A stretch of 64,000 nt of DNA from Candidatus Cloacimonadota bacterium (GTDB lineage Bacteria > Cloacimonadota > Cloacimonadia > Cloacimonadales > Cloacimonadaceae). Each line of letters opens with the position of its first letter. The stretch's first letter is position 1. The position numbers and the translations under genes were made by a program. The notes under the pieces are model-generated. The model was not told where the DNA came from and ran no database searches. It saw only the letters and a program-made list of their open reading frames with translations. Below, piece by piece: positions 1-64,000 of this stretch. The DNA lies in the NCBI GenBank assembly GCA_020532085.1, contig JAJBAV010000002.1, forward strand, positions 62,001 to 126,000, read 5' to 3'.

Positions 1-1163
1 GCCTGTCCCGTGGCCGAGGTCAGCGGATTCAGCGTGTAAACCCCGTCGGCGCTGAGGGTGGGGATGGAGGCTATCCAATCACCGTATTTGTATTTCATGA
101 AGGCGGTCATGTGCTGAGGCGGGTTTTGGTCCGAATTCATCAGGTCCCAGGCCCCGGCGGGGGAGATCCCGTTGCTGGTGTAGTGATAGAGGTCGGGCGC
201 GCCCAGGGTGTGGAAAAATTCGTGGCAGATCACGCCCACCCCGCGATCGGCCAGAAAATCCTGAAGTTGGAAATTGAAGTCATAGACCCGTTTGCCGTTG
301 ATGTACACATAGCGGTCGTAGAGGGACCAGCGGTGCGGCCAGAGCAGGCTGGCCCACTCTCCGGCGGTACCTTTGACTACAAAGACCACGTTGTCCACCC
401 GGCCATCGTTGTCAGAATCGATGGTCAGACTGCTGGGGATTTGGGCGGAAACGCCGTTTGTGGCATTCTGCAACAAAGTAAATTCTCTAAGCCTCCTTTC
501 CGTGTCCCCATCGTAGCCAGTGGGATTGGTGGTCACGTTGTATGGCTGGAAATAGGCCCGGGGGTGGCTGTCTTGCCAGGAGACCACATAACCTCCCGAG
601 GGGGCGGGATAAAAGTGGGTGTTCACCGTCAGCTGGTTGTAGCTGGCTTGCAGATAGTAGTTTTTCTGGGAATTCGTGGATGAGTTGAACCAGCCGTCAT
701 AAACGCTGTTTAGCTGGCCGAATTCGGTTTCATCGGAGAAGCGGATGTAGATCACGAGGTTGTTGATGGTGCCGGTGGTGGGGGCGTCCCGCTCGGCCGG
801 CATGGCAAAACGTTCCTGGCGCTGTTGTTTGTAAAGAGACTCGCTGATGTTGATCCCGGGCTCCAGTCCCTGGCCGCGGGGGTCGTCCCGGCCCGCGATC
901 AGCGTTCCGGCGGCCACGTCGTCGCCGTTCTTCACGGCGTAGCAGAGCCAGCCGGTCTGGGGATCGCGGATGATGGTGAAGCCTTCCGCGTCGTGCAGCC
1001 AGTTGTGGAATTCGTCGCCGCTGGCAAAGAGCTCCAACGTGGTTCCGTCAGGCTGGTCAACCTTTACCGCGATCTTGTTGATGTAGGCCGCCTGCAATCC
1101 GCAGGACAGGGCCTGAAAGGCCACAATGAAGGTTATGGCGGCAAGCTGGGCAAATCTGTTCAC
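1..1163 (-). CDS. M6-family secreted metalloprotease, C-terminus cut by window edge
   Basis: The first 387 codons of a secreted peptidase read leftward off the window. The zinc site HEFFHTLGAPD (about residues 305-315) has the HExxHxxGxxD form of M6/immune-inhibitor-A-like metalloproteases. A GAWDLM segment about 15 residues further on is typical of the family's Met-turn. The N-terminus (VNRFAQLAAITFIVAFQ) is a signal peptide ending near LQA-AYIN. I chose the GTG at 1163 because GGGAG lies 8 nt upstream; an in-frame ATG at 1178 is possible but overlaps that site. It follows the polysaccharide operon in the same direction, with a large inverted repeat between. Relatives in this group usually carry a C-terminal sorting domain, which would lie outside the window. 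The family call is firm; the substrate is unknown. Confidence 0.85.
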   Translation of the reverse strand, partial: MNRFAQLAAITFIVAFQALSCGLQAAYINKIAVKVDQPDGTTLELFASGDEFHNWLHDAEGFTIIRDPQTGWLCYAVKNGDDVAAGTLIAGRDDPRGQGLEPGINISESLYKQQRQERFAMPAERDAPTTGTINNLVIYIRFSDETEFGQLNSVYDGWFNSSTNSQKNYYLQASYNQLTVNTHFYPAPSGGYVVSWQDSHPRAYFQPYNVTTNPTGYDGDTERRLREFTLLQNATNGVSAQIPSSLTIDSDNDGRVDNVVFVVKGTAGEWASLLWPHRWSLYDRYVYINGKRVYDFNFQLQDFLADRGVGVICHEFFHTLGAPDLYHYTSNGISPAGAWDLMNSDQNPPQHMTAFMKYKYGDWIASIPTLSADGVYTLNPLTSATGQ

Positions 1164-1272
1164 TTCTCGTTCTCCCATATTGAAAACTTTTTCGCATGCT
1201 CTCAGATCCGCCATATCCGTCAATGAATTTTCCCGCGCAACCCTCTTTTCCGCAGGGTGATACCGCCTTGTT

Positions 1273-1387
1273 CCGCCCTTAGCCCCTTCCTGTTCACCTC
1301 CCTTTCGCCTCCCGCACACTTCCCGTTGAAAGGGCGGGAACTCAACGGGAGGCGAAAGGGAGGTGAATGGGATGAGGCTAAGGGCGG
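1273..1387. repeat. Long inverted repeat (about 42-bp arms)
   Basis: The left arm, 1273-1314, begins CCGCCCTTAGCC and ends TTTCGCCTCCCG. It is the reverse complement of 1346-1387 with about four mismatches clustered in the middle. The 31-bp centre holds smaller dyads (TTCCCG/CGGGAA). It lies between two genes read leftward, 36 bp past the glycosyltransferase stop and 110 bp before the protease start. There is no T-tract, so it is not a standard intrinsic terminator. Confidence 0.85.
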
Positions 1388-1423
1388 GTCAACCGGGAAA
1401 ATTTGGAGATGGCTGGGAACGGT

Positions 1424-2605
1424 TTATGAAGTTACTTCTACGTTCAAAACAGAGCGATAAAGGTCTCCGATCCGGGCGGTGACGCTGGCGTGGCCGAAAT
1501 TTCTTACGCAATGTTCGCGGATGGCCTGTGGAGCATAGCTGGTATAACTGGAGCTCATTTTTAGCAGAGCCTCCGCGAGGGCGGAAGGATTCTGTTTGGG
1601 AACCAGGATGCCGCAATGCTCGTTCAGGATATCCCTGGGCCCTCCGCAGTTGGTGGCGACAACCGGTTTTCCGCAGGCCAGCGCCTCCGTGATGACCAGG
1701 CTGAAGCTTTCGAAACGGCTGGGCATCACAAAGCAGTCGCAGAGCTGATACTGCTCCCGGGCTTGGGTTGGGGTGAGCCTTCCCAGCCACGTGATGTGGT
1801 TCAGCAAACCCTCATCCTCCGCCGTTTTCCGGGCCTGGGACAGCAGGGGGCCCGCTCCGCCCCAGAACAGGTGCCAGTCCCGCGCGCGGGATTTCAAAAG
1901 CTTCAGCGCCTGAAGCAGATCGGTGGCCCCTTTGTTCGTGCTGACCGTGGACAGGGTAAACAGCCGCAAAGGCCCTTCCGGACGCGGGTTCACCGGGGGC
2001 ACAAAGAAATCCGTGTCAACAGGGTTGGGTATCACCAGCGCTTCCAAACCGGTTCGGGCCCTGATTTCCTGTTTGAGGTGGCTGCTTACAGCCACGATCC
2101 TTTGCGCGGACCGCAGCGGCTCCGTTATCAGCGGTGAAATGGTGCCTCGTTTCAGGAATTCGGGAAAGGGAAAGGGGCCGCTGTGTTCCGTGATGATAAA
2201 GGGAACTCCCAGCCTTTCCGCCAGCCGCATGGACACATATCCCGCGGGAAAGGTGACCTGGGCGTGGATGAGGTCGGGTTTATCCGGCAGCTCGATCCTG
2301 GGGATCAGGGAGGCGATGTTGCCTTTGGCCACCAGACTGGTCCAGGTTAGGTGCGGAACGCGAAGTTCATTCAGGCCGGCTGCGAGGTCGCGCAGGCCGC
2401 GGCGCTGTCCCACTGACCGCAACAGCTTTTGCAGGCTGGCCAGGGGATGCCTAAGGGCCAGTTGATATTCGTTTTGGCCCCAATCAAGCAGCAGAATGTC
2501 GGCCACGCCAGCTGCAGCGAGGGCTTTGGCCTGATCCAGAAAGAACTTGCCGGCCAGGGGGTCGCCCCTGTATGGCAGCCAGGAAGGGATGAACAGAACT
2601 TTCAC
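1424..2605 (-). CDS. Glycosyltransferase family 4 (group 1)
   Basis: 393 aa, a usual length for a retaining GT-B enzyme that transfers a sugar from an NDP-sugar to a growing glycan at the inner face of the membrane. The N-terminus starts MKVLFIPSWLPYRGDPLAG, the acceptor-side fold. The C-terminal Glycos_transf_1 half (about 200-360) contains FTLSTVSTNKGATDL, LGRLTP and the nucleotide-sugar motif ESFSLVITEALACGKPVV near residue 300. Its ATG overlaps the stop of the preceding glycosyltransferase by 4 nt (ATGA), so the two are probably translationally coupled. Flippase, methyltransferase and glycosidase neighbours point to exopolysaccharide or O-antigen-like synthesis. Donor and acceptor cannot be told from sequence. 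Confidence 0.9.
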   Translation of the reverse strand: MKVLFIPSWLPYRGDPLAGKFFLDQAKALAAAGVADILLLDWGQNEYQLALRHPLASLQKLLRSVGQRRGLRDLAAGLNELRVPHLTWTSLVAKGNIASLIPRIELPDKPDLIHAQVTFPAGYVSMRLAERLGVPFIITEHSGPFPFPEFLKRGTISPLITEPLRSAQRIVAVSSHLKQEIRARTGLEALVIPNPVDTDFFVPPVNPRPEGPLRLFTLSTVSTNKGATDLLQALKLLKSRARDWHLFWGGAGPLLSQARKTAEDEGLLNHITWLGRLTPTQAREQYQLCDCFVMPSRFESFSLVITEALACGKPVVATNCGGPRDILNEHCGILVPKQNPSALAEALLKMSSSYTSYAPQAIREHCVRNFGHASVTARIGDLYRSVLNVEVTS

Positions 2606-3936
2606 GGTTGCGCTTCCGGAGTGCTTGCGGGGCTGGCAGACTGTCCGGTAACGACCTCGTCGATGAGCCCGGCCAGCTTCCGGGCCAGGCTTTGGCGGGA
2701 AAACTCAGCGATGAAGCCATGATCCACGCGCAATTCACCCAGGGCCTCGTTTTCCCATTGCCGGTACAGCTCCAGCAGTTTTGCCGCGATACCCGGAAGG
2801 TCCTGATGATCGGCGATATAGCCGGTTCCGGCCTGGGTGAGCAGCTCCGCCGCCAGTCCCTGGGGTGGGACGATCGCCAGCACCGGTTTGCCGCTCCGGA
2901 GATAGTCGAAGATCTTGCCGGTGAGCACCGAAGCGGTATTTTTCCCCGAGGGGATGTAGAGAAGGAGGGCCGTGGCGCGCATGAGTTCCTTTAGGCTGTC
3001 GCGGTAGCTCAGGAAGGGATGCAGGCTCAATATCCGCGCCAGAACCGGATCGGAAGCGTAGCTGCCCAACACGAAAGCGGGGGTGTTTCTGCCGTGGATG
3101 TCCACGCGGAACTTCTCCGGATCCAGCTTTCCCGCTTTGACAAGGCCCAGGATCGTCTGCCAGAGAGGGTCCGGCTGCCGCCGATCGTAGAAGCTGCCAC
3201 AGTAAACGAGGCGGAAAACATCAGTGTCGGATGAGGCCGTGAGCCCTTCGAAATCGCTGTCGTCAAAGCCGTTGGGGATGATGGCGGAGGGGTTGGTTTC
3301 CAGAAACGGGTAGTTGCGGCAAAAGTTGTCCCGCATCAACTGGCTCAAATAGGAGATTCCCGCGGCGGCTGAGACAACGCGCGATTCCATCAGCAGTTCC
3401 CGGCTCTGGGTGGCCGCGGGGAAAGCGATGTTGATCCGTTCCGGGTTGTTGGTCCATTCGTCGCGGAAATCGCAGATGAAGGGGACTCGGAAGCGGTGTT
3501 TGAGCAGCAGCCCCAGCGACAGTGAGGAAGGCGGGCCGGAGGAGATCACGGCCAGGCTGAGCTCCGGATCGCGGCGGACAACCCGGCGCAGCATCCTTTT
3601 CGCGAAAGGCCGCCACAGCACCTCGTGATCGGGGATCAGCACCCTTTGCTGGAGGAAGCGGACCAGGGAGTTGAGTTTCAGCCCCCACATGAGCTTGAAC
3701 AGCCAGGTGGCGTCGGGGCAAAAAGCACGCCAAACCTTCACGCCAGCAGGAATCTCCGCCAGCAGGGTGGGATCCTTGGGATGCCGAATGAGGCCGGTGC
3801 GCACGGTGAGCACCTGCACCTGGTAGCCAAGCTGGGTGAGGTATTTAACGTGTTTAAGGCTGCGGAGGGAGGCGATGCCGCCCAGAGGCGGAAAATAGTA
3901 GGCGATGAACAGGATGTGCCTGGCAGCTTCTGGCAT
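2602..3936 (-). CDS. GT4-like glycosyltransferase
   Basis: 444 aa from the ATG at 3936. The frame is open upstream to 4365, but that extension is low-complexity and antisense-like and overlaps the methyltransferase, so I rejected it. The chosen start lies 5 nt after the methyltransferase stop. HILFIAYYFPPLGGIASLRS is the classic N-terminal GT4 motif (two small residues after PP). Later motifs include VISSGPPSSLSLG, FICDFRDEWTNNP, AIIPNGFDDSDF (hinge between domains) and LTGKIFDYLRSGKPVLAIVP, equivalent to the E-x7-E region although a canonical pair of glutamates is not evident. It is the fifth gene of the overlapping operon. A role in surface polysaccharide assembly is likely; specificity is unknown. 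Confidence 0.88.
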   Translation of the reverse strand: MPEAARHILFIAYYFPPLGGIASLRSLKHVKYLTQLGYQVQVLTVRTGLIRHPKDPTLLAEIPAGVKVWRAFCPDATWLFKLMWGLKLNSLVRFLQQRVLIPDHEVLWRPFAKRMLRRVVRRDPELSLAVISSGPPSSLSLGLLLKHRFRVPFICDFRDEWTNNPERINIAFPAATQSRELLMESRVVSAAAGISYLSQLMRDNFCRNYPFLETNPSAIIPNGFDDSDFEGLTASSDTDVFRLVYCGSFYDRRQPDPLWQTILGLVKAGKLDPEKFRVDIHGRNTPAFVLGSYASDPVLARILSLHPFLSYRDSLKELMRATALLLYIPSGKNTASVLTGKIFDYLRSGKPVLAIVPPQGLAAELLTQAGTGYIADHQDLPGIAAKLLELYRQWENEALGELRVDHGFIAEFSRQSLARKLAGLIDEVVTGQSASPASTPEAQP

Positions 3937-3941
3937 GGCGG

Positions 3942-4665
3942 TCAAGACCTCGCGGGGCCTGGGTCCGGTCCTTCCGGAGCCGCGTACATCGCCATCAGCC
4001 AGTAGGGCCGGGCAGCCCGTCCCAGCTGTCCCAGCGCGTTCACGGCTTTGGTGAGCAGATTTCTTCGCACCAGGAAATCCCGGCCCTGGCAAGCCGGGCA
4101 GGCAAGCGGCACATCGGGCTTGAACCACTGCCGCAAGCGCTGCTGGCGGAATTTCAACAGAGCGGGGGAGAAGTTCCGGTGGGCAGGTCCCAACTCCTTG
4201 CTCCAGAGCCGCTGCCAGCCGGTGATGGCGTCCAATCTGGCCAGGTTGAAACTTTGCAGATGGCCATAGGCGTGGAAAATCTGGCCGCAGTTCGCGCAGC
4301 GCACCAGCTCCGCGTTCAGCTGTTCCCGGTTCGGAACGGAGAGCAGCAGATATCCGGAGGCGCATCTTTTCAGCTCAGACAGGGCCTGGGCGAGGTCCGC
4401 GTCGTTCAGATGCTCCAGCACCTCGTTGCACATCACCAGGTCGAAAGAGCGGTCTGGAAAGGGAATGGCGGTCACCGAGGCAGTCACTTTGGGAGCCTGG
4501 ACATAAGCCGGGATGCAGGGCGTTGGTGATCACACCGTTGCCGCAGCCGGCGTCCAGAATGCTTTCCACGCCCGCAGGGATGGTCTTGAGCACCTGCTCC
4601 AAGCGCAGGGTGATCAGTCCTTCGGGATCGTAGGCGGCCCAGGTTTCAGCAGCGAAAATGTCCAT
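3942..4665 (-). pseudogene. SAM-dependent methyltransferase (type 11), interrupted by a 1-nt frameshift
   Basis: The first frame, from ATG 4665, reads MDIFAAETWAAYDPEG and the SAM motif ILDAGCGNGVITNALHP. The protein then continues in another frame as AYVQAPKVTASVTAIPFPD followed by DLVMCNEVLEHL. The change falls at a run of three C on the coding strand (GGG at 4510-4512). Removing one base restores an uninterrupted product of about 240 aa. The C-terminal half has two CxxC knuckles (CANC, CPAC) and FHAYGHLQSF, as in methyltransferases of glycan clusters. The start shares one base with the flippase stop (TGATG). This is either a homopolymer sequencing error or a real loss of function; the intact flanking reading favours an error or a very recent mutation. 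Confidence 0.8.
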
Positions 4666-6131
4666 CAGCGCGCCTTCACAAACCTCGTTTTGAGCTGCGC
4701 CCAGAGCTTTTGCGCGTAAGCGATGTCATAGGGCAGGATGGCATTGCTCAGTTTTCCCAGGATCACGAACGCCGTAAGATAGCAGAGCAGGGCGACGAAC
4801 TGGAGGGTCCAGCCGCGGCCAAAGATCCAGAGTGCCGCATAGGCCGGCAGGGCGGAAATTGCAGCCACCAAAGCGGTTTTCAGCAGGGCCTTCAGCGGGA
4901 ACAGTTCCTTCAGATCCAGCCCCAGCTTGTGGCGCATCCAGTAAAGGTAAACGGCCACGGAAATCCAGGTGACGATCACGGTGGCGATCACCGCCCCCAT
5001 CATCCCGATCAGGCGCACCAGTATCAGGTTCAGCACCAGGTTCAGCCCCAGCGTGATGATCGAATTGAGCATGATGTAGCGGGTTTTGTGCAGGGCCATG
5101 AAGATAATGCCGTAGGTGGCCACGCGCAGGGGCAGATTGAGCAGATAAACCCGGAAAAAGGGCACCGAGCCGAGGTAGGTCTCGGTGTAAAGCAGCGTGA
5201 TCAGCGGCTGGGCGAAGATCAGTCCCAGGGCGGCGAAGGGGAAGATGATGAGGGCGTTTTTGCGCACGGCGGCGCGATAGACCTCGGTCATTTTGGCCGG
5301 TTCAGAACTGATGTGCGGCAGCAGGATGGCGTTCACGGAGTTGTTCAGGATGGCGATGAAAGGCAGTTCCATCGCGCCGATGGAGAACACGGCGTATTGG
5401 GCGGGAGTGAAAAAGCCGGAGATCACCAGTTTATCCAGCTGAACGGAGAGCATGCCGATGATGGAGGCCAGGCCCAAAGGCAGGGAATACTGGAAAACCT
5501 CGTGGTAAAAGCCGGGATCGAAACTGGCCTTGGTGAGCCAGTGCCGCAGCTGGAACTGCGCGAAGCCCCATTGGAGCAGGGCGGAGACCATCAGGGCCAG
5601 AACAATGTGGTAGAGGTTGTGGGTGAGTAGCGCCACGCCCAGGATCAGCACAAAATCGGCCGCCACGCTGAAGAGGGTGAACACCGCCGTTTTGCCCGGC
5701 TGCTTGAGGCCCAGCATGATCTGGCTGTAGATCTGGGTGATGAACATGAACAGCGGATAGACGGCATAAAGGATGAGTAGCAGTTCGAGCTGGGGATTGC
5801 TGAAGACCCGCGCGATGAAACCCCGCAGCAGAAAGATGGCCAGGCCGAAAACGAAGGCCAGGGCGCTCACCAGATTCACCGCGCGGCTGATGAATTCGCG
5901 CTTGGAATCGATATGCCGCAGTTTGGGCAGAAAGTAAAGCACGCTTTGGGGAATTCCCAGCAGCAGCAGGGTGGAAAAAGTGCTGTAGATCAGGAAGAGC
6001 TGACGGTAGGAGCCCAGCTCCGCGGGCACCAGGATCCGGGCGAGAATGATTCCCACCAGCGATTTGAGGCCGAAGCGGATGAACTCCACAGAGGTAAGCA
6101 GGCCGGCCTGTTTGCTGCGGTCCGTGCTCAT
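4665..6131 (-). CDS. Polysaccharide flippase (Wzx/MVF superfamily)
   Basis: 488 aa, almost entirely hydrophobic, with about 14 predicted membrane segments, the size and topology of Wzx-type exporters that flip lipid-linked oligosaccharides across the inner membrane. The N-terminus (SVEFIRFGLKSLVGIILARILVPAELGSYR) is the usual first-helix signature of the polysaccharide-synthesis family. Charged residues sit in short loops (RHIDSKREF, RHKLGLDLKELFP). The start overlaps the preceding glycosidase stop by 4 nt and the stop overlaps the methyltransferase start by 1 nt, so the genes are transcribed and probably translated together. Substrate unknown. Confidence 0.88.
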   Translation of the reverse strand: MSTDRSKQAGLLTSVEFIRFGLKSLVGIILARILVPAELGSYRQLFLIYSTFSTLLLLGIPQSVLYFLPKLRHIDSKREFISRAVNLVSALAFVFGLAIFLLRGFIARVFSNPQLELLLILYAVYPLFMFITQIYSQIMLGLKQPGKTAVFTLFSVAADFVLILGVALLTHNLYHIVLALMVSALLQWGFAQFQLRHWLTKASFDPGFYHEVFQYSLPLGLASIIGMLSVQLDKLVISGFFTPAQYAVFSIGAMELPFIAILNNSVNAILLPHISSEPAKMTEVYRAAVRKNALIIFPFAALGLIFAQPLITLLYTETYLGSVPFFRVYLLNLPLRVATYGIIFMALHKTRYIMLNSIITLGLNLVLNLILVRLIGMMGAVIATVIVTWISVAVYLYWMRHKLGLDLKELFPLKALLKTALVAAISALPAYAALWIFGRGWTLQFVALLCYLTAFVILGKLSNAILPYDIAYAQKLWAQLKTRFVKAR

Positions 6132-7597
6132 GGCACCAACTCCGGCAGCGATACCGGGATCACATACTCAAAGCGGTCCAGATCGCGGTAGAGGCTGATC
6201 AGGTAGGTGCCCGGCACGATCTGCGCGCCGTTGGCCAGCACTCCGTTCCAGTGGTCCTGATTCAGCCCTTTCAGGTAAAAGCGTTCCCGCCGGTAATGCA
6301 CCCGGTCGAAGGGATCCCTCAGTTCCAGCGTCCATCTGCCTTCCAGCGGCACCAGCAGTTCCAGCGAGTAGAGCCGGCCTTCGCCGTGCACCTTCACGTC
6401 CGCCGCGAACCTTGTTCTGGCGGTGCTTTCGCCCAGGGGGTCCAGCGCGGCCAGTTCAGCGACCAGCTCATCGGAATAGGCCACCCGGGAAAGATGCTGC
6501 AGAGCGCTGTCCTTGAGCAGGCCGTCGTAACTGAAGAGGGCGATGCCGGCAAAGCCGCGCCTGCGGATCTCTCCTATCCTTTCCGCCACGTCCAGGATGT
6601 TGTAGTTCCAGGCCAGGGTGCTCGGGGCCAGCGATGCGCCGTTGTCGTTCCAGGCACGGACCCCCATCACGATCCGCTCGCTGAGGTCGGTTTCAGCCGC
6701 GGCGTCCAGGTTATCGCGGAATTTGGCGATATCCGCGGCGTAGTTCATGGGGCAGACGTAATCCACCAAACCGCGTTCCAGCCAGTCTTTCCAATCCTGG
6801 GCGTAATAGCGCGCGGCGCTGGCCGGGTCCGGCATCACGGCGGCGCTGAAGATCAGGCTGGGTGAGACCTCATCCACCAGCTGGCGGAGCTTTTCCACCA
6901 GGGAGGTCACCTGCAGGACGCGCCACTCGTTCCAGTCCAGGTTTTGCGGGACCTTGACGTCGTTGTAGCGGCTCATGGAAATGGGGTGGTAGCCCAGGCT
7001 GGAATTGGGATAGCGGATGTAATCCAGATGCAGCCCGTCGAGCTCGGGATAGCCGCTGAGCAGGTCGCCGGCCACGTTCAAAATATGCTCCTGCACCGCT
7101 GGGATGCCCGGATCGATGAAATGGCCGGAGTTTTCCGCGGCGGAGGGGCGCATCAGGTTGCGGTCGAAGGTGATCCAGTCACGGTGGTTGCGGTAAACAT
7201 AGTTTCGCTGCATCAGTTCCGGATCGGCAGGGGTGGCGTTCAGCACAACGATCCAGGCGTGCACACGGAGGTTGCGTTTGTGGGCTTCGCGCAGGATCAG
7301 CTCCAGGGGATCGAAGCTTGCTTCGTCCAGCACGTGGCTGCGGTATTCGGGATTGGGATAGGCGTCGCGTCGCCGGTTGGTTTGATACAGGGCGTCCGCG
7401 CGATAGCGGACCTCGACATAGATGTCCGTCTGCTGCGAGGCGGCGGCGCTGGCAATGAAGGCGTCCACCCGCTCCGGGGTGTTCATGCTCCAGGGCAGCA
7501 CCCAGATGGCGCGCACCTCCGGAACCTGAGCGCCAAGGCAAAGCGCCAGGCCCGCCAGGACCAGAATCAGCATTACCTTACGCACCGGGTTCCCCAT
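6128..7597 (-). CDS. Secreted glycosyl hydrolase-like 10 (GHL10/DUF187) protein
   Basis: 489 aa. A signal peptide (VMLILVLAGLALCLGAQ) precedes EVRAIWVLPWSMNTPERVD, the opening of the GHL10 TIM-barrel family. Further family features are YVEVRYRADALY, LHLDYIRYP near residue 190 (likely active-site strand), DYVCPMNYA and GIALFSYDGLL. The last 100 residues look like an Ig-like beta domain (WTLELRDPF, NGAQIVPGTYLISLYRD) resembling a FlgD-type domain. The ATG at 7597 lies inside the xseA tail (20-nt overlap); a later ATG at 7573 is possible. Family members are lipoproteins or secreted proteins acting on peptidoglycan or envelope glycans. The operon position suggests glycan trimming, but this is inferred. 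Confidence 0.85.
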   Translation of the reverse strand: MGNPVRKVMLILVLAGLALCLGAQVPEVRAIWVLPWSMNTPERVDAFIASAAASQQTDIYVEVRYRADALYQTNRRRDAYPNPEYRSHVLDEASFDPLELILREAHKRNLRVHAWIVVLNATPADPELMQRNYVYRNHRDWITFDRNLMRPSAAENSGHFIDPGIPAVQEHILNVAGDLLSGYPELDGLHLDYIRYPNSSLGYHPISMSRYNDVKVPQNLDWNEWRVLQVTSLVEKLRQLVDEVSPSLIFSAAVMPDPASAARYYAQDWKDWLERGLVDYVCPMNYAADIAKFRDNLDAAAETDLSERIVMGVRAWNDNGASLAPSTLAWNYNILDVAERIGEIRRRGFAGIALFSYDGLLKDSALQHLSRVAYSDELVAELAALDPLGESTARTRFAADVKVHGEGRLYSLELLVPLEGRWTLELRDPFDRVHYRRERFYLKGLNQDHWNGVLANGAQIVPGTYLISLYRDLDRFEYVIPVSLPELVP

Positions 7598-8930
7598 CAG
7601 GCCTCACTGTTCTCACTCCCACGTCCGCCGCTCCGTCTTTGAGCCTGAGAGTAAGTTCGTCCCCGGGGCTAAGTTCCTTCGCGGAGCTCACTATCCGGCT
7701 ACCGTGGGTGACCAGGCTGTAGCCGCGCTCCAGCACGCTCAGCGGAGAGAGGTTGCGCAGATTCAGCTCCGCTCTTTCCAGCCGGTTTTTGACCTCCATC
7801 AGCCGGGCCTGGCCCTCGGTTCCAAGGGTGAGTCGCAATTCACCCAGGCGCTGGCGGAGGATCTGAAAGTTCAACCTCAGCTGGCCCTGCATCTCTTGCA
7901 GGGCCTGGCTTTGGCGCAATTGGGCCCGCTGGATGGCGCTCTGGATGCGGGAACTAGACCGGAGCAGGTCCATGGCCGCGGTGTCCACCCTTATCTGCAG
8001 GCTCTGCCACAGCTTTTCGGGGTGATAGCGCTCCAGGCTGAGCTGCAGTTCGCCCAGGCGGCGCTTGTTGCTTTCGGTGGACCTGGATAAGATCAGGCCC
8101 AGCCTGCCGGCCAAAGCTGTAAGATGGGCCTGCATGTCCTTCTTGTCGGGCACGGCCAGTTCGGCGGCGGCGGATGGTGTGGGTGCCCTGAGGTCGGCCA
8201 CGAAATCCGCTATGGTGAAATCGATCTCGTGCCCCACGGCGGAGATCACCGGCAGGCGCGAAGCGAAGATGGCGCGGGCCAGGGCTTCGTCGTTAAAACA
8301 GAAAAGGTCTTCCTGCGAGCCGCCTCCGCGGGTGAGGATGATCAGGTCCACCTCGTTGCCGGCGTTGAAATACTCAAGGCCTTCGATCAGGCGCGGGGGC
8401 GCCTCCGGACCCTGCACCAGAGCGGGATAAACGCAAACTTCGGCCGGCCAGCGGCGCGCGAGGATGTTCAGAATGTCTTGCAAAGCCGCCCCGGTGGGGG
8501 AGGTGACAATGCCGATCCGCTGCGGGAAAGGTGGCAGGGGTTGTTTATGCTCCGCCTCGAAGAGCTCTTCCGCCTGCAGCTTGGTTTTCAGCAGCTCGAA
8601 CTGCCGGGCGAGGTCGCCTTTGCCGGCCAGTTCCATGCTCTGGACGTTCAGATTGTAATATCCGCCTTTTTCATACACGGTCAGGCGGCCGAAGCAGACC
8701 ACCTCCATCCCCTCTTCCGGAGCGAAACTCAGGTTGAGGTTGGCGTAGCGGAAATAGGTGCAGCGCAGGGTTGCGTTGGGGTCTTTGAGATTGAAATAGA
8801 TGTGGCCGGAACCGTGGCGGGTGAAGTTGCTGATCTCGCCGCGCACATAGAGCGGCTCGATCTGCGTTTCCACCACCTGCTTCAAGTGCCGGGTTATCTC
8901 AAAAACGCTGAATACGATCAGATCATCCAT
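7578..8930 (-). CDS. xseA: Exodeoxyribonuclease VII large subunit
   Basis: 450 aa against about 456 in E. coli. The large subunit, with XseB, degrades single-stranded DNA to oligonucleotides. The OB-fold occupies about residues 1-100 (LYVRGEISNFTRHGSGHIYF). The catalytic domain has IGIVTSPTGAALQD, LTRGGGSQEDL near 200, SAVGHEIDFTIADFVADLRAPTPSAAAEL near 230-255, then a long coiled coil (265-380) for XseB binding. The C-terminus ends with the typical VLERGYSLVT segment. No xseB is seen nearby. It heads an overlapping operon of polysaccharide genes, an unusual partnership. A TTGACA box at 8966-8961 (minus) with TTAATG 17 bp on would place transcription start almost on the ATG. Confidence 0.97.
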   Translation of the reverse strand: MDDLIVFSVFEITRHLKQVVETQIEPLYVRGEISNFTRHGSGHIYFNLKDPNATLRCTYFRYANLNLSFAPEEGMEVVCFGRLTVYEKGGYYNLNVQSMELAGKGDLARQFELLKTKLQAEELFEAEHKQPLPPFPQRIGIVTSPTGAALQDILNILARRWPAEVCVYPALVQGPEAPPRLIEGLEYFNAGNEVDLIILTRGGGSQEDLFCFNDEALARAIFASRLPVISAVGHEIDFTIADFVADLRAPTPSAAAELAVPDKKDMQAHLTALAGRLGLILSRSTESNKRRLGELQLSLERYHPEKLWQSLQIRVDTAAMDLLRSSSRIQSAIQRAQLRQSQALQEMQGQLRLNFQILRQRLGELRLTLGTEGQARLMEVKNRLERAELNLRNLSPLSVLERGYSLVTHGSRIVSSAKELSPGDELTLRLKDGAADVGVRTVRPDGEPGA

Positions 8931-8979
8931 GAAAAGCCATTAAATCCGGGCGCGGATATTTGTCAATGCCCGGCTGTGC

Positions 8980-11949
8980 TCAGTGCAGCAGCACCACCTT
9001 TCTGTTCACCGCTCTTCCGTTTTGCTCCAGACGGATGAAGTAGAGGCCGGAAGCCACCCTGTGCCCCTGCCGGTCCTTTCCGTTCCAGGCCAGTTGATGT
9101 TTGCCGGCGGGAAGTTCGCCTTCCGCCAGGACGGCCACTTTCTGGCCACGTAGATTGTACACGGCCAGCGAGACCGGGCCTTTGCCGCCCACATCAAAAA
9201 CCAGTTGGGCGCTGTCGCGGAAAGGATTGGGGTAAACGGCCAGCTCCAGACTGGCTGGGGGAAGGGGTTTGGACCTGTCCGGAAGCGGGTTGTAGCGCCG
9301 CTCGGTGAGATGAACGTTCACGGACTTCGGGTTTTCCGGAGTGCGTACCTGCAGCCAGTAATAGTCGTTGGGATTGATGACGCTGGAATTGGCTTCCCAG
9401 GTGGTCCAGGGCGTCCATTCGATCAGGCCCACGTTGTCGAACAGCGCCTGCGTCTGACCGGAGGCGGAGCCTGTGCAGGTGAGGCGGATGTCGTAATACC
9501 AGGCGTTGGCGGGGAAGGTGACTTCCTGGTGATACCAGGCCCAGTCAGTATTGCCGTCGATGTCGGCGGTGAGGGACACGCTGCCCAGCAGGTATCCCGT
9601 GCGGCTGTTGTAGTAGCGCAGCAGAATGTTGGCGGCGGTGGCGTTCACCGTCTTGATCCAGCCGTGGAGGATGTACTTTTTTGTATTGTCATACAGCTTG
9701 CAGCGGTTTTTGATGGTGGCCGTCCTGGTCTGGCCGGCGGGCGGGGCGATCAGGGCGCTGCGGGCGCCGTCAAAAACGTCGGTGGTGGACCATGCCTCCA
9801 CATCCCAGAGGGAGGAGCCCTCGTCCTCGAAATTGCCGTACCAGATGGCTTCGGCGCCCAGCCTGTAATCCGCGCTGCCCACGGGTTCGATGGCGTTCAC
9901 GGCGCTGATGCTGCCGTAGCGCGGAAGTTTCAGCGGTTTGGAAACGTTGCCCTGGCCTGTCACCGGTTCCAGCAGCAGGTTGTAGGTGTAGGGGTGGCTG
10001 CTGGTTTGCAGCTGGCTGTCATCGACCACCACGCTGGCAGACATGCGGTTGTTGTCCACCATCACCAGCGTGTTCAGTTCCCGGCTGCGCATGGCCAGAT
10101 AGTCCAGGATGTGGATCCCCAACTGCCCGGTGGCGGGTTTGGGGATGTAGCCGTCGATGTAAATGGGGTGGACCAGAAAGTTCGAGAAGCCGCTGTGATC
10201 GGCGTCAGCGGAGAAGATCAGCGAGGGCATGGTCTCGGGATAATCGAGGTCGAAAACGAAGTTGCCGAGGGAATGGGCGATCACTTTGCCCTGGTAAACT
10301 TCGAAACCCTGGATGATGTGGGGATGGTGCACCACCACGAGGTCCGCGCCGGCATCCACAGCCCAGTGGCGTATGGCGATATCCCAGAGGTGCGGAACGT
10401 CTGTTTTGGGCGCGTAGTCTTCATCCTGGTCGTCGCCGAGGAAAGGATTGGCTGCTTTGTCGTAGCCGGAGCCGGGAGTCAGAGAATACTCGCTTCCACC
10501 GTGCATTTCCACGATCTTCAGGTCGGCCACGTCATCCACGGCGTTCAGTTGCTGCTGGATGTAATACGGGGTCATGTAGGCGAAGCCGGGTTTGTTGTAG
10601 CCCGCCTGCAGATAGGGTTGGGCGTTGTTGTACTGGCCGGTGCGGTCGCTGCTGGCCAAAAAGGCGAGGTTGAGCCCGCTGCGGTTGATGAAGGAAGGGG
10701 TGTAGGCCTGGTAGGAATCGATGCCCGCCCCGCTGTGGACGATGCCATTCTGCTCCAGCACGCCAAGCATCTGGTCCAGGCCGGCCCAGCCGTAATCGAG
10801 CACGTGGTTGTTGGCCAGGCTCACCCTGTCGATGCCTGCGTAAACCAGGCCGCTCACGTTGTCCGGGCTGCCACGGTAAACCACGCTCTTGGTGGGATGC
10901 GGGCTGCCCTGGTTGGTGAGCACCACCTCCAGATTGGCCACCGTGAGGTCGGCCGCGTTGCCCAGCAGGTTCAAAGTCGGTTCAAAGATCGCGTTCACGC
11001 CCTGGGTGGGGATGATCCCGCCGGCATATTCATAGCGCCGGGCCAGCATGATGTCACCCACAAAGTTGATGCGCAGCGGCAGGGAGTCGTCTCCGGGGTC
11101 CACTCCCACCAAGGTGGAGCCCAGCCCCCATCTGCTGGTGGGATCAGTTACGCGCAGCGTTGCCCGGTAAGGATGCCCGTCCTGCACGGTGTAGAGATGG
11201 TAGGGATTGGCCTCAGTGCTGCCTAGGCTGTCGCCGAAATCCCAGTGATAGAGGAAGCTGTCGCTGTCGGGATCGCTCACCTGGGATGTGAACTGCACGC
11301 CCACATCCCTTGCTCCGTAAGCGTTTGCCCCCTGCCAGGTGATCTGGTGCGAGACCACCACCGCGGGGGCAGCCCCCAGCTCGTCGGAGATGTTCCAAAT
11401 GGTATCCAGCCACAGGCTGCGGTTGGCCACACCGTCCAGATCGTTGATGTAAACCAGGCTGGTGATCACGGGCAGATAGTCAAAAAAGGCATACCAGTCG
11501 TCGGCGATGGGAAGGCGGAAAGTAATCCAGACCCCGTTGGGGAAAGCGCCCTGATAGACTGGCACCCAGGTTTCGATATCCAGGGTGAGGGTACCGGAAA
11601 AAGAGTAGAAGAGTGTGTGCGTGCCGTCGGAAAAGCCGATGCCCTGAACTTTGGCGCCGGAGGAGGTTTTGGCCGCCACCTGCCAGACCGCGCCGGAATC
11701 CACCGCCACGGGGGTGATCAGCTGTTGCTTCCAGGTGTTGCCGGTCAATTGGAGGGCCCAGGCGCTGCCCTGATGGGTGTCGCTGTTGGTCAGTTGCCAG
11801 GCGCTGGGGTTAACGTCCTCATCCAGCCAGGAAAGCAGGCTCACGCTTCCGCTGTCGAAATCCTCGATCACCGAAAAGCGTGCGGAGAGCGGCATCCAGG
11901 CCAGAATGGCCAGGAGCGTCCAAATGCCCGTTCTGATCCTGTTATTCAT
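8980..11949 (-). CDS. Secreted PKD / CapA-like metallophosphatase protein with T9SS-type sorting domain
   Basis: 989 aa, with a strong RBS (AAAGGAGG) 8 nt before the ATG. Order of parts: signal peptide (to about 24); a jelly-roll-like carbohydrate-binding region (25-190, EDFDSGSVSLLSW); a PKD domain (about 205-285, HWDFGDSLGSTEANPYH); and a CapA/PgsA-type calcineurin-fold domain (about 293-640). The last has NFVGDIMLARRYEY, ADLTVANLEVV, VSLANNHVLDYG, VVVHHPHIIQGFEVY and IAHSLGNFVFD. Next comes a second carbohydrate-binding-like region (700-850), then a FlgD-Ig/sorting domain (about 905-989, YPNPFRDSAQLVF, VYNLRGQKV, RKVVLLH). CapA proteins usually act in poly-gamma-glutamate synthesis at the membrane; an exported, sorted version suggests a surface hydrolase. 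It lies downstream of iorB after a terminator. Confidence 0.87.
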   Translation of the reverse strand: MNNRIRTGIWTLLAILAWMPLSARFSVIEDFDSGSVSLLSWLDEDVNPSAWQLTNSDTHQGSAWALQLTGNTWKQQLITPVAVDSGAVWQVAAKTSSGAKVQGIGFSDGTHTLFYSFSGTLTLDIETWVPVYQGAFPNGVWITFRLPIADDWYAFFDYLPVITSLVYINDLDGVANRSLWLDTIWNISDELGAAPAVVVSHQITWQGANAYGARDVGVQFTSQVSDPDSDSFLYHWDFGDSLGSTEANPYHLYTVQDGHPYRATLRVTDPTSRWGLGSTLVGVDPGDDSLPLRINFVGDIMLARRYEYAGGIIPTQGVNAIFEPTLNLLGNAADLTVANLEVVLTNQGSPHPTKSVVYRGSPDNVSGLVYAGIDRVSLANNHVLDYGWAGLDQMLGVLEQNGIVHSGAGIDSYQAYTPSFINRSGLNLAFLASSDRTGQYNNAQPYLQAGYNKPGFAYMTPYYIQQQLNAVDDVADLKIVEMHGGSEYSLTPGSGYDKAANPFLGDDQDEDYAPKTDVPHLWDIAIRHWAVDAGADLVVVHHPHIIQGFEVYQGKVIAHSLGNFVFDLDYPETMPSLIFSADADHSGFSNFLVHPIYIDGYIPKPATGQLGIHILDYLAMRSRELNTLVMVDNNRMSASVVVDDSQLQTSSHPYTYNLLLEPVTGQGNVSKPLKLPRYGSISAVNAIEPVGSADYRLGAEAIWYGNFEDEGSSLWDVEAWSTTDVFDGARSALIAPPAGQTRTATIKNRCKLYDNTKKYILHGWIKTVNATAANILLRYYNSRTGYLLGSVSLTADIDGNTDWAWYHQEVTFPANAWYYDIRLTCTGSASGQTQALFDNVGLIEWTPWTTWEANSSVINPNDYYWLQVRTPENPKSVNVHLTERRYNPLPDRSKPLPPASLELAVYPNPFRDSAQLVFDVGGKGPVSLAVYNLRGQKVAVLAEGELPAGKHQLAWNGKDRQGHRVASGLYFIRLEQNGRAVNRKVVLLH

Positions 11950-11967
11950 GCCACACCTCCTTTGTTT

Positions 11968-11997
11968 GAAAAAGGGAGCCCCGTTTCCGACGCTCCC
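11968..11997 (-). terminator. Intrinsic terminator after iorAB
   Basis: On the minus strand GGGAGC and GCTCCC form a stem around a 12-nt loop, followed by TTTTTC. It begins about 10 bp past the iorB stop and lies immediately before the RBS of the CapA-like gene, so it separates the two transcription units. Confidence 0.75.
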
Positions 11998-12006
11998 CGC
12001 AAGTTG

Positions 12007-12576
12007 CTAATTGGCAGCCAGGCCCGCGGCCAGGGCCCGCAGATTCGCTTCCACGATCTGCTCGCCCTTGCGGCTGAAGCTGTCCGTTATGGCTTTGCCC
12101 AGTTCCTCCGCGCTGAAACCCAGATGGGTGGCGGCGGCTCCTAGCATCACGATATTCATGGCCCGGGGCGCCTTCACCTCTTTGGCGATGCTGTCTGCGT
12201 CGATCAGCACGTGCTTTTGCACCTTGCGGATCTCGGCGTAAACAGCTTCGGCGTCCGGGTAGTTGCTTATGTTTTTGAAGGGGGTCATATTGGCGATCAG
12301 CCAGCCGTCGGCAGCCAGATAGGGCAGGTAGCGCAGGGCTTCCATCGGCTCCACGGAGAGGATCATGTCTGCCTTGCCCAGGGGGATGAGGTCGCTCCAG
12401 ATGGGCGCGTCAGAGAGTCGGAGGTGCGATTGGACGTCGCCGCCGCGCTGGCTCATGCCATGCACTTCGGCCTGTTTGAGGTGCCAGCCGCGATTGAGGG
12501 CGGCCGCACCCAGGATGGTGGCGATGGTCAGGATGCCCTGTCCGCCCACTCCGGCGAGGATGATGTCCTTTTTCAT
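12007..12576 (-). CDS. iorB: Indolepyruvate:ferredoxin oxidoreductase, beta subunit
   Basis: 189 aa from the ATG at 12576, which overlaps the iorA stop (ATGA); an upstream ATG in the same frame adds 15 unrelated residues and is unlikely. IILAGVGGQGILTIATILG is the signature of the gamma/beta-type POR domain, with GMSQRGGDVQSHLRLSD and MLGAAATHLGFS following. With IorA it oxidatively decarboxylates aryl pyruvates from transaminated aromatic amino acids to aryl-acetyl-CoA, reducing ferredoxin. It is the last gene of the iorAB unit, followed by an intrinsic terminator. The pairing fits an amino-acid-fermenting anaerobe. Confidence 0.94.
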   Translation of the reverse strand: MKKDIILAGVGGQGILTIATILGAAALNRGWHLKQAEVHGMSQRGGDVQSHLRLSDAPIWSDLIPLGKADMILSVEPMEALRYLPYLAADGWLIANMTPFKNISNYPDAEAVYAEIRKVQKHVLIDADSIAKEVKAPRAMNIVMLGAAATHLGFSAEELGKAITDSFSRKGEQIVEANLRALAAGLAAN

Positions 12577-14180
12577 TGCGGCTTCTCCAGTTTGTTCTTT
12601 TTCATCAGGGTCTGAATGCATTCGCGGCGCGGGATCACCACGCTCACGCCCTCGTAGGCAAGCTCTTCCTTATATACGCTTACCATCTCATCCCAGTTCA
12701 TTTTCAAGGGTGTGAACACGCGGATGTGTTCCTTGGCCACGCCCAGGCCCAGGCAGATCTGTTCCAGCTTGCCAAAGCCCGTGTAGTCCTGTCCGCCGGT
12801 CATGCCGGTGGTGGAGTTGTCCAGGATCACGATCATCACGTTGGAATTTTCGTAAACGCAGTCCAGCAGCCCGGTCATCCCGGAATGCGAGAAGGTGGAA
12901 TCGCCGATCACGGCCACGGCGGGATACAGCCCGGCATCCGCGGCGCCTTTGGCCATGGTGATGCTGGCGCCCATGTCCACGCAGGAATTGATGGCGTTGT
13001 AAGGCGGCATGAAGCCCAGGGTGTAGCAGCCAATGTCCGAAAACACGTGGCCGCGGCCAAACTCTTTCAGAGCTTCGTTCAGGGCCTGATAACTGTCCGC
13101 GTGGGGGCAGCCGACGCAGAGCGCGGGCGGCCTGGGGCTTACCACTTCCGGAACAGCGGCGCCGATGGTATCCGGCAGATTCAGGGCCTGCGCAACTTTG
13201 TTGGGATTCAGTTCGCCATCGCGCGGTATGGTGCCGTCCAAACGGCCGTGGATGGGCTTTGTGCCGCTCCAGGCCAGGCCTTTGATCCTCTCTTCCACCA
13301 GCGGCATGCCCTCCTCCAACACCACCAGCTTGCCGCAGCTTTCATAGAGGCGGTGCAAGGCTTCCGTGGGCAGCGGATACTGGCAGATCTTCAGCACGGG
13401 ATGGGGGATGGGCTGGCCGCCGTATACCTCACGGAGATAGTTGTAGGCAAGGCCGGTGGCCACGATCCCCAGGGAATGGTCATCCGCTTTCAGATTGAGT
13501 GAGTTGAAGGGTGAGACGGACGCTTCGTTCACCAGATCAGGCTGGATCTCGATCAGGTGTTTGTATTTCCGGCGCGCGAAAGCCGGCAGCAGCATGAACT
13601 GGAAAAGGTCCTCCGGTTTCTTCATCCCGTTCTGGGGCAGGGGTTCACGCGTCTTCACCCCGCTGCGGGAGTGCGAAAGCCGGGTGGTGAGACGCAGCAG
13701 CACCGGCAGATGGTATTTCTCGGAGAGCACGAAGGCGTGGAAGGCCATGTCGTAGCATTCCTGCTGGTTCGAGGGCTCCAAAACCGGGATCATGGCGAAC
13801 TTGCCGTAGAAGCGGGAATCCTGCTCATTCTGCGAGGAATGCATGCTGGGATCGTCCGCCGAAACCACCACCAGGCCGCCGTGGGCGCCGGTGAAGGCCG
13901 AATTCATGAAGGGATCCGCCGCCACGTTCAACCCCACGTGCTTCATCGTAACCAGGGCGCGTTTGCCGGCATAACTCATCCCGATCGCAGCTTCCATGGC
14001 CGTTTTTTCGTTTGAGGACCAATTCCGGTGTACCTTTCCGGCCTCGGCCTGTTTGCTGCGCTGCACGTATTCGATGATCTCCGTGCTGGGCGTGCCCGGA
14101 TAGCCGTAGAATCCGCTGATCCCGGCATCCAGAGCGCCCTGCGCCAGGGCTTCGTCGCCCAATAGCATCAGTTTTTCCAT
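12573..14180 (-). CDS. iorA: Indolepyruvate:ferredoxin oxidoreductase, alpha subunit (no Fe-S domain)
   Basis: 535 aa. The N-terminal pyrimidine-binding domain contains GISGFYGYPGTPSTEIIEYV and VTMKHVGLNVAADPFMNSA. The TPP pyrophosphate-binding domain contains ALCVGCPHADSY, FSDIGCYTLGF and VAVIGDSTFSHSGMTGLLDC with ILDNSTTGMTGGQ. Usual IorA proteins run to 600 or more residues and end in a 2[4Fe-4S] ferredoxin domain. This one stops at RRECIQTLMKKNKLEKPQ with no CxxCxxC, so electrons must leave through another protein. The RBS GGAG lies 8 nt before the ATG. It is coupled to iorB by ATGA overlap. Substrate class by family: indolepyruvate and other aryl pyruvates. Confidence 0.94.
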   Translation of the reverse strand: MEKLMLLGDEALAQGALDAGISGFYGYPGTPSTEIIEYVQRSKQAEAGKVHRNWSSNEKTAMEAAIGMSYAGKRALVTMKHVGLNVAADPFMNSAFTGAHGGLVVVSADDPSMHSSQNEQDSRFYGKFAMIPVLEPSNQQECYDMAFHAFVLSEKYHLPVLLRLTTRLSHSRSGVKTREPLPQNGMKKPEDLFQFMLLPAFARRKYKHLIEIQPDLVNEASVSPFNSLNLKADDHSLGIVATGLAYNYLREVYGGQPIPHPVLKICQYPLPTEALHRLYESCGKLVVLEEGMPLVEERIKGLAWSGTKPIHGRLDGTIPRDGELNPNKVAQALNLPDTIGAAVPEVVSPRPPALCVGCPHADSYQALNEALKEFGRGHVFSDIGCYTLGFMPPYNAINSCVDMGASITMAKGAADAGLYPAVAVIGDSTFSHSGMTGLLDCVYENSNVMIVILDNSTTGMTGGQDYTGFGKLEQICLGLGVAKEHIRVFTPLKMNWDEMVSVYKEELAYEGVSVVIPRRECIQTLMKKNKLEKPQ

Positions 14181-14521
14181 ATCTGGAACTCCTTTATCTT
14201 ATGTTTTTGATCTCAAATCTTGGCTGGCAAAGCGCTTGGAACTATAGGCAACTCCCTGTGCGTGAGCATCTTGTCTTTTTTGCCATGGTGTTTGGAAACG
14301 CCAAATCAGTCAAGCAATAATTCGTGTCCCAACCTGTGGCGATCCAAACACATTGCATTTATATCGGCAATTCTGAGAGATCTCAGCCAAGCCAAATTTT
14401 CGCTTGACAACAATTCATGCCCCAGATTAGGATGGATCTTATCATATCAGGACGCAAACCATGGATATGATCATGCGACAACAGCACAGATTTTCATGCA
14501 TCTGATAATGGGAGGTAGATA
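14181..14521. promoter_or_regulatory. Divergent intergenic region between iorA and the FGE-fold lipoprotein gene
   Basis: 341 bp with no supported gene. TTGACA at 14404-14409 is a candidate -35 for the rightward lipoprotein gene; the best -10 choices (TTAGGA at 17 bp, or the later TATCAT) are weak. Two imperfect copies of a word of about 33 bp, roughly CAA-AATTC-TG-CCCA-...-GATC, occur at 14310-14342 and 14404-14436. GGGAGG precedes the ATG at 14522 by 6 nt. Confidence 0.4.
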
Positions 14522-15565
14522 ATGAGATCAAGCAAGTTACGAGTATTGATCCTGGTCACATTGTTAACCGGGCTTGTGTTGGCAGGCTGCCACCTGCTGA
14601 CGGATACAGAACAAGTGTCCAAGCCGGTCTTCAGTCCTCCCGGAGGAACTTATAATAATGTGGTTGAAGTTGTTATAACCACAGCCACTCTGGGCACGAC
14701 CATCCTGTACACCACCGACGGCAGCGATCCCAACTCCAATTCTCTCGTGTACAGTGGTCCAATCCACGTTGCACAAACCACAACCCTGAAAGCCAAAGCC
14801 TACAGAAGCGGCCTCCAGGACAGCGCCATCGCCACAGCGAACTACACCATCGAACTGCCACCTCCACCTGAGAATTTTGTCTTTGTGCCCGGCGGCACCA
14901 TCTATCCTACAACTGGCATCTACACCGATGGGCTCACTGTTCCATCATTCTACATCGGCAAACACGAGCTTACCAACGCCGAGTGGAACGCGGTGATGGG
15001 AACCGGCGGAGGGGACGATTATCCCCATGCCTATGTAAGCTGGTTTGGCGCCATCGAATACTGCAACCGGCGCAGCCTGATGGAGGACCTGCCTCCCTGC
15101 TACAGCTATCTGGATTACGGCAGCAACCCCGACGACTGGCCTTCCGGATGGAACACCGACATCAACAATCATCTGAACGTCTCCTGCGTCTGGACCGCCA
15201 TCGGCTACCGGCTTCCCTCTGAAGCTGAGTGGGAGTATGCTGCCCGGGGTGGATTGCAGACGCATGGCTACACCTACAGCGGTAGCAATGACCTCGATCT
15301 GGTGGGCTGGTATTCTGGCAACAGCAGCTACACATCACATCCCGTGGGACAGCTTGCTCCCAACGAACTGGGGACCTACGACATGAGCGGAAACCTATGG
15401 GAATGGTGCTGGGATCGCTACTCGCCAACAAGTTCCGGCCGTGTGCCTCGCGGCGGTAACTTCAGCTACTATGCCTGCGGCTGCACCGTTTCGTATCGGA
15501 TCGACTACTACGCTACGTACAGCGGCTGCAGCATAGGCTTCCGCATCTGCAGGGTTTCCCCTTGA
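14522..15565 (+). CDS. Lipoprotein with chitobiase-type domain and FGE/C-type-lectin fold, probable DGR target
   Basis: 347 aa. The signal ends in the lipobox LVLAGC (Cys about 23), so it is probably membrane-anchored. Residues 33-110 form a CHB_HEX_C-type repeat (FSPPGGTYNNVVEV, TILYTTDGSDPNSNS). Residues 117-347 are an FGE-sulfatase domain: FVFVPGGTIYP, FYIGKHELTNAEWNAVMG, GYRLPSEAEWEYAARGG, MSGNLWEWCWDR, GFRICRV. FGE-fold lectins of this form are common variable proteins of diversity-generating retroelements. The segment between PRGG and IGFR, where relatives carry a run of Asn, here reads NFSYYACGCTVSYRIDYYAT and so on. No reverse transcriptase or template repeat was found in the window. 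A REP/RAYT island follows directly. Confidence 0.88.
   Translation: MRSSKLRVLILVTLLTGLVLAGCHLLTDTEQVSKPVFSPPGGTYNNVVEVVITTATLGTTILYTTDGSDPNSNSLVYSGPIHVAQTTTLKAKAYRSGLQDSAIATANYTIELPPPPENFVFVPGGTIYPTTGIYTDGLTVPSFYIGKHELTNAEWNAVMGTGGGDDYPHAYVSWFGAIEYCNRRSLMEDLPPCYSYLDYGSNPDDWPSGWNTDINNHLNVSCVWTAIGYRLPSEAEWEYAARGGLQTHGYTYSGSNDLDLVGWYSGNSSYTSHPVGQLAPNELGTYDMSGNLWEWCWDRYSPTSSGRVPRGGNFSYYACGCTVSYRIDYYATYSGCSIGFRICRVSP
15458..15532 (+). other. Candidate DGR variable region (VR) at the 3' end of the FGE-fold gene
   Basis: These 25 codons cover residues 313-337. At least 18 end in C, in the set AAC, TTC, AGC, TAC, GCC, TGC, GGC, ACC, ATC and GAC. That is the spectrum expected when AAC codons in a template are mutated at their adenines. 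The flanks (CGCGGCGGT before; GGCTTCCGCATCTGC after) encode the invariant RGG and IGFRIC that bracket VRs in FGE-type targets. No second copy of this stretch was recognised in the window. Confidence 0.6.
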
Positions 15566-15680
15566 TTTTTGGGTTTTTCCCTTATTGCCTTTTGCAGGCT
15601 ACAGAGCGCAGGGAAGCAGATCCGAGGCGGAAATGAACCTGGGGGTGCAGGGGGATTTTTCCCCTGCCCTCCGCATTTAC

Positions 15681-15955
15681 GGAACACCGGATTCATCCGG
15701 TCGGTCCACCAGATTCATCCTGATACCGGAACACCGGATTCATCCGGTCGGTCCACCAGATTCATCCTGATACCGGAACACCGGATTCATCCGGTCGGTC
15801 CACCAGATTCATCTGGTTTTTGAAATGAGGGAACTTGTTTCATGTGTGGCGCACTCCGCTTTGCGAAATTTGATCCGCACCGGATGAATCCGGCGTTCCG
15901 ACCGGATAAATCCGGCGTTCCGACCGGATGAATCCGGTGTTCCGTTGAGAGGTAG
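15681..15955. repeat. REP-like palindrome cluster, left of the RAYT
   Basis: Three tandem units of 47 bp start at 15681, 15728 and 15775. Each contains ACCGGATTCATCCGGT, a near-perfect palindrome, and a second half CCACCAGATTCATC. A 70-bp spacer with GGGAACTTGTTTCATGTGTG follows, then three copies in inverted orientation (CCGGATGAATCCGG or CCGGATAAATCCGG, each followed by C/TGTTCCG). Another fragment of the spacer (GCACGCTCCGCTTTGTGAGA) appears at about 15971. Confidence 0.9.
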
Positions 15956-16044
15956 CTTATCATATGTTTGGCACGCTCCGCTTTGTGAGATCCGGTGTTC
16001 CGGGGACTGGCAGCTCAGGAATAGCCTGTGCTATGGTGTGACAG

Positions 16045-16677
16045 ATGCAATACACCCTACTTTACAAACGCAAACTGCCGCACTTCCAACCCCGAGGCGG
16101 CACATTCTTCATCACGCTGCGTCTGGCGTTTGACATTCCGGAAAAGTATCTGCAGGCTTTGAACAGATACCGCGAATCGCTGCGGAAAAACCATGCCAAG
16201 CCTGAGGATGTGGCCCTAAGCAAAGAAATCATCAAGAAGAAGGTCTTTGCCTTTGAGGACGATCTCTTTGACAAATGCGGGGATGGGGTCACACTGACCA
16301 ATGATCCAGCGGCTGGGATCATCCAGAATAAACTGCTGGAGATGAACGGTGACCTCTTATATCTTTATGCCTTCACGATCATGCCCAATCATGTGCATAT
16401 GCTGATCCGGCCTTTGCTGCGCGAGGGAGTGCAGGTCAGCATGTCGAACATCATCAAACAATTCAAAGGATCCACCGCCCGCCTGATCAATCTGTCGATG
16501 CACCGCGAAGGACAGCTCTGGTTCCGGGAATACCATGATCATTGGGTGCGCAGCCAGCAGGAACTGATCAATGTGATCGAGTATATCAGGAACAATCCGG
16601 TGAGGGCTGGTCTGGTGAAGGAGGCCCGGCAGTGGCATTGGACTTGGCTGAATCCCGAGCTATGGCAGGAGGAATGA
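16045..16677 (+). CDS. REP-associated tyrosine transposase (RAYT, Y1_Tnp/HUH family)
   Basis: 210 aa single-strand DNA transposase related to IS200/IS605 TnpA. The HUH metal motif is in FTIMPNHVHMLIRPL (about residues 112-125) and the catalytic tyrosine in ELINVIEYIRNNPVRAGLV (about 174-190). The N-terminus RGGTFFITLRLAF is the usual first strand. The gene is flanked on both sides by clusters of the same palindromic repeat, the hallmark of RAYT loci, whose products are thought to recognise and mobilise REP elements. The reading frame is intact. It sits between a probable DGR target gene and rnhB. No IS ends or target duplication were identified; the flanking clusters are probably its substrates. 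Confidence 0.93.
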   Translation: MQYTLLYKRKLPHFQPRGGTFFITLRLAFDIPEKYLQALNRYRESLRKNHAKPEDVALSKEIIKKKVFAFEDDLFDKCGDGVTLTNDPAAGIIQNKLLEMNGDLLYLYAFTIMPNHVHMLIRPLLREGVQVSMSNIIKQFKGSTARLINLSMHREGQLWFREYHDHWVRSQQELINVIEYIRNNPVRAGLVKEARQWHWTWLNPELWQEE

Positions 16678-16688
16678 CCGGAACGCAG

Positions 16689-16925
16689 CATTGATCGAAC
16701 ACCGGAACAGTGGATTCATCCTAATACCGGAACAACGGATTTATCCGGTCGGTCCACCAGATTTATCCTCACACCGGAACACCGGATTCATCCGGTCGGT
16801 CCACCAGATTCATCTGGTTTTCGAATTGAGGGAACTTGTTTCATGTGTGGCGCGCTCCGCTTTGTGAGATCCGATGCGCACCGGATAAATCCGGCGGTCC
16901 GACCGGATAAATCCGGTGTTCCGCA
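16689..16925. repeat. REP-like palindrome cluster, right of the RAYT
   Basis: It has the same architecture and orientation as the left cluster: direct units (ACCGGATTCATCCGGT or ACGGATTTATCCGGT, with CCACCAGATT), then the 70-bp spacer containing GGGAACTTGTTTCATGTGTG and GCGCTCCGCTTTGTGAGATC, then inverted CCGGATAAATCCGG units ending near 16925. The two clusters therefore form a long direct duplication around the transposase. Confidence 0.88.
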
Positions 16926-16950
16926 GCCAAATCCGCCCAGAATTCCCATC

Positions 16951-17043
16951 CCGCTCCCAATATCAATACGGTATCAATACGGAATCAATACGGATTTCAT
17001 CCGTAATGATTCCGTATTGATACCGTATTGATATTGGGAGCGG
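16951..17043. repeat. Long near-perfect hairpin, AATACGG family, copy 1
   Basis: Arms 16951-16987 and 17007-17043 (37 bp) are perfectly complementary, beginning CCGCTCCCAATATC. The centre continues the stem (TACGGAT-ttc-ATCCGTA) after one A-A mismatch, giving about 45 paired positions and a 3-nt loop. Each arm contains three direct copies of AATACGG. It lies just past the 3' end of rnhB. A second copy is at 62677-62767. Confidence 0.92.
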
Positions 17044-17080
17044 TGGGAGGGAGATCTTTGGAAAATGGCTAAACGCCCAA

Positions 17081-17683
17081 TCACATTTGGGAAATGGGCG
17101 CGAAGCTTTTACGGTGGAGGGGACAGGGTCCGTGGTCTGAAATTGCCAGAAGATGCGCGGCGGTGCCGTAACCTTTGTGTTGGGCAAAGCCGTAGAGCGG
17201 ATACTGGGGATCGTAGCCGGCCATGAGGCGGTCCCGGTGAACCTTGGCGAGGATGGAAGCGGCCGCGACGCAGGCTGAGAGAGCATCTCCGCGGATCAGG
17301 CACCTGGCCGGACAGGGCAGGCCAGACGGCATTTGATTGCCGTCAACGAGGCAAAGACCGGATGGCGCGGCGAGGGCGCAAACCGCTTCCCGCATGCCTT
17401 TCAGCGTGGCCAGGAGGATGTTGTGGGCGTCGATCCAGGCGGCGTCAACTTCCACGATGTGGAAGGCCACAGCGGTGGCGGTGATCTGCGCGAACAACTG
17501 CTCCCGGCGTTTGGGTGAGAGTTTTTTGCTGTCGTTGATTCCTTCGATGGGACGCGAGTAATCCAGCGCCACGGCGGCGATCACCACCGGTCCGGCCAGG
17601 GCGCCGCGTCCGGCTTCGTCCACCCCGATCAGGCGGCCTTGAGTTCGCGGCAGGGCCAGGTCGTAGGCGAAGAGGGCGCTCAC
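17081..17683 (-). CDS. rnhB: Ribonuclease HII
   Basis: 200 aa. It cleaves RNA in RNA-DNA hybrids and removes misincorporated ribonucleotides. GVDEAGRGALAGPVV (about 20-34) carries the first acidic pair (DE), INDSKKLSPKRRE the SKK loop, NILLATLKGMREAV and GLCLVDGN the next Asp, and RGDALSACVAAASILAKVHRD the last catalytic Asp with the helix that recognises the ribonucleotide junction. Length and motif order match type 2 RNase H. Its ATG overlaps the stop of the upstream methyltransferase-fusion gene by 4 nt, making it the last gene of the psuG-dppA-pyrE operon. A long hairpin lies 38 bp past its stop. Confidence 0.97.
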   Translation of the reverse strand: MSALFAYDLALPRTQGRLIGVDEAGRGALAGPVVIAAVALDYSRPIEGINDSKKLSPKRREQLFAQITATAVAFHIVEVDAAWIDAHNILLATLKGMREAVCALAAPSGLCLVDGNQMPSGLPCPARCLIRGDALSACVAAASILAKVHRDRLMAGYDPQYPLYGFAQHKGYGTAAHLLAISDHGPCPLHRKSFAPISQM

Positions 17684-19152
17684 AGCGGTTTTTGAAGCAG
17701 GAAGAAGAGGCGGAAGTAGCGGTTGTCGAGGTCGTTGCCGTCGCGGGAAAGCAGATTGGGCCTGGTATCCGGGGCGAAGATGGCCTTGAGCTGCAGTTTG
17801 GAGGCGGCGCAGAGCTCAATCAGTTCTGAAGTCCTGTACACACGCTGCACGTGGCGTTCCTCAAAGCGCTCATAGGCGTTGAGGTTTTTGCGGAAAAGGA
17901 AGAAATGCGTGATCTGGCGGTAGGTGAGAGGTTCGTAGCTGGAGATCTGGATCAGATAACCGTCGCGGACGCGGTTGAAGGAAGTGGTGTCGCAGAAATT
18001 TTCCAGGCTGTTGTGGAGGGTGGAAATGTCGAAGATGAAGGTCCCGCCGGGATTAAGGGCAGCATACGCGTTGGTTAGCAGTTGGGCGGCCTCGGCTTTT
18101 TTCACCAGGTAGTTGAAGCTGTCGAAGAGGCAGAAGACGAGGTCGTAGCCGCCACCGGGGATGGGATCGGTGAGGGAATTGAGGAAGAGGGAGGGTTTGA
18201 AGGGCTTGCTTTCAGCGATGTGCAGCATGTAGGGCGAAAGGTCGCAGGCATCCACCTCAAAGCCTCTAAAAACCAGGATCTCAGACGCGTTGGCAGTTCC
18301 GCAGGCCAGTTCCAGAATGCGTTTGGGGGCTGTTCGCGTCACGCGCTTGTGCCAGGACAGGATCAGGTCCACCCACTGCTCATAATTCACGTGGGACATG
18401 TAAGAATCGTAATACTGCGCGAAGAGGGAATAGGAGGCCTGATACGCGGAGGGAGTTCCGGGACTGTTTCCTTCAGTGTTTTCCGCGGCTTCGGCCCCGG
18501 CCTGGCGCAGACGGTTCAGGGCGGCCAGAAAGTCCACCTTTTCTTCATCCAGGGCGAGGTTTAGCGCCTGCCGTCCCCGCCAGTGGTGGCGGACCGTGAA
18601 CGAGGCCAGGCTGGAGTGGCAGACAGCGGAGACCAGATCGTGGTTGCGGGTGCAGAGCAGCTCACCGTAGCAGGCGCGGCGGTAAGCGTCAAAATCCACG
18701 TAGATGCTGCCGTCTTTCGGTGAGCCCAAAATGGGAACCTCAGCGCGGAGGATGGCCGGATGGCGATCCAGGGCCTGGCAGAGTTCGTCGATCCGCGCCG
18801 TGAAACCCTCATCCAGCGCGCTCAGATCGGCCAAAGAGAGGCCGGCGCTGTCGTAGAGCGTAATGGATGAAGTTCCGGTGGCACGGGCCCAGCGCTGCTG
18901 TGTGCCCAAGCTGGCGAAGCAGAGCTCCGTGATCCCTGCCGTGGCGACAAATTCCTCCATCGCGGCAACAGGATCCGCCCCTGAAAAAGCTTGGGGCAGG
19001 AAGGCCGGATGTTCGGGCAGTTCTTCCGAGTCCTCTTGTCCGGCGTAAAGATAGTGCCAGCGCGATCCGGCGCGAAAAGGAAAGAATTGCCAGATCGCGG
19101 CAAGTTGCTGGCGCTCCCAGCGGGTGAGGGCGATCACGGCGAGGTCGTTCAA
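17680..19152 (-). CDS. Unknown N-terminal domain fused to SAM-dependent methyltransferase
   Basis: About 490 aa if the TTG at 19152, just after the pyrE stop, is used. The frame is open to 19224, but that stretch (PARCARPKPRSPAPAPA) mirrors pyrE and is unlikely. Residues 1-225 match no family I recognise; they include WQFFPFRAGSRWHYLYAG, YVDFDAYRRACYGELLC and LNLALDEEKVDFLAALNRLR. Residues about 245-490 are a class I methyltransferase: LFAQYYDSYMSHVNYEQW, RILELACGTANASEIL (motif I), VDACDLSPYML, YDLVFCLFDSFNYL and FIFDIST. Substrate unknown. The gene lies between pyrE and rnhB and overlaps rnhB, so it is co-expressed with nucleotide-metabolism genes. Confidence 0.82.
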   Translation of the reverse strand: MNDLAVIALTRWERQQLAAIWQFFPFRAGSRWHYLYAGQEDSEELPEHPAFLPQAFSGADPVAAMEEFVATAGITELCFASLGTQQRWARATGTSSITLYDSAGLSLADLSALDEGFTARIDELCQALDRHPAILRAEVPILGSPKDGSIYVDFDAYRRACYGELLCTRNHDLVSAVCHSSLASFTVRHHWRGRQALNLALDEEKVDFLAALNRLRQAGAEAAENTEGNSPGTPSAYQASYSLFAQYYDSYMSHVNYEQWVDLILSWHKRVTRTAPKRILELACGTANASEILVFRGFEVDACDLSPYMLHIAESKPFKPSLFLNSLTDPIPGGGYDLVFCLFDSFNYLVKKAEAAQLLTNAYAALNPGGTFIFDISTLHNSLENFCDTTSFNRVRDGYLIQISSYEPLTYRQITHFFLFRKNLNAYERFEERHVQRVYRTSELIELCAASKLQLKAIFAPDTRPNLLSRDGNDLDNRYFRLFFLLQKPL

Positions 19153-19156
19153 GGCT

Positions 19157-19948
19157 TCAGAGCAGTTTGTCGCTGGCGCCGGGGCGGGTGAGCGGGGTTT
19201 GGGCCGCGCACAGCGGGCAGGCATCGGCGTTAAAGACGGGAACGTCCATCTTCAGCAATGATACGAAGGGGCAGCCGAAATCCGCCGCGCCGCCGGAGCG
19301 ATCCACGATCCCGGCTACGGCTTGGACCTTGATCCCGCGCTGGCTGAGGCAGTCGATCACCTCGCGCACGGAACCGCCGGTGGTGATGATGTCCTCGATC
19401 ACCACGGCCTGTTTCACCCCAGAGAGGTCAAAACCGCCGCGGATGGTCATCTGGCCGTCCTTGCGCTGGCTGAAGACGAAGTTTTTGCCCAGCAGCCGGG
19501 CCACTTCGAAAGCCAGCACGATCCCGCCGTAAGCGGGGCCGGCCACGGTGTCGAATTCATAGGGTTCAAGGAGTTCAGCCAGCAGTTCGCAAACTTTCAG
19601 GGTGGCCGCAGGATCCTGCAGCAGCCTGATCTTTTCCACGTAGGTGCCGCTGTGTTTCCCGGAGGTGAGCAGAAAGTGGCCTTCAAGGATGGCGCCGTTG
19701 GCGATGAGAATGTTCCTAACCTCAGGCGTGTTCTGCTGTTCGGCCAGAAGTTCCCGGGCGCGGGTCTCGTCACCGGAGCCCACCTGCAGTTCGATGTCGA
19801 ATTTTCCCGGCAGGATGCCCGGCAGCATGGAGTAAACGAGTTCGTTTTGCAAAAAGGCCTGAATGCCTTTGTCCGCGAGGAATTCGCGGGCGAGGTCGGC
19901 TTCAAAGTTATCTCTGAACCTGGCGATGGTTACGAGCACGGGATCCAT
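19157..19948 (-). CDS. pyrE: Orotate phosphoribosyltransferase with N-terminal DUF2007 domain
   Basis: 263 aa. Residues 1-70 (VLVTIARFRDNFEADLAREF, LQVGSGDETRARELLAE) resemble DUF2007, a small PII-like signal-transducing domain normally found alone. Residues about 75-250 are an OPRT: GAILEGHFLLTSGKHSGTYV, TVAGPAYGGIVLAFEVARLL, FSQRKDGQMTIRGGFD and the PRPP motif VIEDIITTGGSVREVI. OPRT joins orotate and PRPP to make OMP in pyrimidine synthesis. The tail has a CPLC pair. The gene follows dppA by 9 nt and is followed almost at once by the methyltransferase fusion. No other pyr gene is nearby. The DUF2007 fusion is the odd feature and may provide regulation. Confidence 0.9.
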   Translation of the reverse strand: MDPVLVTIARFRDNFEADLAREFLADKGIQAFLQNELVYSMLPGILPGKFDIELQVGSGDETRARELLAEQQNTPEVRNILIANGAILEGHFLLTSGKHSGTYVEKIRLLQDPAATLKVCELLAELLEPYEFDTVAGPAYGGIVLAFEVARLLGKNFVFSQRKDGQMTIRGGFDLSGVKQAVVIEDIITTGGSVREVIDCLSQRGIKVQAVAGIVDRSGGAADFGCPFVSLLKMDVPVFNADACPLCAAQTPLTRPGASDKLL

Positions 19949-19957
19949 TGTTGCTCC

Positions 19958-20794
19958 TTACATTGAGGTGGTTGAGGCCAGATAGACCAGCACCATGATG
20001 GTCTCAAAAACGATCTCATAGTCGTCAGCCGTGAATTCGAGGGTGCGTCCGTCGAGGCGTTTTGTGTATGGCATCAGGGCGGCCTGGTCGGCCATGGAAG
20101 TGTGGTTGAACTCGATCCTGAGGGTGATGGGGGCTTCGAACCTGTACAGTGGAAGGCTGGCACTGTCTTTGGCCAGGGTGTTCAAAACGGCCGCGCGGGT
20201 GCACTCATCCACGGCCAGGCGTGAATAGTTCTTGGCGGAAAACTTCGCCACAGCCTGCTTCGTGGCCACAAATTCCAGCCAGGGCAGGGGACCTGCCAGT
20301 TCGGTTTTCAGGGCTTCGTCTCCGGAAACCAGGGTCACGGGGATGTTCTTGTAACCCGCGAAGGCAGCGTTGATGAGGGCTTCGCTCATCTTCTGGCCGT
20401 TGATCCAGATGTTGTGGATGCGGCTGTTGGAATAGGTGTGGTCCATGTTGCCGCGCAGGGCACCGGTGCCGCTGTGGTAGCCGAGCAGCCAAACCTGGCT
20501 GTAATCCGCGCTGAGCTCCGGCATCATGTAGCGGGGCCGGGGACAGCCGGAGATCAGGTTGATCCTGGCATCCAGCTCGGTGATCCCATAGTCCAGGTTG
20601 TCGCCCGCGCTGTGGGAATCGGCAATGGTGATCTCTTCAATTTTAGAAGCCTGGGGACTGCCCAAAGCCGCTGACAGTGCGGTGGTCACGTGTTGGGTGA
20701 TGCATTTGCGCACGGCCGGGCGGTCGGTTTTTTCCTGTTCCCAGTTGAAGGTTCCGGGCATGCCTTCCATGTCGATCGAGATGTAAATTCTCAT
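19958..20794 (-). CDS. M55-family D-aminopeptidase (DppA-like)
   Basis: 278 aa. ISIDMEGMPGTFNWEQE (about 5-21) holds the first zinc ligands (D and E), ITIADSHSAGDNLDY the DSH motif, and VWLLGYHSGTGALRGNMDHT the next His ligands, all as in zinc-dependent DppA, a self-compartmentalised decamer acting on D-amino-acid peptides. The downstream part NIPVTLVSGDEAL is also conserved. Its ATG overlaps the psuG stop by 4 nt. A role in recycling cell-wall or D-amino-acid peptides in the cytosol is the family expectation; the exact substrate is unknown. Confidence 0.9.
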   Translation of the reverse strand: MRIYISIDMEGMPGTFNWEQEKTDRPAVRKCITQHVTTALSAALGSPQASKIEEITIADSHSAGDNLDYGITELDARINLISGCPRPRYMMPELSADYSQVWLLGYHSGTGALRGNMDHTYSNSRIHNIWINGQKMSEALINAAFAGYKNIPVTLVSGDEALKTELAGPLPWLEFVATKQAVAKFSAKNYSRLAVDECTRAAVLNTLAKDSASLPLYRFEAPITLRIEFNHTSMADQAALMPYTKRLDGRTLEFTADDYEIVFETIMVLVYLASTTSM

Positions 20795-21726
20795 GTTTGT
20801 TCCTTTTTGGCGATCGCCTTGGCCAGTTCCGCCGCCACTTTCACGTTGGCGCGGAGCAGCGCCAGATTGGCACTTACGGAACCACCTTTCGTGGCCTGGG
20901 CCAGAAAGTCAAGCAGAAAAGGCGTGAGCGCTTTTCCTCCGATCTCGTGAAGTCGGGCTGCCACCAAAGCCTGATCGATGAACGCTTCCATTTGCGGGGC
21001 GGGAATGCTGTCCGCGGCAGGGATGGGATTGGCGATGAGCAGGCCTTGGCCACCCAGGTCCAGATGGTTTTTCCAGAGCCGGGCGAAATCCTCCGCGCTG
21101 TCGATCCGGTCGATGCCGAGGTCGCTCTGGGCCGTGTAGAAGAGGGGAAAGCTGTCAGTTTGCCAGCCCAGCACAGGAACGGCCAGGGTTTCCAGATATT
21201 CCAGCGTGGCCGGAACGTCCAGGATGGCTTTGCAGCCGGCGGAAACCACCGCCACGGGAATCGACGCGAGGGCGGTCAGATCGCTGGACACGTCCAGGGT
21301 GTTCTCCCAGCCGCGATGCACGCCACCGATCCCGCCGGTGGCGAAGATCCGGATCCCGGCCAGCGCGGCCAGTTTCATGGTGGCGGAAACCGTGGTCCCG
21401 CCGCTGTGGCCGAGGCTGAAGGCCAGGGGCAGATCGCGCGCGCCAAGTTTGAGAAAGGATCCCGGCCGCTTAAGCAGGGGAGTGATCTTATCGATGAGCT
21501 CTTCGTCCACTCCCACTCGCGCGGTACCGTTCAATACAATGATCGTGGCCGGGGTCACCCCCGCGTTCACCAATATCTCTTCCAGAGACCTCAGCACAGC
21601 CAGGTTCTGCGGCCAGGGCAGTCCGTGCGTGAGCACCGTCGATTCCAGCGCCACCACCGGCCGGCCTTTCGCCAGCGCGGAACTTACCGCCGGGGACAGG
21701 GCCAAATCATCCATAGATCTGGGCAT
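20791..21726 (-). CDS. psuG: Pseudouridine-5'-phosphate glycosidase
   Basis: 311 aa from the ATG at 21726, which has GGAGG 6 nt upstream. An earlier in-frame ATG at 21756 falls inside the rlpA terminator hairpin and is rejected. The enzyme reversibly cleaves pseudouridine 5'-phosphate to ribose 5-phosphate and uracil. Family motifs: RPVVALESTVLTHGLPWP (near 25), IIVLNGTARVGVDEE, LPLAFSLGHSGGTTVSATM, IFATGGIGGVHRG, DVSSDLTAL and VVSAGCKAILDVPATLEYLE, containing the catalytic Lys region. No psuK kinase is adjacent. It heads an operon with dppA, pyrE, the methyltransferase fusion and rnhB, a grouping consistent with nucleotide salvage. Confidence 0.95.
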   Translation of the reverse strand: MPRSMDDLALSPAVSSALAKGRPVVALESTVLTHGLPWPQNLAVLRSLEEILVNAGVTPATIIVLNGTARVGVDEELIDKITPLLKRPGSFLKLGARDLPLAFSLGHSGGTTVSATMKLAALAGIRIFATGGIGGVHRGWENTLDVSSDLTALASIPVAVVSAGCKAILDVPATLEYLETLAVPVLGWQTDSFPLFYTAQSDLGIDRIDSAEDFARLWKNHLDLGGQGLLIANPIPAADSIPAPQMEAFIDQALVAARLHEIGGKALTPFLLDFLAQATKGGSVSANLALLRANVKVAAELAKAIAKKEQT

Positions 21727-21748
21727 GATTTCCTCCACATACAAAAAT

Positions 21749-21791
21749 GGAATCAATCTTTACTCTGGCATAAGGGCAAGGATTGATTCCG
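21749..21791 (-). terminator. Intrinsic terminator after rlpA
   Basis: On the minus strand GGAATCAATC pairs with GATTGATTCC around a 22-nt loop and is followed by ATTTTTG. It lies 25 bp past the rlpA stop and just upstream of the psuG RBS. Confidence 0.75.
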
Positions 21792-21815
21792 TGTTTTGTT
21801 TCAGGCACTGTTGAG

Positions 21816-22316
21816 CTAAAGCTCGGTGTATTCTTTCCTGTCCTGAAGTTTCACCACTTCCACCTTCATCACGCCGGCCGCGATCATGCCGATCTCTTTG
21901 GCCGCGCCGAAGGAGAGGTCGATATCCCGTCCGCGTTTAAAGGGACCGCGGTCGGTAACGCGAACGATCACGTTCTTGCCGTTTTTGGGATTGGTAACTT
22001 TAAGGAGGGTTTGGAAGGGGAGGGTTTTGTGCGCGCAGGTCATCGCGTACTGGTTGTAAACTTCACCGCTGGCTGTGCGGCGACCGTGGAAGCCTTTTCC
22101 ATAGTAGGAGGCCACCCAGGTCTCGCCCGGCGGTGTTTCTTCCACTCCCGGAGGTTCCTGGGTGTGCAGGGAATCGATCACCACCGCCTGTGACTCAGGG
22201 ATCGTGAGCTCTTCCGTGCTCGGTTGTCCCGCCACGGTCTGCGCGATTATCGGAGCGATGAACATCACCCAGATCGCGAAAACAGTGGAGAGAATTTTCT
22301 TAGATTGATTTCTCAT
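21816..22316 (-). CDS. rlpA: RlpA-like septal-ring lytic transglycosylase (DPBB domain)
   Basis: 166 aa. A signal peptide ([19 protein letters not shown]) and a short Pro/Glu-rich linker lead into a double-psi beta-barrel domain (about 67-160): [56 protein letters not shown] and [17 protein letters not shown]. The usual Asp and His residues of active RlpA transglycosylases, which cleave peptidoglycan glycan strands lacking stem peptides, are present. No SPOR domain follows. A TTGACAGAAA box lies at 22381-22372 on the same strand. It is divergent from the 2-oxoacid oxidoreductase operon. Confidence 0.92.
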
Positions 22317-22615
22317 TTTTTTTGTTCCATGTTTTGCTTAAGTCTCGCCGCTGAACTTTTTGGAGGGCTCATTTCTGTCAAGGTTTTTTTTTGTATTTTT
22401 GGGTTAACCAACTGTGCGGCAGCATGTTGAGCTGGTGGTCCAAGACCAGCTTTGCCAACTTGGGAACCCGGAAGCCATCCTCCCTGAAGCCGGATTTTTC
22501 CTCCGACCCCAAAAACCCCGGTCCAGCGGGCGGCGGAAGAAATAGTTTGACAGAAATCACCTGTTTCCGGCTCTATCGCAGCATCAGAAAATTACTGTGG
22601 AAAAGGAGTACGGCC

Positions 22616-22819
22616 ATGCCCAGAATGACGGTTGACCCGTATTATTGCAAAGGTTGTGGACTCTGCATCGCGGCCTGCCCGAAGAAGATCATCCGGTTTT
22701 CCGAGGACATCAACGCGAAAGGATACCACTACGCTGAGTGTTTCAAGCAGGATGAATGCATCGCCTGCAAAATGTGTTACATGACCTGCCCAGATGTGGC
22801 GATCACGGTCGAGAAGTGA
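22616..22819 (+). CDS. 2-oxoacid:ferredoxin oxidoreductase delta subunit (2[4Fe-4S] ferredoxin)
   Basis: 67 aa from the ATG at 22616, 8 nt after AAAAGGAG; the frame is open further upstream but without a better start. Two Cys clusters, CKGCGLCIAACPKK and CIACKMCYMTCPDVAI, bind two [4Fe-4S] centres. They carry electrons from the TPP subunits to free ferredoxin. It is the first gene of a four-gene unit (delta-alpha-beta-gamma), and the next gene starts 7 nt later. A candidate promoter, TTGACA at 22547 with CTCTAT 18 bp on, precedes it by about 65 bp. Confidence 0.92.
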   Translation: MPRMTVDPYYCKGCGLCIAACPKKIIRFSEDINAKGYHYAECFKQDECIACKMCYMTCPDVAITVEK

Positions 22820-22826
22820 GGTTGAG

Positions 22827-23915
22827 ATGTCGAAAATATTGATGAAAGGCAACGAAGCTGTGGCCGAAGCGGCGATCAGATCTGGCTGCCGGCACTATTT
22901 CGCCTACCCGATCACCCCTCAGAGCGAGCTTATCGAATACATGGCCAAGATGATGCCCAAGGTGGGGGGAACCTTCCTCCAGGCCGAAAGCGAAGTCGCG
23001 GCCATCAACATGGTTTACGGGGCTGCCGGGGCCGGAAAACGCGTGATGACCTCCTCCTCCTCGCCCGGGATCTCCCTTAAAATGGAGGGGATATCCTACA
23101 TCGCCGGCGCGGAGCTGCCCGCGGTGCTCGTGAACGTTCAGCGCGGAGGACCGGGCCTGGGCGACATCCAGCCCGCGCAGGGGGACTATTTTCAGGCCAC
23201 CAAAGGTGGCGGCCACGGCGATTACCGCCTCATTGTGCTCGCTCCCAGTTCCGTGCAGGAATTCGCGGACATGGCCTCCGAGGCCTTCGATCTGGCGGAT
23301 AAATACCGCAACCCCGTGATGATCCTGGCCGACGGCATGCTGGGCCAGATGATGGAACCGGTGGAATTCCGGGAAGCCAAGACCCAGGCGGAGATCGACG
23401 CCCTGGGGAAACAGCACAACTCCTGGTGCATCTGCCCCAATGAAGACGGCGACAGGAAACACCACCACGAGATCAACTCTCTGGAGATCGACCCCGCCAT
23501 GCTGGAAAAGCACGTGGAAAAGCTCTACGAAAAGTACGCCGTGATCGAGAAAAACGAGATCCAGTACGACACCTACAACCTCTCCGACGCCAACGAGGTG
23601 CTCTGCGTGGCCTGGGGGACAGCCTCCCGCGTGGTGAAATCCGCCATCAACGAGCTCACCGCTGCCGGCAAGAGCGTTGGCCTCATCCGTCCCATCACCT
23701 GCTGGCCCTATCCCTACGAGGCTGTCGCCGCCGCCATCGGGCCCAAGGTGAAGGAAGTCTATGTGTTTGAACTCAACACCGGCCAGATGCTGGACGACGT
23801 AAAGATCGCTGTGAATGGCAAGGTCCCGGTCAAGTTCTGGGGCAAGGTTGGCGGGATCGTGTTCACCCCCGCGGAGATCCAGGCCAAGCTGGAAGCCTGT
23901 TTTGATAAGGAGTAA
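22827..23915 (+). CDS. vorB: 2-oxoacid:ferredoxin oxidoreductase alpha subunit (VorB/KorA type)
   Basis: 362 aa from the ATG at 22827. The N-terminal pyrimidine-binding domain has MKGNEAVAEAAIRSGCRHYF, YPITPQSELIEYMA, MTSSSSPGISLKMEGISYIA and VNVQRGGPGLGDIQPAQGDY. The central ADGMLGQMMEPVEF and C-terminal domain II (WGTASRVVKSAINEL, GLIRPITCWPYPYE) follow. This length and motif set is usually labelled VorB, acting on branched-chain 2-oxoacids, but a 2-oxoglutarate enzyme (KorA) cannot be excluded from sequence. The reaction decarboxylates the acid, forms acyl-CoA and reduces ferredoxin. It is followed by the TPP subunit 4 nt later. Confidence 0.93.
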   Translation: MSKILMKGNEAVAEAAIRSGCRHYFAYPITPQSELIEYMAKMMPKVGGTFLQAESEVAAINMVYGAAGAGKRVMTSSSSPGISLKMEGISYIAGAELPAVLVNVQRGGPGLGDIQPAQGDYFQATKGGGHGDYRLIVLAPSSVQEFADMASEAFDLADKYRNPVMILADGMLGQMMEPVEFREAKTQAEIDALGKQHNSWCICPNEDGDRKHHHEINSLEIDPAMLEKHVEKLYEKYAVIEKNEIQYDTYNLSDANEVLCVAWGTASRVVKSAINELTAAGKSVGLIRPITCWPYPYEAVAAAIGPKVKEVYVFELNTGQMLDDVKIAVNGKVPVKFWGKVGGIVFTPAEIQAKLEACFDKE

Positions 23916-23919
23916 ATCA

Positions 23920-24669
23920 ATGGAAGTTATCGCGAATAGACCCGAAACCCTCACCAAAACACCTTTCACCTATTGCCCCGGCTGCCTGCACGGCGTTGCC
24001 CACCGCCTCATCGCGGAAGCCATTGACGAACATGGCCTCATCAATTCCATGGCTGGAGTCGCCCCGGTCGGCTGCTCTGTCTTCGCTTACAAATTCTTCA
24101 ATTTCGACATGGCCGAGGCAGCCCACGGTCGCGCTCCAGCTGTTGCCACCGGCATGAAACGCGCCCGGCCGGACATGCATGTCTTCACCTATCAGGGTGA
24201 CGGCGACCTGGCCGCCATCGGCACCGCCGAGATCGTTCACGCCGCCAACCGTGGCGAGCATATCAGCGTCTTCTTCGTCAACAATGCCATCTACGGCATG
24301 ACCGGCGGACAGATGGCCCCCACCACCCTGCCCGAAATGAAGACCACCACAAGTCCCTACGGCCGCAATGTGGACGATATTGGCCATCCCATCCGCGTTT
24401 GCGAATTGCTGGCCACCCTGGTGGCGCCCTATTACATCGAAAGGGTGTCGCTGCTCAGCCCGGCCGAGATCATCAAGGCCAAGAAGGCCGTGGACAAAGC
24501 GATCCGCTATAACAAGGAAGGCCGCGGCTTCACCTTCATCGAATTCGTGAGCACCTGCCCCACCAACTGGGGCATCGATCCCGTTAAATCGCGCGACTGG
24601 GCGCGGGAAAACATGCTGCCCTTCTTCAAACCCGGTGTGTTCCGGGACAAGGGCGAGGGGGTGGAATGA
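23920..24669 (+). CDS. 2-oxoacid:ferredoxin oxidoreductase beta (TPP) subunit
   Basis: 249 aa from the ATG at 23920, with AAGGAG 9 nt upstream inside the end of the alpha gene. TPP-binding features: FTYCPGCLHGVAHRLIAEAI (the CPGC that helps hold the Fe-S cluster and TPP), VAPVGCSVFAY, TYQGDGDLAAIGTAEIVHAA (GDG) and FFVNNAIYGMTGGQMAPTTL (NN). It forms the catalytic core with the alpha subunit. Its stop overlaps the gamma-subunit ATG (ATGA). The substrate is either branched-chain 2-oxoacids or 2-oxoglutarate, as for alpha. Confidence 0.94.
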   Translation: MEVIANRPETLTKTPFTYCPGCLHGVAHRLIAEAIDEHGLINSMAGVAPVGCSVFAYKFFNFDMAEAAHGRAPAVATGMKRARPDMHVFTYQGDGDLAAIGTAEIVHAANRGEHISVFFVNNAIYGMTGGQMAPTTLPEMKTTTSPYGRNVDDIGHPIRVCELLATLVAPYYIERVSLLSPAEIIKAKKAVDKAIRYNKEGRGFTFIEFVSTCPTNWGIDPVKSRDWARENMLPFFKPGVFRDKGEGVE

Positions 24670-25211
24670 TGACCACTGAAATGATCTGCGCCGGATTCGG
24701 CGGACAAGGCGTTCTCACCATTGGCAAATTCATCGCCCAAGCGGGCATGAAGGAAGGAAAGAACGTTTCCTGGCTGCCGTCCTACGGACCCGAAATGCGC
24801 GGCGGAACGGCCAACGTCTCCACCGTGGTTTCCGACGGCCCCATCGCCTCTCCCATCGTGAGCTACCCAGACGTTCTGGTGGCCCTGAATCAGCCTTCTC
24901 TGGACAAGTTTGGCCCCAGCGTCCGCGCCGGCGGAGTGGTGATAATCAACACCAACGCCTGTCCCCATGGCTGCAAACGTGAAGACGTGAAGATCGTGGC
25001 CGCCCCCATGAGCGACATCTCGCTGGAGATAGGCTCCATGCGGGTGATGAACATGCTGGCCATCGGCATCGTGATCGGCAAGACCGGCCTCATCAAATAC
25101 GAGACCATGGAGGAGGACCTGAATGCCTTCCTCAAGGCCAAGGACCCCGACCTCTTGGAAAAAAACCTCATCGCCATCAAGCGCGGCATGGAGATCGGCC
25201 AGCAGCAGTAG
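24666..25211 (+). CDS. 2-oxoacid:ferredoxin oxidoreductase gamma subunit
   Basis: 181 aa. MICAGFGGQGVLTIGKFIAQ is the POR gamma-domain opening. LPSYGPEMRGGTANVSTVVSD, VLVALNQPSLDKF and GSMRVMNMLAIGIVIGKTG follow in the usual order. It completes the delta-alpha-beta-gamma set, overlaps beta by 4 nt and is followed 57 bp later by an intrinsic terminator. The gamma domain positions CoA and bridges the catalytic dimer. It is distinct from the iorB paralogue at 12007-12576, although both share the GxGGQG motif. Confidence 0.94.
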   Translation: MMTTEMICAGFGGQGVLTIGKFIAQAGMKEGKNVSWLPSYGPEMRGGTANVSTVVSDGPIASPIVSYPDVLVALNQPSLDKFGPSVRAGGVVIINTNACPHGCKREDVKIVAAPMSDISLEIGSMRVMNMLAIGIVIGKTGLIKYETMEEDLNAFLKAKDPDLLEKNLIAIKRGMEIGQQQ

Positions 25212-25267
25212 CATCCCGCCGGCGCTTCCTCGTTTTATAAAGTAAGCCGCCGGCCCATGATATCAGA

Positions 25268-25298
25268 AGGCGCGGAATTTTCTTCCGCGCTTTTGTTT
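25268..25298 (+). terminator. Intrinsic terminator of the 2-oxoacid oxidoreductase operon
   Basis: GCGCGGAA and TTCCGCGC pair around TTTTC and are followed by TTTTGTTT. Its T-tract is also the outer edge of the inverted repeat at 25291-25594. Confidence 0.82.
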
Positions 25299-25594
25299 GG
25301 CTCCATTTCAAACCGGGTGGGTAAAGCCTGGGGGCAACAGAAATGCCTACCCACCTCCATGTCCTGTCAGTCACGCCTTGAGCGCTTGCTTCCATCCCCC
25401 TCCCACGCCCCCCGCCTGATCATCGCATCAAACGCGGCGATCAGGCGGGAGGCGCGTCCGGGACCCGGGAAATGGCCTTGATGGCCAGAGGGCACCGTTT
25501 CGCACCTCCACAAGGTCCCAGGCGCTGCACTCTCACGCCAACGTATTACGCATGGGGCTTTACCCACCCGATTTGAAAGAGAGCCAAACAAAAG
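25291..25594. repeat. Non-coding 304-bp element with 38-bp terminal inverted repeats
   Basis: 25291-25328 (TTTTGTTTGGCTCCATTTCA onward, ending GGGTAAAGCC) matches the reverse complement of 25557-25594 at all but about three positions. The inside has no gene but holds a second dyad (CGCCTGATC/GATCAGGCG near 25417-25449). Each outer end is the T-tract of an intrinsic terminator facing inward from the flanking gene. The arrangement resembles a MITE or a duplicated terminator cassette. Confidence 0.85.
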
Positions 25595-25617
25595 GCCGGA
25601 GGGTCGCTCCGGCCTTG
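25595..25617 (-). terminator. Intrinsic terminator of the hppA/Omp28-like unit
   Basis: On the minus strand GGCCGGA and TCCGGCC form a stem with extra G-C pairs, followed by TTTTGTTTGG. It lies 20 bp beyond the secreted-protein stop and converges with the terminator at 25268-25298. Confidence 0.82.
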
Positions 25618-25636
25618 TATAAAACAGCTGTCGGGC

Positions 25637-27496
25637 TTATTTGATCAGCATGAGTTTGCGGGTGGAGACATCCTGGCCGCTGCTGAGGCGAAGGATGTAA
25701 GCGCCGTTGGCAACCTGGTTTCCACTGGCGTCGAGGCCGTCCCAGCTGAGTTGGTAAGTGCCGGCGGCCTTGGTTTCGGCCACCAGGGTTTTCACCAGCT
25801 GGCCTTTGAGGTTGTACACGCCCAGGCTCACGGGAGCGCTTTCCTTCACGCTGTAGCTGATGCTGGTTTTTTCGGAGAAGGGATTGGGGGCGATGCCAGC
25901 CAGGCTGGTTTGAAGCGCGGGCAGGCCGGGATCATCGTTGGCCACGGGCGGCGCGGTGAGGTTGAAGATCATGATCTTCTGGCCCTGGATGATCTCCTTG
26001 GTGTCCAGATTCTGGATGAAGGCCACCAATTCACAGCTGGTGGCCACCCAACTTGGGTCTTTCACGATGGAGAGCTCCACGTCAGTAAAGCCCAGAGGAG
26101 CGTTGACCAGATCGACTGTGGTGCCGTTCCAATCCGGATACATCATGCGGTTCACGAAATTGAAGTGGTTTTGTCCCTGCCAGTTGTAGGCGATGTCGGA
26201 TTCCGTGATGGCCAGATGAGCCACAAGGTTCTCATAGGGCAGCGGGGCCAGTTTTTCCACGCGGATGGTGATCTCGTAGTTTTCTCGGGTTTCTTCGCCG
26301 TAGATATGGAGGTTGAGCGGGGTTTTGATGGCATTGCGCTGGTTATAGAGCGGCAAGTAGCTTCCGATGATGCTGGAACTGTTGCTGCCGCCCACATGGC
26401 TGAGCACGCCGTCGAAAAAGCCGGTGGGGTAGCCGCTGATGCCGTAATAGTCATTGCGGTTGTTGGAGGTGTCGTTGGCGTAGGGGTCGCCGTTGTGGTT
26501 CTCGATCACGGCAACGTTGTAGCCGTCGTCGATGAAATCATCCGCTGCCATCGCCGCGCCGGGGCAATAGGGACACCAGCCGCCGGTGCCGATCTCCAGC
26601 ACCACCATCTGGCGGGGTGTGGTCCAGGTGTTCACGAAGGCCGTCAGCGCGTTGTTGCCCGGATCGTCATCCACCACGTCTTCAATCGAAGTCACGCCGA
26701 ATTCGAAGCGGTAGAGCTCATTGGCAAGAGCCGGAATGAAAGCCGTGAAGTTGGCGGTGGCTGTTTCAAAGGACTGCAGGTAGGCAGAGAAATAATCAAT
26801 CTGGCTGTGGAGGAGTTCATCGCCGCGGTAGATGTTCAGGGAGACGGTTGCCGTGAGGGGGTTGAGGCCGAGGTTTTTCACCGTGCAGGAGGGATTTATG
26901 CTGGTTCCGGCGTCCACCTGGGCGGGCAGGTTGGCTGCTGTGATGCCCAGATCGTTGAAGAAGGGGGTATAGAATTTGATGTTGTCGATATACCAGTAAT
27001 CGATGTTGTAAGACGAGCCGCTGAAGAAGATGGCGAACTGGAAATCGGTGGAGCCCACGTCGGTGTTGTCGATGGCCACGGTGCGCAGCTCAGGTCCCAC
27101 GTTGGCTGTGGGATTCATGCTCCAGGCCACGTTCCAAGCGCCCTGATTGGAGCGGGTGGCCACGCCGATGGTGTAGGGGGTGCTGTAGTGGTCCACGAAA
27201 TGGCGGAAATCCAAGTACATGGTGGTTTCGCCGCTGGTGTCCAGGCTGGGTGAGATGAAGTAGGAGGCCGCGTTGAACTGCGGGCTCCAGCTCAAACGCA
27301 GTTCCGGAGTGGTTCCGCCGGCGTTGGCTCCGGCAAAGAGGCTCCAGTTGCCGGCGTTGTTGCTGATGGTCCAGCCCGCGGGAGGGAAGGTTCCGGAAGA
27401 AAAGTCTTCCTCGATCCAGACTTCCCGGTTCTGGGCAAAGAGTCCGCCCAGCAGGGCGAAGCCGATCAAAACGAGGCAGAGGCTTAGTTTTTTCAT
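25637..27496 (-). CDS. Omp28-like secreted protein with thioredoxin-type CPYC motif and T9SS-type sorting domain
   Basis: 619 aa. Signal peptide MKKLSLCLVLIGFALLGGLFA. Residues 25-190 form a jelly-roll/cleaved-adhesin-like domain (EEDFSSGTFPPAGWTISNNA, YWYIDNIKFYTP). About 195-295 is a CARDB-like beta domain (NDLGITAANLPAQVDAGTS). About 298-520 resembles Omp28 and related proteins, with VLEIGTGGWCPYCPGAAMAA carrying a thioredoxin-like CxxC and YPTGFFDGV matching the cis-Pro region. The last 85 residues are the sorting domain (APNPFSEKTSISYSV, VYNLKGQLVKTL, RKLMLIK). It lies 24 nt after hppA and is probably co-transcribed. Localisation: cell surface or secreted; redox function uncertain. Confidence 0.87.
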   Translation of the reverse strand: MKKLSLCLVLIGFALLGGLFAQNREVWIEEDFSSGTFPPAGWTISNNAGNWSLFAGANAGGTTPELRLSWSPQFNAASYFISPSLDTSGETTMYLDFRHFVDHYSTPYTIGVATRSNQGAWNVAWSMNPTANVGPELRTVAIDNTDVGSTDFQFAIFFSGSSYNIDYWYIDNIKFYTPFFNDLGITAANLPAQVDAGTSINPSCTVKNLGLNPLTATVSLNIYRGDELLHSQIDYFSAYLQSFETATANFTAFIPALANELYRFEFGVTSIEDVVDDDPGNNALTAFVNTWTTPRQMVVLEIGTGGWCPYCPGAAMAADDFIDDGYNVAVIENHNGDPYANDTSNNRNDYYGISGYPTGFFDGVLSHVGGSNSSSIIGSYLPLYNQRNAIKTPLNLHIYGEETRENYEITIRVEKLAPLPYENLVAHLAITESDIAYNWQGQNHFNFVNRMMYPDWNGTTVDLVNAPLGFTDVELSIVKDPSWVATSCELVAFIQNLDTKEIIQGQKIMIFNLTAPPVANDDPGLPALQTSLAGIAPNPFSEKTSISYSVKESAPVSLGVYNLKGQLVKTLVAETKAAGTYQLSWDGLDASGNQVANGAYILRLSSGQDVSTRKLMLIK

Positions 27497-27520
27497 GTTC
27501 TTATCTCCATGGTATCAGGT

Positions 27521-29923
27521 TTATTCGCTTGGTTGCGGCAGAGCCACAGGGTCTGAGTTGGCCTGTTGCGCGGGTTGGCGGTCCAGACAGTCTTCGGGGC
27601 AATCCGCGCAGGGGTCGGCGGCCTGGCCGTCAGCGCCAGCAGGCACGATCTGGTTGCGCGTGTCCAGCTCCACTCCGTGTTTTGTGAAGGGCGGCTGGAT
27701 GTTTTCCACGCGCAGGGAATAGTTCACTATTAGCCCTGCGAAAACGATCGAGACCATGCTCATCAGCTTGATGAGGATGTTGATGCAGGGGCCGGCGGTG
27801 TCCTTGAAGGGATCGCCGACGGTGTCGCCAACCACGGTGGCTTTGTGCACGGAGGACGATTTGCCGCCGTGTTCGCCTGTTTCCACGTATTTTTTGGCGT
27901 TGTCCCAAGCGCCGCCGGAATTGTTGAGCATGATGGCCAGCACAAAGCCGCTCACCATGGCTCCGGCCAGAACGCCCAAAACGCCTGCCACGCCGAAGAC
28001 CAGACCGGTGAGGATGGGGGTTACGATCCCCACCACGGCAGGCAGCAGCATCTGTTGCTGGGCGCCGATGGTGGCGATCTTCACGCAGCTGGAATAATCC
28101 GGCTTGCCTGTGCCTTCCAGGATGCCGGGGATCTCGTGGAACTGGCGCCGGACCTCGGCCACCATCTTGCCCGCGGCTTTGCCCACGGCCTTGATGGTGA
28201 GGGCGGCGAAGACGAAGACCACCATGCCGCCGATGAAAATGCCCAGCAGAAATTTGGGATTGAGCACGTGGATCTGGTAAAAGTTGATGAAATCCATCAC
28301 CGTGGCGCTTTCCACCTTCACGTGCTCCACGATGTCCCTGGTGTAGTGGATTTGCATGAATTGTCCCACCTTGCCTCCGGCCATGATCAGGGCTGCCCGC
28401 ACCTCTTCCAGGTAGGCGGCCAGCAGGGCCATGGCGGTGAGGGCGGCGGAGCCGATGGCGAAGCCTTTGCCGGTGGCGGCGGTGGTGTTGCCCACGCTGT
28501 CCAAGTTGTCCGTCATTTCACGCACGTTGTCCGGCAGGTGCGACATCTGGGCGTTGCCGCCGGCGTTGTCGGCGATGGGGCCAAAGGCGTCCATGGCCAA
28601 AGTTACGCCCAGCGTGGCCAGCATGCCCACGGCGCCGAAGCCGATTCCGTAGAGCCCCATTTCGATGGATTGGAAGCCGTGGCTGCAGATGAAGGCGATC
28701 AGGATGCCGGCCACGATCGTGAGCACCGGCCCCAAAGTGGAGCGCATGCCCACAGCGATCCCTTCCAGGATCACGGTGGCGGGTCCGTAGCTGCCTTGGG
28801 CGGCGATGTCGCGCGTGGGCTTGTAACTGTGTGAGGTATCGCGCTCGGTGAAGAGGCCGATCAGGATCCCGCAGACCAGGCCAATAACGGTGGAGATGAA
28901 GACCCCGAACCAGTAATCCGGCGGCAGCAGCTCGCGGGTGATGAAAAAGGAGGCGATGGCGATCAGGATGGAGCTTCCGTAAACGCTTTTATTGAGGGCG
29001 AACATCAGTTCCTTGGGGCCGGCGTTTTCCTTGGTGCTTACCATGAACACGCCCAGGATGGAGAGCAGCGCCCCGATCCCGGCCAGCACCATCGGCGCGA
29101 TCACAAAGTTTATCTGCTGGTCCTTGAATGCCGGTCCCAAAGTGGTTACGGCGCTCAGGCCCAAAGCCGCGGTGGCCAGGATGGAGCCGGCGTAGCTTTC
29201 ATAGAGGTCCGCGCCCATGCCGGCCACGTCACCCACATTGTCGCCAACGTTGTCGGCGATTGTGGCGGGGTTGCGCACGTCGTCTTCAGGGATCTCGGCT
29301 TCCACTTTTCCCACGAGGTCCGCGCCCACGTCGGCCGCTTTGGTGAAGATGCCGCCGCCCAATCTGGCAAAAAGGGCCTGGGTGGAGGCGCCCATGCCGA
29401 AACTCAGCATGATCACCGTGATCTGGTGCAGTTCAAAAGCGGGATGTTTATAGAGGATGAAGAACCAGGCGGAGATGTCGATCAGGGCGAGCCCCACCAC
29501 GGTGAGGCCCATCACGGCGCCGCCCCGGAAGGCGATCTTGAGGCCTTTGTTGAGGCTTTCAGAGCAGGCCTGGGCGGTGCGGTTGGAGGCCAGGGTGGCC
29601 ATGTTCATGCCCACGAAACCGGCCAGGGCGCTGAAAAAACCTCCCGTGAGGAAGGCGAAAGGCACCAGCCAGTGCAGCACGTGCAGCACCTGCGACATGA
29701 ACAGGAAAACCAGGAAAGCGCCCAGGAAGAAAAATGCCACCCCCTTGTACTGCTGCCGCAGGTAGGCGAAGGCCCCCTCACGCACGTAGGAAGCGATCTC
29801 GATCATCCGGGCGTTGCCGGGATTTGCCCTTTTCACCTGATAGAAGAATATTGCCGCGAAGATCAGCGCCAATACAGCCCCCACCGGGGCAAGATACCAT
29901 AGGACAGGAATCATATTCGTCAC
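27521..29923 (-). CDS. hppA: Membrane-bound ion-translocating pyrophosphatase, predicted K+-dependent
   Basis: 800 aa, about 16 membrane helices. It couples PPi hydrolysis to H+ or Na+ pumping, saving energy in anaerobes. KAADVGADLVGKVEAEIPED carries the PPi/Mg-binding acidic motif, with RNPATIADNVGDNVGDVAGM and GPIADNAGGNAQMS. GNTTAATGKGFAIGSAAL near residue 478 has Ala where K+-independent enzymes have Lys, so K+ dependence is predicted; the pumped ion cannot be assigned with certainty. The C-terminus extends about 50 residues beyond the final helix and contains DPCADCPEDCLDR, a Cys cluster I do not know from this family. A divergent promoter region is shared with prfB; TTGACA is at 30006-30001 with TAAAAA 16 bp on. 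Confidence 0.95.
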   Translation of the reverse strand: MTNMIPVLWYLAPVGAVLALIFAAIFFYQVKRANPGNARMIEIASYVREGAFAYLRQQYKGVAFFFLGAFLVFLFMSQVLHVLHWLVPFAFLTGGFFSALAGFVGMNMATLASNRTAQACSESLNKGLKIAFRGGAVMGLTVVGLALIDISAWFFILYKHPAFELHQITVIMLSFGMGASTQALFARLGGGIFTKAADVGADLVGKVEAEIPEDDVRNPATIADNVGDNVGDVAGMGADLYESYAGSILATAALGLSAVTTLGPAFKDQQINFVIAPMVLAGIGALLSILGVFMVSTKENAGPKELMFALNKSVYGSSILIAIASFFITRELLPPDYWFGVFISTVIGLVCGILIGLFTERDTSHSYKPTRDIAAQGSYGPATVILEGIAVGMRSTLGPVLTIVAGILIAFICSHGFQSIEMGLYGIGFGAVGMLATLGVTLAMDAFGPIADNAGGNAQMSHLPDNVREMTDNLDSVGNTTAATGKGFAIGSAALTAMALLAAYLEEVRAALIMAGGKVGQFMQIHYTRDIVEHVKVESATVMDFINFYQIHVLNPKFLLGIFIGGMVVFVFAALTIKAVGKAAGKMVAEVRRQFHEIPGILEGTGKPDYSSCVKIATIGAQQQMLLPAVVGIVTPILTGLVFGVAGVLGVLAGAMVSGFVLAIMLNNSGGAWDNAKKYVETGEHGGKSSSVHKATVVGDTVGDPFKDTAGPCINILIKLMSMVSIVFAGLIVNYSLRVENIQPPFTKHGVELDTRNQIVPAGADGQAADPCADCPEDCLDRQPAQQANSDPVALPQPSE

Positions 29924-30032
29924 CTCAGTCTGGTTTGTGGTTTGCGGAAAAATCCGTTCTTGTTCGAGAAACGCGCTTTTTTTACGGGATGCCGCCTATT
30001 TGTCAATGAAATTCTGAGTTCCAACAAAAGAT

Positions 30033-30061
30033 TTGACAAAATCGGCCCGATAAGATTTAAT
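30033..30061 (+). promoter_or_regulatory. prfB promoter
   Basis: TTGACA (30033-30038), 17-bp spacer, TTTAAT (30056-30061). Expected transcription start is near 30068, giving a leader of about 40 nt that includes AGGAAAC before the ATG at 30107. Confidence 0.65.
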
Positions 30062-30106
30062 GCCTCGACAGATTTTTTTATTTCGACGCAAGCAGGAAAC
30101 ACATTC

Positions 30107-31220
30107 ATGGAATATACAGACTACCGCAAGGAAGCAAACGCCCTGATCCTTCAGATATCCGAGATCCGGAGGTTACTTTGACCTGGAGCAGAAAGAGGCC
30201 CTGGTGGCCCGCCTCCAGGAGGAGATGAACCAGCCGGATTTCTGGAATGATCAGAACCAGGCCAAAAAGGTAACCCGCCAGCTCAGCCGGGCCAACGAAG
30301 AGATCGCCCACATCCGCGCCCTGGAAGCCCTGAAGGGCGATCTGGAAGCCTATCTGATGCTGCTGGACGAAGACCCCAATCCCCAGCTGCTGGCTGAAGC
30401 CGTGGCAGAATTGCCGGATCAGAGGCTGTTCATCGAAAAAGCCGAGATCGAGTGCTACCTGAACGACAAGTATGACGAAGAGAACGCCCTGCTCACCATC
30501 CACGCGGGGGCCGGAGGCACGGAAGCGCAGGACTGGGCCGAGATGTTGCTGCGCATGTACACCCGCTGGGCAGAGCAGAACAAGTTTTCCGCCACCATCA
30601 TCGACTCCCTGCCCGGGGAGGAGGCCGGCCTCAAAAGCGTGAGCGTGGAGATAGCCGGCAGCTTCGCCTACGGCATGCTCAAAGCCGAGATCGGCATCCA
30701 CCGCCTGGTGCGCATCTCACCCTTCAATTCCCAGGGCAAGCGCCAGACCTCGTTCGCCTCTGTCTATGTCTATCCGGAGTTCGAGGACGACATCGAGGTG
30801 GAGATCGACGCCAAGGACCTCAAGATCGATACCTACCGCTCCAGCGGTGCCGGCGGACAGCACGTGAACACCACCGATTCCGCCGTTCGCATCACCCACC
30901 TGCCCACCAACATTGTGGTTTCCTGCCAAAACGAACGTTCTCAGATCCAGAACCGGGAAAAAGCCTTGGCCATCCTCCGTTCGCGGCTCTACCAATATTA
31001 CGAGGAGCAGCGCGAGGCCGAGAAGAAGAAGGAGGAGGCGGGCAAAAGCGAGATCGGCTGGGGCAACCAGATCCGCTCCTACGTTTTCCAGCCCTACCAA
31101 ATGGTGAAAGACCTGCGAACCAAGCATGAGGTGGGCACAGTGGACCGCGTGATGGACGGCGACCTCGACGGCTTCATCTACGCCTGGCTGAAATACAAGG
31201 CCCAGCAAAGGATGCAGTGA
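30107..31220 (+). CDS. prfB: Peptide chain release factor 2, with programmed +1 frameshift
   Basis: 370 aa when 30107-30178 is joined to 30180-31220. The first 24 codons end at an in-frame UGA (30179-30181). The sequence GGAGG-TTA-CTT-TGA-C is the standard RF2 slippery site with an internal Shine-Dalgarno, which autoregulates synthesis by shifting only when RF2 is scarce. The main body has HAGAGGTEAQDWAEMLLRMY, the stop-codon tripeptide SPF in RISPFNSQGKRQ, and the peptidyl-hydrolysis motif GGQ in YRSSGAGGQHVNTTDS. It recognises UGA and UAA and releases the finished chain. Length is close to the E. coli protein (365). It is followed 7 nt later by uppS. Confidence 0.96.
30169..30182 (+). promoter_or_regulatory. 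RF2 programmed frameshift site
   Basis: GGAGG (internal Shine-Dalgarno), 3-nt spacer, CTT, then UGA followed by C. Spacing and codons match the conserved bacterial prfB recoding signal; skipping T30179 puts translation into the GAC frame. Confidence 0.92.
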
Positions 31221-31227
31221 GCGCCGC

Positions 31228-31971
31228 GTGAACTATAAAAAGCTGATGCCCCGCCTCGACCCGGACCGCCTGCCCGCCCACGTGGGCATCATCATGGACG
31301 GCAACGGTCGCTGGGCTGCCCGCAAACACCATCCCCGCATGTATGGCCACCGCGCCGGCGCCAGGGCCGTGCGCCAGGTGGTGGAGCTGGGGGTGGAGCT
31401 GAAACTGGGCTGCATCACCTTTTACGCTTTTTCCACCGAGAACTGGAGCCGCCCGGAAGAGGAGGTGCAGGGCCTGCTGAAGCTGCTCAAGGAGTTTCTG
31501 GTGAAAGAGATCCCCGAACTTCACCGCCAGAACATCCATGTGAACATCCTGGGCAGCGAAGCGCGCCTCGATCCCGCCTATCTGGCCGAGATCCGGCAGA
31601 TCGCCTCCATCACCCGCCACAACACCGGCCTCACGGTGAACATGGCCTTCAACTACGGCGGCCGCACCGAGATCGTGGAGGGCATCCAAAAGCTTGTGCA
31701 GCAAAACGCCAACAACCCGGCCGCCGTCACCAGGCTCACTCCGGAGGATTTCTCCCGCTATCTCTACACCGCCGGCCAGCCCGATCCGGACCTCATCATC
31801 CGCACCAGCGGCGAAAGCCGCATTTCCAATTTCCTGCTCTGGCAAAGCGCCTACGCCGAGATCTACATCACCGAAACCCTCTGGCCGGATTTCGACAAAG
31901 CCGCCTTCATCACCGCCCTGCTGGATTATCAGGGCCGCAAACGCCGCTTCGGAGGGGTTCAGAGCTCATGA
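31228..31971 (+). CDS. uppS: Isoprenyl (undecaprenyl) diphosphate synthase
   Basis: 247 aa. The cis-prenyltransferase makes the C55 lipid carrier for peptidoglycan and surface polysaccharides from farnesyl-PP and isopentenyl-PP. HVGIIMDGNGRWAARK (about 19-34) contains the catalytic Asp. GHRAGARAVRQVVE, ITFYAFSTENWSRP, FNYGGRTEIVEGI, PDPDLIIRTSGESRISNFLL and AYAEIYITETLWPDF are all family motifs. The start shown is GTG at 31228; ATG at 31246 would also keep every motif. Its stop overlaps cdsA by 4 nt. It probably shares the prfB transcript. Confidence 0.97.
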   Translation: MNYKKLMPRLDPDRLPAHVGIIMDGNGRWAARKHHPRMYGHRAGARAVRQVVELGVELKLGCITFYAFSTENWSRPEEEVQGLLKLLKEFLVKEIPELHRQNIHVNILGSEARLDPAYLAEIRQIASITRHNTGLTVNMAFNYGGRTEIVEGIQKLVQQNANNPAAVTRLTPEDFSRYLYTAGQPDPDLIIRTSGESRISNFLLWQSAYAEIYITETLWPDFDKAAFITALLDYQGRKRRFGGVQSS

Positions 31972-32765
31972 CCGAGCTGCAAAAACGGATCGGTGTTTCG
32001 GTGGTCTTCATCCCCCTGATCCTGGCCGCGCTGTGGTTCAGCGGGCCCTGGCTGATCGTCTTTTTCGCGGCCGCGGTGCTGCTGGGCTCCGGTGAATACA
32101 TCTCCATGCTGCGCCGGGCCAAATATCCCGTTTCCTGGCTGTGGATCGCCATCGCGCTGGCCTCATACGCCCAGATCGTTTTGCTGCCGGGTTTTGAGCT
32201 GATCACTCTCTGGGCGCTGCTGCTGCTGGCCTGGCTGGAGATCCTGCTGCGCTGGGACCCCCAAACTTCCGTGCCCCTGGCCACCCTGGAAATCCTTGGT
32301 GTGCTCTACACCGCCTTCCTGCCCGCCCTCTGCGTGAGGCTGGGACTGGAGCACAGCCAGCCCCGCCTCCTTTTGGGGCTGGTGGTCCTCATCTGGTGTG
32401 CCGACAGCCTGGCCTACTTTGTGGGCATGAAATGGGGAAAACGGCGCGGTCTCGTGAAGATCAGCCCCAACAAGTCGCTGGAGGGTTTCATCGCCGGAGC
32501 GCTTGCCCCCTTTGTGATAGTGATTATATTATATTTTGCGAGGTTGTACGACGATTTGGCAGTATTGCTGCTTACGGCTTTCGCGGCCGGGATCGTCGGC
32601 CAGCTTGGCGATTTGGCGGAAAGCGCGCTGAAGCGCTTTTGCCAGGTGAAAGACAGTTCGAATCTGATCCCCGGTCACGGCGGAGTTTTGGATCGCAGCG
32701 ACAGCATTTTGCTGGCTGGGTCCTTTTTATATTGCGCCATGCTGATTTTAACACAAGTGAGGTAA
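31968..32765 (+). CDS. cdsA: Phosphatidate cytidylyltransferase
   Basis: 265 aa with about eight membrane helices. It makes CDP-diacylglycerol from phosphatidic acid and CTP for phospholipid synthesis. SALKRFCQVKDSSNLIPGHG followed by GVLDRSDSILLAG is the CDP signature near the C-terminus. WGKRRGLVKISPNKSLEG is the usual cytoplasmic loop. The gene pair uppS-cdsA is a common bacterial order. Its ATG overlaps the uppS stop (ATGA). The next gene, a secreted protein, begins 5 nt after the stop, so it may be read on the same transcript. Confidence 0.96.
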   Translation: MTELQKRIGVSVVFIPLILAALWFSGPWLIVFFAAAVLLGSGEYISMLRRAKYPVSWLWIAIALASYAQIVLLPGFELITLWALLLLAWLEILLRWDPQTSVPLATLEILGVLYTAFLPALCVRLGLEHSQPRLLLGLVVLIWCADSLAYFVGMKWGKRRGLVKISPNKSLEGFIAGALAPFVIVIILYFARLYDDLAVLLLTAFAAGIVGQLGDLAESALKRFCQVKDSSNLIPGHGGVLDRSDSILLAGSFLYCAMLILTQVR

Positions 32766-32770
32766 AAAAC

Positions 32771-34498
32771 ATGACCAAAAGAACACTACTGCCCCTTCTG
32801 ATGCTGGGATTCATCTCCCTGATGTTCGCCCAGGCGGCCGACCTCTTCATCTCCGAATATGTGGAGGGAAGCTCAAACAACAAGGCCATCGAGATCTACA
32901 ACGGCACAGGCGCCGCGGTCGATCTGGCCAATTACACCATGAAGCTGGCCTCCAACGGGTCCGCCACCTGGTCCACTACCAACAGCGTCACCCTCTCCGG
33001 AACCCTGGCCAACAACGACGTCTTCGTGATCGCCAACTCCGCCGCCAACGCCACCATCCTGGGCGTCGCGGACATGACCCACACCGTTACCTATTTCAAC
33101 GGCAACGACTGCCTGGGCCTCTTCCACGGCGACACCCTCGTTGACATCATCGGCGTTCTGGGAACCGATCCCGGCACCGCCTGGCCCGTGGCCGGCACTG
33201 ACGGCGCCACCCTCAACCACACCCTCATCCGCAAACCTGACGTCGCCGAAGGCAACACCGACTGGATCGCCGGCGCCGGAACCAACATGGACAACTCCGA
33301 ATGGATCGTGCATCCCATCGACTACATTGAAGACTTGGGAGCCCACACCTTCGATCCCGGCGGATCCGAAAATGCCGCCACCCCCACCTTTGATCCCCCC
33401 GCGGGAGTTTATGGCCAGGCGATATCCGTATCCATCAGCTCCGCCACCGCCGGAGCGACCATCCGCTACACCACCGACGGCAGCACCCCCACCGAAACTT
33501 CCACTCAATACACCAACCCCATCCCGCTGAGCACGAACACCACCCTGAAGGCCATCGCCTTTGCCACCGGGTTCGACCCCAGCTATGTGGCCACCGCCAG
33601 CTACATCTTCCCCGAGGTGGTGCAGAACATGACCCAACTGCGCAACGCCACCGCCGGTGACGGCACCGTTTACATGGTGGCCGGCGAAGTGATGCTCACT
33701 TTCCAGCAAAGCTTCCGCCACCAGAAATACGTGCAGGACTTTGAAGCCGGCATCCTCATCGACGACACCGCCGGTGTGATCACCACCACCTACAACCTCA
33801 TGGACGGCATCACCGGGCTCACCGGCACCATCGCCTTTTACAACAACATGCTGCAGTTCACCCCCGTGGCCGATCCCGGCCCTGCCAGCTCCACCAACAA
33901 CTATATCTCCCCGCCTGTGGTGACCATCGCCCAGATCAACGCCAACGTCGCCTCCTACCAGGCCCGCCTGGTGAAGATCGCCAACGCCCATTTCGTGGAG
34001 ACCGGCACTTTCGCCACCGGCCAGAACTACACCCTGGAAGACGGCACCGGCTCCGTTGTGTTCCGCACCACTTTCTACGATGTGGATTATATCGGCGAAG
34101 CCATCCCCACCGGCAATTTCAACATCTGGGTGCTGGTGAACCAGTACAACCAGACCCCGCAGGTTACCGCCCGCGCCCTTTCCGACTGGAGCGGAGTGGC
34201 CAACGACGACAACATCGCCACCCCCACCCAGCTGCTGGGCAACTATCCCAATCCCTTCAATCCCAGCACCACCATCTCCTTCTCCACCGCCAAGGCCGAT
34301 CCGGTTCAGATCACCATCTACAACCACAGGGGCCAGGCCGTGAAGACCTGGAACCTGGAAACCAAGGCTGCTGGAAATCACAGCGTCCAGTGGGACGGCC
34401 GTGACAACAACGGACTTGCCGTAAGCAGCGGCGTCTATTTCTACCGCATGTTCTCCGGGACCTATTCATCCACCCGCAAAATGGTGCTGATGAAATAA
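32771..34498 (+). CDS. Secreted lamin-tail-domain protein with T9SS-type sorting domain
   Basis: 575 aa from the ATG at 32771, preceded by GTGAGGTAA; the frame is open far upstream over cdsA but that part is antisense-like. Signal peptide to about 21 (LMLGFISLMFAQA). Residues 22-150 are a lamin-tail domain (LFISEYVEGSSNNKAIEIYN, DCLGLFHGDTLVDIIGVLGT). Residues 195-280 are a CHB_HEX_C-type repeat (PTFDPPAGVYGQAISVSISS, ATIRYTTDGSTPT), as in the lipoprotein at 14522. Residues 285-470 look like a DUF5689/OB-fold region (NYTLEDGTGSVVFRTTFYD). Residues about 490-575 are the sorting domain (GNYPNPFNPSTTISFSTA, IYNHRGQAVKTW, RKMVLMK). A surface-exposed or secreted structural or binding role is likely; the substrate is unknown. 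Confidence 0.87.
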   Translation: MTKRTLLPLLMLGFISLMFAQAADLFISEYVEGSSNNKAIEIYNGTGAAVDLANYTMKLASNGSATWSTTNSVTLSGTLANNDVFVIANSAANATILGVADMTHTVTYFNGNDCLGLFHGDTLVDIIGVLGTDPGTAWPVAGTDGATLNHTLIRKPDVAEGNTDWIAGAGTNMDNSEWIVHPIDYIEDLGAHTFDPGGSENAATPTFDPPAGVYGQAISVSISSATAGATIRYTTDGSTPTETSTQYTNPIPLSTNTTLKAIAFATGFDPSYVATASYIFPEVVQNMTQLRNATAGDGTVYMVAGEVMLTFQQSFRHQKYVQDFEAGILIDDTAGVITTTYNLMDGITGLTGTIAFYNNMLQFTPVADPGPASSTNNYISPPVVTIAQINANVASYQARLVKIANAHFVETGTFATGQNYTLEDGTGSVVFRTTFYDVDYIGEAIPTGNFNIWVLVNQYNQTPQVTARALSDWSGVANDDNIATPTQLLGNYPNPFNPSTTISFSTAKADPVQITIYNHRGQAVKTWNLETKAAGNHSVQWDGRDNNGLAVSSGVYFYRMFSGTYSSTRKMVLMK

Positions 34499-34534
34499 GA
34501 AGTCAAACCAGCCACCCTCAAGGTGACTGATACA

Positions 34535-34583
34535 GGGGCCGGACGGCCAGCCGGATATCCCGGCGGGTTGCCCGGCCTTTTTT
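34535..34583 (+). terminator. Intrinsic terminator after the lamin-tail protein
   Basis: GGCCGG and CCGGCC form the outer stem and GCCGG/CCGGC the inner one, followed by six T. The T-run ends 10 bp before the EamA start. Confidence 0.75.
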
Positions 34584-34592
34584 GACAAAGCC

Positions 34593-35531
34593 ATGCCTTC
34601 ACGCTCCTCCGCTCATCTGCTCACCTTTCTGGCCATCCTGTTCTGGTCCACCATCGAACTGGGCAGCAAAGCCCTCGGCCCCGGCGTTTCGCCCTATCCG
34701 CTCACGGCCTGGCGGTTTTTGATCGGCGGGCTGGTGATCCTCCCCTTTGCCCTGCGGTCGCTGAAGGCCGCTCCACGCCGGCCGCGGCCCGCGGACCTCG
34801 GCCAAATGGTGCTGCTGGGCGTGCTCAACGTCTGCGTGAGCATGCTATTCCTGCAGATGTCGGTTTACTACGGCAAAGCTTCGGTGAGCGCCGTGCTGGT
34901 GAGTTCCAACCCCCTCTTCGTGAGCCTCTTCGCCCTCCTTCTCCTGCGGGAAAGGCTCTTCCTGTCCCAGCTTCTGGGCCTCGGGCTGGCTTTGGGCGGG
35001 ATCGCCCTGCTCATCCTCGGCGAAGGCGATTTCGGCAGCGCCAGATACCTGAACCTCCCGCTCAGCATCGTGTTTGGGCTGGGATGTTCACTCACCTTCG
35101 GGCTCTACACCGTGCTCACCAAACGCCTCATCCAAAGCCATGGCAACCCGCTCACCAACAGCGTTTCCTTCCTCGGCGGGGCGGCCGTCCTCTTCCTATA
35201 CAGCGCCGTGGCCGGCAAACCGCTGCTCATCCCCCATTCCATCAGCTCGGCGGCCATCATGCTATACCTCGGCGCTATCGTTTCCGGCTTGGCTTACCTG
35301 ATGTTCTTCGAGGGCATGAAACGCCTCGGCGCCGCCCCGGCCTCCATGTATTTCTTCCTCAAGCCCGTCCTTGCCTCCCTGCTGGCGGTGCTCCTACTCC
35401 GCGAAACCCTCGCCCCCCTCCAGCTCGCGGCCATCCTCGTGATCGTGGCTGGACTCACCCTCTCGCGTCTGCTGAAACGCCCCCAAAACACGCTGGAGTC
35501 GAGCGGCGCGGGAGCATCGACTACAGCATAG
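34593..35531 (+). CDS. EamA/DMT-family inner-membrane transporter
   Basis: 312 aa with ten predicted helices in two EamA repeats (about 8-140 and 152-292), the layout of drug/metabolite exporters. Typical pieces are WSTIELGSKALGPGVSPYPL and WRFLIGGLVILPFAL, SVSAVLVSSNPLFVSLFALL at the end of repeat one, and LGAAPASMYFFLKPVLASLL with a last helix in repeat two. The first helix begins a few residues after the ATG. It is separated from the upstream gene by a terminator. No substrate can be inferred. The coding region ends in a repeat-rich gene-free area. Confidence 0.92.
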   Translation: MPSRSSAHLLTFLAILFWSTIELGSKALGPGVSPYPLTAWRFLIGGLVILPFALRSLKAAPRRPRPADLGQMVLLGVLNVCVSMLFLQMSVYYGKASVSAVLVSSNPLFVSLFALLLLRERLFLSQLLGLGLALGGIALLILGEGDFGSARYLNLPLSIVFGLGCSLTFGLYTVLTKRLIQSHGNPLTNSVSFLGGAAVLFLYSAVAGKPLLIPHSISSAAIMLYLGAIVSGLAYLMFFEGMKRLGAAPASMYFFLKPVLASLLAVLLLRETLAPLQLAAILVIVAGLTLSRLLKRPQNTLESSGAGASTTA

Positions 35532-36048
35532 CATCCATCCCCCAACGTCATTCCGGGCCTGACCCGGAATCCAGAAACAACCATCTCTTACCCCCGGACG
35601 CACCCGGAAGGTCGACGTCCTCGTCGACCAAGGCACGGCTTCGACAACAGCATAGCTGGGTACTCGCATTTTCATACGGATTTACGGATTGAACGGATTT
35701 ACGGATTGAAACATCAGCTTCCCGCTGGCGTCGAGAGACGCAGGACCATCGACGCCAGCAGATCCCCCCAACAATCCTTCCCCGAGGCCTGTCGTCCATG
35801 CTCGCTGCGTTCGCTGTGAGCAGACCAACCACCACCTTTTCCTCTTCTCTCCGTGTCTCCGTGCCTCAGTGTTGGATTATGCTGTTTTGCGTTACGCCGA
35901 TGATCTCAGCCTGGGGTCTGGCCTGTTCACATCTCAGGAACAACCCATTAACATCCCATTGCGGCAGTGGGAAGTAAACGAGTTGTTAAGGGGATGTTTG
36001 CCGGATACGCGAAAGATTCCCTCTACTAATAGTGGGTAACAAAACAGG

Positions 36049-36348
36049 GATTCGTCACGGAAAAACGCGAAAAAAGGGAAAATGGGGTCAGAAAAAAAGA
36101 GAATAATAGAACGCGGATTACGCGGATGATTATGATTTACGCGGATTGAATGGAACGCGGATGACAGGATCGACAGGATCAATGGGATTTATAAAAACAG
36201 AGAGACAGAGGGACAGAGTTATGTACCATAAGCTTCAGCTTGTTGGGTGCCCGAGATTTATCTCGAGGCACGAAGGATTGGTCACGGAAAAACGCGGAAA
36301 AAGAGAAAATGGGATCAGAAAAAAAGAGAATAATAGGAACGCGGATGA
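36049..36348. repeat. Direct repeat of about 65 bp, two copies 230 bp apart
   Basis: Copies at about 36054-36118 and 36283-36348 share GTCACGGAAAAACGCG, then a purine-rich run AAAAAAAGAGAATAATAG and ACGCGGAT, with few differences. A further word, ACGCGGATGACAGGATCGAC, follows at 36153 and 36341. Confidence 0.8.
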
Positions 36349-37104
36349 CAGGATCGACAGGATCAGCAGGATAAAATGAGGGATGTGGACGTTTGTCATT
36401 CCGGGGAGGCGTGCGCCAGCACGCGGGGCTGGAAGGTTAACGTCCCCGTTAACCCCGCTCCGGTGTAGCGATCCTTTTGCCCTTTCACAAAGCCCTGCGG
36501 GCTTTTGGTCGACCTGGAGGTCGACCTTCCGGGGGTTTTATACTAGATGGCTCTGCCGCGGTGTCATTCCGGGGAGGCGTGCGCCAGCACGCGGGGTCCC
36601 GGAATCCAGGCGGTCCGGGAAATGCCCTGGGAGGGTGTCGATTCAGACTGCGTCTGGATCGATCCCGCTTCATACTTGGTCTGGGATGGGCTATTCCCGC
36701 AAGGGGTTGATTCCGGGGCCCATGTCGCTGACGCGACTTCCCCGGAATGACAGTTTGGGGCGGGTGGTTGGCAGAGAAGAGCCTCGCAGAGGCGGCAGAA
36801 CGATAGCGACGGCGCGGAGCGAAGCGTAGCCCCTCGTATATGGCCACAAAAAAGCCTCGCAGAGGCGACAGAACAGGTGATTTGGGGTATGTCGCCCACA
36901 AGGGGCTCAGATATTGGATTTGGTACTGGTTCGAGGGGTTGCGTTCCCACCCCACGGCATCGCTTCGCTCCTCCGCGGGGGCCCCGGTCACTTCACACCC
37001 TCGCTATCGTTCTGGCGCCCTCAAGGGGCTGGATTCCGAACATACGTCATCCCGGACGTCACCGAGCCCGCGAGGTGACATTGATCCGGGATCCATAACG
37101 AGAC

Positions 37105-37201
37105 AAGAACTGGATTCCGGGGCCCCCACCCCGGAATGACACGGCGGGGCCGGGTGAAGGTTGTTTCTGGATTCCGGGGCCCCCACCCCGGAATGACACG
37201 A
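37105..37201. repeat. Direct repeat pair of about 35 bp (CTGGATTCCGGGGCCCCCAC)
   Basis: The word CTGGATTCCGGGGCCCCCAC followed by CCCGGAATGACACG occurs at about 37110-37143 and 37170-37203. Each copy contains a CATTCCGGGG dyad. It belongs to the GTCATTCCGGGG family of the preceding region. Confidence 0.75.
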
Positions 37202-37237
37202 ACCGGCACGAATTACTTTTCCAAATACTCTACCTAC

Positions 37238-37560
37238 TGCAGTTGGTATAAAGTTGGTATAAGCACCTGAAACTCTTTATGGGACTGCATTACAGGGAGT
37301 TCTTTCACAAATTGGGGCTCTCTTATATATCTGGGAGGGGGTGGCACCTAGTGCAGGGGATAGCATATGCTAACTATATACATAATATATAGATATAAAT
37401 ATATAATATATAATGATTATATATTATATTATTACTTTGGCTACCCTATCATTTCCATGTAATAGAGGGGGGTGAATTGTGAAAGAATAGGCCTGTATCC
37501 CTTACGCAGAAAGGATAACAGGGCATTATACCAACTTTATACCAACTGCAGTTGGTATAA
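37238..37560. repeat. AT-rich inverted-repeat element with five TTGGTATAA words
   Basis: 37238-37262 is the exact reverse complement of 37526-37550 (25 bp, TGCAGTTGGTATAA and a second GTTGGTATAA). Inside is another imperfect dyad, TTCTTTCACAAATTG (about 37300) against GAATTGTGAAAGAAT (about 37474). A very AT-rich core (37370-37435) is dominated by ATATATA words. A 24-bp palindrome centred on CTGCAG closes the right end (37537-37560). The repeats resemble iterons around an unwinding element, or a MITE. Confidence 0.8.
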
Positions 37561-37564
37561 AAAA

Positions 37565-37586
37565 AGGGAGGGTTTCCCCTCCCTGT
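37565..37586 (-). terminator. Intrinsic terminator downstream of the 110-aa gene
   Basis: On the minus strand GGGAGGG-gaaa-CCCTCCC is followed by seven T. It lies 7 bp past the stop at 37593. Confidence 0.85.
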
Positions 37587-37592
37587 TCTTAT

Positions 37593-37925
37593 TTAATTAC
37601 ACCACGAGTTCTTGATTAAGTCAGACAGTAAGTGGGCTTTGCCTGATCTGCCATTGTTCATTTTGTATGCTTCAACGGTTATCGCCTCCCTCTCAAGAAG
37701 GCAGGATATGCACTCGTTGAATTCCCTCTTCTTCATATGGCTTGAATTGAGCAGGGTTGAATGCAGCGCTTTGCCGCTGTATTTGTTCACGAGGATCTCA
37801 ACTATCTTCCTCTCTCCGGACAGCTTATCCTGCTCGCTTACGATCTCCAGGAAGGGGATGGTGTTGGCAACGTAGAAATCGCAGAGGTAGAGGCATTGGG
37901 CGGCGAAAGTATTCCTGGCAAACAC
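37593..37925 (-). CDS. Small protein, possibly the C-terminal remnant of a phage/plasmid primase-helicase-type protein
   Basis: 110 aa. RNTFAAQCLYLCDFYVANTI is helical and resembles the segment before the C-terminal winged helix of DUF3987-type primase/helicase proteins. The rest (ERKIVEILVNKYSGKALHST, KREFNECISCLLEREAITVE) looks like a winged helix. There is no ATPase or primase core and an in-frame TAA two codons upstream, so it is a remnant or a small stand-alone winged-helix protein. No clear RBS was seen. A proper terminator follows. AT-richer codon use and the neighbouring inverted-repeat element suggest it arrived with a mobile replicon. The family call is tentative. Confidence 0.4.
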   Translation of the reverse strand: MFARNTFAAQCLYLCDFYVANTIPFLEIVSEQDKLSGERKIVEILVNKYSGKALHSTLLNSSHMKKREFNECISCLLEREAITVEAYKMNNGRSGKAHLLSDLIKNSWCN

Positions 37926-38068
37926 ATCAGTTGTTACCCACTATATATGGGGGGATCAACATAAACGGATGCTGGCATGCGGCGGAGGAGGCGGTGCGGG
38001 AATGAGCCGGATTTAGGTACATCTTCCATTTTCCAAGAACTCCAACCCCTTTCTCCCTTGCCAGGTGT

Positions 38069-39874
38069 TCATTCGTTTCGGATGGTGGCAGTGGCTCCGC
38101 GTCTGGGCCTTGTCCGCCAGTCGTGCTTCACATAGAGGGTGAAGAGGGGGATGTCCATGCTTATGAAAGCGCCTATGCGCAGGGCGTTTTTAGCGGACAC
38201 GGTGGAATCGCTGGTGAGCTTGCGGAGTTCGGGGGTGAGTTGCATGCCCAGGCCCAGGGTCACGGGGTGGCTCTTTTGCTGGAGGAGGAGGTACAAGCCC
38301 GGGGAGACGAGCTGTTTCCAACCGATCTGGGGTGAATTGGCATAGGAGGCGTCGGTGGCGGAAAAGCGGTAGGTGGCCACGGCGCCGAGGTCGAAAGCGG
38401 AGATGAAGATGCCCCGCAGTCCGGCGATGCCTGTTCCCCAGTTGATTTCGAGCCCGATGGGGCAGGCGAGGCCGCCCACGGCTTTGGAATCGCGGATATC
38501 GCCGCTGAGGGTTTCCGCTCCGCCGGCCAGGCCGGGATAGGAATTGAGGGCCACGGTGAAGCTGGCCTGGCGTTTGTAGGCATAGCTGCCCACGGGCTCG
38601 AGCACGGAGTTCATGAGGTCGCGGTAGTTCACATTGTCTGCTTCACCGGTGAGGGCGAGGGTGGAGATCAGGTTCATGAAGCGGCTCTGGGAGGCGGTTA
38701 CCAGGCCTTGTTCGCGGGCAATGTCCACAGAACTGGTGAGCACGGAGTTCAGCAGCGGTTTGTATTCATGGGAGTCGATGAGGCGGGCCAATCCCACGAT
38801 CTCGAAGCGGTGGCGGGTGAAGAGGCGGTAGTAATCGTTCCAGTCGTTCTGGGAAGGCGGGATGAGGTTCGAGCACTGCACCAGCAGCTTGTCGGCGGTG
38901 GAAAGATAGAGGCCCAGCCAATCCTCGGAATCCATTTCCCCGGTCCTGGCGGCGGGATCGAGGGCGGCAAAGAATTCAGAGACCGTGGCGCAGGAATCCA
39001 GATAATAGCGCAGATTGGCCTCGGTAACGCGCAGGGAATCGCCGTTGAGGTGGAGGTTATGATAATCCCGGGCGATGGTTTGCAGATAGATCTCTTTCCA
39101 GCCGGGCTCATAGAGGCGCTCCCGGAGCTCCGGCAGGGCCAGTTCGCCCTCGGCGTTGAGCATGTTCTTGGCGATGAGCCCGATGAGGCGAAAAAGCTGG
39201 GAACGCTGGGTCTGGCTGGCGGTGGAGACGAGGATGAATTCGTCCAGATTGCTCACGTTGTGGTAGGTGTAAGCGTCGTCGAGGAGGTCCCTCAGCTCGC
39301 GCAGCACAGAGATCTCCGCGGGCGGGACGTTCCCGGCCTCATCCAGCAGTTCCACGGAATAGCTGAGCACCCCCAGCGGGGCTTCCTGCAGGTCGCGGTC
39401 GATGGCGGATTTCCAGAGGTCGTAGGTGGAAAGGAAACTGGCGGAATCGATGCTGGTGAGCAACCTGGAAAGATGGGGGAACAGATGCCGGTAATCCGAG
39501 ACCAGCAGTTCGTCGCGCCATTGGGAGACGGTGGAAATGAAAAGCTGCTGCTTGAAGCGCAGCAATATGGTGTCCATCAGGCTGTAGATGAGCTTGGTGG
39601 TGGTGTCGGACAGGGGGTTGAGCGACGGCATGGACAACTGGAGCTGTTCCGCCTGGGGATAAGCGTAGTAGCCGCCGGGAGCTCCGGGAAGGCGGGGAAC
39701 GACGTCCGTTTCGGATTTCCAGCCGCCGCTGGCTTCCTCCTCTTCGGCCATATAATCGAGCAGCCATTCGGCATAGAGCCGGTCGGTCTCCACCAGGGCG
39801 CTGGTATAGCCGATGGCGGCCAGGGGCGCAACGCTAAGGAGCATGGTAAACACTGTGATCACAAAGGTCTTCAT
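38069..39874 (-). CDS. Exported protein of unknown function, possible C-terminal beta-barrel
   Basis: 601 aa from the ATG at 39874, which has GGGAG 7 nt upstream; a longer frame to 39922 lacks such a site. Signal peptide KTFVITVFTMLLSVAPLAA. The middle (80-430) is mostly helical, with many Leu/Asp/Ser-rich segments (YRHLFPHLSRLLTSIDSASF, ISVLRELRDLLDDAYTYHN). The last 150 residues alternate polar and hydrophobic positions (QASFTVALNSYPGLAGGAET, IGLEINWGTGIAGLRGIFIS) and could be a small outer-membrane barrel. I recognise no family. No sorting domain. TTGACG at 39958-39953 is a possible -35. Confidence 0.75.
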   Translation of the reverse strand: MKTFVITVFTMLLSVAPLAAIGYTSALVETDRLYAEWLLDYMAEEEEASGGWKSETDVVPRLPGAPGGYYAYPQAEQLQLSMPSLNPLSDTTTKLIYSLMDTILLRFKQQLFISTVSQWRDELLVSDYRHLFPHLSRLLTSIDSASFLSTYDLWKSAIDRDLQEAPLGVLSYSVELLDEAGNVPPAEISVLRELRDLLDDAYTYHNVSNLDEFILVSTASQTQRSQLFRLIGLIAKNMLNAEGELALPELRERLYEPGWKEIYLQTIARDYHNLHLNGDSLRVTEANLRYYLDSCATVSEFFAALDPAARTGEMDSEDWLGLYLSTADKLLVQCSNLIPPSQNDWNDYYRLFTRHRFEIVGLARLIDSHEYKPLLNSVLTSSVDIAREQGLVTASQSRFMNLISTLALTGEADNVNYRDLMNSVLEPVGSYAYKRQASFTVALNSYPGLAGGAETLSGDIRDSKAVGGLACPIGLEINWGTGIAGLRGIFISAFDLGAVATYRFSATDASYANSPQIGWKQLVSPGLYLLLQQKSHPVTLGLGMQLTPELRKLTSDSTVSAKNALRIGAFISMDIPLFTLYVKHDWRTRPRRGATATIRNE

Positions 39875-40307
39875 TTTGTCTCCCTGTATCAGCTTCGTGT
39901 TTTGGGTGCCTGGATATTCCAAGCGGAAGCAGATTCACGGCGGGGAAGTTTTCGTCAAGGGATTTGTTCGGTTAGGAAACTTTGCATGAAGTAAACACAG
40001 AGACACGGAGACACGGAGACACAGAGGACTGAGAAGTAATGGCTCAGCGATGATGGGGACAAAAGAGAGGGTTCACGCAGATTTCGCGGAAGAAAACGCG
40101 GATCAACGCAGATGAAAAGATAAGGCTCAAGTTCACTTATGGTGGGGAAACCCGGGTGGTCCTGTCCGCCCTGCCAGGTTCGAACCGCGTGGCGCATGAT
40201 GCCAATCATGCGGAAGGCCGGGACGTAGCATTGGAACGCTGCGCTACGGCTGGCGCAACCTCCATAAGACTTGGATTTCAGCGTGCGCTAAAATGACAAA
40301 GCTGTGA
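39875..40307. other. Gene-free intergenic region with repeat words
   Basis: It contains ACACAGAGACACGGAGACAC at about 39993-40022 and ACGCGGATCAACGCAGATGA near 40096, words also related to those at 36100-36370. A GC-rich stretch (40160-40280) includes hairpin CGCATGA/TCATGCG and TTCGAA; it looks tRNA-like at first but does not fold as a tRNA. Confidence 0.5.
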
Positions 40308-40961
40308 CTATTTTGGCGGCATCAGGGTGAGCGTGGCCTGCTGCGAAACCTGATCCTGGAAATAGGCGGTGAAGCCCCAGGTGACGGTTTGGCTGTGGTT
40401 ATAGCCCAGATCGGTCCACTCGGTGGCGGAGCCTGGCAGCGCGGCCAGATGGGCTGTCCACTGCTCGCCGGAGAGGCGTTTGGCCACCACGATGCTGTCG
40501 GCCCAGGCGGCTTTGTTCAGCCAAAACAGGCGCACGCGGTTGGGTTGGCTCCAGCTGTAATCATTATCCAGATCGGCGGGCGCGGGGAGGTAACAATTGT
40601 ACTGCTGCTGTTCCTCCACCGATTCCTGCTCGCCCTTGAAGGCGTAAACCTTGTAATAGTAAACCTTGCCCAGCTGCGCGGTGGTGTCCACCACGGTGGT
40701 GGCGTTGGCCGCCACGCTTTGGATCTTGCGTTCCCAGGCACCGTCCCAGAGCTTGCGGTCCACGAAAAAACCGTCTTCATCCGGGAAATTCTCCGCCCAG
40801 TTGAGGCGGACCTCTGTGGGGCCCAGAAGCTCGAAAGTGACTTCGGAAACAGTTCCGCCGGTGTAGGGCAGTGGATCATCCCCATCGGGGTTGAGAAGGT
40901 CGCAGGAGGCCAGAACGAGCAGCAGCAAGCCTCCCAAGAGCAGCAATGACAATCGGCGCAT
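40308..40961 (-). CDS. Lipoprotein with two fibronectin-III-like domains
   Basis: 217 aa. LLLLGGLLLLVLASC ends in a clear lipobox (Cys about 20). Residues 38-118 read as an FN3-like domain (VTFELLGPTEVRLNWAENFP, ATTVVDTTAQLGKVYYYKVY) and 125-213 as a second, more divergent one (YSWSQPNRVRLFWLNKAAWA, TVTWGFTAYFQDQV). FN3 modules of this type mediate protein or glycan contacts at the envelope. The gene stands alone on the minus strand. TTGACA is at 41019-41014 with ATAGCT 17 bp downstream. Function unknown. Confidence 0.82.
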   Translation of the reverse strand: MRRLSLLLLGGLLLLVLASCDLLNPDGDDPLPYTGGTVSEVTFELLGPTEVRLNWAENFPDEDGFFVDRKLWDGAWERKIQSVAANATTVVDTTAQLGKVYYYKVYAFKGEQESVEEQQQYNCYLPAPADLDNDYSWSQPNRVRLFWLNKAAWADSIVVAKRLSGEQWTAHLAALPGSATEWTDLGYNHSQTVTWGFTAYFQDQVSQQATLTLMPPK

Positions 40962-41111
40962 GTAAAACTCCTGAACTGATTATGCGCTGAAGCTATTTCG
41001 CAACCGCTCTTCCTGTCAAGATATTTCCACCTCGTAGTTTCGGAAGGGCTGGGCAAGCCTGTTCACCAGCGGCTGATTTGCAGATCTGGATGTTATTCCG
41101 CCACATGTGGT

Positions 41112-41185
41112 GTGGCATAAAATCTACAAAATATGTAAATTAACTGAAGAAATACCTTGACACTATTTTGTGGGAAGTGCATAAT
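41112..41185 (+). promoter_or_regulatory. Promoter with upstream dyad for the lipoprotein/beta-barrel pair
   Basis: TTGACA (41157-41162), 17-bp spacer, CATAAT (41180-41185): the best sigma-70-like promoter in the window. A dyad TGTGG-N8-CTACA starts about 46 bp upstream of the -35. The same dyad at the same distance precedes the gene at 53741. Confidence 0.65.
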
Positions 41186-41336
41186 AACCCTGTATGATTC
41201 GCTGGGGCTGGAAACTCGCATCAGATAAAGCTTTGATGAATACAGCGGGGGACTTGGCCGCGGCGGTGCATGGATCCGGACTGGCAGCGCTGGCTAGGCT
41301 GGCGCGGGACCAGTGGCAGACAGAGCGGGAGGTGAC

Positions 41337-42944
41337 ATGCGCCTGTCCAAGATACTATTCCGCCTGCTGGCGGTCATCCTGACAGCCAGCTTGATCAATT
41401 CCTGTGTTCATCATGGCTGGTTTGAGCAGCCCATCAGCCATCCGCCCAAATTCAGCGGGAAAATGCTGCAATTGATCTACCCCGACAATCTGCATGAACA
41501 CACTTTCATGACCAAGATCGAGTTTGACGGCACCACGCTGAAGGGCACCGCTTTTAAGGGAGGTAACGAGCAATACGCCCAGGAAAAGAACATGATCCGG
41601 GCCTATCTGCAACCGGAGGCGGCTTTTCCAGACTCGCTGCCCTCGGAATTCGCGCTGCCCATCTCGCAGATCAGCAAACTGGAAGTGTATGACCTCGATC
41701 TGGGGAGATCGGTTTTCAACTCCACCCTGGTGGGCCTGGGTGTGGCCGGTGTGATCTACGCCCTGGTATTTGTGTTGGCCATTCTGTTTGTGATCGCGGC
41801 ATTATCAAGCTCCTGTCCCTTTGTTCACGCCTATGACGGCGAGGGCTATGCCTTCGAGGGGGAGATCTACGGTGGGGCCGTGTTTCCCAGCCTGGAACGC
41901 GAGGACTGGCTCGCCCTGCCCAGCCTGCGGTCGCAGGACGGTCTGTATCTGCTCAAGCTGGCCAATGAAGCCCGGGAGATCCAGCATACGAACCTGGCTG
42001 AGCTGCAGGTGGTGGACCATCCCCAAGGCACCAAACTTCTGGCCGATCAGGCGGGGAACTTCCACACCATCGGACCAGCCGCCCAGCCGCTGGCCGCGTT
42101 GTCTCTGGCATATAACAACGTTCTGCCCCTGCTGAGTGAAAGGGATGAAGCCAGATTCATGGGAGAAAATTTGCTGAGCAAGGACATGAACGTGGACGGC
42201 GTGGAACTGAGTTTTGCCAACGAGAGCCACGTGAGCTCTGCGAAACTGGTCTTGCGAGGCAGGAACTCCTTCTGGCTGGAGTACACCATCGGCGAGGGTT
42301 TGGATTTGTTCGGCGACAGCTATGACAGCTGGTACGAATCGCGGCAGGCCGGGGACTTTGCCCCCCAGTGGATCGCAGATCAAAACATCCCCCTGGCTGT
42401 GTACGTAAAACGTGACGGGGCCTGGCAACTGGCTGAGCGCATCCCCGCGCCAGGGCCCATGGCGGACCGGGATATGGTGGTGCCGCTGGACCTGCGGGGC
42501 ATCCGCGGCGATGAGATCGAAGTGAAGCTGGAATATGGCGCTGGATTTTGGTATATCGACTACGCGGGGTTGGACTTCTCGCCCGATCAGGAATTCCATC
42601 AGACCACCCTCAGGCTGGACAAAGCCACCGACCAGGATGGCCAGGATGTGAGCGGGATGCTGCTGAGCAGCGACGACAGCTATCTGGTCCAGCCCAGGAT
42701 CGGCGACACCACGCAATTGAGCTTCGCGGCGCCCGCGGCCCGGGAAGGCTGGGACAGGTCGGTATTCCTGCACAGCCAGGGTCATTACAAGATCATCCGC
42801 GAAAGCGGCGGGCTTCCCAGCCTGGCCAGAATAAACGCCATCAGGAAACCTGGCGGCCTCGGCAGATTCTCCCGGGAATTATTCCAGTCTCTGCTCGAAA
42901 GCAACCGGATCAACGCGTTTGCCGCCAGCACAGGAGGTGGGTGA
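41337..42944 (+). CDS. Predicted lipoprotein/membrane protein of unknown function
   Basis: 535 aa from the ATG at 41337 with GGGAGG just upstream. The leader LLAVILTASLINSC ends in a weak lipobox. A long hydrophobic helix lies at about 128-156 (LVGLGVAGVIYALVFVLAIL). After it, CPFVHAYDGEGYAFEGEIYG and LEREDWLALPSLRSQDGLYL open a long beta-rich region to about 480, including NESHVSSAKLVLRGRNSF and GAGFWYIDYAGLDFSPDQEF. I do not recognise a named family. The stop overlaps the next ATG by one base (TGATG), so it is coupled to a small beta-barrel protein. The promoter at 41157 gives a leader of about 145 nt. Confidence 0.78.
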   Translation: MRLSKILFRLLAVILTASLINSCVHHGWFEQPISHPPKFSGKMLQLIYPDNLHEHTFMTKIEFDGTTLKGTAFKGGNEQYAQEKNMIRAYLQPEAAFPDSLPSEFALPISQISKLEVYDLDLGRSVFNSTLVGLGVAGVIYALVFVLAILFVIAALSSSCPFVHAYDGEGYAFEGEIYGGAVFPSLEREDWLALPSLRSQDGLYLLKLANEAREIQHTNLAELQVVDHPQGTKLLADQAGNFHTIGPAAQPLAALSLAYNNVLPLLSERDEARFMGENLLSKDMNVDGVELSFANESHVSSAKLVLRGRNSFWLEYTIGEGLDLFGDSYDSWYESRQAGDFAPQWIADQNIPLAVYVKRDGAWQLAERIPAPGPMADRDMVVPLDLRGIRGDEIEVKLEYGAGFWYIDYAGLDFSPDQEFHQTTLRLDKATDQDGQDVSGMLLSSDDSYLVQPRIGDTTQLSFAAPAAREGWDRSVFLHSQGHYKIIRESGGLPSLARINAIRKPGGLGRFSRELFQSLLESNRINAFAASTGGG

Positions 42945-43657
42945 TGAACAGAGCATTAATCCTCATCTGCTTGAGCCTCGCAGCAGCGATCCCCTCTGTT
43001 GGCTTGCAGGCATTGGGCGAGGTGGGGATCTTCACCCTGGATTCCGCCATGACGCAGACACACTGGTGCCTGATCCGTGGCTCGGCGATCTCGACATATA
43101 TGATCATGGTCCCGTCCTCCTCGAGCAATAGTAATGTGGCTGGGTATCTTAGTGGCGTGATGTTGAGTTTCAAGGTCAATCCCAGGCTGGCGCTGGGAGG
43201 CAGCATACTGATCGGTGCCAATAATCTGGGCGGGGATCTGAACGCCAAAGTGCTGTGCTGGCAGGATGGCCCGCACCACCTGAATGTGAAGCCCAGCCTG
43301 ATCGCTTCGCAAGGCAAGGTGGAACAGGGATCCTACGCCACGGACCATTGCCAAGTCATGGGGTTCAGCCTCCCGGTGCTCTATTCGCTGGATACCTGGC
43401 GAAACCTGAGCCTGAACGCCTCGGCCGGGGTGAACTGCGAGTGGACGGATTTTTGGAGGACGGACACTGACTCCGGTGAGACCGTTTTGGAGTATGAGCT
43501 CTCACCGCTGTTGCACGGGCAGGTGAACATTAACGTGGAGGCCACATACGGTGTATTCTATCTGATCCCCGAGATCGGCATCTGCGTTGCCGACGGCAAG
43601 GACCAGGGGATCAAGATATTTGGCACATACGGTTTCGCCATCGGCATGAAATGGTAG
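42944..43657 (+). CDS. Probable small outer-membrane beta-barrel protein
   Basis: 237 aa. Signal peptide MNRALILICLSLAAAIPSVGL. From about 35 on, the chain alternates in short beta segments (GYLSGVMLSFKVNPRLALGG, HLNVKPSLIASQGKVEQGSY, LNINVEATYGVFY-like strands) and ends in GTYGFAIGMKW. The aromatic final residue is typical of outer-membrane barrels recognised by BamA. AGGAGG lies in the end of the previous gene. It is the second gene of a two-gene unit ended by a strong hairpin terminator. Function unknown. Confidence 0.78.
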   Translation: MNRALILICLSLAAAIPSVGLQALGEVGIFTLDSAMTQTHWCLIRGSAISTYMIMVPSSSSNSNVAGYLSGVMLSFKVNPRLALGGSILIGANNLGGDLNAKVLCWQDGPHHLNVKPSLIASQGKVEQGSYATDHCQVMGFSLPVLYSLDTWRNLSLNASAGVNCEWTDFWRTDTDSGETVLEYELSPLLHGQVNINVEATYGVFYLIPEIGICVADGKDQGIKIFGTYGFAIGMKW

Positions 43658-43685
43658 ACGCCGGGAATCGCTCCCGGCGTCTTTA
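43657..43685 (+). terminator. Intrinsic terminator of the lipoprotein/beta-barrel unit
   Basis: GACGCCGGGA and TCCCGGCGTC form a 10-bp stem with a short loop, followed by TTTAT. The stem begins at the last base of the stop codon. No T-tract on the other strand, so it acts rightward. Confidence 0.85.
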
Positions 43686-43705
43686 TCGTTGGATGGATTG
43701 GTGAT

Positions 43706-45841
43706 CTAGAGGAAGCGCTTCACCACTTCCAGCACCTCGGGCAGGTCCATGCCGATGTTTTGGAGGTGTTCGAGGGTGGGAACGCCTTCGGGGGTCCAGC
43801 CCTTGCGTTTGTACACGGCGTCGATGAGCTGCTGGTACTGGTCTTCGCGATAGGCGCGCAGCAGGGCCATCTTTTCGGCGGTGGACTTGCCGGCGGGGTC
43901 GATGCCCTGTTTGCTTTGCAGCAGGCCGTCGTAGCGCTCCTGGCGGGAGAGGTATTCCTCTTCGGTTACGGGGCCCACGGCGCGGTAGGGCGGCACGTCG
44001 TCGATCCGGCGGCCTTTGCCCATGCGCATGCAGAACACTTTCTGGAAGTTGTAAACCCGCTCGGACTGGCGGATGAGCTCATGCTTGTCCAGCGGTTTGC
44101 CGGTGATGGCGGTATAGATGTCCACGTAGTTGGCCACGTGCTCCGGTACCTTGGCGGGTTCGTCGGTTTCGGCGTTGTTGGCGGGTTCGATGTCGTTCCA
44201 GGGCAGTTTGCACAGGCCCTGAAGTCCAAACCAGGTGCGGAACATGGGGAAATAGTGCAGCGCTTCGGCCTTGTCCTCAAAGGTGGGGATGTGGTTGTTC
44301 ACCATGTCCATGAAGATCAGCCAGGCCTCGTCGTGCTGGGGCCCTTTAAGCGCCAGGGTGTAGCCGCCCTGCTGGGCCAGAGATTCCTTGGACATGTACT
44401 GCGAATATTCCAGGCCCTTGGCTTCCATGCCCATGTCCTGCAGCAGCGCTGGATCTCCGCCGTATTCGCGGGCGAAGATCTCTTTCATCTTGCGCACGCC
44501 CTGGCCGACCACCATTCCGAAACCTTCGCCCCGGGCCATCTGGTGGATCAGCTCGAAAACCCCGTCGGCGTTGCCCCAACTGAGGTCGATGCCACCGGTG
44601 ATCTCTTGGTTGATGATGCCGTATTCGAAGCATTCCATGGCAAAGGCGCAGCTGGTGCCGAAGGAGATGGTGTCGATGCCGTAGGTGTCGCAGTAGAAAT
44701 TGAGTTCGGTTACGTCCTTGGCGTCCCAGATGCAGAGGTTGGAGCCGCAGCCGCCCACGGTCTCATATTCCGGGCCGTCCACCACCACGGGTTGGCCTTT
44801 GTAGGGCCCGGTGCGCGGGATGAAGCCGTCCACCGCCTTGCAGCAGGAAAGCGAGCAGCCATACCAGCAGCCGTCGGGCATGTTTTGGGTGAAGAGTTTT
44901 TTGAATTCCCAGGAAGAAATGCCTTTGGAGGCCTCATCCTGGCCGTATTTAAAGTTCTTGATGGGCAGCAGGTCGTAGTCGTTCATGATCTCCACAAGGT
45001 GGGCGGTGCCCACTTCGCGCATGTGGCACTGGCTGGAGTCGCCCGCCTCGATCTCGCGGTGGAGCTTGAGGCCGGTCTTCTGCAAGGTTTCGAGGTCTTC
45101 AGGGTTGTTGGTGTCGCCCTTGAGGCCGCTGTATTTCACCACCAGGGCCTTGATGTTCTTGTCGCGGAAGACCATGCCGGTGCCGCCGCGTCCGGCCTGT
45201 TTGAGGCGGGCCACCTGGCGGCGCTTGTCCCAGAAGGAAAAATTGAGGCAGCTGATGGGAACATGTTCCGCGCCGCGTCCGGAAGAGACCACGGAGACGA
45301 ACTGGTGGGCGTCCGGGCTGTCGGCGAATTCCTTGATCAGTTCTTCTGCCAAAATGTGGCTGTTGGTGTCTTCGTCAGGCGCGGTGAGGATCTTGACGCT
45401 GCCTTTGTCTCCGTCTATGAAAACGATCACTTCCTCGTTCGCCTTGCCCTGGATCTCGATGGCGTCCCAGCCGGAGAATTTTGCGTAGGGGCCGAAATGG
45501 CCGCCCACATTGCAATCCACGGGGATGCCGGTGAGGGGGGAGATGGTGGTGACGATGGATTTGCCGCTGCCGGGATAGCTGGTGTTGCCGCAGAGCGGGC
45601 CAAAGCCAATGCAGATCTCGTTCTCGGGATCGTTCCACTTCGTGTTGTCCTTCACCCCGTGCCACATCAGCCAGAGGTCAAAACCCTTGCCGCCCACGAA
45701 CTTGTCGATCATCTGCTGGCTGACCGGCTTGGATTCGATCTGGTTCGAACCCACGTTCACGTAGAGGGTGCGGCGGTTGTAGCCCTTGTCCACAGGCTTG
45801 AGCTCATATCTGAATTCCGCCAGTAGGTTCCTGTCTTTCAT
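43706..45841 (-). CDS. Aldehyde:ferredoxin oxidoreductase (tungsten/molybdopterin family)
   Basis: 711 aa from the ATG at 45841, 2 bp after the ferredoxin stop. Enzymes of this family oxidise aldehydes to acids (or the reverse) with a bis-pterin W/Mo cofactor and a [4Fe-4S] cluster, using ferredoxin. N-terminal domain: RTLYVNVGSNQIESKPVSQQ, FVGGKGFDLWLM, GPLCGNTSYPGSGKSIVTTI and VGGHFGPYAKFSGWDAIEIQ. The expected Fe-S motif appears as CWYGCSLSCC (about 323-332), a C-x3-C-x3-C spacing instead of the usual C-x2-C-x3-C. It is longer than the 605-aa archaeal AOR by a C-terminal extension (KSTAEKMALLRAYREDQYQQ). The operon order transketolase, ferredoxin, AOR supports the electron-transfer role. 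Confidence 0.93.
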   Translation of the reverse strand: MKDRNLLAEFRYELKPVDKGYNRRTLYVNVGSNQIESKPVSQQMIDKFVGGKGFDLWLMWHGVKDNTKWNDPENEICIGFGPLCGNTSYPGSGKSIVTTISPLTGIPVDCNVGGHFGPYAKFSGWDAIEIQGKANEEVIVFIDGDKGSVKILTAPDEDTNSHILAEELIKEFADSPDAHQFVSVVSSGRGAEHVPISCLNFSFWDKRRQVARLKQAGRGGTGMVFRDKNIKALVVKYSGLKGDTNNPEDLETLQKTGLKLHREIEAGDSSQCHMREVGTAHLVEIMNDYDLLPIKNFKYGQDEASKGISSWEFKKLFTQNMPDGCWYGCSLSCCKAVDGFIPRTGPYKGQPVVVDGPEYETVGGCGSNLCIWDAKDVTELNFYCDTYGIDTISFGTSCAFAMECFEYGIINQEITGGIDLSWGNADGVFELIHQMARGEGFGMVVGQGVRKMKEIFAREYGGDPALLQDMGMEAKGLEYSQYMSKESLAQQGGYTLALKGPQHDEAWLIFMDMVNNHIPTFEDKAEALHYFPMFRTWFGLQGLCKLPWNDIEPANNAETDEPAKVPEHVANYVDIYTAITGKPLDKHELIRQSERVYNFQKVFCMRMGKGRRIDDVPPYRAVGPVTEEEYLSRQERYDGLLQSKQGIDPAGKSTAEKMALLRAYREDQYQQLIDAVYKRKGWTPEGVPTLEHLQNIGMDLPEVLEVVKRFL

Positions 45842-45842
45842 G

Positions 45843-46235
45843 TCAATTCTCCTTTTCCACGATGCGGATGGCGTCAGCGGGGCAGCTTTGGGTGCAGATC
45901 CCACAGGCGACGCATTTGAAGGGCACGGTCTGGCCCTGGCTGATGAACATCGAGCCGGTGGGGCAGGCGGCCACGCACATGTAGCAGCCTATGCAGAGCC
46001 TGGCGTTGAGCATCACCACACCCTGGGCATTGATGCTCAGGGCCTGGGTGGGGCAGGCCTGAACGCAGATCCCGCACTGGTTGCAGGTGTTCATCTGGAT
46101 GGCCCCGCCCGCCTCGCTGATGCGGATGCGGGAAAGCTGGGGATCGTCCACCTTGAAGTAGGTGCTGGAGCAGGAGCTCTCGCAGGCGTGGCAGGCGATG
46201 CAGTTTTCCGGATAAGTCTGAAGAAACTTCTTCAT
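45843..46235 (-). CDS. Four-cluster ferredoxin-like Fe-S protein
   Basis: 130 aa from the ATG at 46235, with GGAG 6 nt upstream; a long open frame upstream is antisense to the transketolase gene and is rejected. Four Cys groups, CIACHACESSC, CNQCGICVQACP, CIGCYMCVAACP and CVACGICTQSCP, predict four [4Fe-4S] clusters. This is the size and pattern of the small electron-transfer subunits of oxidoreductases (HycB/AorA-type). It lies directly before the aldehyde oxidoreductase, its probable redox partner, with the stop 2 bp from the AOR ATG. Confidence 0.92.
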   Translation of the reverse strand: MKKFLQTYPENCIACHACESSCSSTYFKVDDPQLSRIRISEAGGAIQMNTCNQCGICVQACPTQALSINAQGVVMLNARLCIGCYMCVAACPTGSMFISQGQTVPFKCVACGICTQSCPADAIRIVEKEN

Positions 46236-46303
46236 GATCCACTCCTTGGCATATATTCTCTTTGTAAAAGCATGTTCTGTATTTCCCGGTCCGGCGTCAA
46301 TGA

Positions 46304-48199
46304 TTATTTTCGCAGTTCGGCGCGGACCCGCGCGGCGATCGAGACGGGATCGAGCCCCGCCGCTTTGTAAAGGTCTTGGGAAGTGCCGCTGCTGGAGTAG
46401 CCTTCCACCCCGATCCTGACAAGGCGGGCGCTGAGCCCCTCCCCCACCAGGCGGTCCGCGATCATGGAGCCCAGGCCGCTGTGGACGTTGTGGTCCTCCA
46501 CGCTGAAGATCTGGCCGGCGCGGGCTGCCTGGGAGAGTGCTTCCAGGTCGATCTCCAGAGGGCTGGAGACGTAAACCAGTTGCAGGAATATCCCTTCCTC
46601 GCGCAGCCTGTCCACGGCCTCCACGGCATTGCCAACCGGCGTTCCGGTCACGAACAGGGTGGCTTTGTTGCCGGCGCGGAGGATGTCCGCCCGGCCGTAT
46701 TCGAAGCTGTAACCCAGGCCGTAAACGGGCTGGCCGTCTTCGCCGCGGATGATGCGCAGTTTGGAGCGGCCCATGGTGATCAGGTAGTTTCCGGGTTTGT
46801 CGATCAGCCAGCGCACCACGCGGTCGGTCTGGTTGGGATCGGCGGGGCAGATGAGGCGGAAGCCAAAGAGGTTGCGCGGCAGGCCGATGTAGTCGATGCA
46901 CTGGTGTGTTTTGCCGTCTTCGCCCACATCCAGGCCCACGTGGGTGAGCGCCACCTTGAGGTTGGTGTGGTTGATGTCGTTCAGGCGCTGCATGTTGTAA
47001 ACCTCGTCCAGGCCGAACATGCCGAAATCCGCCCAGAAGGTCTGGATCCCGCAGCTGGAGAGGGCTCCGCTGAGCACGGCAGCGTTGTGTTCCATGATTC
47101 CTGCCTGGATGAAGCGGTCGGGGCTCACTTTGGCAAAATCGCCGGTCTTCACGCTGCTCTGCAGATCGCAATCCACCACCACGATGGGGGTGGGGTTTTC
47201 CCGGTTGAGACTGGCCAGATCGGCGATGGCGGCGCCCCAGGCGCTGCGGTTGTCGGTGCTCTGCTCATAAACCGTGGGCTGGCCCGGTTGCAGCGAGCAG
47301 TTCAGCTCAAAGCTGCCGGTGTCCGCCTCTGGAGCCGGAGCCTGGAAACTTTCCCGCAGTTGGCGGTATTTGTCCATCTGGTTCGGCTGGTCCAAAACTC
47401 TCAGAGCCTCGTCAAGCTGCTCCTCCGAGAGCGCTGAGCCGTGGTATTTGGCCAGGTTTTCCATGCAGGGAACGCCTTTGCCCATCACCGTGTGGGCCAG
47501 GATCATGGTGGGCAGGTCAGCTTCGCTGGCGCTGGCCAGGGCGGAGAAGATCGCGCCGAAGTCGTGGCCGTCGATCTCCAGCACTTTCCAGCCGTCAGCT
47601 TCCCAGTTGCGGCGGATGTTCTGGGGCATCACGGCGTCGATGTTTCCACTGATCTGGAGGCGGTTGTAGTCCACGATGGCGGCCAGATTGTTGAGGCCGT
47701 ACTTCACGGCGAAACGGCGGGCTTCGGAGATCTGGCCTTTCTGCTGCTCGCCGTCGCCCATCAGGGTCCAAACCATGTAGGGAACCTTGTTTATGCGTGA
47801 AGCCAGGGCCATGCCGGCCGCGGCGGAAAGCCCCTGTCCCAGGTTGCCGCTGCTCCATTCCACGCCCGCCACCTCACGCTCGATATGGCCTTCGAATTTG
47901 CTGCCCGCCAGCCTGAACTGCGAAACGGCCTCGTCCAGGTCGTGGTATCCGTTGAGGCTCAGGGCGGCATAGACGGCGGGGGAGATGTGGCCGTTGCTCA
48001 CCACGATCCTGTCCCGGTCTGGCTTTTGCGGAGCGGAGGGGTCGTGGCGGATAACGTTGTAGAGTGCCAGGAGGAGATCGATGCTGGACATCGAGCCCCC
48101 GGGATGGCCGGAGGCGGCCAGGGTGGTCATGCTCAGGATGGCGGCCCGGGCTTGGTTGGCCTGGGTTTGCAGGCGGATAATGGTCTCATTGTCGGTCAT
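46304..48199 (-). CDS. tkt: Transketolase
   Basis: 631 aa from the ATG at 48199; earlier residues in frame overlap tRNA-Ala and are rejected. The N-terminal TPP domain has TLAASGHPGGSMSSIDLLLA, VEWSSGNLGQGLSAAAGMAL and MGDGEQQKGQISEARRFAVK (GDG), with IVDYNRLQISG. The pyrimidine domain has DRFIQAGIMEHNAAVLSGAL (catalytic Glu) and THVGLDVGEDGKTHQCIDYI, then the C-terminal domain. It transfers two-carbon ketol units between sugar phosphates in the non-oxidative pentose pathway. It is upstream of the ferredoxin and AOR genes (69-bp gap); co-transcription is possible. A single full-length protein rather than split N and C halves. Confidence 0.95.
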   Translation of the reverse strand: MTDNETIIRLQTQANQARAAILSMTTLAASGHPGGSMSSIDLLLALYNVIRHDPSAPQKPDRDRIVVSNGHISPAVYAALSLNGYHDLDEAVSQFRLAGSKFEGHIEREVAGVEWSSGNLGQGLSAAAGMALASRINKVPYMVWTLMGDGEQQKGQISEARRFAVKYGLNNLAAIVDYNRLQISGNIDAVMPQNIRRNWEADGWKVLEIDGHDFGAIFSALASASEADLPTMILAHTVMGKGVPCMENLAKYHGSALSEEQLDEALRVLDQPNQMDKYRQLRESFQAPAPEADTGSFELNCSLQPGQPTVYEQSTDNRSAWGAAIADLASLNRENPTPIVVVDCDLQSSVKTGDFAKVSPDRFIQAGIMEHNAAVLSGALSSCGIQTFWADFGMFGLDEVYNMQRLNDINHTNLKVALTHVGLDVGEDGKTHQCIDYIGLPRNLFGFRLICPADPNQTDRVVRWLIDKPGNYLITMGRSKLRIIRGEDGQPVYGLGYSFEYGRADILRAGNKATLFVTGTPVGNAVEAVDRLREEGIFLQLVYVSSPLEIDLEALSQAARAGQIFSVEDHNVHSGLGSMIADRLVGEGLSARLVRIGVEGYSSSGTSQDLYKAAGLDPVSIAARVRAELRK

Positions 48200-48275
48200 A
48201 GTGGTTCTCCAAAAAAGAAATGGCGGTTCCCCCATATCTGTCCCACAGGACTTTTGAGCAAACCGCCTGAAAGCT

Positions 48276-48351
48276 TGGTGGAGCATAGGGGGATCGAACC
48301 CCTGACCTCATGACTGCCAGTCATGCGCTCTCCCAGCTGAGCTAATGCCCC
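48276..48351 (-). tRNA. tRNA-Ala (anticodon GGC)
   Basis: 76 nt with encoded CCA. The acceptor stem GGGGCAT/ATGCTCC has one G-U pair. Anticodon stem CATGA/TCATG with loop CTGGCAG gives GGC. The T arm contains GGGGTTCGATCCCC. TTGACA lies at 48402-48397, about 46 bp upstream. Confidence 0.97.
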
Positions 48352-48452
48352 ACATGCTGGATAGCTTTGGCGACAATTCCTGAGGGCCGGCTTTTCTGTC
48401 AAGACAAAAACTTTCCGGACTTCCGCGCGCGGCGGGACCGGCGGCGCGGTGA

Positions 48453-48941
48453 TCAGGGACAGAGGATGCTGTCCAATTCCTCTTTCAGCCGGATGTATGA
48501 ATCCTCGGGTCTGGCCTTGCTTGAGGCACCGGTCACGATCCTGATGTCCCTGCCTTTCCAGCGCCATTTTCCGTCGCCGGAGGATACGAAGTACACGATC
48601 TTGCTTTGGTCCGGAAGCTCGGTAAATTGCTTCAAACCCCGGTTGAACAACAGCCAGGCTTTAAGGCTTTCCATCACCACCAGGGCATCATAGGTCTGGC
48701 CCGCGATGTCCTCCGGTTTGGCTACTTCGAGCACCGATACATCGTAGAACTCAGAGTAATCCGCCCTTATCATCTCTGTCAGGGCTTTCTTGTGGGGGGT
48801 ATCCGCGTTCTTGAGCACGGCCACCACTATCCTGGGGCGGTCCTGGTCCGGCGCCCTGCCCTCAATTGCTTCCTGGGGCACGCTGCAGGCCGCGGTGAAC
48901 ATCAGCCCGATCAGCAACAACAAATAGACTGGCTTTTTCAT
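48453..48941 (-). CDS. Small lipoprotein of unknown function
   Basis: 162 aa from the ATG at 48941, 6 nt after GAGGAG; a second ATG two codons upstream is too close to that site. The leader YLLLLIGLMFTAAC ends in a good lipobox. The mature part (RPRIVVAVLKNADTPHKKAL, AGQTYDALVVMESLKAWLLF, SKIVYFVSSGDGKWRWKGRD) alternates beta and alpha and suggests a Rossmann-like or flavodoxin-like fold. I do not recognise a named family, though the ending (IVTGASSKARPEDSYIRL) would suit a small nucleotide- or envelope-binding protein. TTGACAGAAA at 48992-48983 is its likely -35. Confidence 0.78.
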   Translation of the reverse strand: MKKPVYLLLLIGLMFTAACSVPQEAIEGRAPDQDRPRIVVAVLKNADTPHKKALTEMIRADYSEFYDVSVLEVAKPEDIAGQTYDALVVMESLKAWLLFNRGLKQFTELPDQSKIVYFVSSGDGKWRWKGRDIRIVTGASSKARPEDSYIRLKEELDSILCP

Positions 48942-49180
48942 AACCATCTCCTCTGCGGTTCGCAACTTCCCGTTGGCAGGGGTTTCTGTCAATGGAACTT
49001 TTCCACGGCTGGTGTCCAGGCCCGGTTTTCCTGCTCTGGCGTAAAGACGACCGCATCAGAACCGGCAGATTGCTGCCAACTGAGCTGGATTTGCGGGAAG
49101 AGCTTGCCCGGCGCCTTGTTACCATCCGGCCATGCAATTCGCTTGACAGAAACAGGCCGCGTAAATTCATGGCAAGTCTG

Positions 49181-49258
49181 CGGGGTGTAGCGCAGCCCGG
49201 TTAGCGCACTGGTTTTGGGAACCAGGAGTCGGAGGTTCAAATCCTCTCACCCCGACCA
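49181..49258 (+). tRNA. tRNA-Pro (anticodon TGG)
   Basis: 78 nt with encoded CCA. Acceptor CGGGGTG/CACCCCG, anticodon stem CTGGT/ACCAG with loop TTTGGGA, T arm GGAGGTTCAAATCCTC. TTGACAGAAA is 38 bp upstream. Confidence 0.97.
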
Positions 49259-49276
49259 CTTTAAGTATTGCCACGT

Positions 49277-49352
49277 GGGCGCTTAGCTCAGCTGGAAGAG
49301 CGCATGCCTTACACGCATGATGTCGGGGGTTCGAGTCCCTTAGCGCCCACCA
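49277..49352 (+). tRNA. tRNA-Val (anticodon TAC)
   Basis: 76 nt with encoded CCA. Acceptor GGGCGCT/AGCGCCC, anticodon stem CATGC/GCATG with loop CTTACAC, T arm GGGGGTTCGAGTCCC. It lies 18 bp after tRNA-Pro and 30 bp before the epimerase gene; the three may be co-transcribed. Confidence 0.97.
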
Positions 49353-49382
49353 TTCATTTGATTACAGCAATTGGGAAGGACA

Positions 49383-50351
49383 ATGAAAATCGCCGTGACC
49401 GGGGCCAATGGCTTTGTGGGCAGCAACTTCGCGAACCATTTCCACCGCCTGGGGCATGAAGTGGTGGCGATCGTGCGTCCAAAATCTCCTGTTGACCTGC
49501 TCGATCCCGACGTCGCCATCCGCCGGACGGATTATCAGACCGATCTGGACCCCGCTCTGGAAGGCGTGGAAGTCCTCATCCACAACGCCGGCGCCATCCG
49601 CACGCGCAGCTTCGCCCAGATGGTGGCCGCGAATGTGGGCGCCACCCGGCAGCTCATGGAAGCCTTCAACCGCTTGGAAACAGCGCGCAGGCTGGTTTAC
49701 ATCAGTTCCCAGGCTGCTTCCCACCCTTCCCGGAGCAATGAAGAGGTATCCGAAGCCGAACCCTCCGCGCCGGTGGACTGGTATGGCCGCAGCAAGCTGC
49801 TGGCGGAGCGGGTCATCCGGGCCGGGTGTGCCAAAGAGTGGGTGGTGGCGCGTCCCGTGCCGGTTTACGGTCCCGGGGAGAAGGACTTTCTGCAGCTTTA
49901 TAAAGCCGTCAAAGCCGGCCTCAGTTTCCACATCGGCCCCCGTGAACAGTATTTGAACCTCATCTACATCGAAGAGCTTTGCTTGTTCATCGAGCTTTGC
50001 TGCACCCATCCCCAAGCCGAGGGCGAGGTCTTTTTCGCCTCCAATGGCAAAACTTACACCCACCGCGAGTTCATGGCCGCCTGCGCTCAGGCTCTGGGCA
50101 GAAAGAAAACCCTGAATATCGCCATCCCGATACCCCTGGCCATGGCTGGCTTTTATGCCGGAGAGCTGTTCGAAACCCTCACCGGCAAAGTGACTTTGGT
50201 GAATAAGCAAAAGATGAAAGAGCTGATCAACGTGAATTGGGTGGCCAGCATTGCCAAGGCCCGCGAACTGCTGGGCTGGGATCCCCGGCCGGACCTGGAG
50301 GCCAATCTGCGCAAGACCTTTGCCTGGTACAGGGAGCACGGATGGCTATAA
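49383..50351 (+). CDS. NAD-dependent epimerase/dehydratase (extended SDR)
   Basis: 322 aa. MKIAVTGANGFVGSNFANHF is the Rossmann GxxGxxG of extended SDRs. The Asp/NAG region is VLIHNAGAIRTRS. The catalytic YxxxK is in WYGRSKLLAERVI, with the upstream Ser in VYISSQAASHPS. VARPVPVYGPGEKDFLQLYK and FASNGKTYTHREFMAAC belong to the substrate half. It may act on nucleotide sugars or on sterol/isoprenoid-like substrates; specificity is not visible. GGAAGG precedes the ATG. The stop overlaps the next gene by 10 nt, starting a four-gene unit (epimerase, porin-like protein, HAD phosphatase, P-loop ATPase). Confidence 0.9.
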   Translation: MKIAVTGANGFVGSNFANHFHRLGHEVVAIVRPKSPVDLLDPDVAIRRTDYQTDLDPALEGVEVLIHNAGAIRTRSFAQMVAANVGATRQLMEAFNRLETARRLVYISSQAASHPSRSNEEVSEAEPSAPVDWYGRSKLLAERVIRAGCAKEWVVARPVPVYGPGEKDFLQLYKAVKAGLSFHIGPREQYLNLIYIEELCLFIELCCTHPQAEGEVFFASNGKTYTHREFMAACAQALGRKKTLNIAIPIPLAMAGFYAGELFETLTGKVTLVNKQKMKELINVNWVASIAKARELLGWDPRPDLEANLRKTFAWYREHGWL

Positions 50352-52264
50352 AGAACTGGTTTCTGGGGCTGCTGTTGATCATCCTCGCGGGAATGCTGAC
50401 GGCCCAGCCGACCCCCCTCCGCCTGGGCGGCAGGGCCTTTGTGCTGCCTTCAGGCTGGTCCCAAAGCTACGAGCCGCCGGAAGTGCTGATCCGGGTGAAG
50501 GTGAATGCCGACAGCACCCTGGGCCTGGTGAGCGTCCTGGACGGCAAAACGGAACTGGAATCCTTGCTCAGGCAGCATCTGCTTACCTTCGCGTACATTC
50601 CTTGCGGCGATTCCCTGGCCGAATTCGACGCCATCCTGGATATCCTGCCCCCGCCTGACGCGCCCACCCTCCAAAGCAAGCAGGAGCAGGACCAGCTGCT
50701 GGAGGAGATCGAGGCTTGGATCCAGCAAGATTTTGCCAGCCTCAACTTCCGCTCTCCGGCGCATTCCCCGGCCACGGAGACGGCCCTGAACGGTGCCACT
50801 GAGCCCTACCGCTCCGGGTTTTATTTTTATGGACTGCCGGATAACTCTGTGCGCCGTTCCCTGCATGGCTTTGAGCAGCGGATTTCCTTCTACTCCCCGG
50901 TCTATCAGGACCTTTTCGCCCTGGGCTTTCTGAGAGATCGGAACAGCTCTCTGGAACAGGCTTACGGACAGATCAGTTATCCCTATCCGGTGGCCCTCAG
51001 CGCCATCGAGGTGGGCATCGGGGACTATGAACAGCTGTTCGCGCGCGGGCTGCTGAGGAAAAACCGCCTCTTCGGGGTGGACAGCCTCCAGGCCGGGTTC
51101 GGCTTCCTGATCCAGGACGGGGACTGGCTGGGGCGGGATTCCGGCCGCGAAGCGCTGTTTTTCGATCTCAGCCTGCCGCTGGGCAAAACCACGCTGGACC
51201 TGGCTGTGGCCGATCACCGCGCCGATCTTTCGCAATTCTATCTCCGCCCTGAATACTGGTCGAACCCAGAATACCGCGTGGAGCGCCGCCACCGCGACAT
51301 CTTCGCCGCCTGGCGTTCTCCCTGGCTGGATCTGGCCCTGCTGCATGAACACGATCTTTCCATCGAGACCGTTTACGCGGATACTTTGCGCGACGACGCC
51401 CTCCGCCTGCGGGCCTCAAAAACCCTGCGGACCGGCGGCCTGAGCCTCACACCCCTCTACGAGCGGATGTTCGTCTGGCGGAGTTTCAGCCTGGCTACAG
51501 ACGACCACACCGACCTGCTGGGCCTGGACCTCGGCCTTGACACAGCCCGGATCAAGGCGGAAGCGAAGCTGGAACTGAAAGACTTCAAGCGCTTCCGGGC
51601 CCTGGCCGATCTGGGCTATCGCCTGGGCCAGTTCCGCTTTGGGCTGCTGGGATATTACCGCAACACCCTTCCCGCGCCGCTGCTGTGGGCGCCGAACCCC
51701 TTCAGCCCCAAGGATTCGCTGGTCCAGGTGGATATCCACGACAACGCCCATCTGGGCCTTTATCTGAATTGGCTTTGGGGCCAAAACTCCCTGCTGAACA
51801 TCTCCGGAGGCCGGCGCGTGGTTTCCACCCAGCCCACCATCGCTCTGGTGCCCAGTCCTCAGCCCGTGAATTATCTCCGCTTCAGCGCCCGCATCGATCA
51901 AACCTGGAACAACTGGAACCTGGACTGGCAACCGGGAATCGTCTGGCAGGGTGGCTATCAAGATCTTTTCAACGAGCCGAAGCTGCGCTGGCAGAGCCAC
52001 CTGAACCTCAGCCGCCTGCTTTCCCACCACAACGCTCTCTTCGCCGGATTTTCCCTGCTCGGCCACAGTTCCTTCGTCACTCCCGACCGCGATTGGACCC
52101 TCAGAGAGGAAGCGCTGATCATCGATCTCTGGGCCGGAGTGCGGATCGGCAAGCCCTTCGAGTTCCAGATCACCTACAAAAACCTGCTCAATTCCGGCAT
52201 CTATGGCGCGGATCCCCTGCCCGGGTCGCTGCAGGCCGCCCTGCGCTGGTATTTCCTGAACTAA
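50342..52264 (+). CDS. Putative outer-membrane porin with N-terminal TonB_C-like segment
   Basis: 640 aa from the ATG at 50342, inside the end of the epimerase gene. Signal peptide NWFLGLLLIILAGMLTAQ. Residues about 38-115 (PPEVLIRVKVNADSTLGLVS, LRQHLLTFAYIPCGDSLAEF) resemble the TonB C-terminal fold, in which a conserved beta sheet contacts receptors. After a charged linker, residues about 150-640 form long alternating strands (GQISYPYPVALSAIEVGIGD, LDLGLDTARIKAEAKLELKD, FEFQITYKNLLNSGIYGADP) ending in ALRWYFLN, as in TonB-dependent receptor or porin barrels. No plug domain seen. Probably an outer-membrane channel; the substrate is unknown. Confidence 0.75.
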   Translation: MAIKNWFLGLLLIILAGMLTAQPTPLRLGGRAFVLPSGWSQSYEPPEVLIRVKVNADSTLGLVSVLDGKTELESLLRQHLLTFAYIPCGDSLAEFDAILDILPPPDAPTLQSKQEQDQLLEEIEAWIQQDFASLNFRSPAHSPATETALNGATEPYRSGFYFYGLPDNSVRRSLHGFEQRISFYSPVYQDLFALGFLRDRNSSLEQAYGQISYPYPVALSAIEVGIGDYEQLFARGLLRKNRLFGVDSLQAGFGFLIQDGDWLGRDSGREALFFDLSLPLGKTTLDLAVADHRADLSQFYLRPEYWSNPEYRVERRHRDIFAAWRSPWLDLALLHEHDLSIETVYADTLRDDALRLRASKTLRTGGLSLTPLYERMFVWRSFSLATDDHTDLLGLDLGLDTARIKAEAKLELKDFKRFRALADLGYRLGQFRFGLLGYYRNTLPAPLLWAPNPFSPKDSLVQVDIHDNAHLGLYLNWLWGQNSLLNISGGRRVVSTQPTIALVPSPQPVNYLRFSARIDQTWNNWNLDWQPGIVWQGGYQDLFNEPKLRWQSHLNLSRLLSHHNALFAGFSLLGHSSFVTPDRDWTLREEALIIDLWAGVRIGKPFEFQITYKNLLNSGIYGADPLPGSLQAALRWYFLN

Positions 52265-52265
52265 A

Positions 52266-52922
52266 ATGCGCTATAAAGCGGTTATCTTCGACCTCGACGG
52301 CACCCTGATCGATTCCATGGGACTCTGGCGCCAGGTGGACCGTGATTTCCTCCACAAACGAGGCCTTGCCGTCCCCCGCGACCTCTTTCACCATCTGCCT
52401 TCCGGCAATTCCTTCATCCAGACCGCCCAGTATTTCAAGGACCGCTTTGGCCTGCCCGACAGCGCCGAAGCCATCATGGCCGAATGGACCCAGATGGTGG
52501 GCTGGCACTACGCCAACTCCGTGAAACTAAAACCCGGGGCCAAAAAGCTGGTGGAGAAGCTGAACGCAAAAGGGGTCCCTCTCGGCCTCGGAACCAGCAA
52601 TTCCCGCGAACTGGCGGAAAAAGTGCTGGTCCAGACCGGCATTTGGAACTACTTTGTCTCTGTGGTCACCGGCGACCAGCAGCTGCTGGGAAAACCCTGG
52701 CCGGACATCTATCTGAAAGGCTCTCAGGAGCTGGATTTAGAGCCCGCGGACATCATCGTGGTGGAGGATACCCTCACCGGGATCCAGGCCGCCAAAGCCG
52801 CCGGAATGCGCGCTGTGGCCATTTACGACCCCGACAGCGAGGAATTCCAGCCCCGGATCCGGGCCATGGCCGATGCCTTCGCCCACAACTACATAGAATT
52901 AAGCGAGTTACTTGAGATATGA
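52266..52922 (+). CDS. HAD-superfamily hydrolase (beta-phosphoglucomutase/phosphatase-like)
   Basis: 218 aa with the four HAD motifs: DLDGT with nucleophile Asp (9-13, in AVIFDLDGTLIDSMG), GLGTSNSRELAEKVL (motif II Thr/Ser), LGKPWPDIYLKG (motif III Lys) and IIVVEDTLTGIQAAKAAGMR (motif IV). The alpha-helical cap after motif I (RQVDRDFLHKRGLAVPRDLF) places it in subfamily I with phosphoglucomutase-like and phosphoglycolate phosphatases. It starts 1 bp after the porin stop and overlaps the next gene by 4 nt. The phosphorylated substrate is not evident. Confidence 0.92.
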   Translation: MRYKAVIFDLDGTLIDSMGLWRQVDRDFLHKRGLAVPRDLFHHLPSGNSFIQTAQYFKDRFGLPDSAEAIMAEWTQMVGWHYANSVKLKPGAKKLVEKLNAKGVPLGLGTSNSRELAEKVLVQTGIWNYFVSVVTGDQQLLGKPWPDIYLKGSQELDLEPADIIVVEDTLTGIQAAKAAGMRAVAIYDPDSEEFQPRIRAMADAFAHNYIELSELLEI

Positions 52923-53608
52923 ACAAACCCTTATACATAGTCATCGGCGCCTATGGCAGCGGAAAAAGCGAATTTTCCCTCCACCTGGCCCAAAGCCTGA
53001 ACACCCCTGAGCACGAGGTGGTGCTGGCGGACATGGACGTGGTGAATCCCTATTTCCGTTCCCGCGACGTGCAGGAGGAATTCGCCGCCCTGGGCATCGA
53101 AGTCATCGCGCCCGAAGGCCAGTTCAAGCACGCCGATCTGCCCATGCTCTCGCCGCGGATCAAAGGCGCCATCGAAAACCCCGCCAAAACCGTGATCCTG
53201 GACGTCGGCGGCGATCTCGCCGGCTGCCGCACTCTGGGCCGCTTCGTTGATGCCGCCAGCCTGCGCGGCTACGAGATGCTCTTCGTGGTGAACACCTTCC
53301 GCCCCTTCACCTCCAGCGTGGAAGAGGTGCTGCGGATGAAGGACCAGCTGGAATTCGCCTCCAAACTGAAGATCACCGAGTTTGTCTGCAACAACAACCT
53401 GATGGAGTACACCACCCCCGAGGTGGTCCAACAGGGCATCGACATCCTGGCCGAATGCGGGCGCCTCACCGGCCTGCCTTTCAGGCGCTACCTCGTTTTG
53501 GACGCCTACGCGGACATCGTTCCCGCCGGCCTCGGCGGCAAAGAACGCCTGGTGATGGCCTACACCCTCAAAAAACCCTGGGAAGGCCTCGCCCTGAAAG
53601 GGATCTGA
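52919..53608 (+). CDS. MinD/CobQ-like P-loop ATPase
   Basis: 229 aa. Walker A is in IVIGAYGSGKSEFSLHLAQS (9-28). VVLADMDVVNPYFRSRDVQE and TVILDVGGDLAGCRTLGRFV supply the Walker A' Asp and Walker B-like strands. The fold is of the CobQ/CobB/MinD/ParA type. Proteins of this kind often sit beside 2-oxoacid:ferredoxin oxidoreductase genes in anaerobes, but here the neighbours are HAD and porin genes. A role in cofactor or protein assembly is possible but not shown. The ATG overlaps the HAD stop (ATGA). It ends the four-gene unit. Confidence 0.85.
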   Translation: MNKPLYIVIGAYGSGKSEFSLHLAQSLNTPEHEVVLADMDVVNPYFRSRDVQEEFAALGIEVIAPEGQFKHADLPMLSPRIKGAIENPAKTVILDVGGDLAGCRTLGRFVDAASLRGYEMLFVVNTFRPFTSSVEEVLRMKDQLEFASKLKITEFVCNNNLMEYTTPEVVQQGIDILAECGRLTGLPFRRYLVLDAYADIVPAGLGGKERLVMAYTLKKPWEGLALKGI

Positions 53609-53638
53609 TCCGCGCCAACGCTCCCTTTTCCGCCATCT

Positions 53639-53690
53639 GTGGCAAATAATCTACAAAGGTGGCTAATTTTATTATAAATATTTCTTGACC
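53639..53690 (+). promoter_or_regulatory. Candidate promoter and upstream dyad of the secreted repeat protein
   Basis: TTGACC at 53685-53690 lies 51 bp before the ATG; no convincing -10 follows. TGTGG-N8-CTACA begins 47 bp upstream of it, exactly as upstream of the lipoprotein gene at 41337. Confidence 0.5.
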
Positions 53691-53740
53691 ATTATCCCAA
53701 TGGATCATCCTGAGGGACAAATCATGCAGGGAGACAGGTC

Positions 53741-55624
53741 ATGAGAAACTTTCTTTTCTTTGCGGTTCTGGCTTTGGTCTGCGTTTCGGGCTGGGCTTCG
53801 ATCCTTTCCACGGAAACCGGAGGCAACTGGAACGATTCCGCCACCTGGGCCGGAGGCAACGTTCCCACGGCTTACGACGACGTGGTGATCAACGGGCCGG
53901 TGATCGCCTGTGACGGCCAGGACTGCGTTTGCCGGGATCTGACGGTCAATGCCGAGCGTTTCCTCTATGGCGGCAACACCGGCGGTAGCGAATATTACCT
54001 CTATGTTTACGGAAACCTCAGCAACAGCGGCACCATCAGAAACCATCCCAATAATTGGCTGCTGCGGCTCCGCTGTTTCGGCGACATCAGCAACGCCGGC
54101 CTGTTCACGCCGGAAGTTCTCCATCTGGACGGCTCCGCGGACCAGTTTCTCTCTGGCAGCGGCAGCTTCTCTCCCCTCTTCCTGAAAGACCTGGCGCCAG
54201 CCAGCCCGGTGAGATTGCTCTCCGATCTCAATATGGCCAATTCCCGGATCGATCTGAATCATGGTATCCTGGACCTGAATTATCTGGCAGCGGGCTACAC
54301 CCTCAGCCTGGCCGGAGGCTACATCATCCAGGGCAACATCCACGGCGGCGATGGCGCCACCCTGGCCCTCAGCGGCGGAGCGGACCTGGATCAGCTGACC
54401 ATCGACGAATGCGTGTTTACGGGAACGGTGGAGATCGCCAACCAGGTGACCGTGGGGATCCTGAGCAATCAAGCGGTTGTCCAGAGCGCGAACGCGGACG
54501 CGCCGGTCCTGATCGTCACCGAATTGCTGGCCAACCACGGCACGATCAAAAACAACCCCCTCAATTGGGACCTCTGGCTGTATCTGGGCGGTGATCTTGA
54601 GCATTATGGCACCCTCAGCAACAAGTGGACGGTACTGAACAACACTCAGCCTGCCTCTCTCTGGCAGGACGCCACAGCCGATCCCATCAGCTGCGCCAAC
54701 TTGATCGCCGAAGCTGGTTCCGCTCCCCACGAGCTGCGTTCCGACCTTCGCTTTGCCGGCGGCAACACGAACCTCAACGGCGCCACCCTCATCCTGCACA
54801 GCGGCCGTGGTGTGCACGGGATCACCTTCACCAACGGCTTTTTTGGCGATGCCATCCTGCAGACTGACGGTTTCAGCCCCCTCACCGGTTCCGGTGTCTC
54901 CCTGTATTCCATCCAGGCGGAGGATCTGAGCTTTCACGGCACGGTGGGGTTGAGCGGAAACTGCTCTGTCGAGGATCTGGTGAACTACGGTTACATCGAA
55001 CCCAGGACCCATCCGGTGGAGCTCACCATCAACGGCCAGCTGATCAATTACGGCACCATCCGGCTGATCAACAACTGGACCCTGAACCTCTATTGCCGCG
55101 GAAACATCAGCAACTACGGCGGGATCTACAACCGCAATGTCTATCTGGACGGCACGGCGGACCAGTATCTTTTCAACGCCGGTAGCATCAGCGTCTCCAG
55201 CTTCCAGTTGGTTTCGGAGCTCGGCCCCGCCCAGTGGTTTTTCAACGGCAGCCTCTACAACGCCGAGGTGCTGCTCAACCGGATCATCAACCCCAACACC
55301 CTCGGCGTTTGGCAACCTTTTGACGGAGCGAATTTCGGGCGCCTGATCACCATCGGCAGCGGCGTGACGGAGCTGGCCACCCCGGCCAACTTTCAAGCCT
55401 TGCTGCTGGGAACCGAACCCAAACTGCAGTGGGACCAGGTGCCGGGAGCCATCTACTACAAGGTTTACGCCAGTTCCGATCCCTGCGCCCTGTTTCCGGA
55501 TGGCTGGGACGCCCCCGTCAAAGCCCACGATCCCGATCCCGCCGACGGCATCGTGCGCCTCGACCTGACCGGGACCGAAACCTTCAAATTCTACCGCGTG
55601 ACCGCGGGAAACACGCTGCCGTAG
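53741..55624 (+). CDS. Secreted beta-helix-like repeat protein
   Basis: 627 aa, with GGGAG 9 nt before the ATG. Signal peptide RNFLFFAVLALVCVSGWAS. The opening GGNWNDSATWAGGNVPTAYD is the usual start of G8/PbH1-type beta-helix proteins that coat repeated layers. Repeating units contain YLYVYGNLSNSGTIRNHPNN, WDLWLYLGGDLEHYGTLSN and YCRGNISNYGGIYNRNVYLD, with the rungs marked by GTI-N-NWxLxL. The last 75 residues (LGTEPKLQWDQVPGAIYYKV) resemble an FN3 domain. No sorting domain is seen, unlike other secreted proteins here. Likely an exposed surface or glycan-binding protein. It has its own promoter region with a conserved dyad. Confidence 0.82.
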   Translation: MRNFLFFAVLALVCVSGWASILSTETGGNWNDSATWAGGNVPTAYDDVVINGPVIACDGQDCVCRDLTVNAERFLYGGNTGGSEYYLYVYGNLSNSGTIRNHPNNWLLRLRCFGDISNAGLFTPEVLHLDGSADQFLSGSGSFSPLFLKDLAPASPVRLLSDLNMANSRIDLNHGILDLNYLAAGYTLSLAGGYIIQGNIHGGDGATLALSGGADLDQLTIDECVFTGTVEIANQVTVGILSNQAVVQSANADAPVLIVTELLANHGTIKNNPLNWDLWLYLGGDLEHYGTLSNKWTVLNNTQPASLWQDATADPISCANLIAEAGSAPHELRSDLRFAGGNTNLNGATLILHSGRGVHGITFTNGFFGDAILQTDGFSPLTGSGVSLYSIQAEDLSFHGTVGLSGNCSVEDLVNYGYIEPRTHPVELTINGQLINYGTIRLINNWTLNLYCRGNISNYGGIYNRNVYLDGTADQYLFNAGSISVSSFQLVSELGPAQWFFNGSLYNAEVLLNRIINPNTLGVWQPFDGANFGRLITIGSGVTELATPANFQALLLGTEPKLQWDQVPGAIYYKVYASSDPCALFPDGWDAPVKAHDPDPADGIVRLDLTGTETFKFYRVTAGNTLP

Positions 55625-55759
55625 CCCCTGCCGGTTTTCCCGGCCCTGGAGGCTGTCCCGGTCCGAAACAGGCCCTTGGATGGCTATCTGCTTGAGGCAG
55701 AGGGGGATGGACCTTCGCGTCCTGCGCCTGGACAAAATTATCCGCAAGCATCTGCAAGG

Positions 55760-56050
55760 TAGGTAGTTGCAAAAACCGCTCAAAACAGGGGGTGTAAAAA
55801 GTGAAGTTAGCGGTTTTACAATCTTTGTAAATCCCTCTGTTTTGGAATCTTGCAAGAATGTAAGGATCCGTAAGAATCTTAACGCCTGTAACGTGATGAA
55901 AAATAGATACTTGCAAGAATGTAAGAATTTTTTTATATTAGCTGGAGTTCTGCAAATCAAGAAATACAAATAACTGCGATTTATTCTTGCATTCTTGCAA
56001 CTTCATATGCAGCAAATAGATATAGCCGTAAGAATCGGTAATTTTGTTAA
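55760..56050. repeat. AT-rich cluster of iteron-like words and dyads
   Basis: CTTGCAAGAATGTAAG occurs at about 55851 and 55912, and in reverse as TTCTTGCATTCTTGCAA near 55984. CCGTAAGAATC occurs at 55868 and 56027. Dyads AAAACCGCT/AGCGGTTTT (55772/55809) and CAAAACAG/CTGTTTTG (55781/55837) flank the left part. GC content drops sharply here compared with the surroundings. Confidence 0.7.
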
Positions 56051-56173
56051 AAACCAATTCTGGGGATCAGCTGGGGGTCGCTTCTAACTCCAGGATCGTG
56101 GTCCCTTTGAACTCCAGGATGGGGGTCGCTTCTAACTTCAGGATGGTGGTCGCTTCTAACTTCAGGCCTGGCC

Positions 56174-56424
56174 AGACGGAAGGCGGTGGCTTCAGCCACC
56201 GTACCCTTTCAGGAGCCGCGTTAGAGACGATCTCCGGCGGTTTCAACCGCCGGCTGACGCCATCCTCCTGTATCCGGTGAAAAGGCCGCAAACGCGTTCT
56301 CAGGAGGCCGTGGGGGCGGATTTCCGGGGTGTTTGGGCCGGTGCTTGAAAGCACCGGACATCGTCTTTATTGTCGGTCTGTCTTGGGCGGTGAACGGTGG
56401 CTGAAGCCACCGCCTTCCGTCTTT
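56174..56424. repeat. Inverted-repeat element GACGGAAGGCGGTGG, copy A
   Basis: Left end AGACGGAAGGCGGTGGCTTC and AGCCACCGT pairs with right end ACGGTGGCTGAAGCC and ACCGCCTTCCGTCTTT; each end is itself a palindrome (GGTGGCTTCAGCCACC). Inside is CGATCTCCGGCGGTTTCAAC with CGCCGG, and CCGGACATCGTCTTTAT. The same order is found in copy B at 62793-62996. A lone right-end fragment lies at about 56455-56480. Confidence 0.85.
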
Positions 56425-56502
56425 TTTTGGTTTGTTTCCGGGGGAATCAGTGGTTGAGGTCACCGCCTTCCGTCTTGACTGTGGCCCCAGCCTGAATCAG
56501 CC

Positions 56503-56841
56503 GCTTCACAGGAGCCGCAAACGTCCTCGTTTGCAAAGCTTCGGAGAAGCTTGTCTTTGGGTGCTGAAAGCCCCTGCGGGTCTTGTTTTTGGGTTCTGAA
56601 AGCCCCTGCGGGCCTTGGCAGACGGGGACGTCTGCCACTCCTGTTTTCTGCTGTCGTCGATGCTCCTGCGTCGCTTCACAGGAGCCGCAAACGTCCTCGT
56701 TTGCAAAGCTTCGGAGAAGCTTGTCTTTGGGTTCTGAAAGCCCCTGCGGGTCTTGTTTTTGGGTTCTGAAAGCCCCTGCGGGCCTTGGCAGACGGGGACG
56801 TCTGCCACTCCTGTTTTCTGCTGTCGTCGATGCTCCTGCGT
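56503..56841. repeat. Tandem direct repeat, two 170-bp units
   Basis: Units begin GCTTCACAGGAGCCGCAAAC at 56503 and 56673 and are nearly identical. Within each, TGAAAGCCCCTGCGGG occurs twice. Also present are GTCCTCGTTTGCAAAGCTTC and GACGGGGACGTCTGCC. No start or RBS supports translation. Confidence 0.9.
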
Positions 56842-57038
56842 AGCTCGACGCCAGCGCCAGAACTATGTAGCGCGGCATGCCAATGCTGCGTCCTGGCATC
56901 CCGCAGGATCGGCATCCTGCGCTACGGGTTCGAACTTGTCTGGATCCCAGCCTTCGCTGGGATGACGGCAGCGCTGAGATGACGAGTCTGGAATGACGAA
57001 CCGCCCATTTTCTTCTCCCATCCGCCTCCCCTGAACTT

Positions 57039-57077
57039 CCCGCTTAGTTCCCGCCTGTCAAGTGGGAACTAAGCGGG
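57039..57077. repeat. Perfect 14-bp hairpin (CCCGCTTAGTTCCC)
   Basis: CCCGCTTAGTTCCC and GGGAACTAAGCGGG around an 11-nt loop, with looser outer complementarity. It recalls the element at 1273-1387 in using TCCCG words and CCTCCC neighbours but is shorter. TTGACG at 57171 follows, before the DUF2089 gene. Confidence 0.75.
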
Positions 57078-57225
57078 TTGTTACCGGGATGTGAGTAGGC
57101 TGGGGCAAAGGGAGAATCAGTGAAGACATCGGGAAAACAGAAGAAAACCTCAGAGAAATGAAAATAAAACTTGACGTAATCTCAAGATAATTAATTCTGA
57201 CCTTGAGAATATCAAGGAGTAGATC

Positions 57226-57585
57226 ATGGAAATCACATCCTGCCCGATTTGCAAGCATGCCCTCGAGATCCGGGAGCTTCGCTGCCCGGCCTGCGAGATC
57301 AGTTACAGAGGGAATTTCAGCCAAAGTTGGCTGGGCGGCCTCGACCCCCGGCAGCTGGAATTCGTGAAACTATTCATCATTGTCCAGGGCAACATCAAAG
57401 AGATGGAAAAGCGCCTGGGCATATCCTATCCCACGGTGAAGAACCGGCTGGCGGAGATCATCCGCCTGATCGTGAACGAAAGCCCTTCCGTGGAGGATTT
57501 CGGCGATATCCTGAGCGATCTGGAGCAGGGTTTCATCTCCGTGGAGGAAGCCATCAGCATGATAGACACAAGGAGGAAATCATGA
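57226..57585 (+). CDS. DUF2089-family zinc-ribbon/HTH regulator
   Basis: 119 aa with AAGGAG 9 nt before the ATG. Residues 5-25 form a zinc ribbon (CPIC and CPAC, 10 residues apart). Residues about 45-85 (LEFVKLFIIVQGNIKEMEKR, LGISYPTVKNRLAEII) are a helix-turn-helix typical of DUF2089 proteins, which are thought to control the neighbouring gene. The C-terminal LEQGFISVEEAISMI matches the short motif at the end of the next protein (LESGKITAEEAERLL). The stop overlaps the next ATG by 4 nt. A cytosolic DNA-binding role in envelope stress is likely from family and context. Confidence 0.9.
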   Translation: MEITSCPICKHALEIRELRCPACEISYRGNFSQSWLGGLDPRQLEFVKLFIIVQGNIKEMEKRLGISYPTVKNRLAEIIRLIVNESPSVEDFGDILSDLEQGFISVEEAISMIDTRRKS

Positions 57586-58991
57586 AAACGGCAAAGATCG
57601 ATCTGAACTACGACTTTGGGGGCAAAGACACAGTGGAGATCACCAACAGCATGGCGCCGCTGCACATCGGGCGTTCAGAAAGCGGCCAGGTGGAGATCCG
57701 GGCCGAACTCAGCATCCCCTCTTTCGCGCCGGGAACGGACCTCGCGGAGTACTTTCACGTGGATGAGGACGGCAAGACCCTGGAGATCGGCCTGGAGCGC
57801 ATTCCGGAGCTCAACGAGGCTTTTTTGGGAACCGGCCGTTCGCAGGTGTGGGTGAAGGTTCCCTCCGGCGCGGCGGTGATCGCCAAAACCGACAACCTGC
57901 CCATCAAGGCGGAGGGAATCGCCGGCGCGCTGGTGCTGCACAACGAAAACGGGCCTCTGAAGCTGGATGGCTGCGAAGGCCACATCCATCTGCAGAACGA
58001 AAACGGACCCATCAAGCTGCATTCCTGCGCGGGGGATTTCGAGATCCGCCTTGAAAACGGCCCCCTCGTCGCGGAAAAGCTGAGCGGCGGCAACCTCGAG
58101 ATCACCTCCGAGAACGGCCCCGTGAAGGTTCGCCTGGCCAGCTTCCCCCGGGTGAAGATCAGCAACGAGAACGGCGTGATCTACTATGAAAGCCTGCCTT
58201 TGGACAGCGGCGAGATGGACTTCGTGAACGAAAACGGGATCGTGAACCTCGTGCTGGCCCAGGAGCAGAATTTCGAGCTGGACGCCGAGACCAATGTGGG
58301 CGCGATCTCCAGCTCCCTGGGAGCGGTTGAAAACGCGGCCGACGGCCACAAGGTCATCCGGCGCGGCGAGGGCGGCCTCAAGATCAGCATCCGAACCGAA
58401 AACGGCGTGATCAAGCTAAGCGCGGACGGCAGCAACGACATGAGCTTCGTGAAGATGAAGCTCAAGGACCTCAAAGGCGCGATCGGATCCGCGGTGGGGG
58501 AGGAGGACATGGAAAAAGTTCAAAAGACCCTCGCATCCGCCACAGCGGCCGTGGAAAAGGCCATCGGCTCCATCAACGAGGAGAAGATCAAGGAAAAACT
58601 CAGCGGCGCGCTGGGCAAGCTGCAAAAAGCTGTGGAAGACTTCGATTTCAAGGAGACCTCGGATAAGGTGGTGAAAACCGTGGACCAGATCGGCGATGAG
58701 GTTACCGACACGCTGAAAAGCGTGTTCCGCAAGGTGAAGGACACCGAGGGCAGACCAGCGCCTGAACACCACGCCAGCGACGAAGACTATTCGGAACCGG
58801 GCATTCTGAAAGAATTCATTAGAAAAACGGTGGAATCCACCCTCGCCAAAGCCCAGGGAAAGGACCTCAGCGACAGCGAGAAACAGGCCGTGGACGAACG
58901 CAGCCGGGCCAAGATATTGGAAATGCTGGAAAGCGGCAAGATCACCGCGGAGGAGGCGGAGCGCCTGCTGAAGGCCATCGGCCGAGAATAA
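57582..58991 (+). CDS. DUF4097/LiaX-like beta-helix protein with C-terminal SHOCT-like motif
   Basis: 469 aa with AGGAGG 5 nt before the ATG. Residues about 1-110 are an N-terminal beta domain. Residues about 110-290 contain seven repeats around ENG (HNENGPLKL, QNENGPIKL, RLENGPLVA, TSENGPVKV, SNENGVIYY, VNENGIVNL, RTENGVIKL), as in DUF4097 adhesin-like and LiaX-type proteins. Residues 300-410 are amphipathic helices rich in Lys/Glu. The end (RAKILEMLESGKITAEEAER) is the short helical motif shared by YvlB/LiaX-like proteins and DUF2089. No signal peptide, so it is cytoplasmic unless exported by an unknown route. It pairs with the DUF2089 regulator and is expected in cell-envelope stress sensing. 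Confidence 0.85.
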   Translation: MKTAKIDLNYDFGGKDTVEITNSMAPLHIGRSESGQVEIRAELSIPSFAPGTDLAEYFHVDEDGKTLEIGLERIPELNEAFLGTGRSQVWVKVPSGAAVIAKTDNLPIKAEGIAGALVLHNENGPLKLDGCEGHIHLQNENGPIKLHSCAGDFEIRLENGPLVAEKLSGGNLEITSENGPVKVRLASFPRVKISNENGVIYYESLPLDSGEMDFVNENGIVNLVLAQEQNFELDAETNVGAISSSLGAVENAADGHKVIRRGEGGLKISIRTENGVIKLSADGSNDMSFVKMKLKDLKGAIGSAVGEEDMEKVQKTLASATAAVEKAIGSINEEKIKEKLSGALGKLQKAVEDFDFKETSDKVVKTVDQIGDEVTDTLKSVFRKVKDTEGRPAPEHHASDEDYSEPGILKEFIRKTVESTLAKAQGKDLSDSEKQAVDERSRAKILEMLESGKITAEEAERLLKAIGRE

Positions 58992-59036
58992 AATCTTGAC
59001 AGAAACCCGGCTCAACAAAGTTTGATCCAGACCGGT

Positions 59037-59114
59037 CGGGATGTAGCGCAGTCCGGTTAGCGCGCTCGGTTCGGGACCGAGAAGTCGGAGGTTCAAATCC
59101 TCTCATCCCGACCA
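59037..59114 (+). tRNA. tRNA-Pro (anticodon CGG)
   Basis: 78 nt with encoded CCA. Acceptor CGGGATG/CATCCCG, anticodon stem CTCGG/CCGAG with loop TTCGGGA, T arm GGAGGTTCAAATCCTC. TTGACAGAAA lies at 58996-59005. It differs from tRNA-Pro(TGG) at only a few stem positions. Confidence 0.97.
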
Positions 59115-59144
59115 TTGTTTTTAAGTGGCCTCCGCGAAGGAAAC

Positions 59145-60908
59145 ATGCCTGAAGAAAAAATTAACCTGAAGTATTATCTCAAGCTCCTCTATCCTTTTGT
59201 GAAAAAGGATATGGGGCTTTTGCTCTTCGGGCTGTTCGCGATGCTCTGCACCTCCGCGCTGCAACTGCTCTATCCCCTCATCCTGGCCGAGATCATCGAC
59301 AAAAGCATCCCCAACGCCGACGTGGCGCAGATGTATCGCTTCGGCGGGTTCTTCGTGGCGGCGGTGATCGTGGCGGGCGTGCTTTCCTATCTGCAGATCG
59401 TGCTGCTTTCCAAGCTGGGCGTGAAGATCATCACCAATTTCAAGGCCCAGGTTTTCCGCCATCTGCTCACTTTGCCGGTGGACTGGTTCAGCCACCAGCA
59501 GGTGGGGGAGCTGATCGCCAGGGTGGAATCCGACGCGGAGCGCGTGAAGGCGCTGTTTTCAGAGCTTTCGATCCGCATCATCGGCAACCTGCTCTTCTTC
59601 CTGGGCGTTTTCCTGGTGATGTTCCTGCGCGACTGGCATGTGGCCATCTACGTGCTGCCGATGATGGCCGTGGCCATCGTGGGCTATTACTTCCTGATCA
59701 AATACCTCTCCAAATTCTACCGGATGATCCGGGAAAAGAACGCGCTGGTGACGGCCAAGATCACGGATTTCGTGCAGGGCATGCCGATCATCCAGGCGCT
59801 GAACCAGCAAAACAAGGTTTACGAGGACCTCAAGGCCGCCTCGGACGACAAATACAAGCTGGAAACGCGCACCTCCTTCACCGAATACGGCTCGCAAAGC
59901 CTCTTCATGCTGATCTTCGAGGTGCTGCTGCTGGTGGTGATCATCAAGCTCACCGCGCCGCGGATCATCACCGGAGCGGTGACCCTGGGCACCCTGATCG
60001 TGTTTGTGGACTACATCTTCCGGATGATCTGGCCGCTGATGCAGATCTCCGAAAACGTGATGCAGATCCAGCGGGCCTTCGTGAGCCTGAAACGCATATT
60101 GGAACTCACTGACATGCAATCCGAGGAAGCGCTCTTCACCGGAACCGAGCTGCCCTCCTTCGAGCACGAGATCAGCTTCGAGCACGTCTGGTTCGCCTAC
60201 AAGAACGAGGATTGGATCCTCAAAGACGTTTCCTTCACCATCCCCAAAGGGCAAAAGATAGCTCTGGTGGGCGCTTCCGGCAGCGGCAAGACCACCACGG
60301 TGAGCCTGCTCTGCGGCTTCTATCCCGTGAACAAGGGCCGCATCCTGATCGACGGCGTGCCCCTGAGCGAGATCGAATTCCGCGCCTGGCGCCGCAAGAT
60401 CGGGCTGATCCTGCAGGACATCTTCCTCTTTCCCGGCAGCATCCTGGAAAACGTGCGCGTTTACAACGATGCCGTTCCGGAAGCCAAGGTGCGCGAAGCC
60501 ATCAACATCGTGCAGCTGGACGAATTCATCCGCAACCAGAACCTCGGCCTGGATTCCGAGCTGGCGGAACGCGGCCAGAACGTTTCCCAGGGCGAAAAAC
60601 AGCTGATCAGCTTCGCCCGCGCCCTGGCCTTCGAAGCGGAGGTGATCATCATGGACGAGGCCACCGCCTCCATCGATCCGCAAACCGAAGCCAAGATCCA
60701 GCGCAGCATGCAGACAGTTTTTTCGAACAAGACCGCCGTGGTGGTGGCCCATCGCCTCACCTCGGTGCTGGACGCCGACCAGATCCTCTTCTTCGACGGG
60801 GGCCAGATCATCCACCGCGGCAAACACCAGCAGCTGATGCAAAGCTCGAAGGAATACCGCAAGCTGGTGGAACTGCAGTTGATCGGAACGGAGGACGCGG
60901 TTGAATAA
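59145..60908 (+). CDS. ABC exporter half-transporter (heterodimer subunit 1)
   Basis: 587 aa from the ATG at 59145 with GAAGG upstream. Six membrane helices in about 20-300 form the type I exporter TMD. The nucleotide-binding domain (about 345-580) has Walker A ALVGASGSGKTTTVSLL, Q-loop LILQDIFLFPGS, signature NVSQGEKQLISFARALAF, Walker B VIIMDEATASID and H-loop VVAHRLTSV. The signature is NVSQGE rather than LSGGQ, as in many heterodimeric exporters. The next gene starts in its last codons. Lipid, peptide or drug export is typical of MsbA/LmrCD-like pairs; the cargo cannot be named. Confidence 0.93.
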   Translation: MPEEKINLKYYLKLLYPFVKKDMGLLLFGLFAMLCTSALQLLYPLILAEIIDKSIPNADVAQMYRFGGFFVAAVIVAGVLSYLQIVLLSKLGVKIITNFKAQVFRHLLTLPVDWFSHQQVGELIARVESDAERVKALFSELSIRIIGNLLFFLGVFLVMFLRDWHVAIYVLPMMAVAIVGYYFLIKYLSKFYRMIREKNALVTAKITDFVQGMPIIQALNQQNKVYEDLKAASDDKYKLETRTSFTEYGSQSLFMLIFEVLLLVVIIKLTAPRIITGAVTLGTLIVFVDYIFRMIWPLMQISENVMQIQRAFVSLKRILELTDMQSEEALFTGTELPSFEHEISFEHVWFAYKNEDWILKDVSFTIPKGQKIALVGASGSGKTTTVSLLCGFYPVNKGRILIDGVPLSEIEFRAWRRKIGLILQDIFLFPGSILENVRVYNDAVPEAKVREAINIVQLDEFIRNQNLGLDSELAERGQNVSQGEKQLISFARALAFEAEVIIMDEATASIDPQTEAKIQRSMQTVFSNKTAVVVAHRLTSVLDADQILFFDGGQIIHRGKHQQLMQSSKEYRKLVELQLIGTEDAVE

Positions 60909-62652
60909 GCACGTGCGCTGGATCGTGCGGAAATGGATGACCCAGAAATGGTTCCTGATCATCATGCTGCTGTTCACGCTGGGCAGCTCCGCGGTCGCCA
61001 TCGCCCATCCGATCGTGTTTGGCCGGCTGATCGACCTGCTGAAGAACATCCTGGCCACGCCGGATAAATATCCGGACCCCATGGCGGAAGTGGACCGCAT
61101 CATCTGGATCCTGCTGGGGCTGGGCGCGGCGCAGTTCGTAACCGGTTTCTACGCCGCCTTCCGCGGCTGGGTGAACATCCGTTTTGAAAACATGCTGCGC
61201 ATGTTCTATTTCAAGTTCATCCTCGGCAAGGACTTCCGCTTCTTCCAGAAATTCCGCACCGGCGACGTGGTCACACGGCTCACGGACGACCTCAGCGATT
61301 TCCCCAAGATCAGCTGGTTCATGTGTTCCGGCATCTTCCGCGCGGTGAATTCCTTTTCCCTGATCATGTTCTCACTGGTGGTGATGTTCAGCATCAGCCC
61401 GCGCCTCACCCTGCTTTCGATCGCGCCGCTGCCGCTGATGATGGTGGTCTTCTATTTCACCGCGGACAAGCTTTACCGCAATTTCGAGCTCAACCAGCAG
61501 GCCATCAGCGACATCAACAGCCAGCTGGAGATGAGCTTTTCCGGCATCCGCATCGTGAAAGCCTTTGTGAGCGAGGAAAAATACAACCGCTTTTTCGACC
61601 TCGCCCTGGCCCGGCGCTTCAAGACCGAGATGGGCGTGGTGAAGCTGAACGCCGTGCTGAGCCTGATCTATCAGTACATCGACTACTTCGCCCAGATCGG
61701 CGTGATCATCTTCGGCGGCTACATGGCCGTGAAAGGCCAGATCAGCGTGGGCACCTTCTACATGTTCTACACCTACCTGAGCATGATGATCTATCCGCTG
61801 CTGGACCTGCCGCAGCTCTTTGTGAGCGGCAAACAGGCCTTCGTGAACATCGACCGCCTGGAGGAAATGAAAGACTTTCCCAGCTTCAACGCAAGCTGGA
61901 AGGGCAGCGCCAGCCCAAACAGGATCAGCGAACTGCGCTTCGACAAGGTCACCTGCATCTATCCGGAAAAAGACGAGCCCGCCATCACGGACTGCAGCTT
62001 CGAGCTCAAGGATGGCGAACGCCTGCTGATCCTGGGCTCCACCGGCGCGGGCAAGACCACCGTGGCCAATCTGGTGCTGGGCCTGCTGCGCCCGGATTCC
62101 GGCCAGATCACCGTGAACGGCATCCCCATCGAAGATATCGACCTCACCTCCCTGCGCAACCTGATCGCCTACGTGCCGCAGGACCCGCTGCTCTTCACCG
62201 GCACCGTGAAGGAAAACGTGCTCTTCGCCGTGGACGGGGCTTCCGACGGGGAATACCGCACCGCCGTGCGGGCCGCGCAACTGGAAGAGGAGATCGCCGA
62301 TTTTCCGGACCGGGATGAAACCCGCGTGGGAAGCCGCGGGCTGGGCGTTTCCGGCGGCCAGAAACAGCGCGTCACCATCGCCCGGGCGCTGATCAAGAAG
62401 CCTCAACTGCTGATCTTGGACGACATCACGGCCTCGCTGGACGCCGAGAACGAGGAAAAACTCTGGCAGGACATCGACCGCCACTATCCCGGCATTTCCG
62501 CCATCGTGATCTCACACCGGCTGTCCACCCTGCACTACGTGAACCGGGTGCTGTTCATCGATTCGCGGGGGCGCGCCCACCAGGGCACCCACGACGAACT
62601 GGTGTTCAACAACACCGAATACCACGACTTCCTGCACGAACACCTGAAATAG
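60901..62652 (+). CDS. ABC exporter half-transporter (heterodimer subunit 2)
   Basis: 583 aa starting with TTG at 60901, inside the end of the first half-transporter. Six membrane segments (15-310), then an NBD (about 340-580): Walker A ILGSTGAGKTTVANLVL, Q-loop YVPQDPLLFTGTVKENV, canonical signature VSGGQKQRVTIARALI, ILDDITASLDAENE and VISHRLSTLHYV. The first Walker B acid is followed by Asp, not the catalytic Glu (LDD), so this subunit may form the degenerate site of the dimer. Together with its partner it makes one heterodimeric exporter. A long AATACGG hairpin lies 25 bp past its stop. Confidence 0.93.
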   Translation: MNKHVRWIVRKWMTQKWFLIIMLLFTLGSSAVAIAHPIVFGRLIDLLKNILATPDKYPDPMAEVDRIIWILLGLGAAQFVTGFYAAFRGWVNIRFENMLRMFYFKFILGKDFRFFQKFRTGDVVTRLTDDLSDFPKISWFMCSGIFRAVNSFSLIMFSLVVMFSISPRLTLLSIAPLPLMMVVFYFTADKLYRNFELNQQAISDINSQLEMSFSGIRIVKAFVSEEKYNRFFDLALARRFKTEMGVVKLNAVLSLIYQYIDYFAQIGVIIFGGYMAVKGQISVGTFYMFYTYLSMMIYPLLDLPQLFVSGKQAFVNIDRLEEMKDFPSFNASWKGSASPNRISELRFDKVTCIYPEKDEPAITDCSFELKDGERLLILGSTGAGKTTVANLVLGLLRPDSGQITVNGIPIEDIDLTSLRNLIAYVPQDPLLFTGTVKENVLFAVDGASDGEYRTAVRAAQLEEEIADFPDRDETRVGSRGLGVSGGQKQRVTIARALIKKPQLLILDDITASLDAENEEKLWQDIDRHYPGISAIVISHRLSTLHYVNRVLFIDSRGRAHQGTHDELVFNNTEYHDFLHEHLK

Positions 62653-62676
62653 TTTCCATCTCGCCATATCCAGGTT

Positions 62677-62767
62677 GGCCCCAAGCATCAATACGGTATG
62701 AATACGGAATCAATACGGGTTTCATCCGCAATGATTCCGTATTCATACCGTAATGATATTGGGAGCC
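62677..62767. repeat. Long hairpin, AATACGG family, copy 2
   Basis: Imperfect inverted repeat with arms of about 44 bp and a TTC loop (CGGGT-ttc-ATCCG). The body ATACGGTATGAATACGGAAT matches copy 1 at 16951-17043 with compensating changes in both arms (TATGAATAC against GTATTCATA). It stands just past the 3' end of the ABC exporter operon. Confidence 0.88.
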
Positions 62768-62792
62768 AGGCAAAGTAGGTTGCCCTGATGTG

Positions 62793-62996
62793 AAAGACGG
62801 AAGGCGGAGGCTTCAGCCACCGTTCCCGGTTATCAGCAGTACAGGAAACGATCTCCGGCGGTTTCAACCGCCGGTTGGTTTACCTTCACCTGGGCAGGCT
62901 GATCCCTCCTCCGGTGGCTGAAGCCGACCGGACATCGTCTTTATCACGCGCAGATGTTTCGGGGCACGGTGGCTGAAGCCACCGCCTTCCGTCTTT
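62793..62996. repeat. Inverted-repeat element GACGGAAGGCGG, copy B
   Basis: Left end AAAGACGGAAGGCGGAGGCT and right end GGTGGCTGAAGCCACC then GCCTTCCGTCTTT. It shares CGATCTCCGGCGGTTTCAAC and CCGGACATCGTCTTTAT with copy A. It is shorter (204 bp against 251) because part of the middle is missing. Confidence 0.85.
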
Positions 62997-63254
62997 GAGC
63001 TCGGTTCACACCCTCCCCATGTTCTATCGCTCTGGCTATGTTCGGCACCCTCGCCATGTTCGCCGCTTTGGCTATGTTCGGCACCATCGCCATGTTCTGT
63101 CGCCCCTGCCATATTCTGCCGCCTCTGCGAGGCTTTGATGGGGGGCGTTTTCGAGGGGCTTACGCGCCCTCGCTATCGTTCTGTCGCCCTCCGGGTTTCT
63201 GGCTGGGTGAGCGCCCGTACCCACTCAATTTCATAAAAATAATTCCACAGGAAA
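62997..63254. other. Gene-free stretch with degenerate short repeats
   Basis: CGCCATGTTC or GGCTATGTTC words recur at short intervals between 63018 and 63105. CTGCCGCCTCTGCGAGGCTT and CCCTCGCTATCGTTCTGTCG follow; the latter are also present at 36790-37020. No gene was supported. Confidence 0.55.
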
Positions 63255-63290
63255 AATGAAAGGCGCCGCGACACTGTGCCTCGGCGCTTT
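63255..63290 (-). terminator. Intrinsic terminator of the right-end secreted protein
   Basis: On the minus strand GCGCCG and CGGCGC form a stem and are followed by CTTTCATTTTTCC. It lies about 25 bp past the stop at 63314. Confidence 0.65.
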
Positions 63291-63313
63291 CTTATAGACT
63301 GGAGTATGAATGC

Positions 63314-64000
63314 TTACTTCGCCAGTACCATTTTCCGCATCACTGTCTGTCCGGCAGAGACCAGGCGGCAGTAGTAGATGCCGCTGGCCACGGGCTGGCC
63401 CTGATCGTCGCGGCCGTTCCAGACCACGCTGTGATCGCCCGCGGGCAGGATCCGCGAGACCAGGCTTTTCACCTTTTGGCCTTTGAGGTTGTACACGGCC
63501 AGATGCGTTTCTCCGCCGGCCGGGAGGCTGAAGCTGAGGGTGGTTTCCGGGTTGAAGGGATTGGGATAGTTCTGGCTGAGCGCCGGAGCGTCCAGCGCGG
63601 GCGTCTCGGGATCGGAGCTGTCCACGCCGCCGCTGTTCACCCGGGTGGCGTAGATGGAGTTCACGAAGTATTCGCTGTCCAGGATGCCCGCTCGGGCGTC
63701 ATCCCAGCAGACCAACGCAGAATTGCCGATCACGGCGGCCCGCACGTGTTCCTGTTCCAGCCAGGCGCCGCAGAGGACCTCCGGTCCAGCGCCCAGAGCT
63801 TCGCCCTGAGGGTTGATGTGGCGGATGAATACGTCCCGGTATCCGTACTGGTCGTTGGGGAGTGTACTCCAAATAGAGGCCAGGTTGCCGTTGGCGAAGC
63901 GGACCAAAGTGGCGTCGTAAGCGTTGTGCAAACCGGTGGCGATGAGCCGGCCTCCGTCTCCGTAAAGCAGGCTGCCGTCGCCGGCCAGCTTTTGCAGGCG
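63314..64000 (-). CDS. C-terminal part of a secreted protein with T9SS-type sorting domain
   Basis: 229 codons visible; the frame is open to the window edge, so the start lies outside. The first 130 residues (LVRFANGNLASIWSTLPNDQ, VFIRHINPQGEALGAGPEVL, AAVIGNSALVCWDDARAGIL) read like repeated beta-propeller-type segments in which narrated values alternate with WD or DDxR motifs. The last 85 residues are the sorting domain: LSQNYPNPFNPETTLSFSLP, VYNLKGQKVKSLVSR, WNGRDDQGQPVASGIYYCRL and RKMVLAK. It faces the ABC exporter operon across a repeat region. Function unknown beyond secretion or surface anchoring. Confidence 0.85.
   Translation of the reverse strand, partial: RLQKLAGDGSLLYGDGGRLIATGLHNAYDATLVRFANGNLASIWSTLPNDQYGYRDVFIRHINPQGEALGAGPEVLCGAWLEQEHVRAAVIGNSALVCWDDARAGILDSEYFVNSIYATRVNSGGVDSSDPETPALDAPALSQNYPNPFNPETTLSFSLPAGGETHLAVYNLKGQKVKSLVSRILPAGDHSVVWNGRDDQGQPVASGIYYCRLVSAGQTVMRKMVLAK

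Follow-up and report, generated by a model that had tools for sequence, protein, structure and literature searches.

A lipid-anchored FGE-fold protein of a Cloacimonadota bacterium as a remote target of a diversity-generating retroelement

Diversity-generating retroelements (DGRs) can have targets away from their core: the DGR of T. denticola has remote lipoprotein targets, including TvpA (PMC4891356). In the Bordetella phage BPP-1 efficient homing requires a hairpin behind the variable region (VR), and the hairpins of phage DGRs have GC-rich stems of 7-10 bp and GRNA loops in the sense strand, and are located 4-34 bp behind the VR (PMC3240598).

Here we describe a gene found in a stretch of 64,000 nucleotides (the window, C2:62001-126000) of a Candidatus Cloacimonadota assembly that comprises 2.8 Mb in 98 contigs and is 99% complete. 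The window's own genome is denoted G000 (contigs C2, C4, C10, C22 and C31), other G numbers denote further genomes of the family, and WIN stands for the window gene in pairwise comparisons. The best named matches in the genome_contigs collection are Cloacimonetes/Cloacimonadota MAGs. From the sequence comparisons presented below we are highly confident that the gene encodes a lipid-anchored, FGE-fold target of a DGR acting in trans, and that it was last written, probably, by an earlier or missing template.

The window gene and its variable region

The gene and its parts are as follows.

14522..15565, + strand: target gene, an intact ORF encoding a lipoprotein of 347 aa; signal peptide with lipobox LVLAGC, Cys23 at 14588-14590
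14636..14836, + strand: CHB_HEX_C_1 / Fn3_assoc linker-type domain, aa 39-105 (Pfam PF13290, E=7.9e-21; PF13287, E=5.2e-18)
15011..15550, + strand: FGE-sulfatase (C-type-lectin-like) display domain, aa 164-343 (Pfam PF03781, E=1.1e-31)
15437..15552, + strand: VR, with homology to the C10 template repeat (E=8.7e-8) and mismatches concentrated on template adenines
15458..15535, + strand: VR core, in which 14 codons that are AAC/AAT in templates read S Y Y C G Y I D Y Y Y G C S

The 347-aa reading frame ends in ...RVPRGGNFSYYACGCTVSYRIDYYATYSGCSIGFRICRVSP*. As is typical of DGR targets, the VR is 3'-terminal in the gene and falls within a C-type-lectin/FGE fold. The top PDB sequence match of the protein is TvpA itself, the variable protein of the T. 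denticola DGR (2Y3C, E=2.9e-23), and the alignment spans the variable segment. The predicted structure has a mean pLDDT of 59, with the C-terminal FGE part below 50. Directly behind the gene there is a REP-associated tyrosine transposase (16045-16677, above the NCBIfam cut-off), with 22/47-bp REP-like repeats on both sides (15680-15944 and 16701-16923); these align with repeats of G010 in many registers.

All of the 14 Asn-derived codons of the VR core retain C or T in the third position, and the lysine codon AAA of the template corresponds to CCT at 15446-15448. Between RGG and GFR, 18 of 26 codons are NNC and 22 of 26 are NNY, as compared to 139 NNC codons out of 312 in the remainder of the gene (Fisher p=0.02; p=0.05 for NNY). 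This codon-ending bias was set aside as main evidence, since the whole gene is C-rich at position 3 and p values of 0.02-0.05 are weak taken alone. The preliminary description of this DNA had counted 18 NNC codons among 25; the 18 were confirmed, and the denominator is 26 by our recount. It had also placed the VR at 15451-15565, i.e. at the right location and somewhat short: template homology begins at about 15437 and the functional 3' module reaches about 15670. Its central claim, a DGR variable-region signature in an FGE-fold lipoprotein, is borne out because comparison with real templates, the orthologues and the 3' hairpin take the pattern beyond chance.

The retroelement on contig C10 and the template of the variable region

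An RVT_1 search of the assembly gave two reverse transcriptases (RTs), both off the window's contig. The earlier statement that no RT is in view therefore holds for the 64 kb window and fails elsewhere, since one of the two is a DGR RT on C10, where a complete DGR is found in the same assembly:

C10:68000-69046, - strand: DGR reverse transcriptase (RVT_1, GNLTSQ motif, YMDD)
C10:69048-69356: Avd, exceeding the NCBIfam DivGenRetAVD curated cut-off
C10:67888-68008: Asn-rich template repeat, downstream of the RT, encoding RVKRGGSWNNNANNCTVSNRNNNNNATNTNNNIGFRC in frame
C10, upstream of the RT: variable FGE gene of 445 aa, the cis target
C10, flanking the RT: gene of an HRDC accessory protein

Besides the template itself and the cis target, which is 80% identical, a DNA search with this template retrieved the window locus at 71% identity (E=8.7e-8), C31:13414 (E=3.7e-6) and some weaker matches. 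In other words, the copy with AAC/AAT codons beside a DGR RT and Avd, which the preliminary description had proposed to look for, is present in the genome, and its suggestion of a trans-acting DGR is supported by a complete element with a matching template. An Rfam scan of the C10 DGR locus gave no family. The genes neighbouring the DGR core differ between G010 and G000, which fits mobility or replacement of the core. The second RT (G000:C4:1159-2187) was rejected as a DGR; it is retron-like (PADLOC RT_III-A, E=2.7e-116) and its match to the NCBIfam St85 family is slightly below the cut-off.

In the mechanism that we propose, reverse transcription of the template RNA would introduce errors at adenines; the mutated cDNA would then take the place of the gene's 3' variable region, where the homing sequence and the downstream hairpin mark the site. 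The Asn codons AAC/AAT would become NNC/NNT on the protein's binding face. We infer that the window locus was rewritten in trans in this manner, and the protein may bind variable extracellular ligands.

The mismatches between the window VR and its own C10 template, from which one AAC codon was dropped for this comparison, fall on 21 of 38 adenines and 14 of 76 other positions (p=9e-5). With the template of G014, a genome of the sister genus, the numbers are 21/38 and 8/76 (p=6e-7). When a composite template was assembled by hand from those of G000 and G014, 3 non-adenine differences were left in the VR core, all within the SW dipeptide (AGC TGG vs AAC TTC). The cis VR/template pairs have a similar substitution spectrum, in which T and G are commoner than C. 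In one cis VR (L090, G021:C1) the template lysine AAA before RGG is mutated to TGA and reads RV*RGG, which indicates that a DGR event at this codon may turn the target off.

The same tendency is seen between relatives. The orthologue in G010, another species, is syntenic with the window gene, 2.7 kb upstream matching at 87% and about 0.9 kb downstream at 81-91%; it spans two contigs that share 83 identical overlapping bases and were joined by script. The relative in G012 is 78% identical and 114 downstream bases match at 86%; its upstream flank has no full-length match to the window, so strict synteny holds for G010 only. WIN and G010 differ at 19 of 31 A-derived VR sites (61%), at 4 of 41 other VR sites (10%) and at 122 of 957 sites in the remaining gene (13%). 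The respective values for WIN and G012 are 21/34, 4/44 and 176/957, and the comparison of G010 with G012 is concordant with both. By codon position (1/2/3), WIN and G010 differ at 50/33/12% in the VR and at 10/7/22% in the remaining gene. The differences between relatives are thus concentrated at adenine-derived positions in two orthologue comparisons, as had been anticipated. In a paralogue lacking the 3' module (C22 vs G010 C128), the equivalent segment is almost unchanged.

Cis and remote VRs differ in how they fit the resident template. The cis VRs of five genomes have 0-1 non-adenine mismatches, whereas the remote VRs (window, C31, G010 C54, G053 C14, G053 C42 and G058 C62; the count covers G000, G010, G053 and G058, with a doubtful C27 match left out) have 7-14. 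Over the stretch RGG..GFR the window VR has 11/65 non-adenine mismatches and one codon fewer than the C10 template, as opposed to 1/66 for the cis target. This departure from near-identity outside the adenines bears on recent homing by the C10 template, not on the DGR origin of the VR, and such near-identity need not be expected of all remote targets. Relative to the window VR, the C10 template is longer by one AAC codon and has ACG in place of AGC and TGTCTC in place of ATCTGC. The dipeptide after RGG is AAC TTC in the window, and AGC TGG or AGT TGG in every template found of that type. In place of the ACG and TGYCTC of the resident G000 and G010 templates, the VRs of the window, G010 and G012 have AGC (GGC in G010) and ATCTGC; despite these common markers, the three VRs are mutually unlike at most adenine sites.

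A template with the window's markers (TTC) was not found in the genome itself, in 50 family genomes or in genome_contigs, and the CTVS-type template pattern had no match in viral contigs. Because the non-adenine markers and the length disagree with the C10 template, the last writer of the window VR was probably an earlier, or a lost or unsampled, template of the same lineage, not the present one. The preliminary description had left it open whether the gene is diversified in trans or has since been cut off; the evidence leans to the latter, given that the cis VRs fit the resident template and the window VR does not. Another remote target in this genome (L088, G000:C31, 1984-3042) shares the FGE/VR end but not the N-terminal half, and its hairpin is degraded, a composition that suggests module shuffling.

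The 3' module and its distribution

The end of the gene and the DNA behind it contain three further elements.

15536..15565, + strand: conserved 3' end of the VR and putative initiation-of-mutagenic-homing (IMH) site, GGCTTCCGCATCTGCAGGGTTTCCCCTTGA, which departs from the template past ...CAG (IMH vs IMH*)
15566..15675, + strand: non-coding 3' module, conserved across genera behind cis and remote VRs
15647..15667, + strand: inverted repeat rich in GC, GCAGGGG-GATTTTT-CCCCTGC; it lies 99 nt behind the VR segment and may form the hairpin/cruciform of the DGR target site

As in DGR targets, an IMH unlike the IMH* of the template is followed by a candidate hairpin/cruciform. Searching for the IMH with up to 3 mismatches gave four genomic places, each at an FGE gene. 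The pattern GCAGGGGN{5,8}CCCCTGC occurs exactly twice in the 2.8 Mb genome, once following the window VR and once following the C10 cis VR, and folding of the window hairpin stretch gave z=-2.3. VR genes of several genera have ...CAGGGTTTCCCCTTGATTTTTG and about 100 more bases in common, and this common stretch often terminates in GCAGGGGGA-TTNT-TCCCCCTGC or near variants. A position scan found no comparable hairpin at the templates. We only infer a function for the hairpin, because its distance and loop differ from those of phage DGRs. Reading it as a terminator is less natural: at C10 the hairpin separates the target gene from the HRDC-Avd-RT genes, and no T run follows it.

A 146-base query found the module in 31 of the 50 family genomes. 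CTVS-type templates are present in 9 family genomes and Avd exceeds the cut-off in 13, 9 of them with the module, i.e. strong Avd genes occur in 9 of the 31 module-bearing genomes; since the counts come from draft genomes with a strict Avd cut-off, they miss some DGR cores. Even so, some almost complete module-bearing genomes (e.g. G019, G001 and G023) have no Avd above the cut-off, and orphan DGR targets seem widespread in the family. We tentatively raise the possibility, doubtful as it is, that scattered targets with a common homing module are the stable part in this family, while DGR cores (RT, Avd and template) come and go. If this were true, the window gene would count among many orphan targets of long standing, diversified anew by passing templates, and would not be a satellite of the resident DGR. 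As the module is mostly found without a strong Avd, such turnover around lasting targets is directly testable, and the common module makes remote targets findable through DNA search. Three loci in relatives (L252, G012:C132; L256, G013:C215; L091, G012:C66) have another template type (NCRVANRNNNNP..), so the family has at least two DGR lineages.

Alternative explanations and relation to known systems

The resident C10 DGR may be diversifying the window gene in trans today, the marker differences being due to patchy cDNA integration and drift. The ORF, IMH and hairpin of the target are intact, as are the RT, Avd and template in the same genome. Nevertheless we consider this unlikely: besides the missing codon and the excess of non-adenine mismatches over the cis target, the AGC/ACG difference lies in the middle of the VR with rewritten codons on either side, and the G010 orthologue likewise derives from the AGC form though the resident template of G010 has ACG. 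It is also rather improbable that the VR was imported by recombination among variable paralogues or by lateral allele transfer, with the differences between orthologues reflecting the sorting of old alleles. Many FGE paralogues have similar flanks, and C31 in the same genome has the TTC/AGC/ATYTGC markers too; but the genome search found no paralogue matching the window VR, the flanks are syntenic, and donor alleles would still be DGR-made, which alters the route and not the origin.

That an exposed FGE loop underwent ordinary diversifying selection, with no retroelement involved, is very hard to reconcile with the data. FGE paralogues are abundant in the genome (59 matched regions), the loop is a binding surface, and selection on amino acids could partly imitate the pattern, as DGR-mutable sites are mostly at codon positions 1-2. 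Against this, 61-68% of the adenine-derived sites are changed as opposed to 9-17% of the adjacent sites, and the third-position C/T is kept throughout the Asn-derived codons. Moreover, a template is present in the genome, the 3' hairpin is shared with the cis target only, and the hairpin-less paralogue (C22 vs G010 C128) has stayed almost the same. The preferred explanation is thus still a remote DGR target with a probably earlier or missing template. The prediction of a trans DGR target, made from raw sequence, is now confirmed, and the locus offers a clean test case in which a single genome with a single DGR has an up-to-date cis target and an out-of-date remote one.

The remote DGR target described here is genuine; the arrangement is already known and the member is new. 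The T. denticola DGR is similar in its FGE-fold variable lipoproteins, its HRDC accessory gene and its remote targets distant from the core, and in strain SP32, too, a remote target has been left over that matches another template type more closely than its own (PMC4891356). The present system differs in that it belongs to another phylum, the target is fused to CHB_HEX_C_1, Avd and HRDC are both present, and cis and remote targets are shown to have the 3' hairpin module in common. The remote variable proteins of cyanobacteria resemble it in their dispersed paralogous targets with template homology near the 3' ends of the genes; however, those C-type-lectin proteins are mostly predicted to be cytosolic and fused to other domains, whereas surface lipoproteins are found here (PMC7517822). 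The BPP-1 DGR (Mtd) has the same RT, Avd, template with IMH*, and IMH followed by a GC-rich hairpin, but it is phage-borne with a cis target (PMC3240598). Its hairpin, like those of the other phage DGRs, is close to the VR and has a GRNA loop, whereas the hairpins described here lie about 99 nt behind the VR and have T-rich loops.
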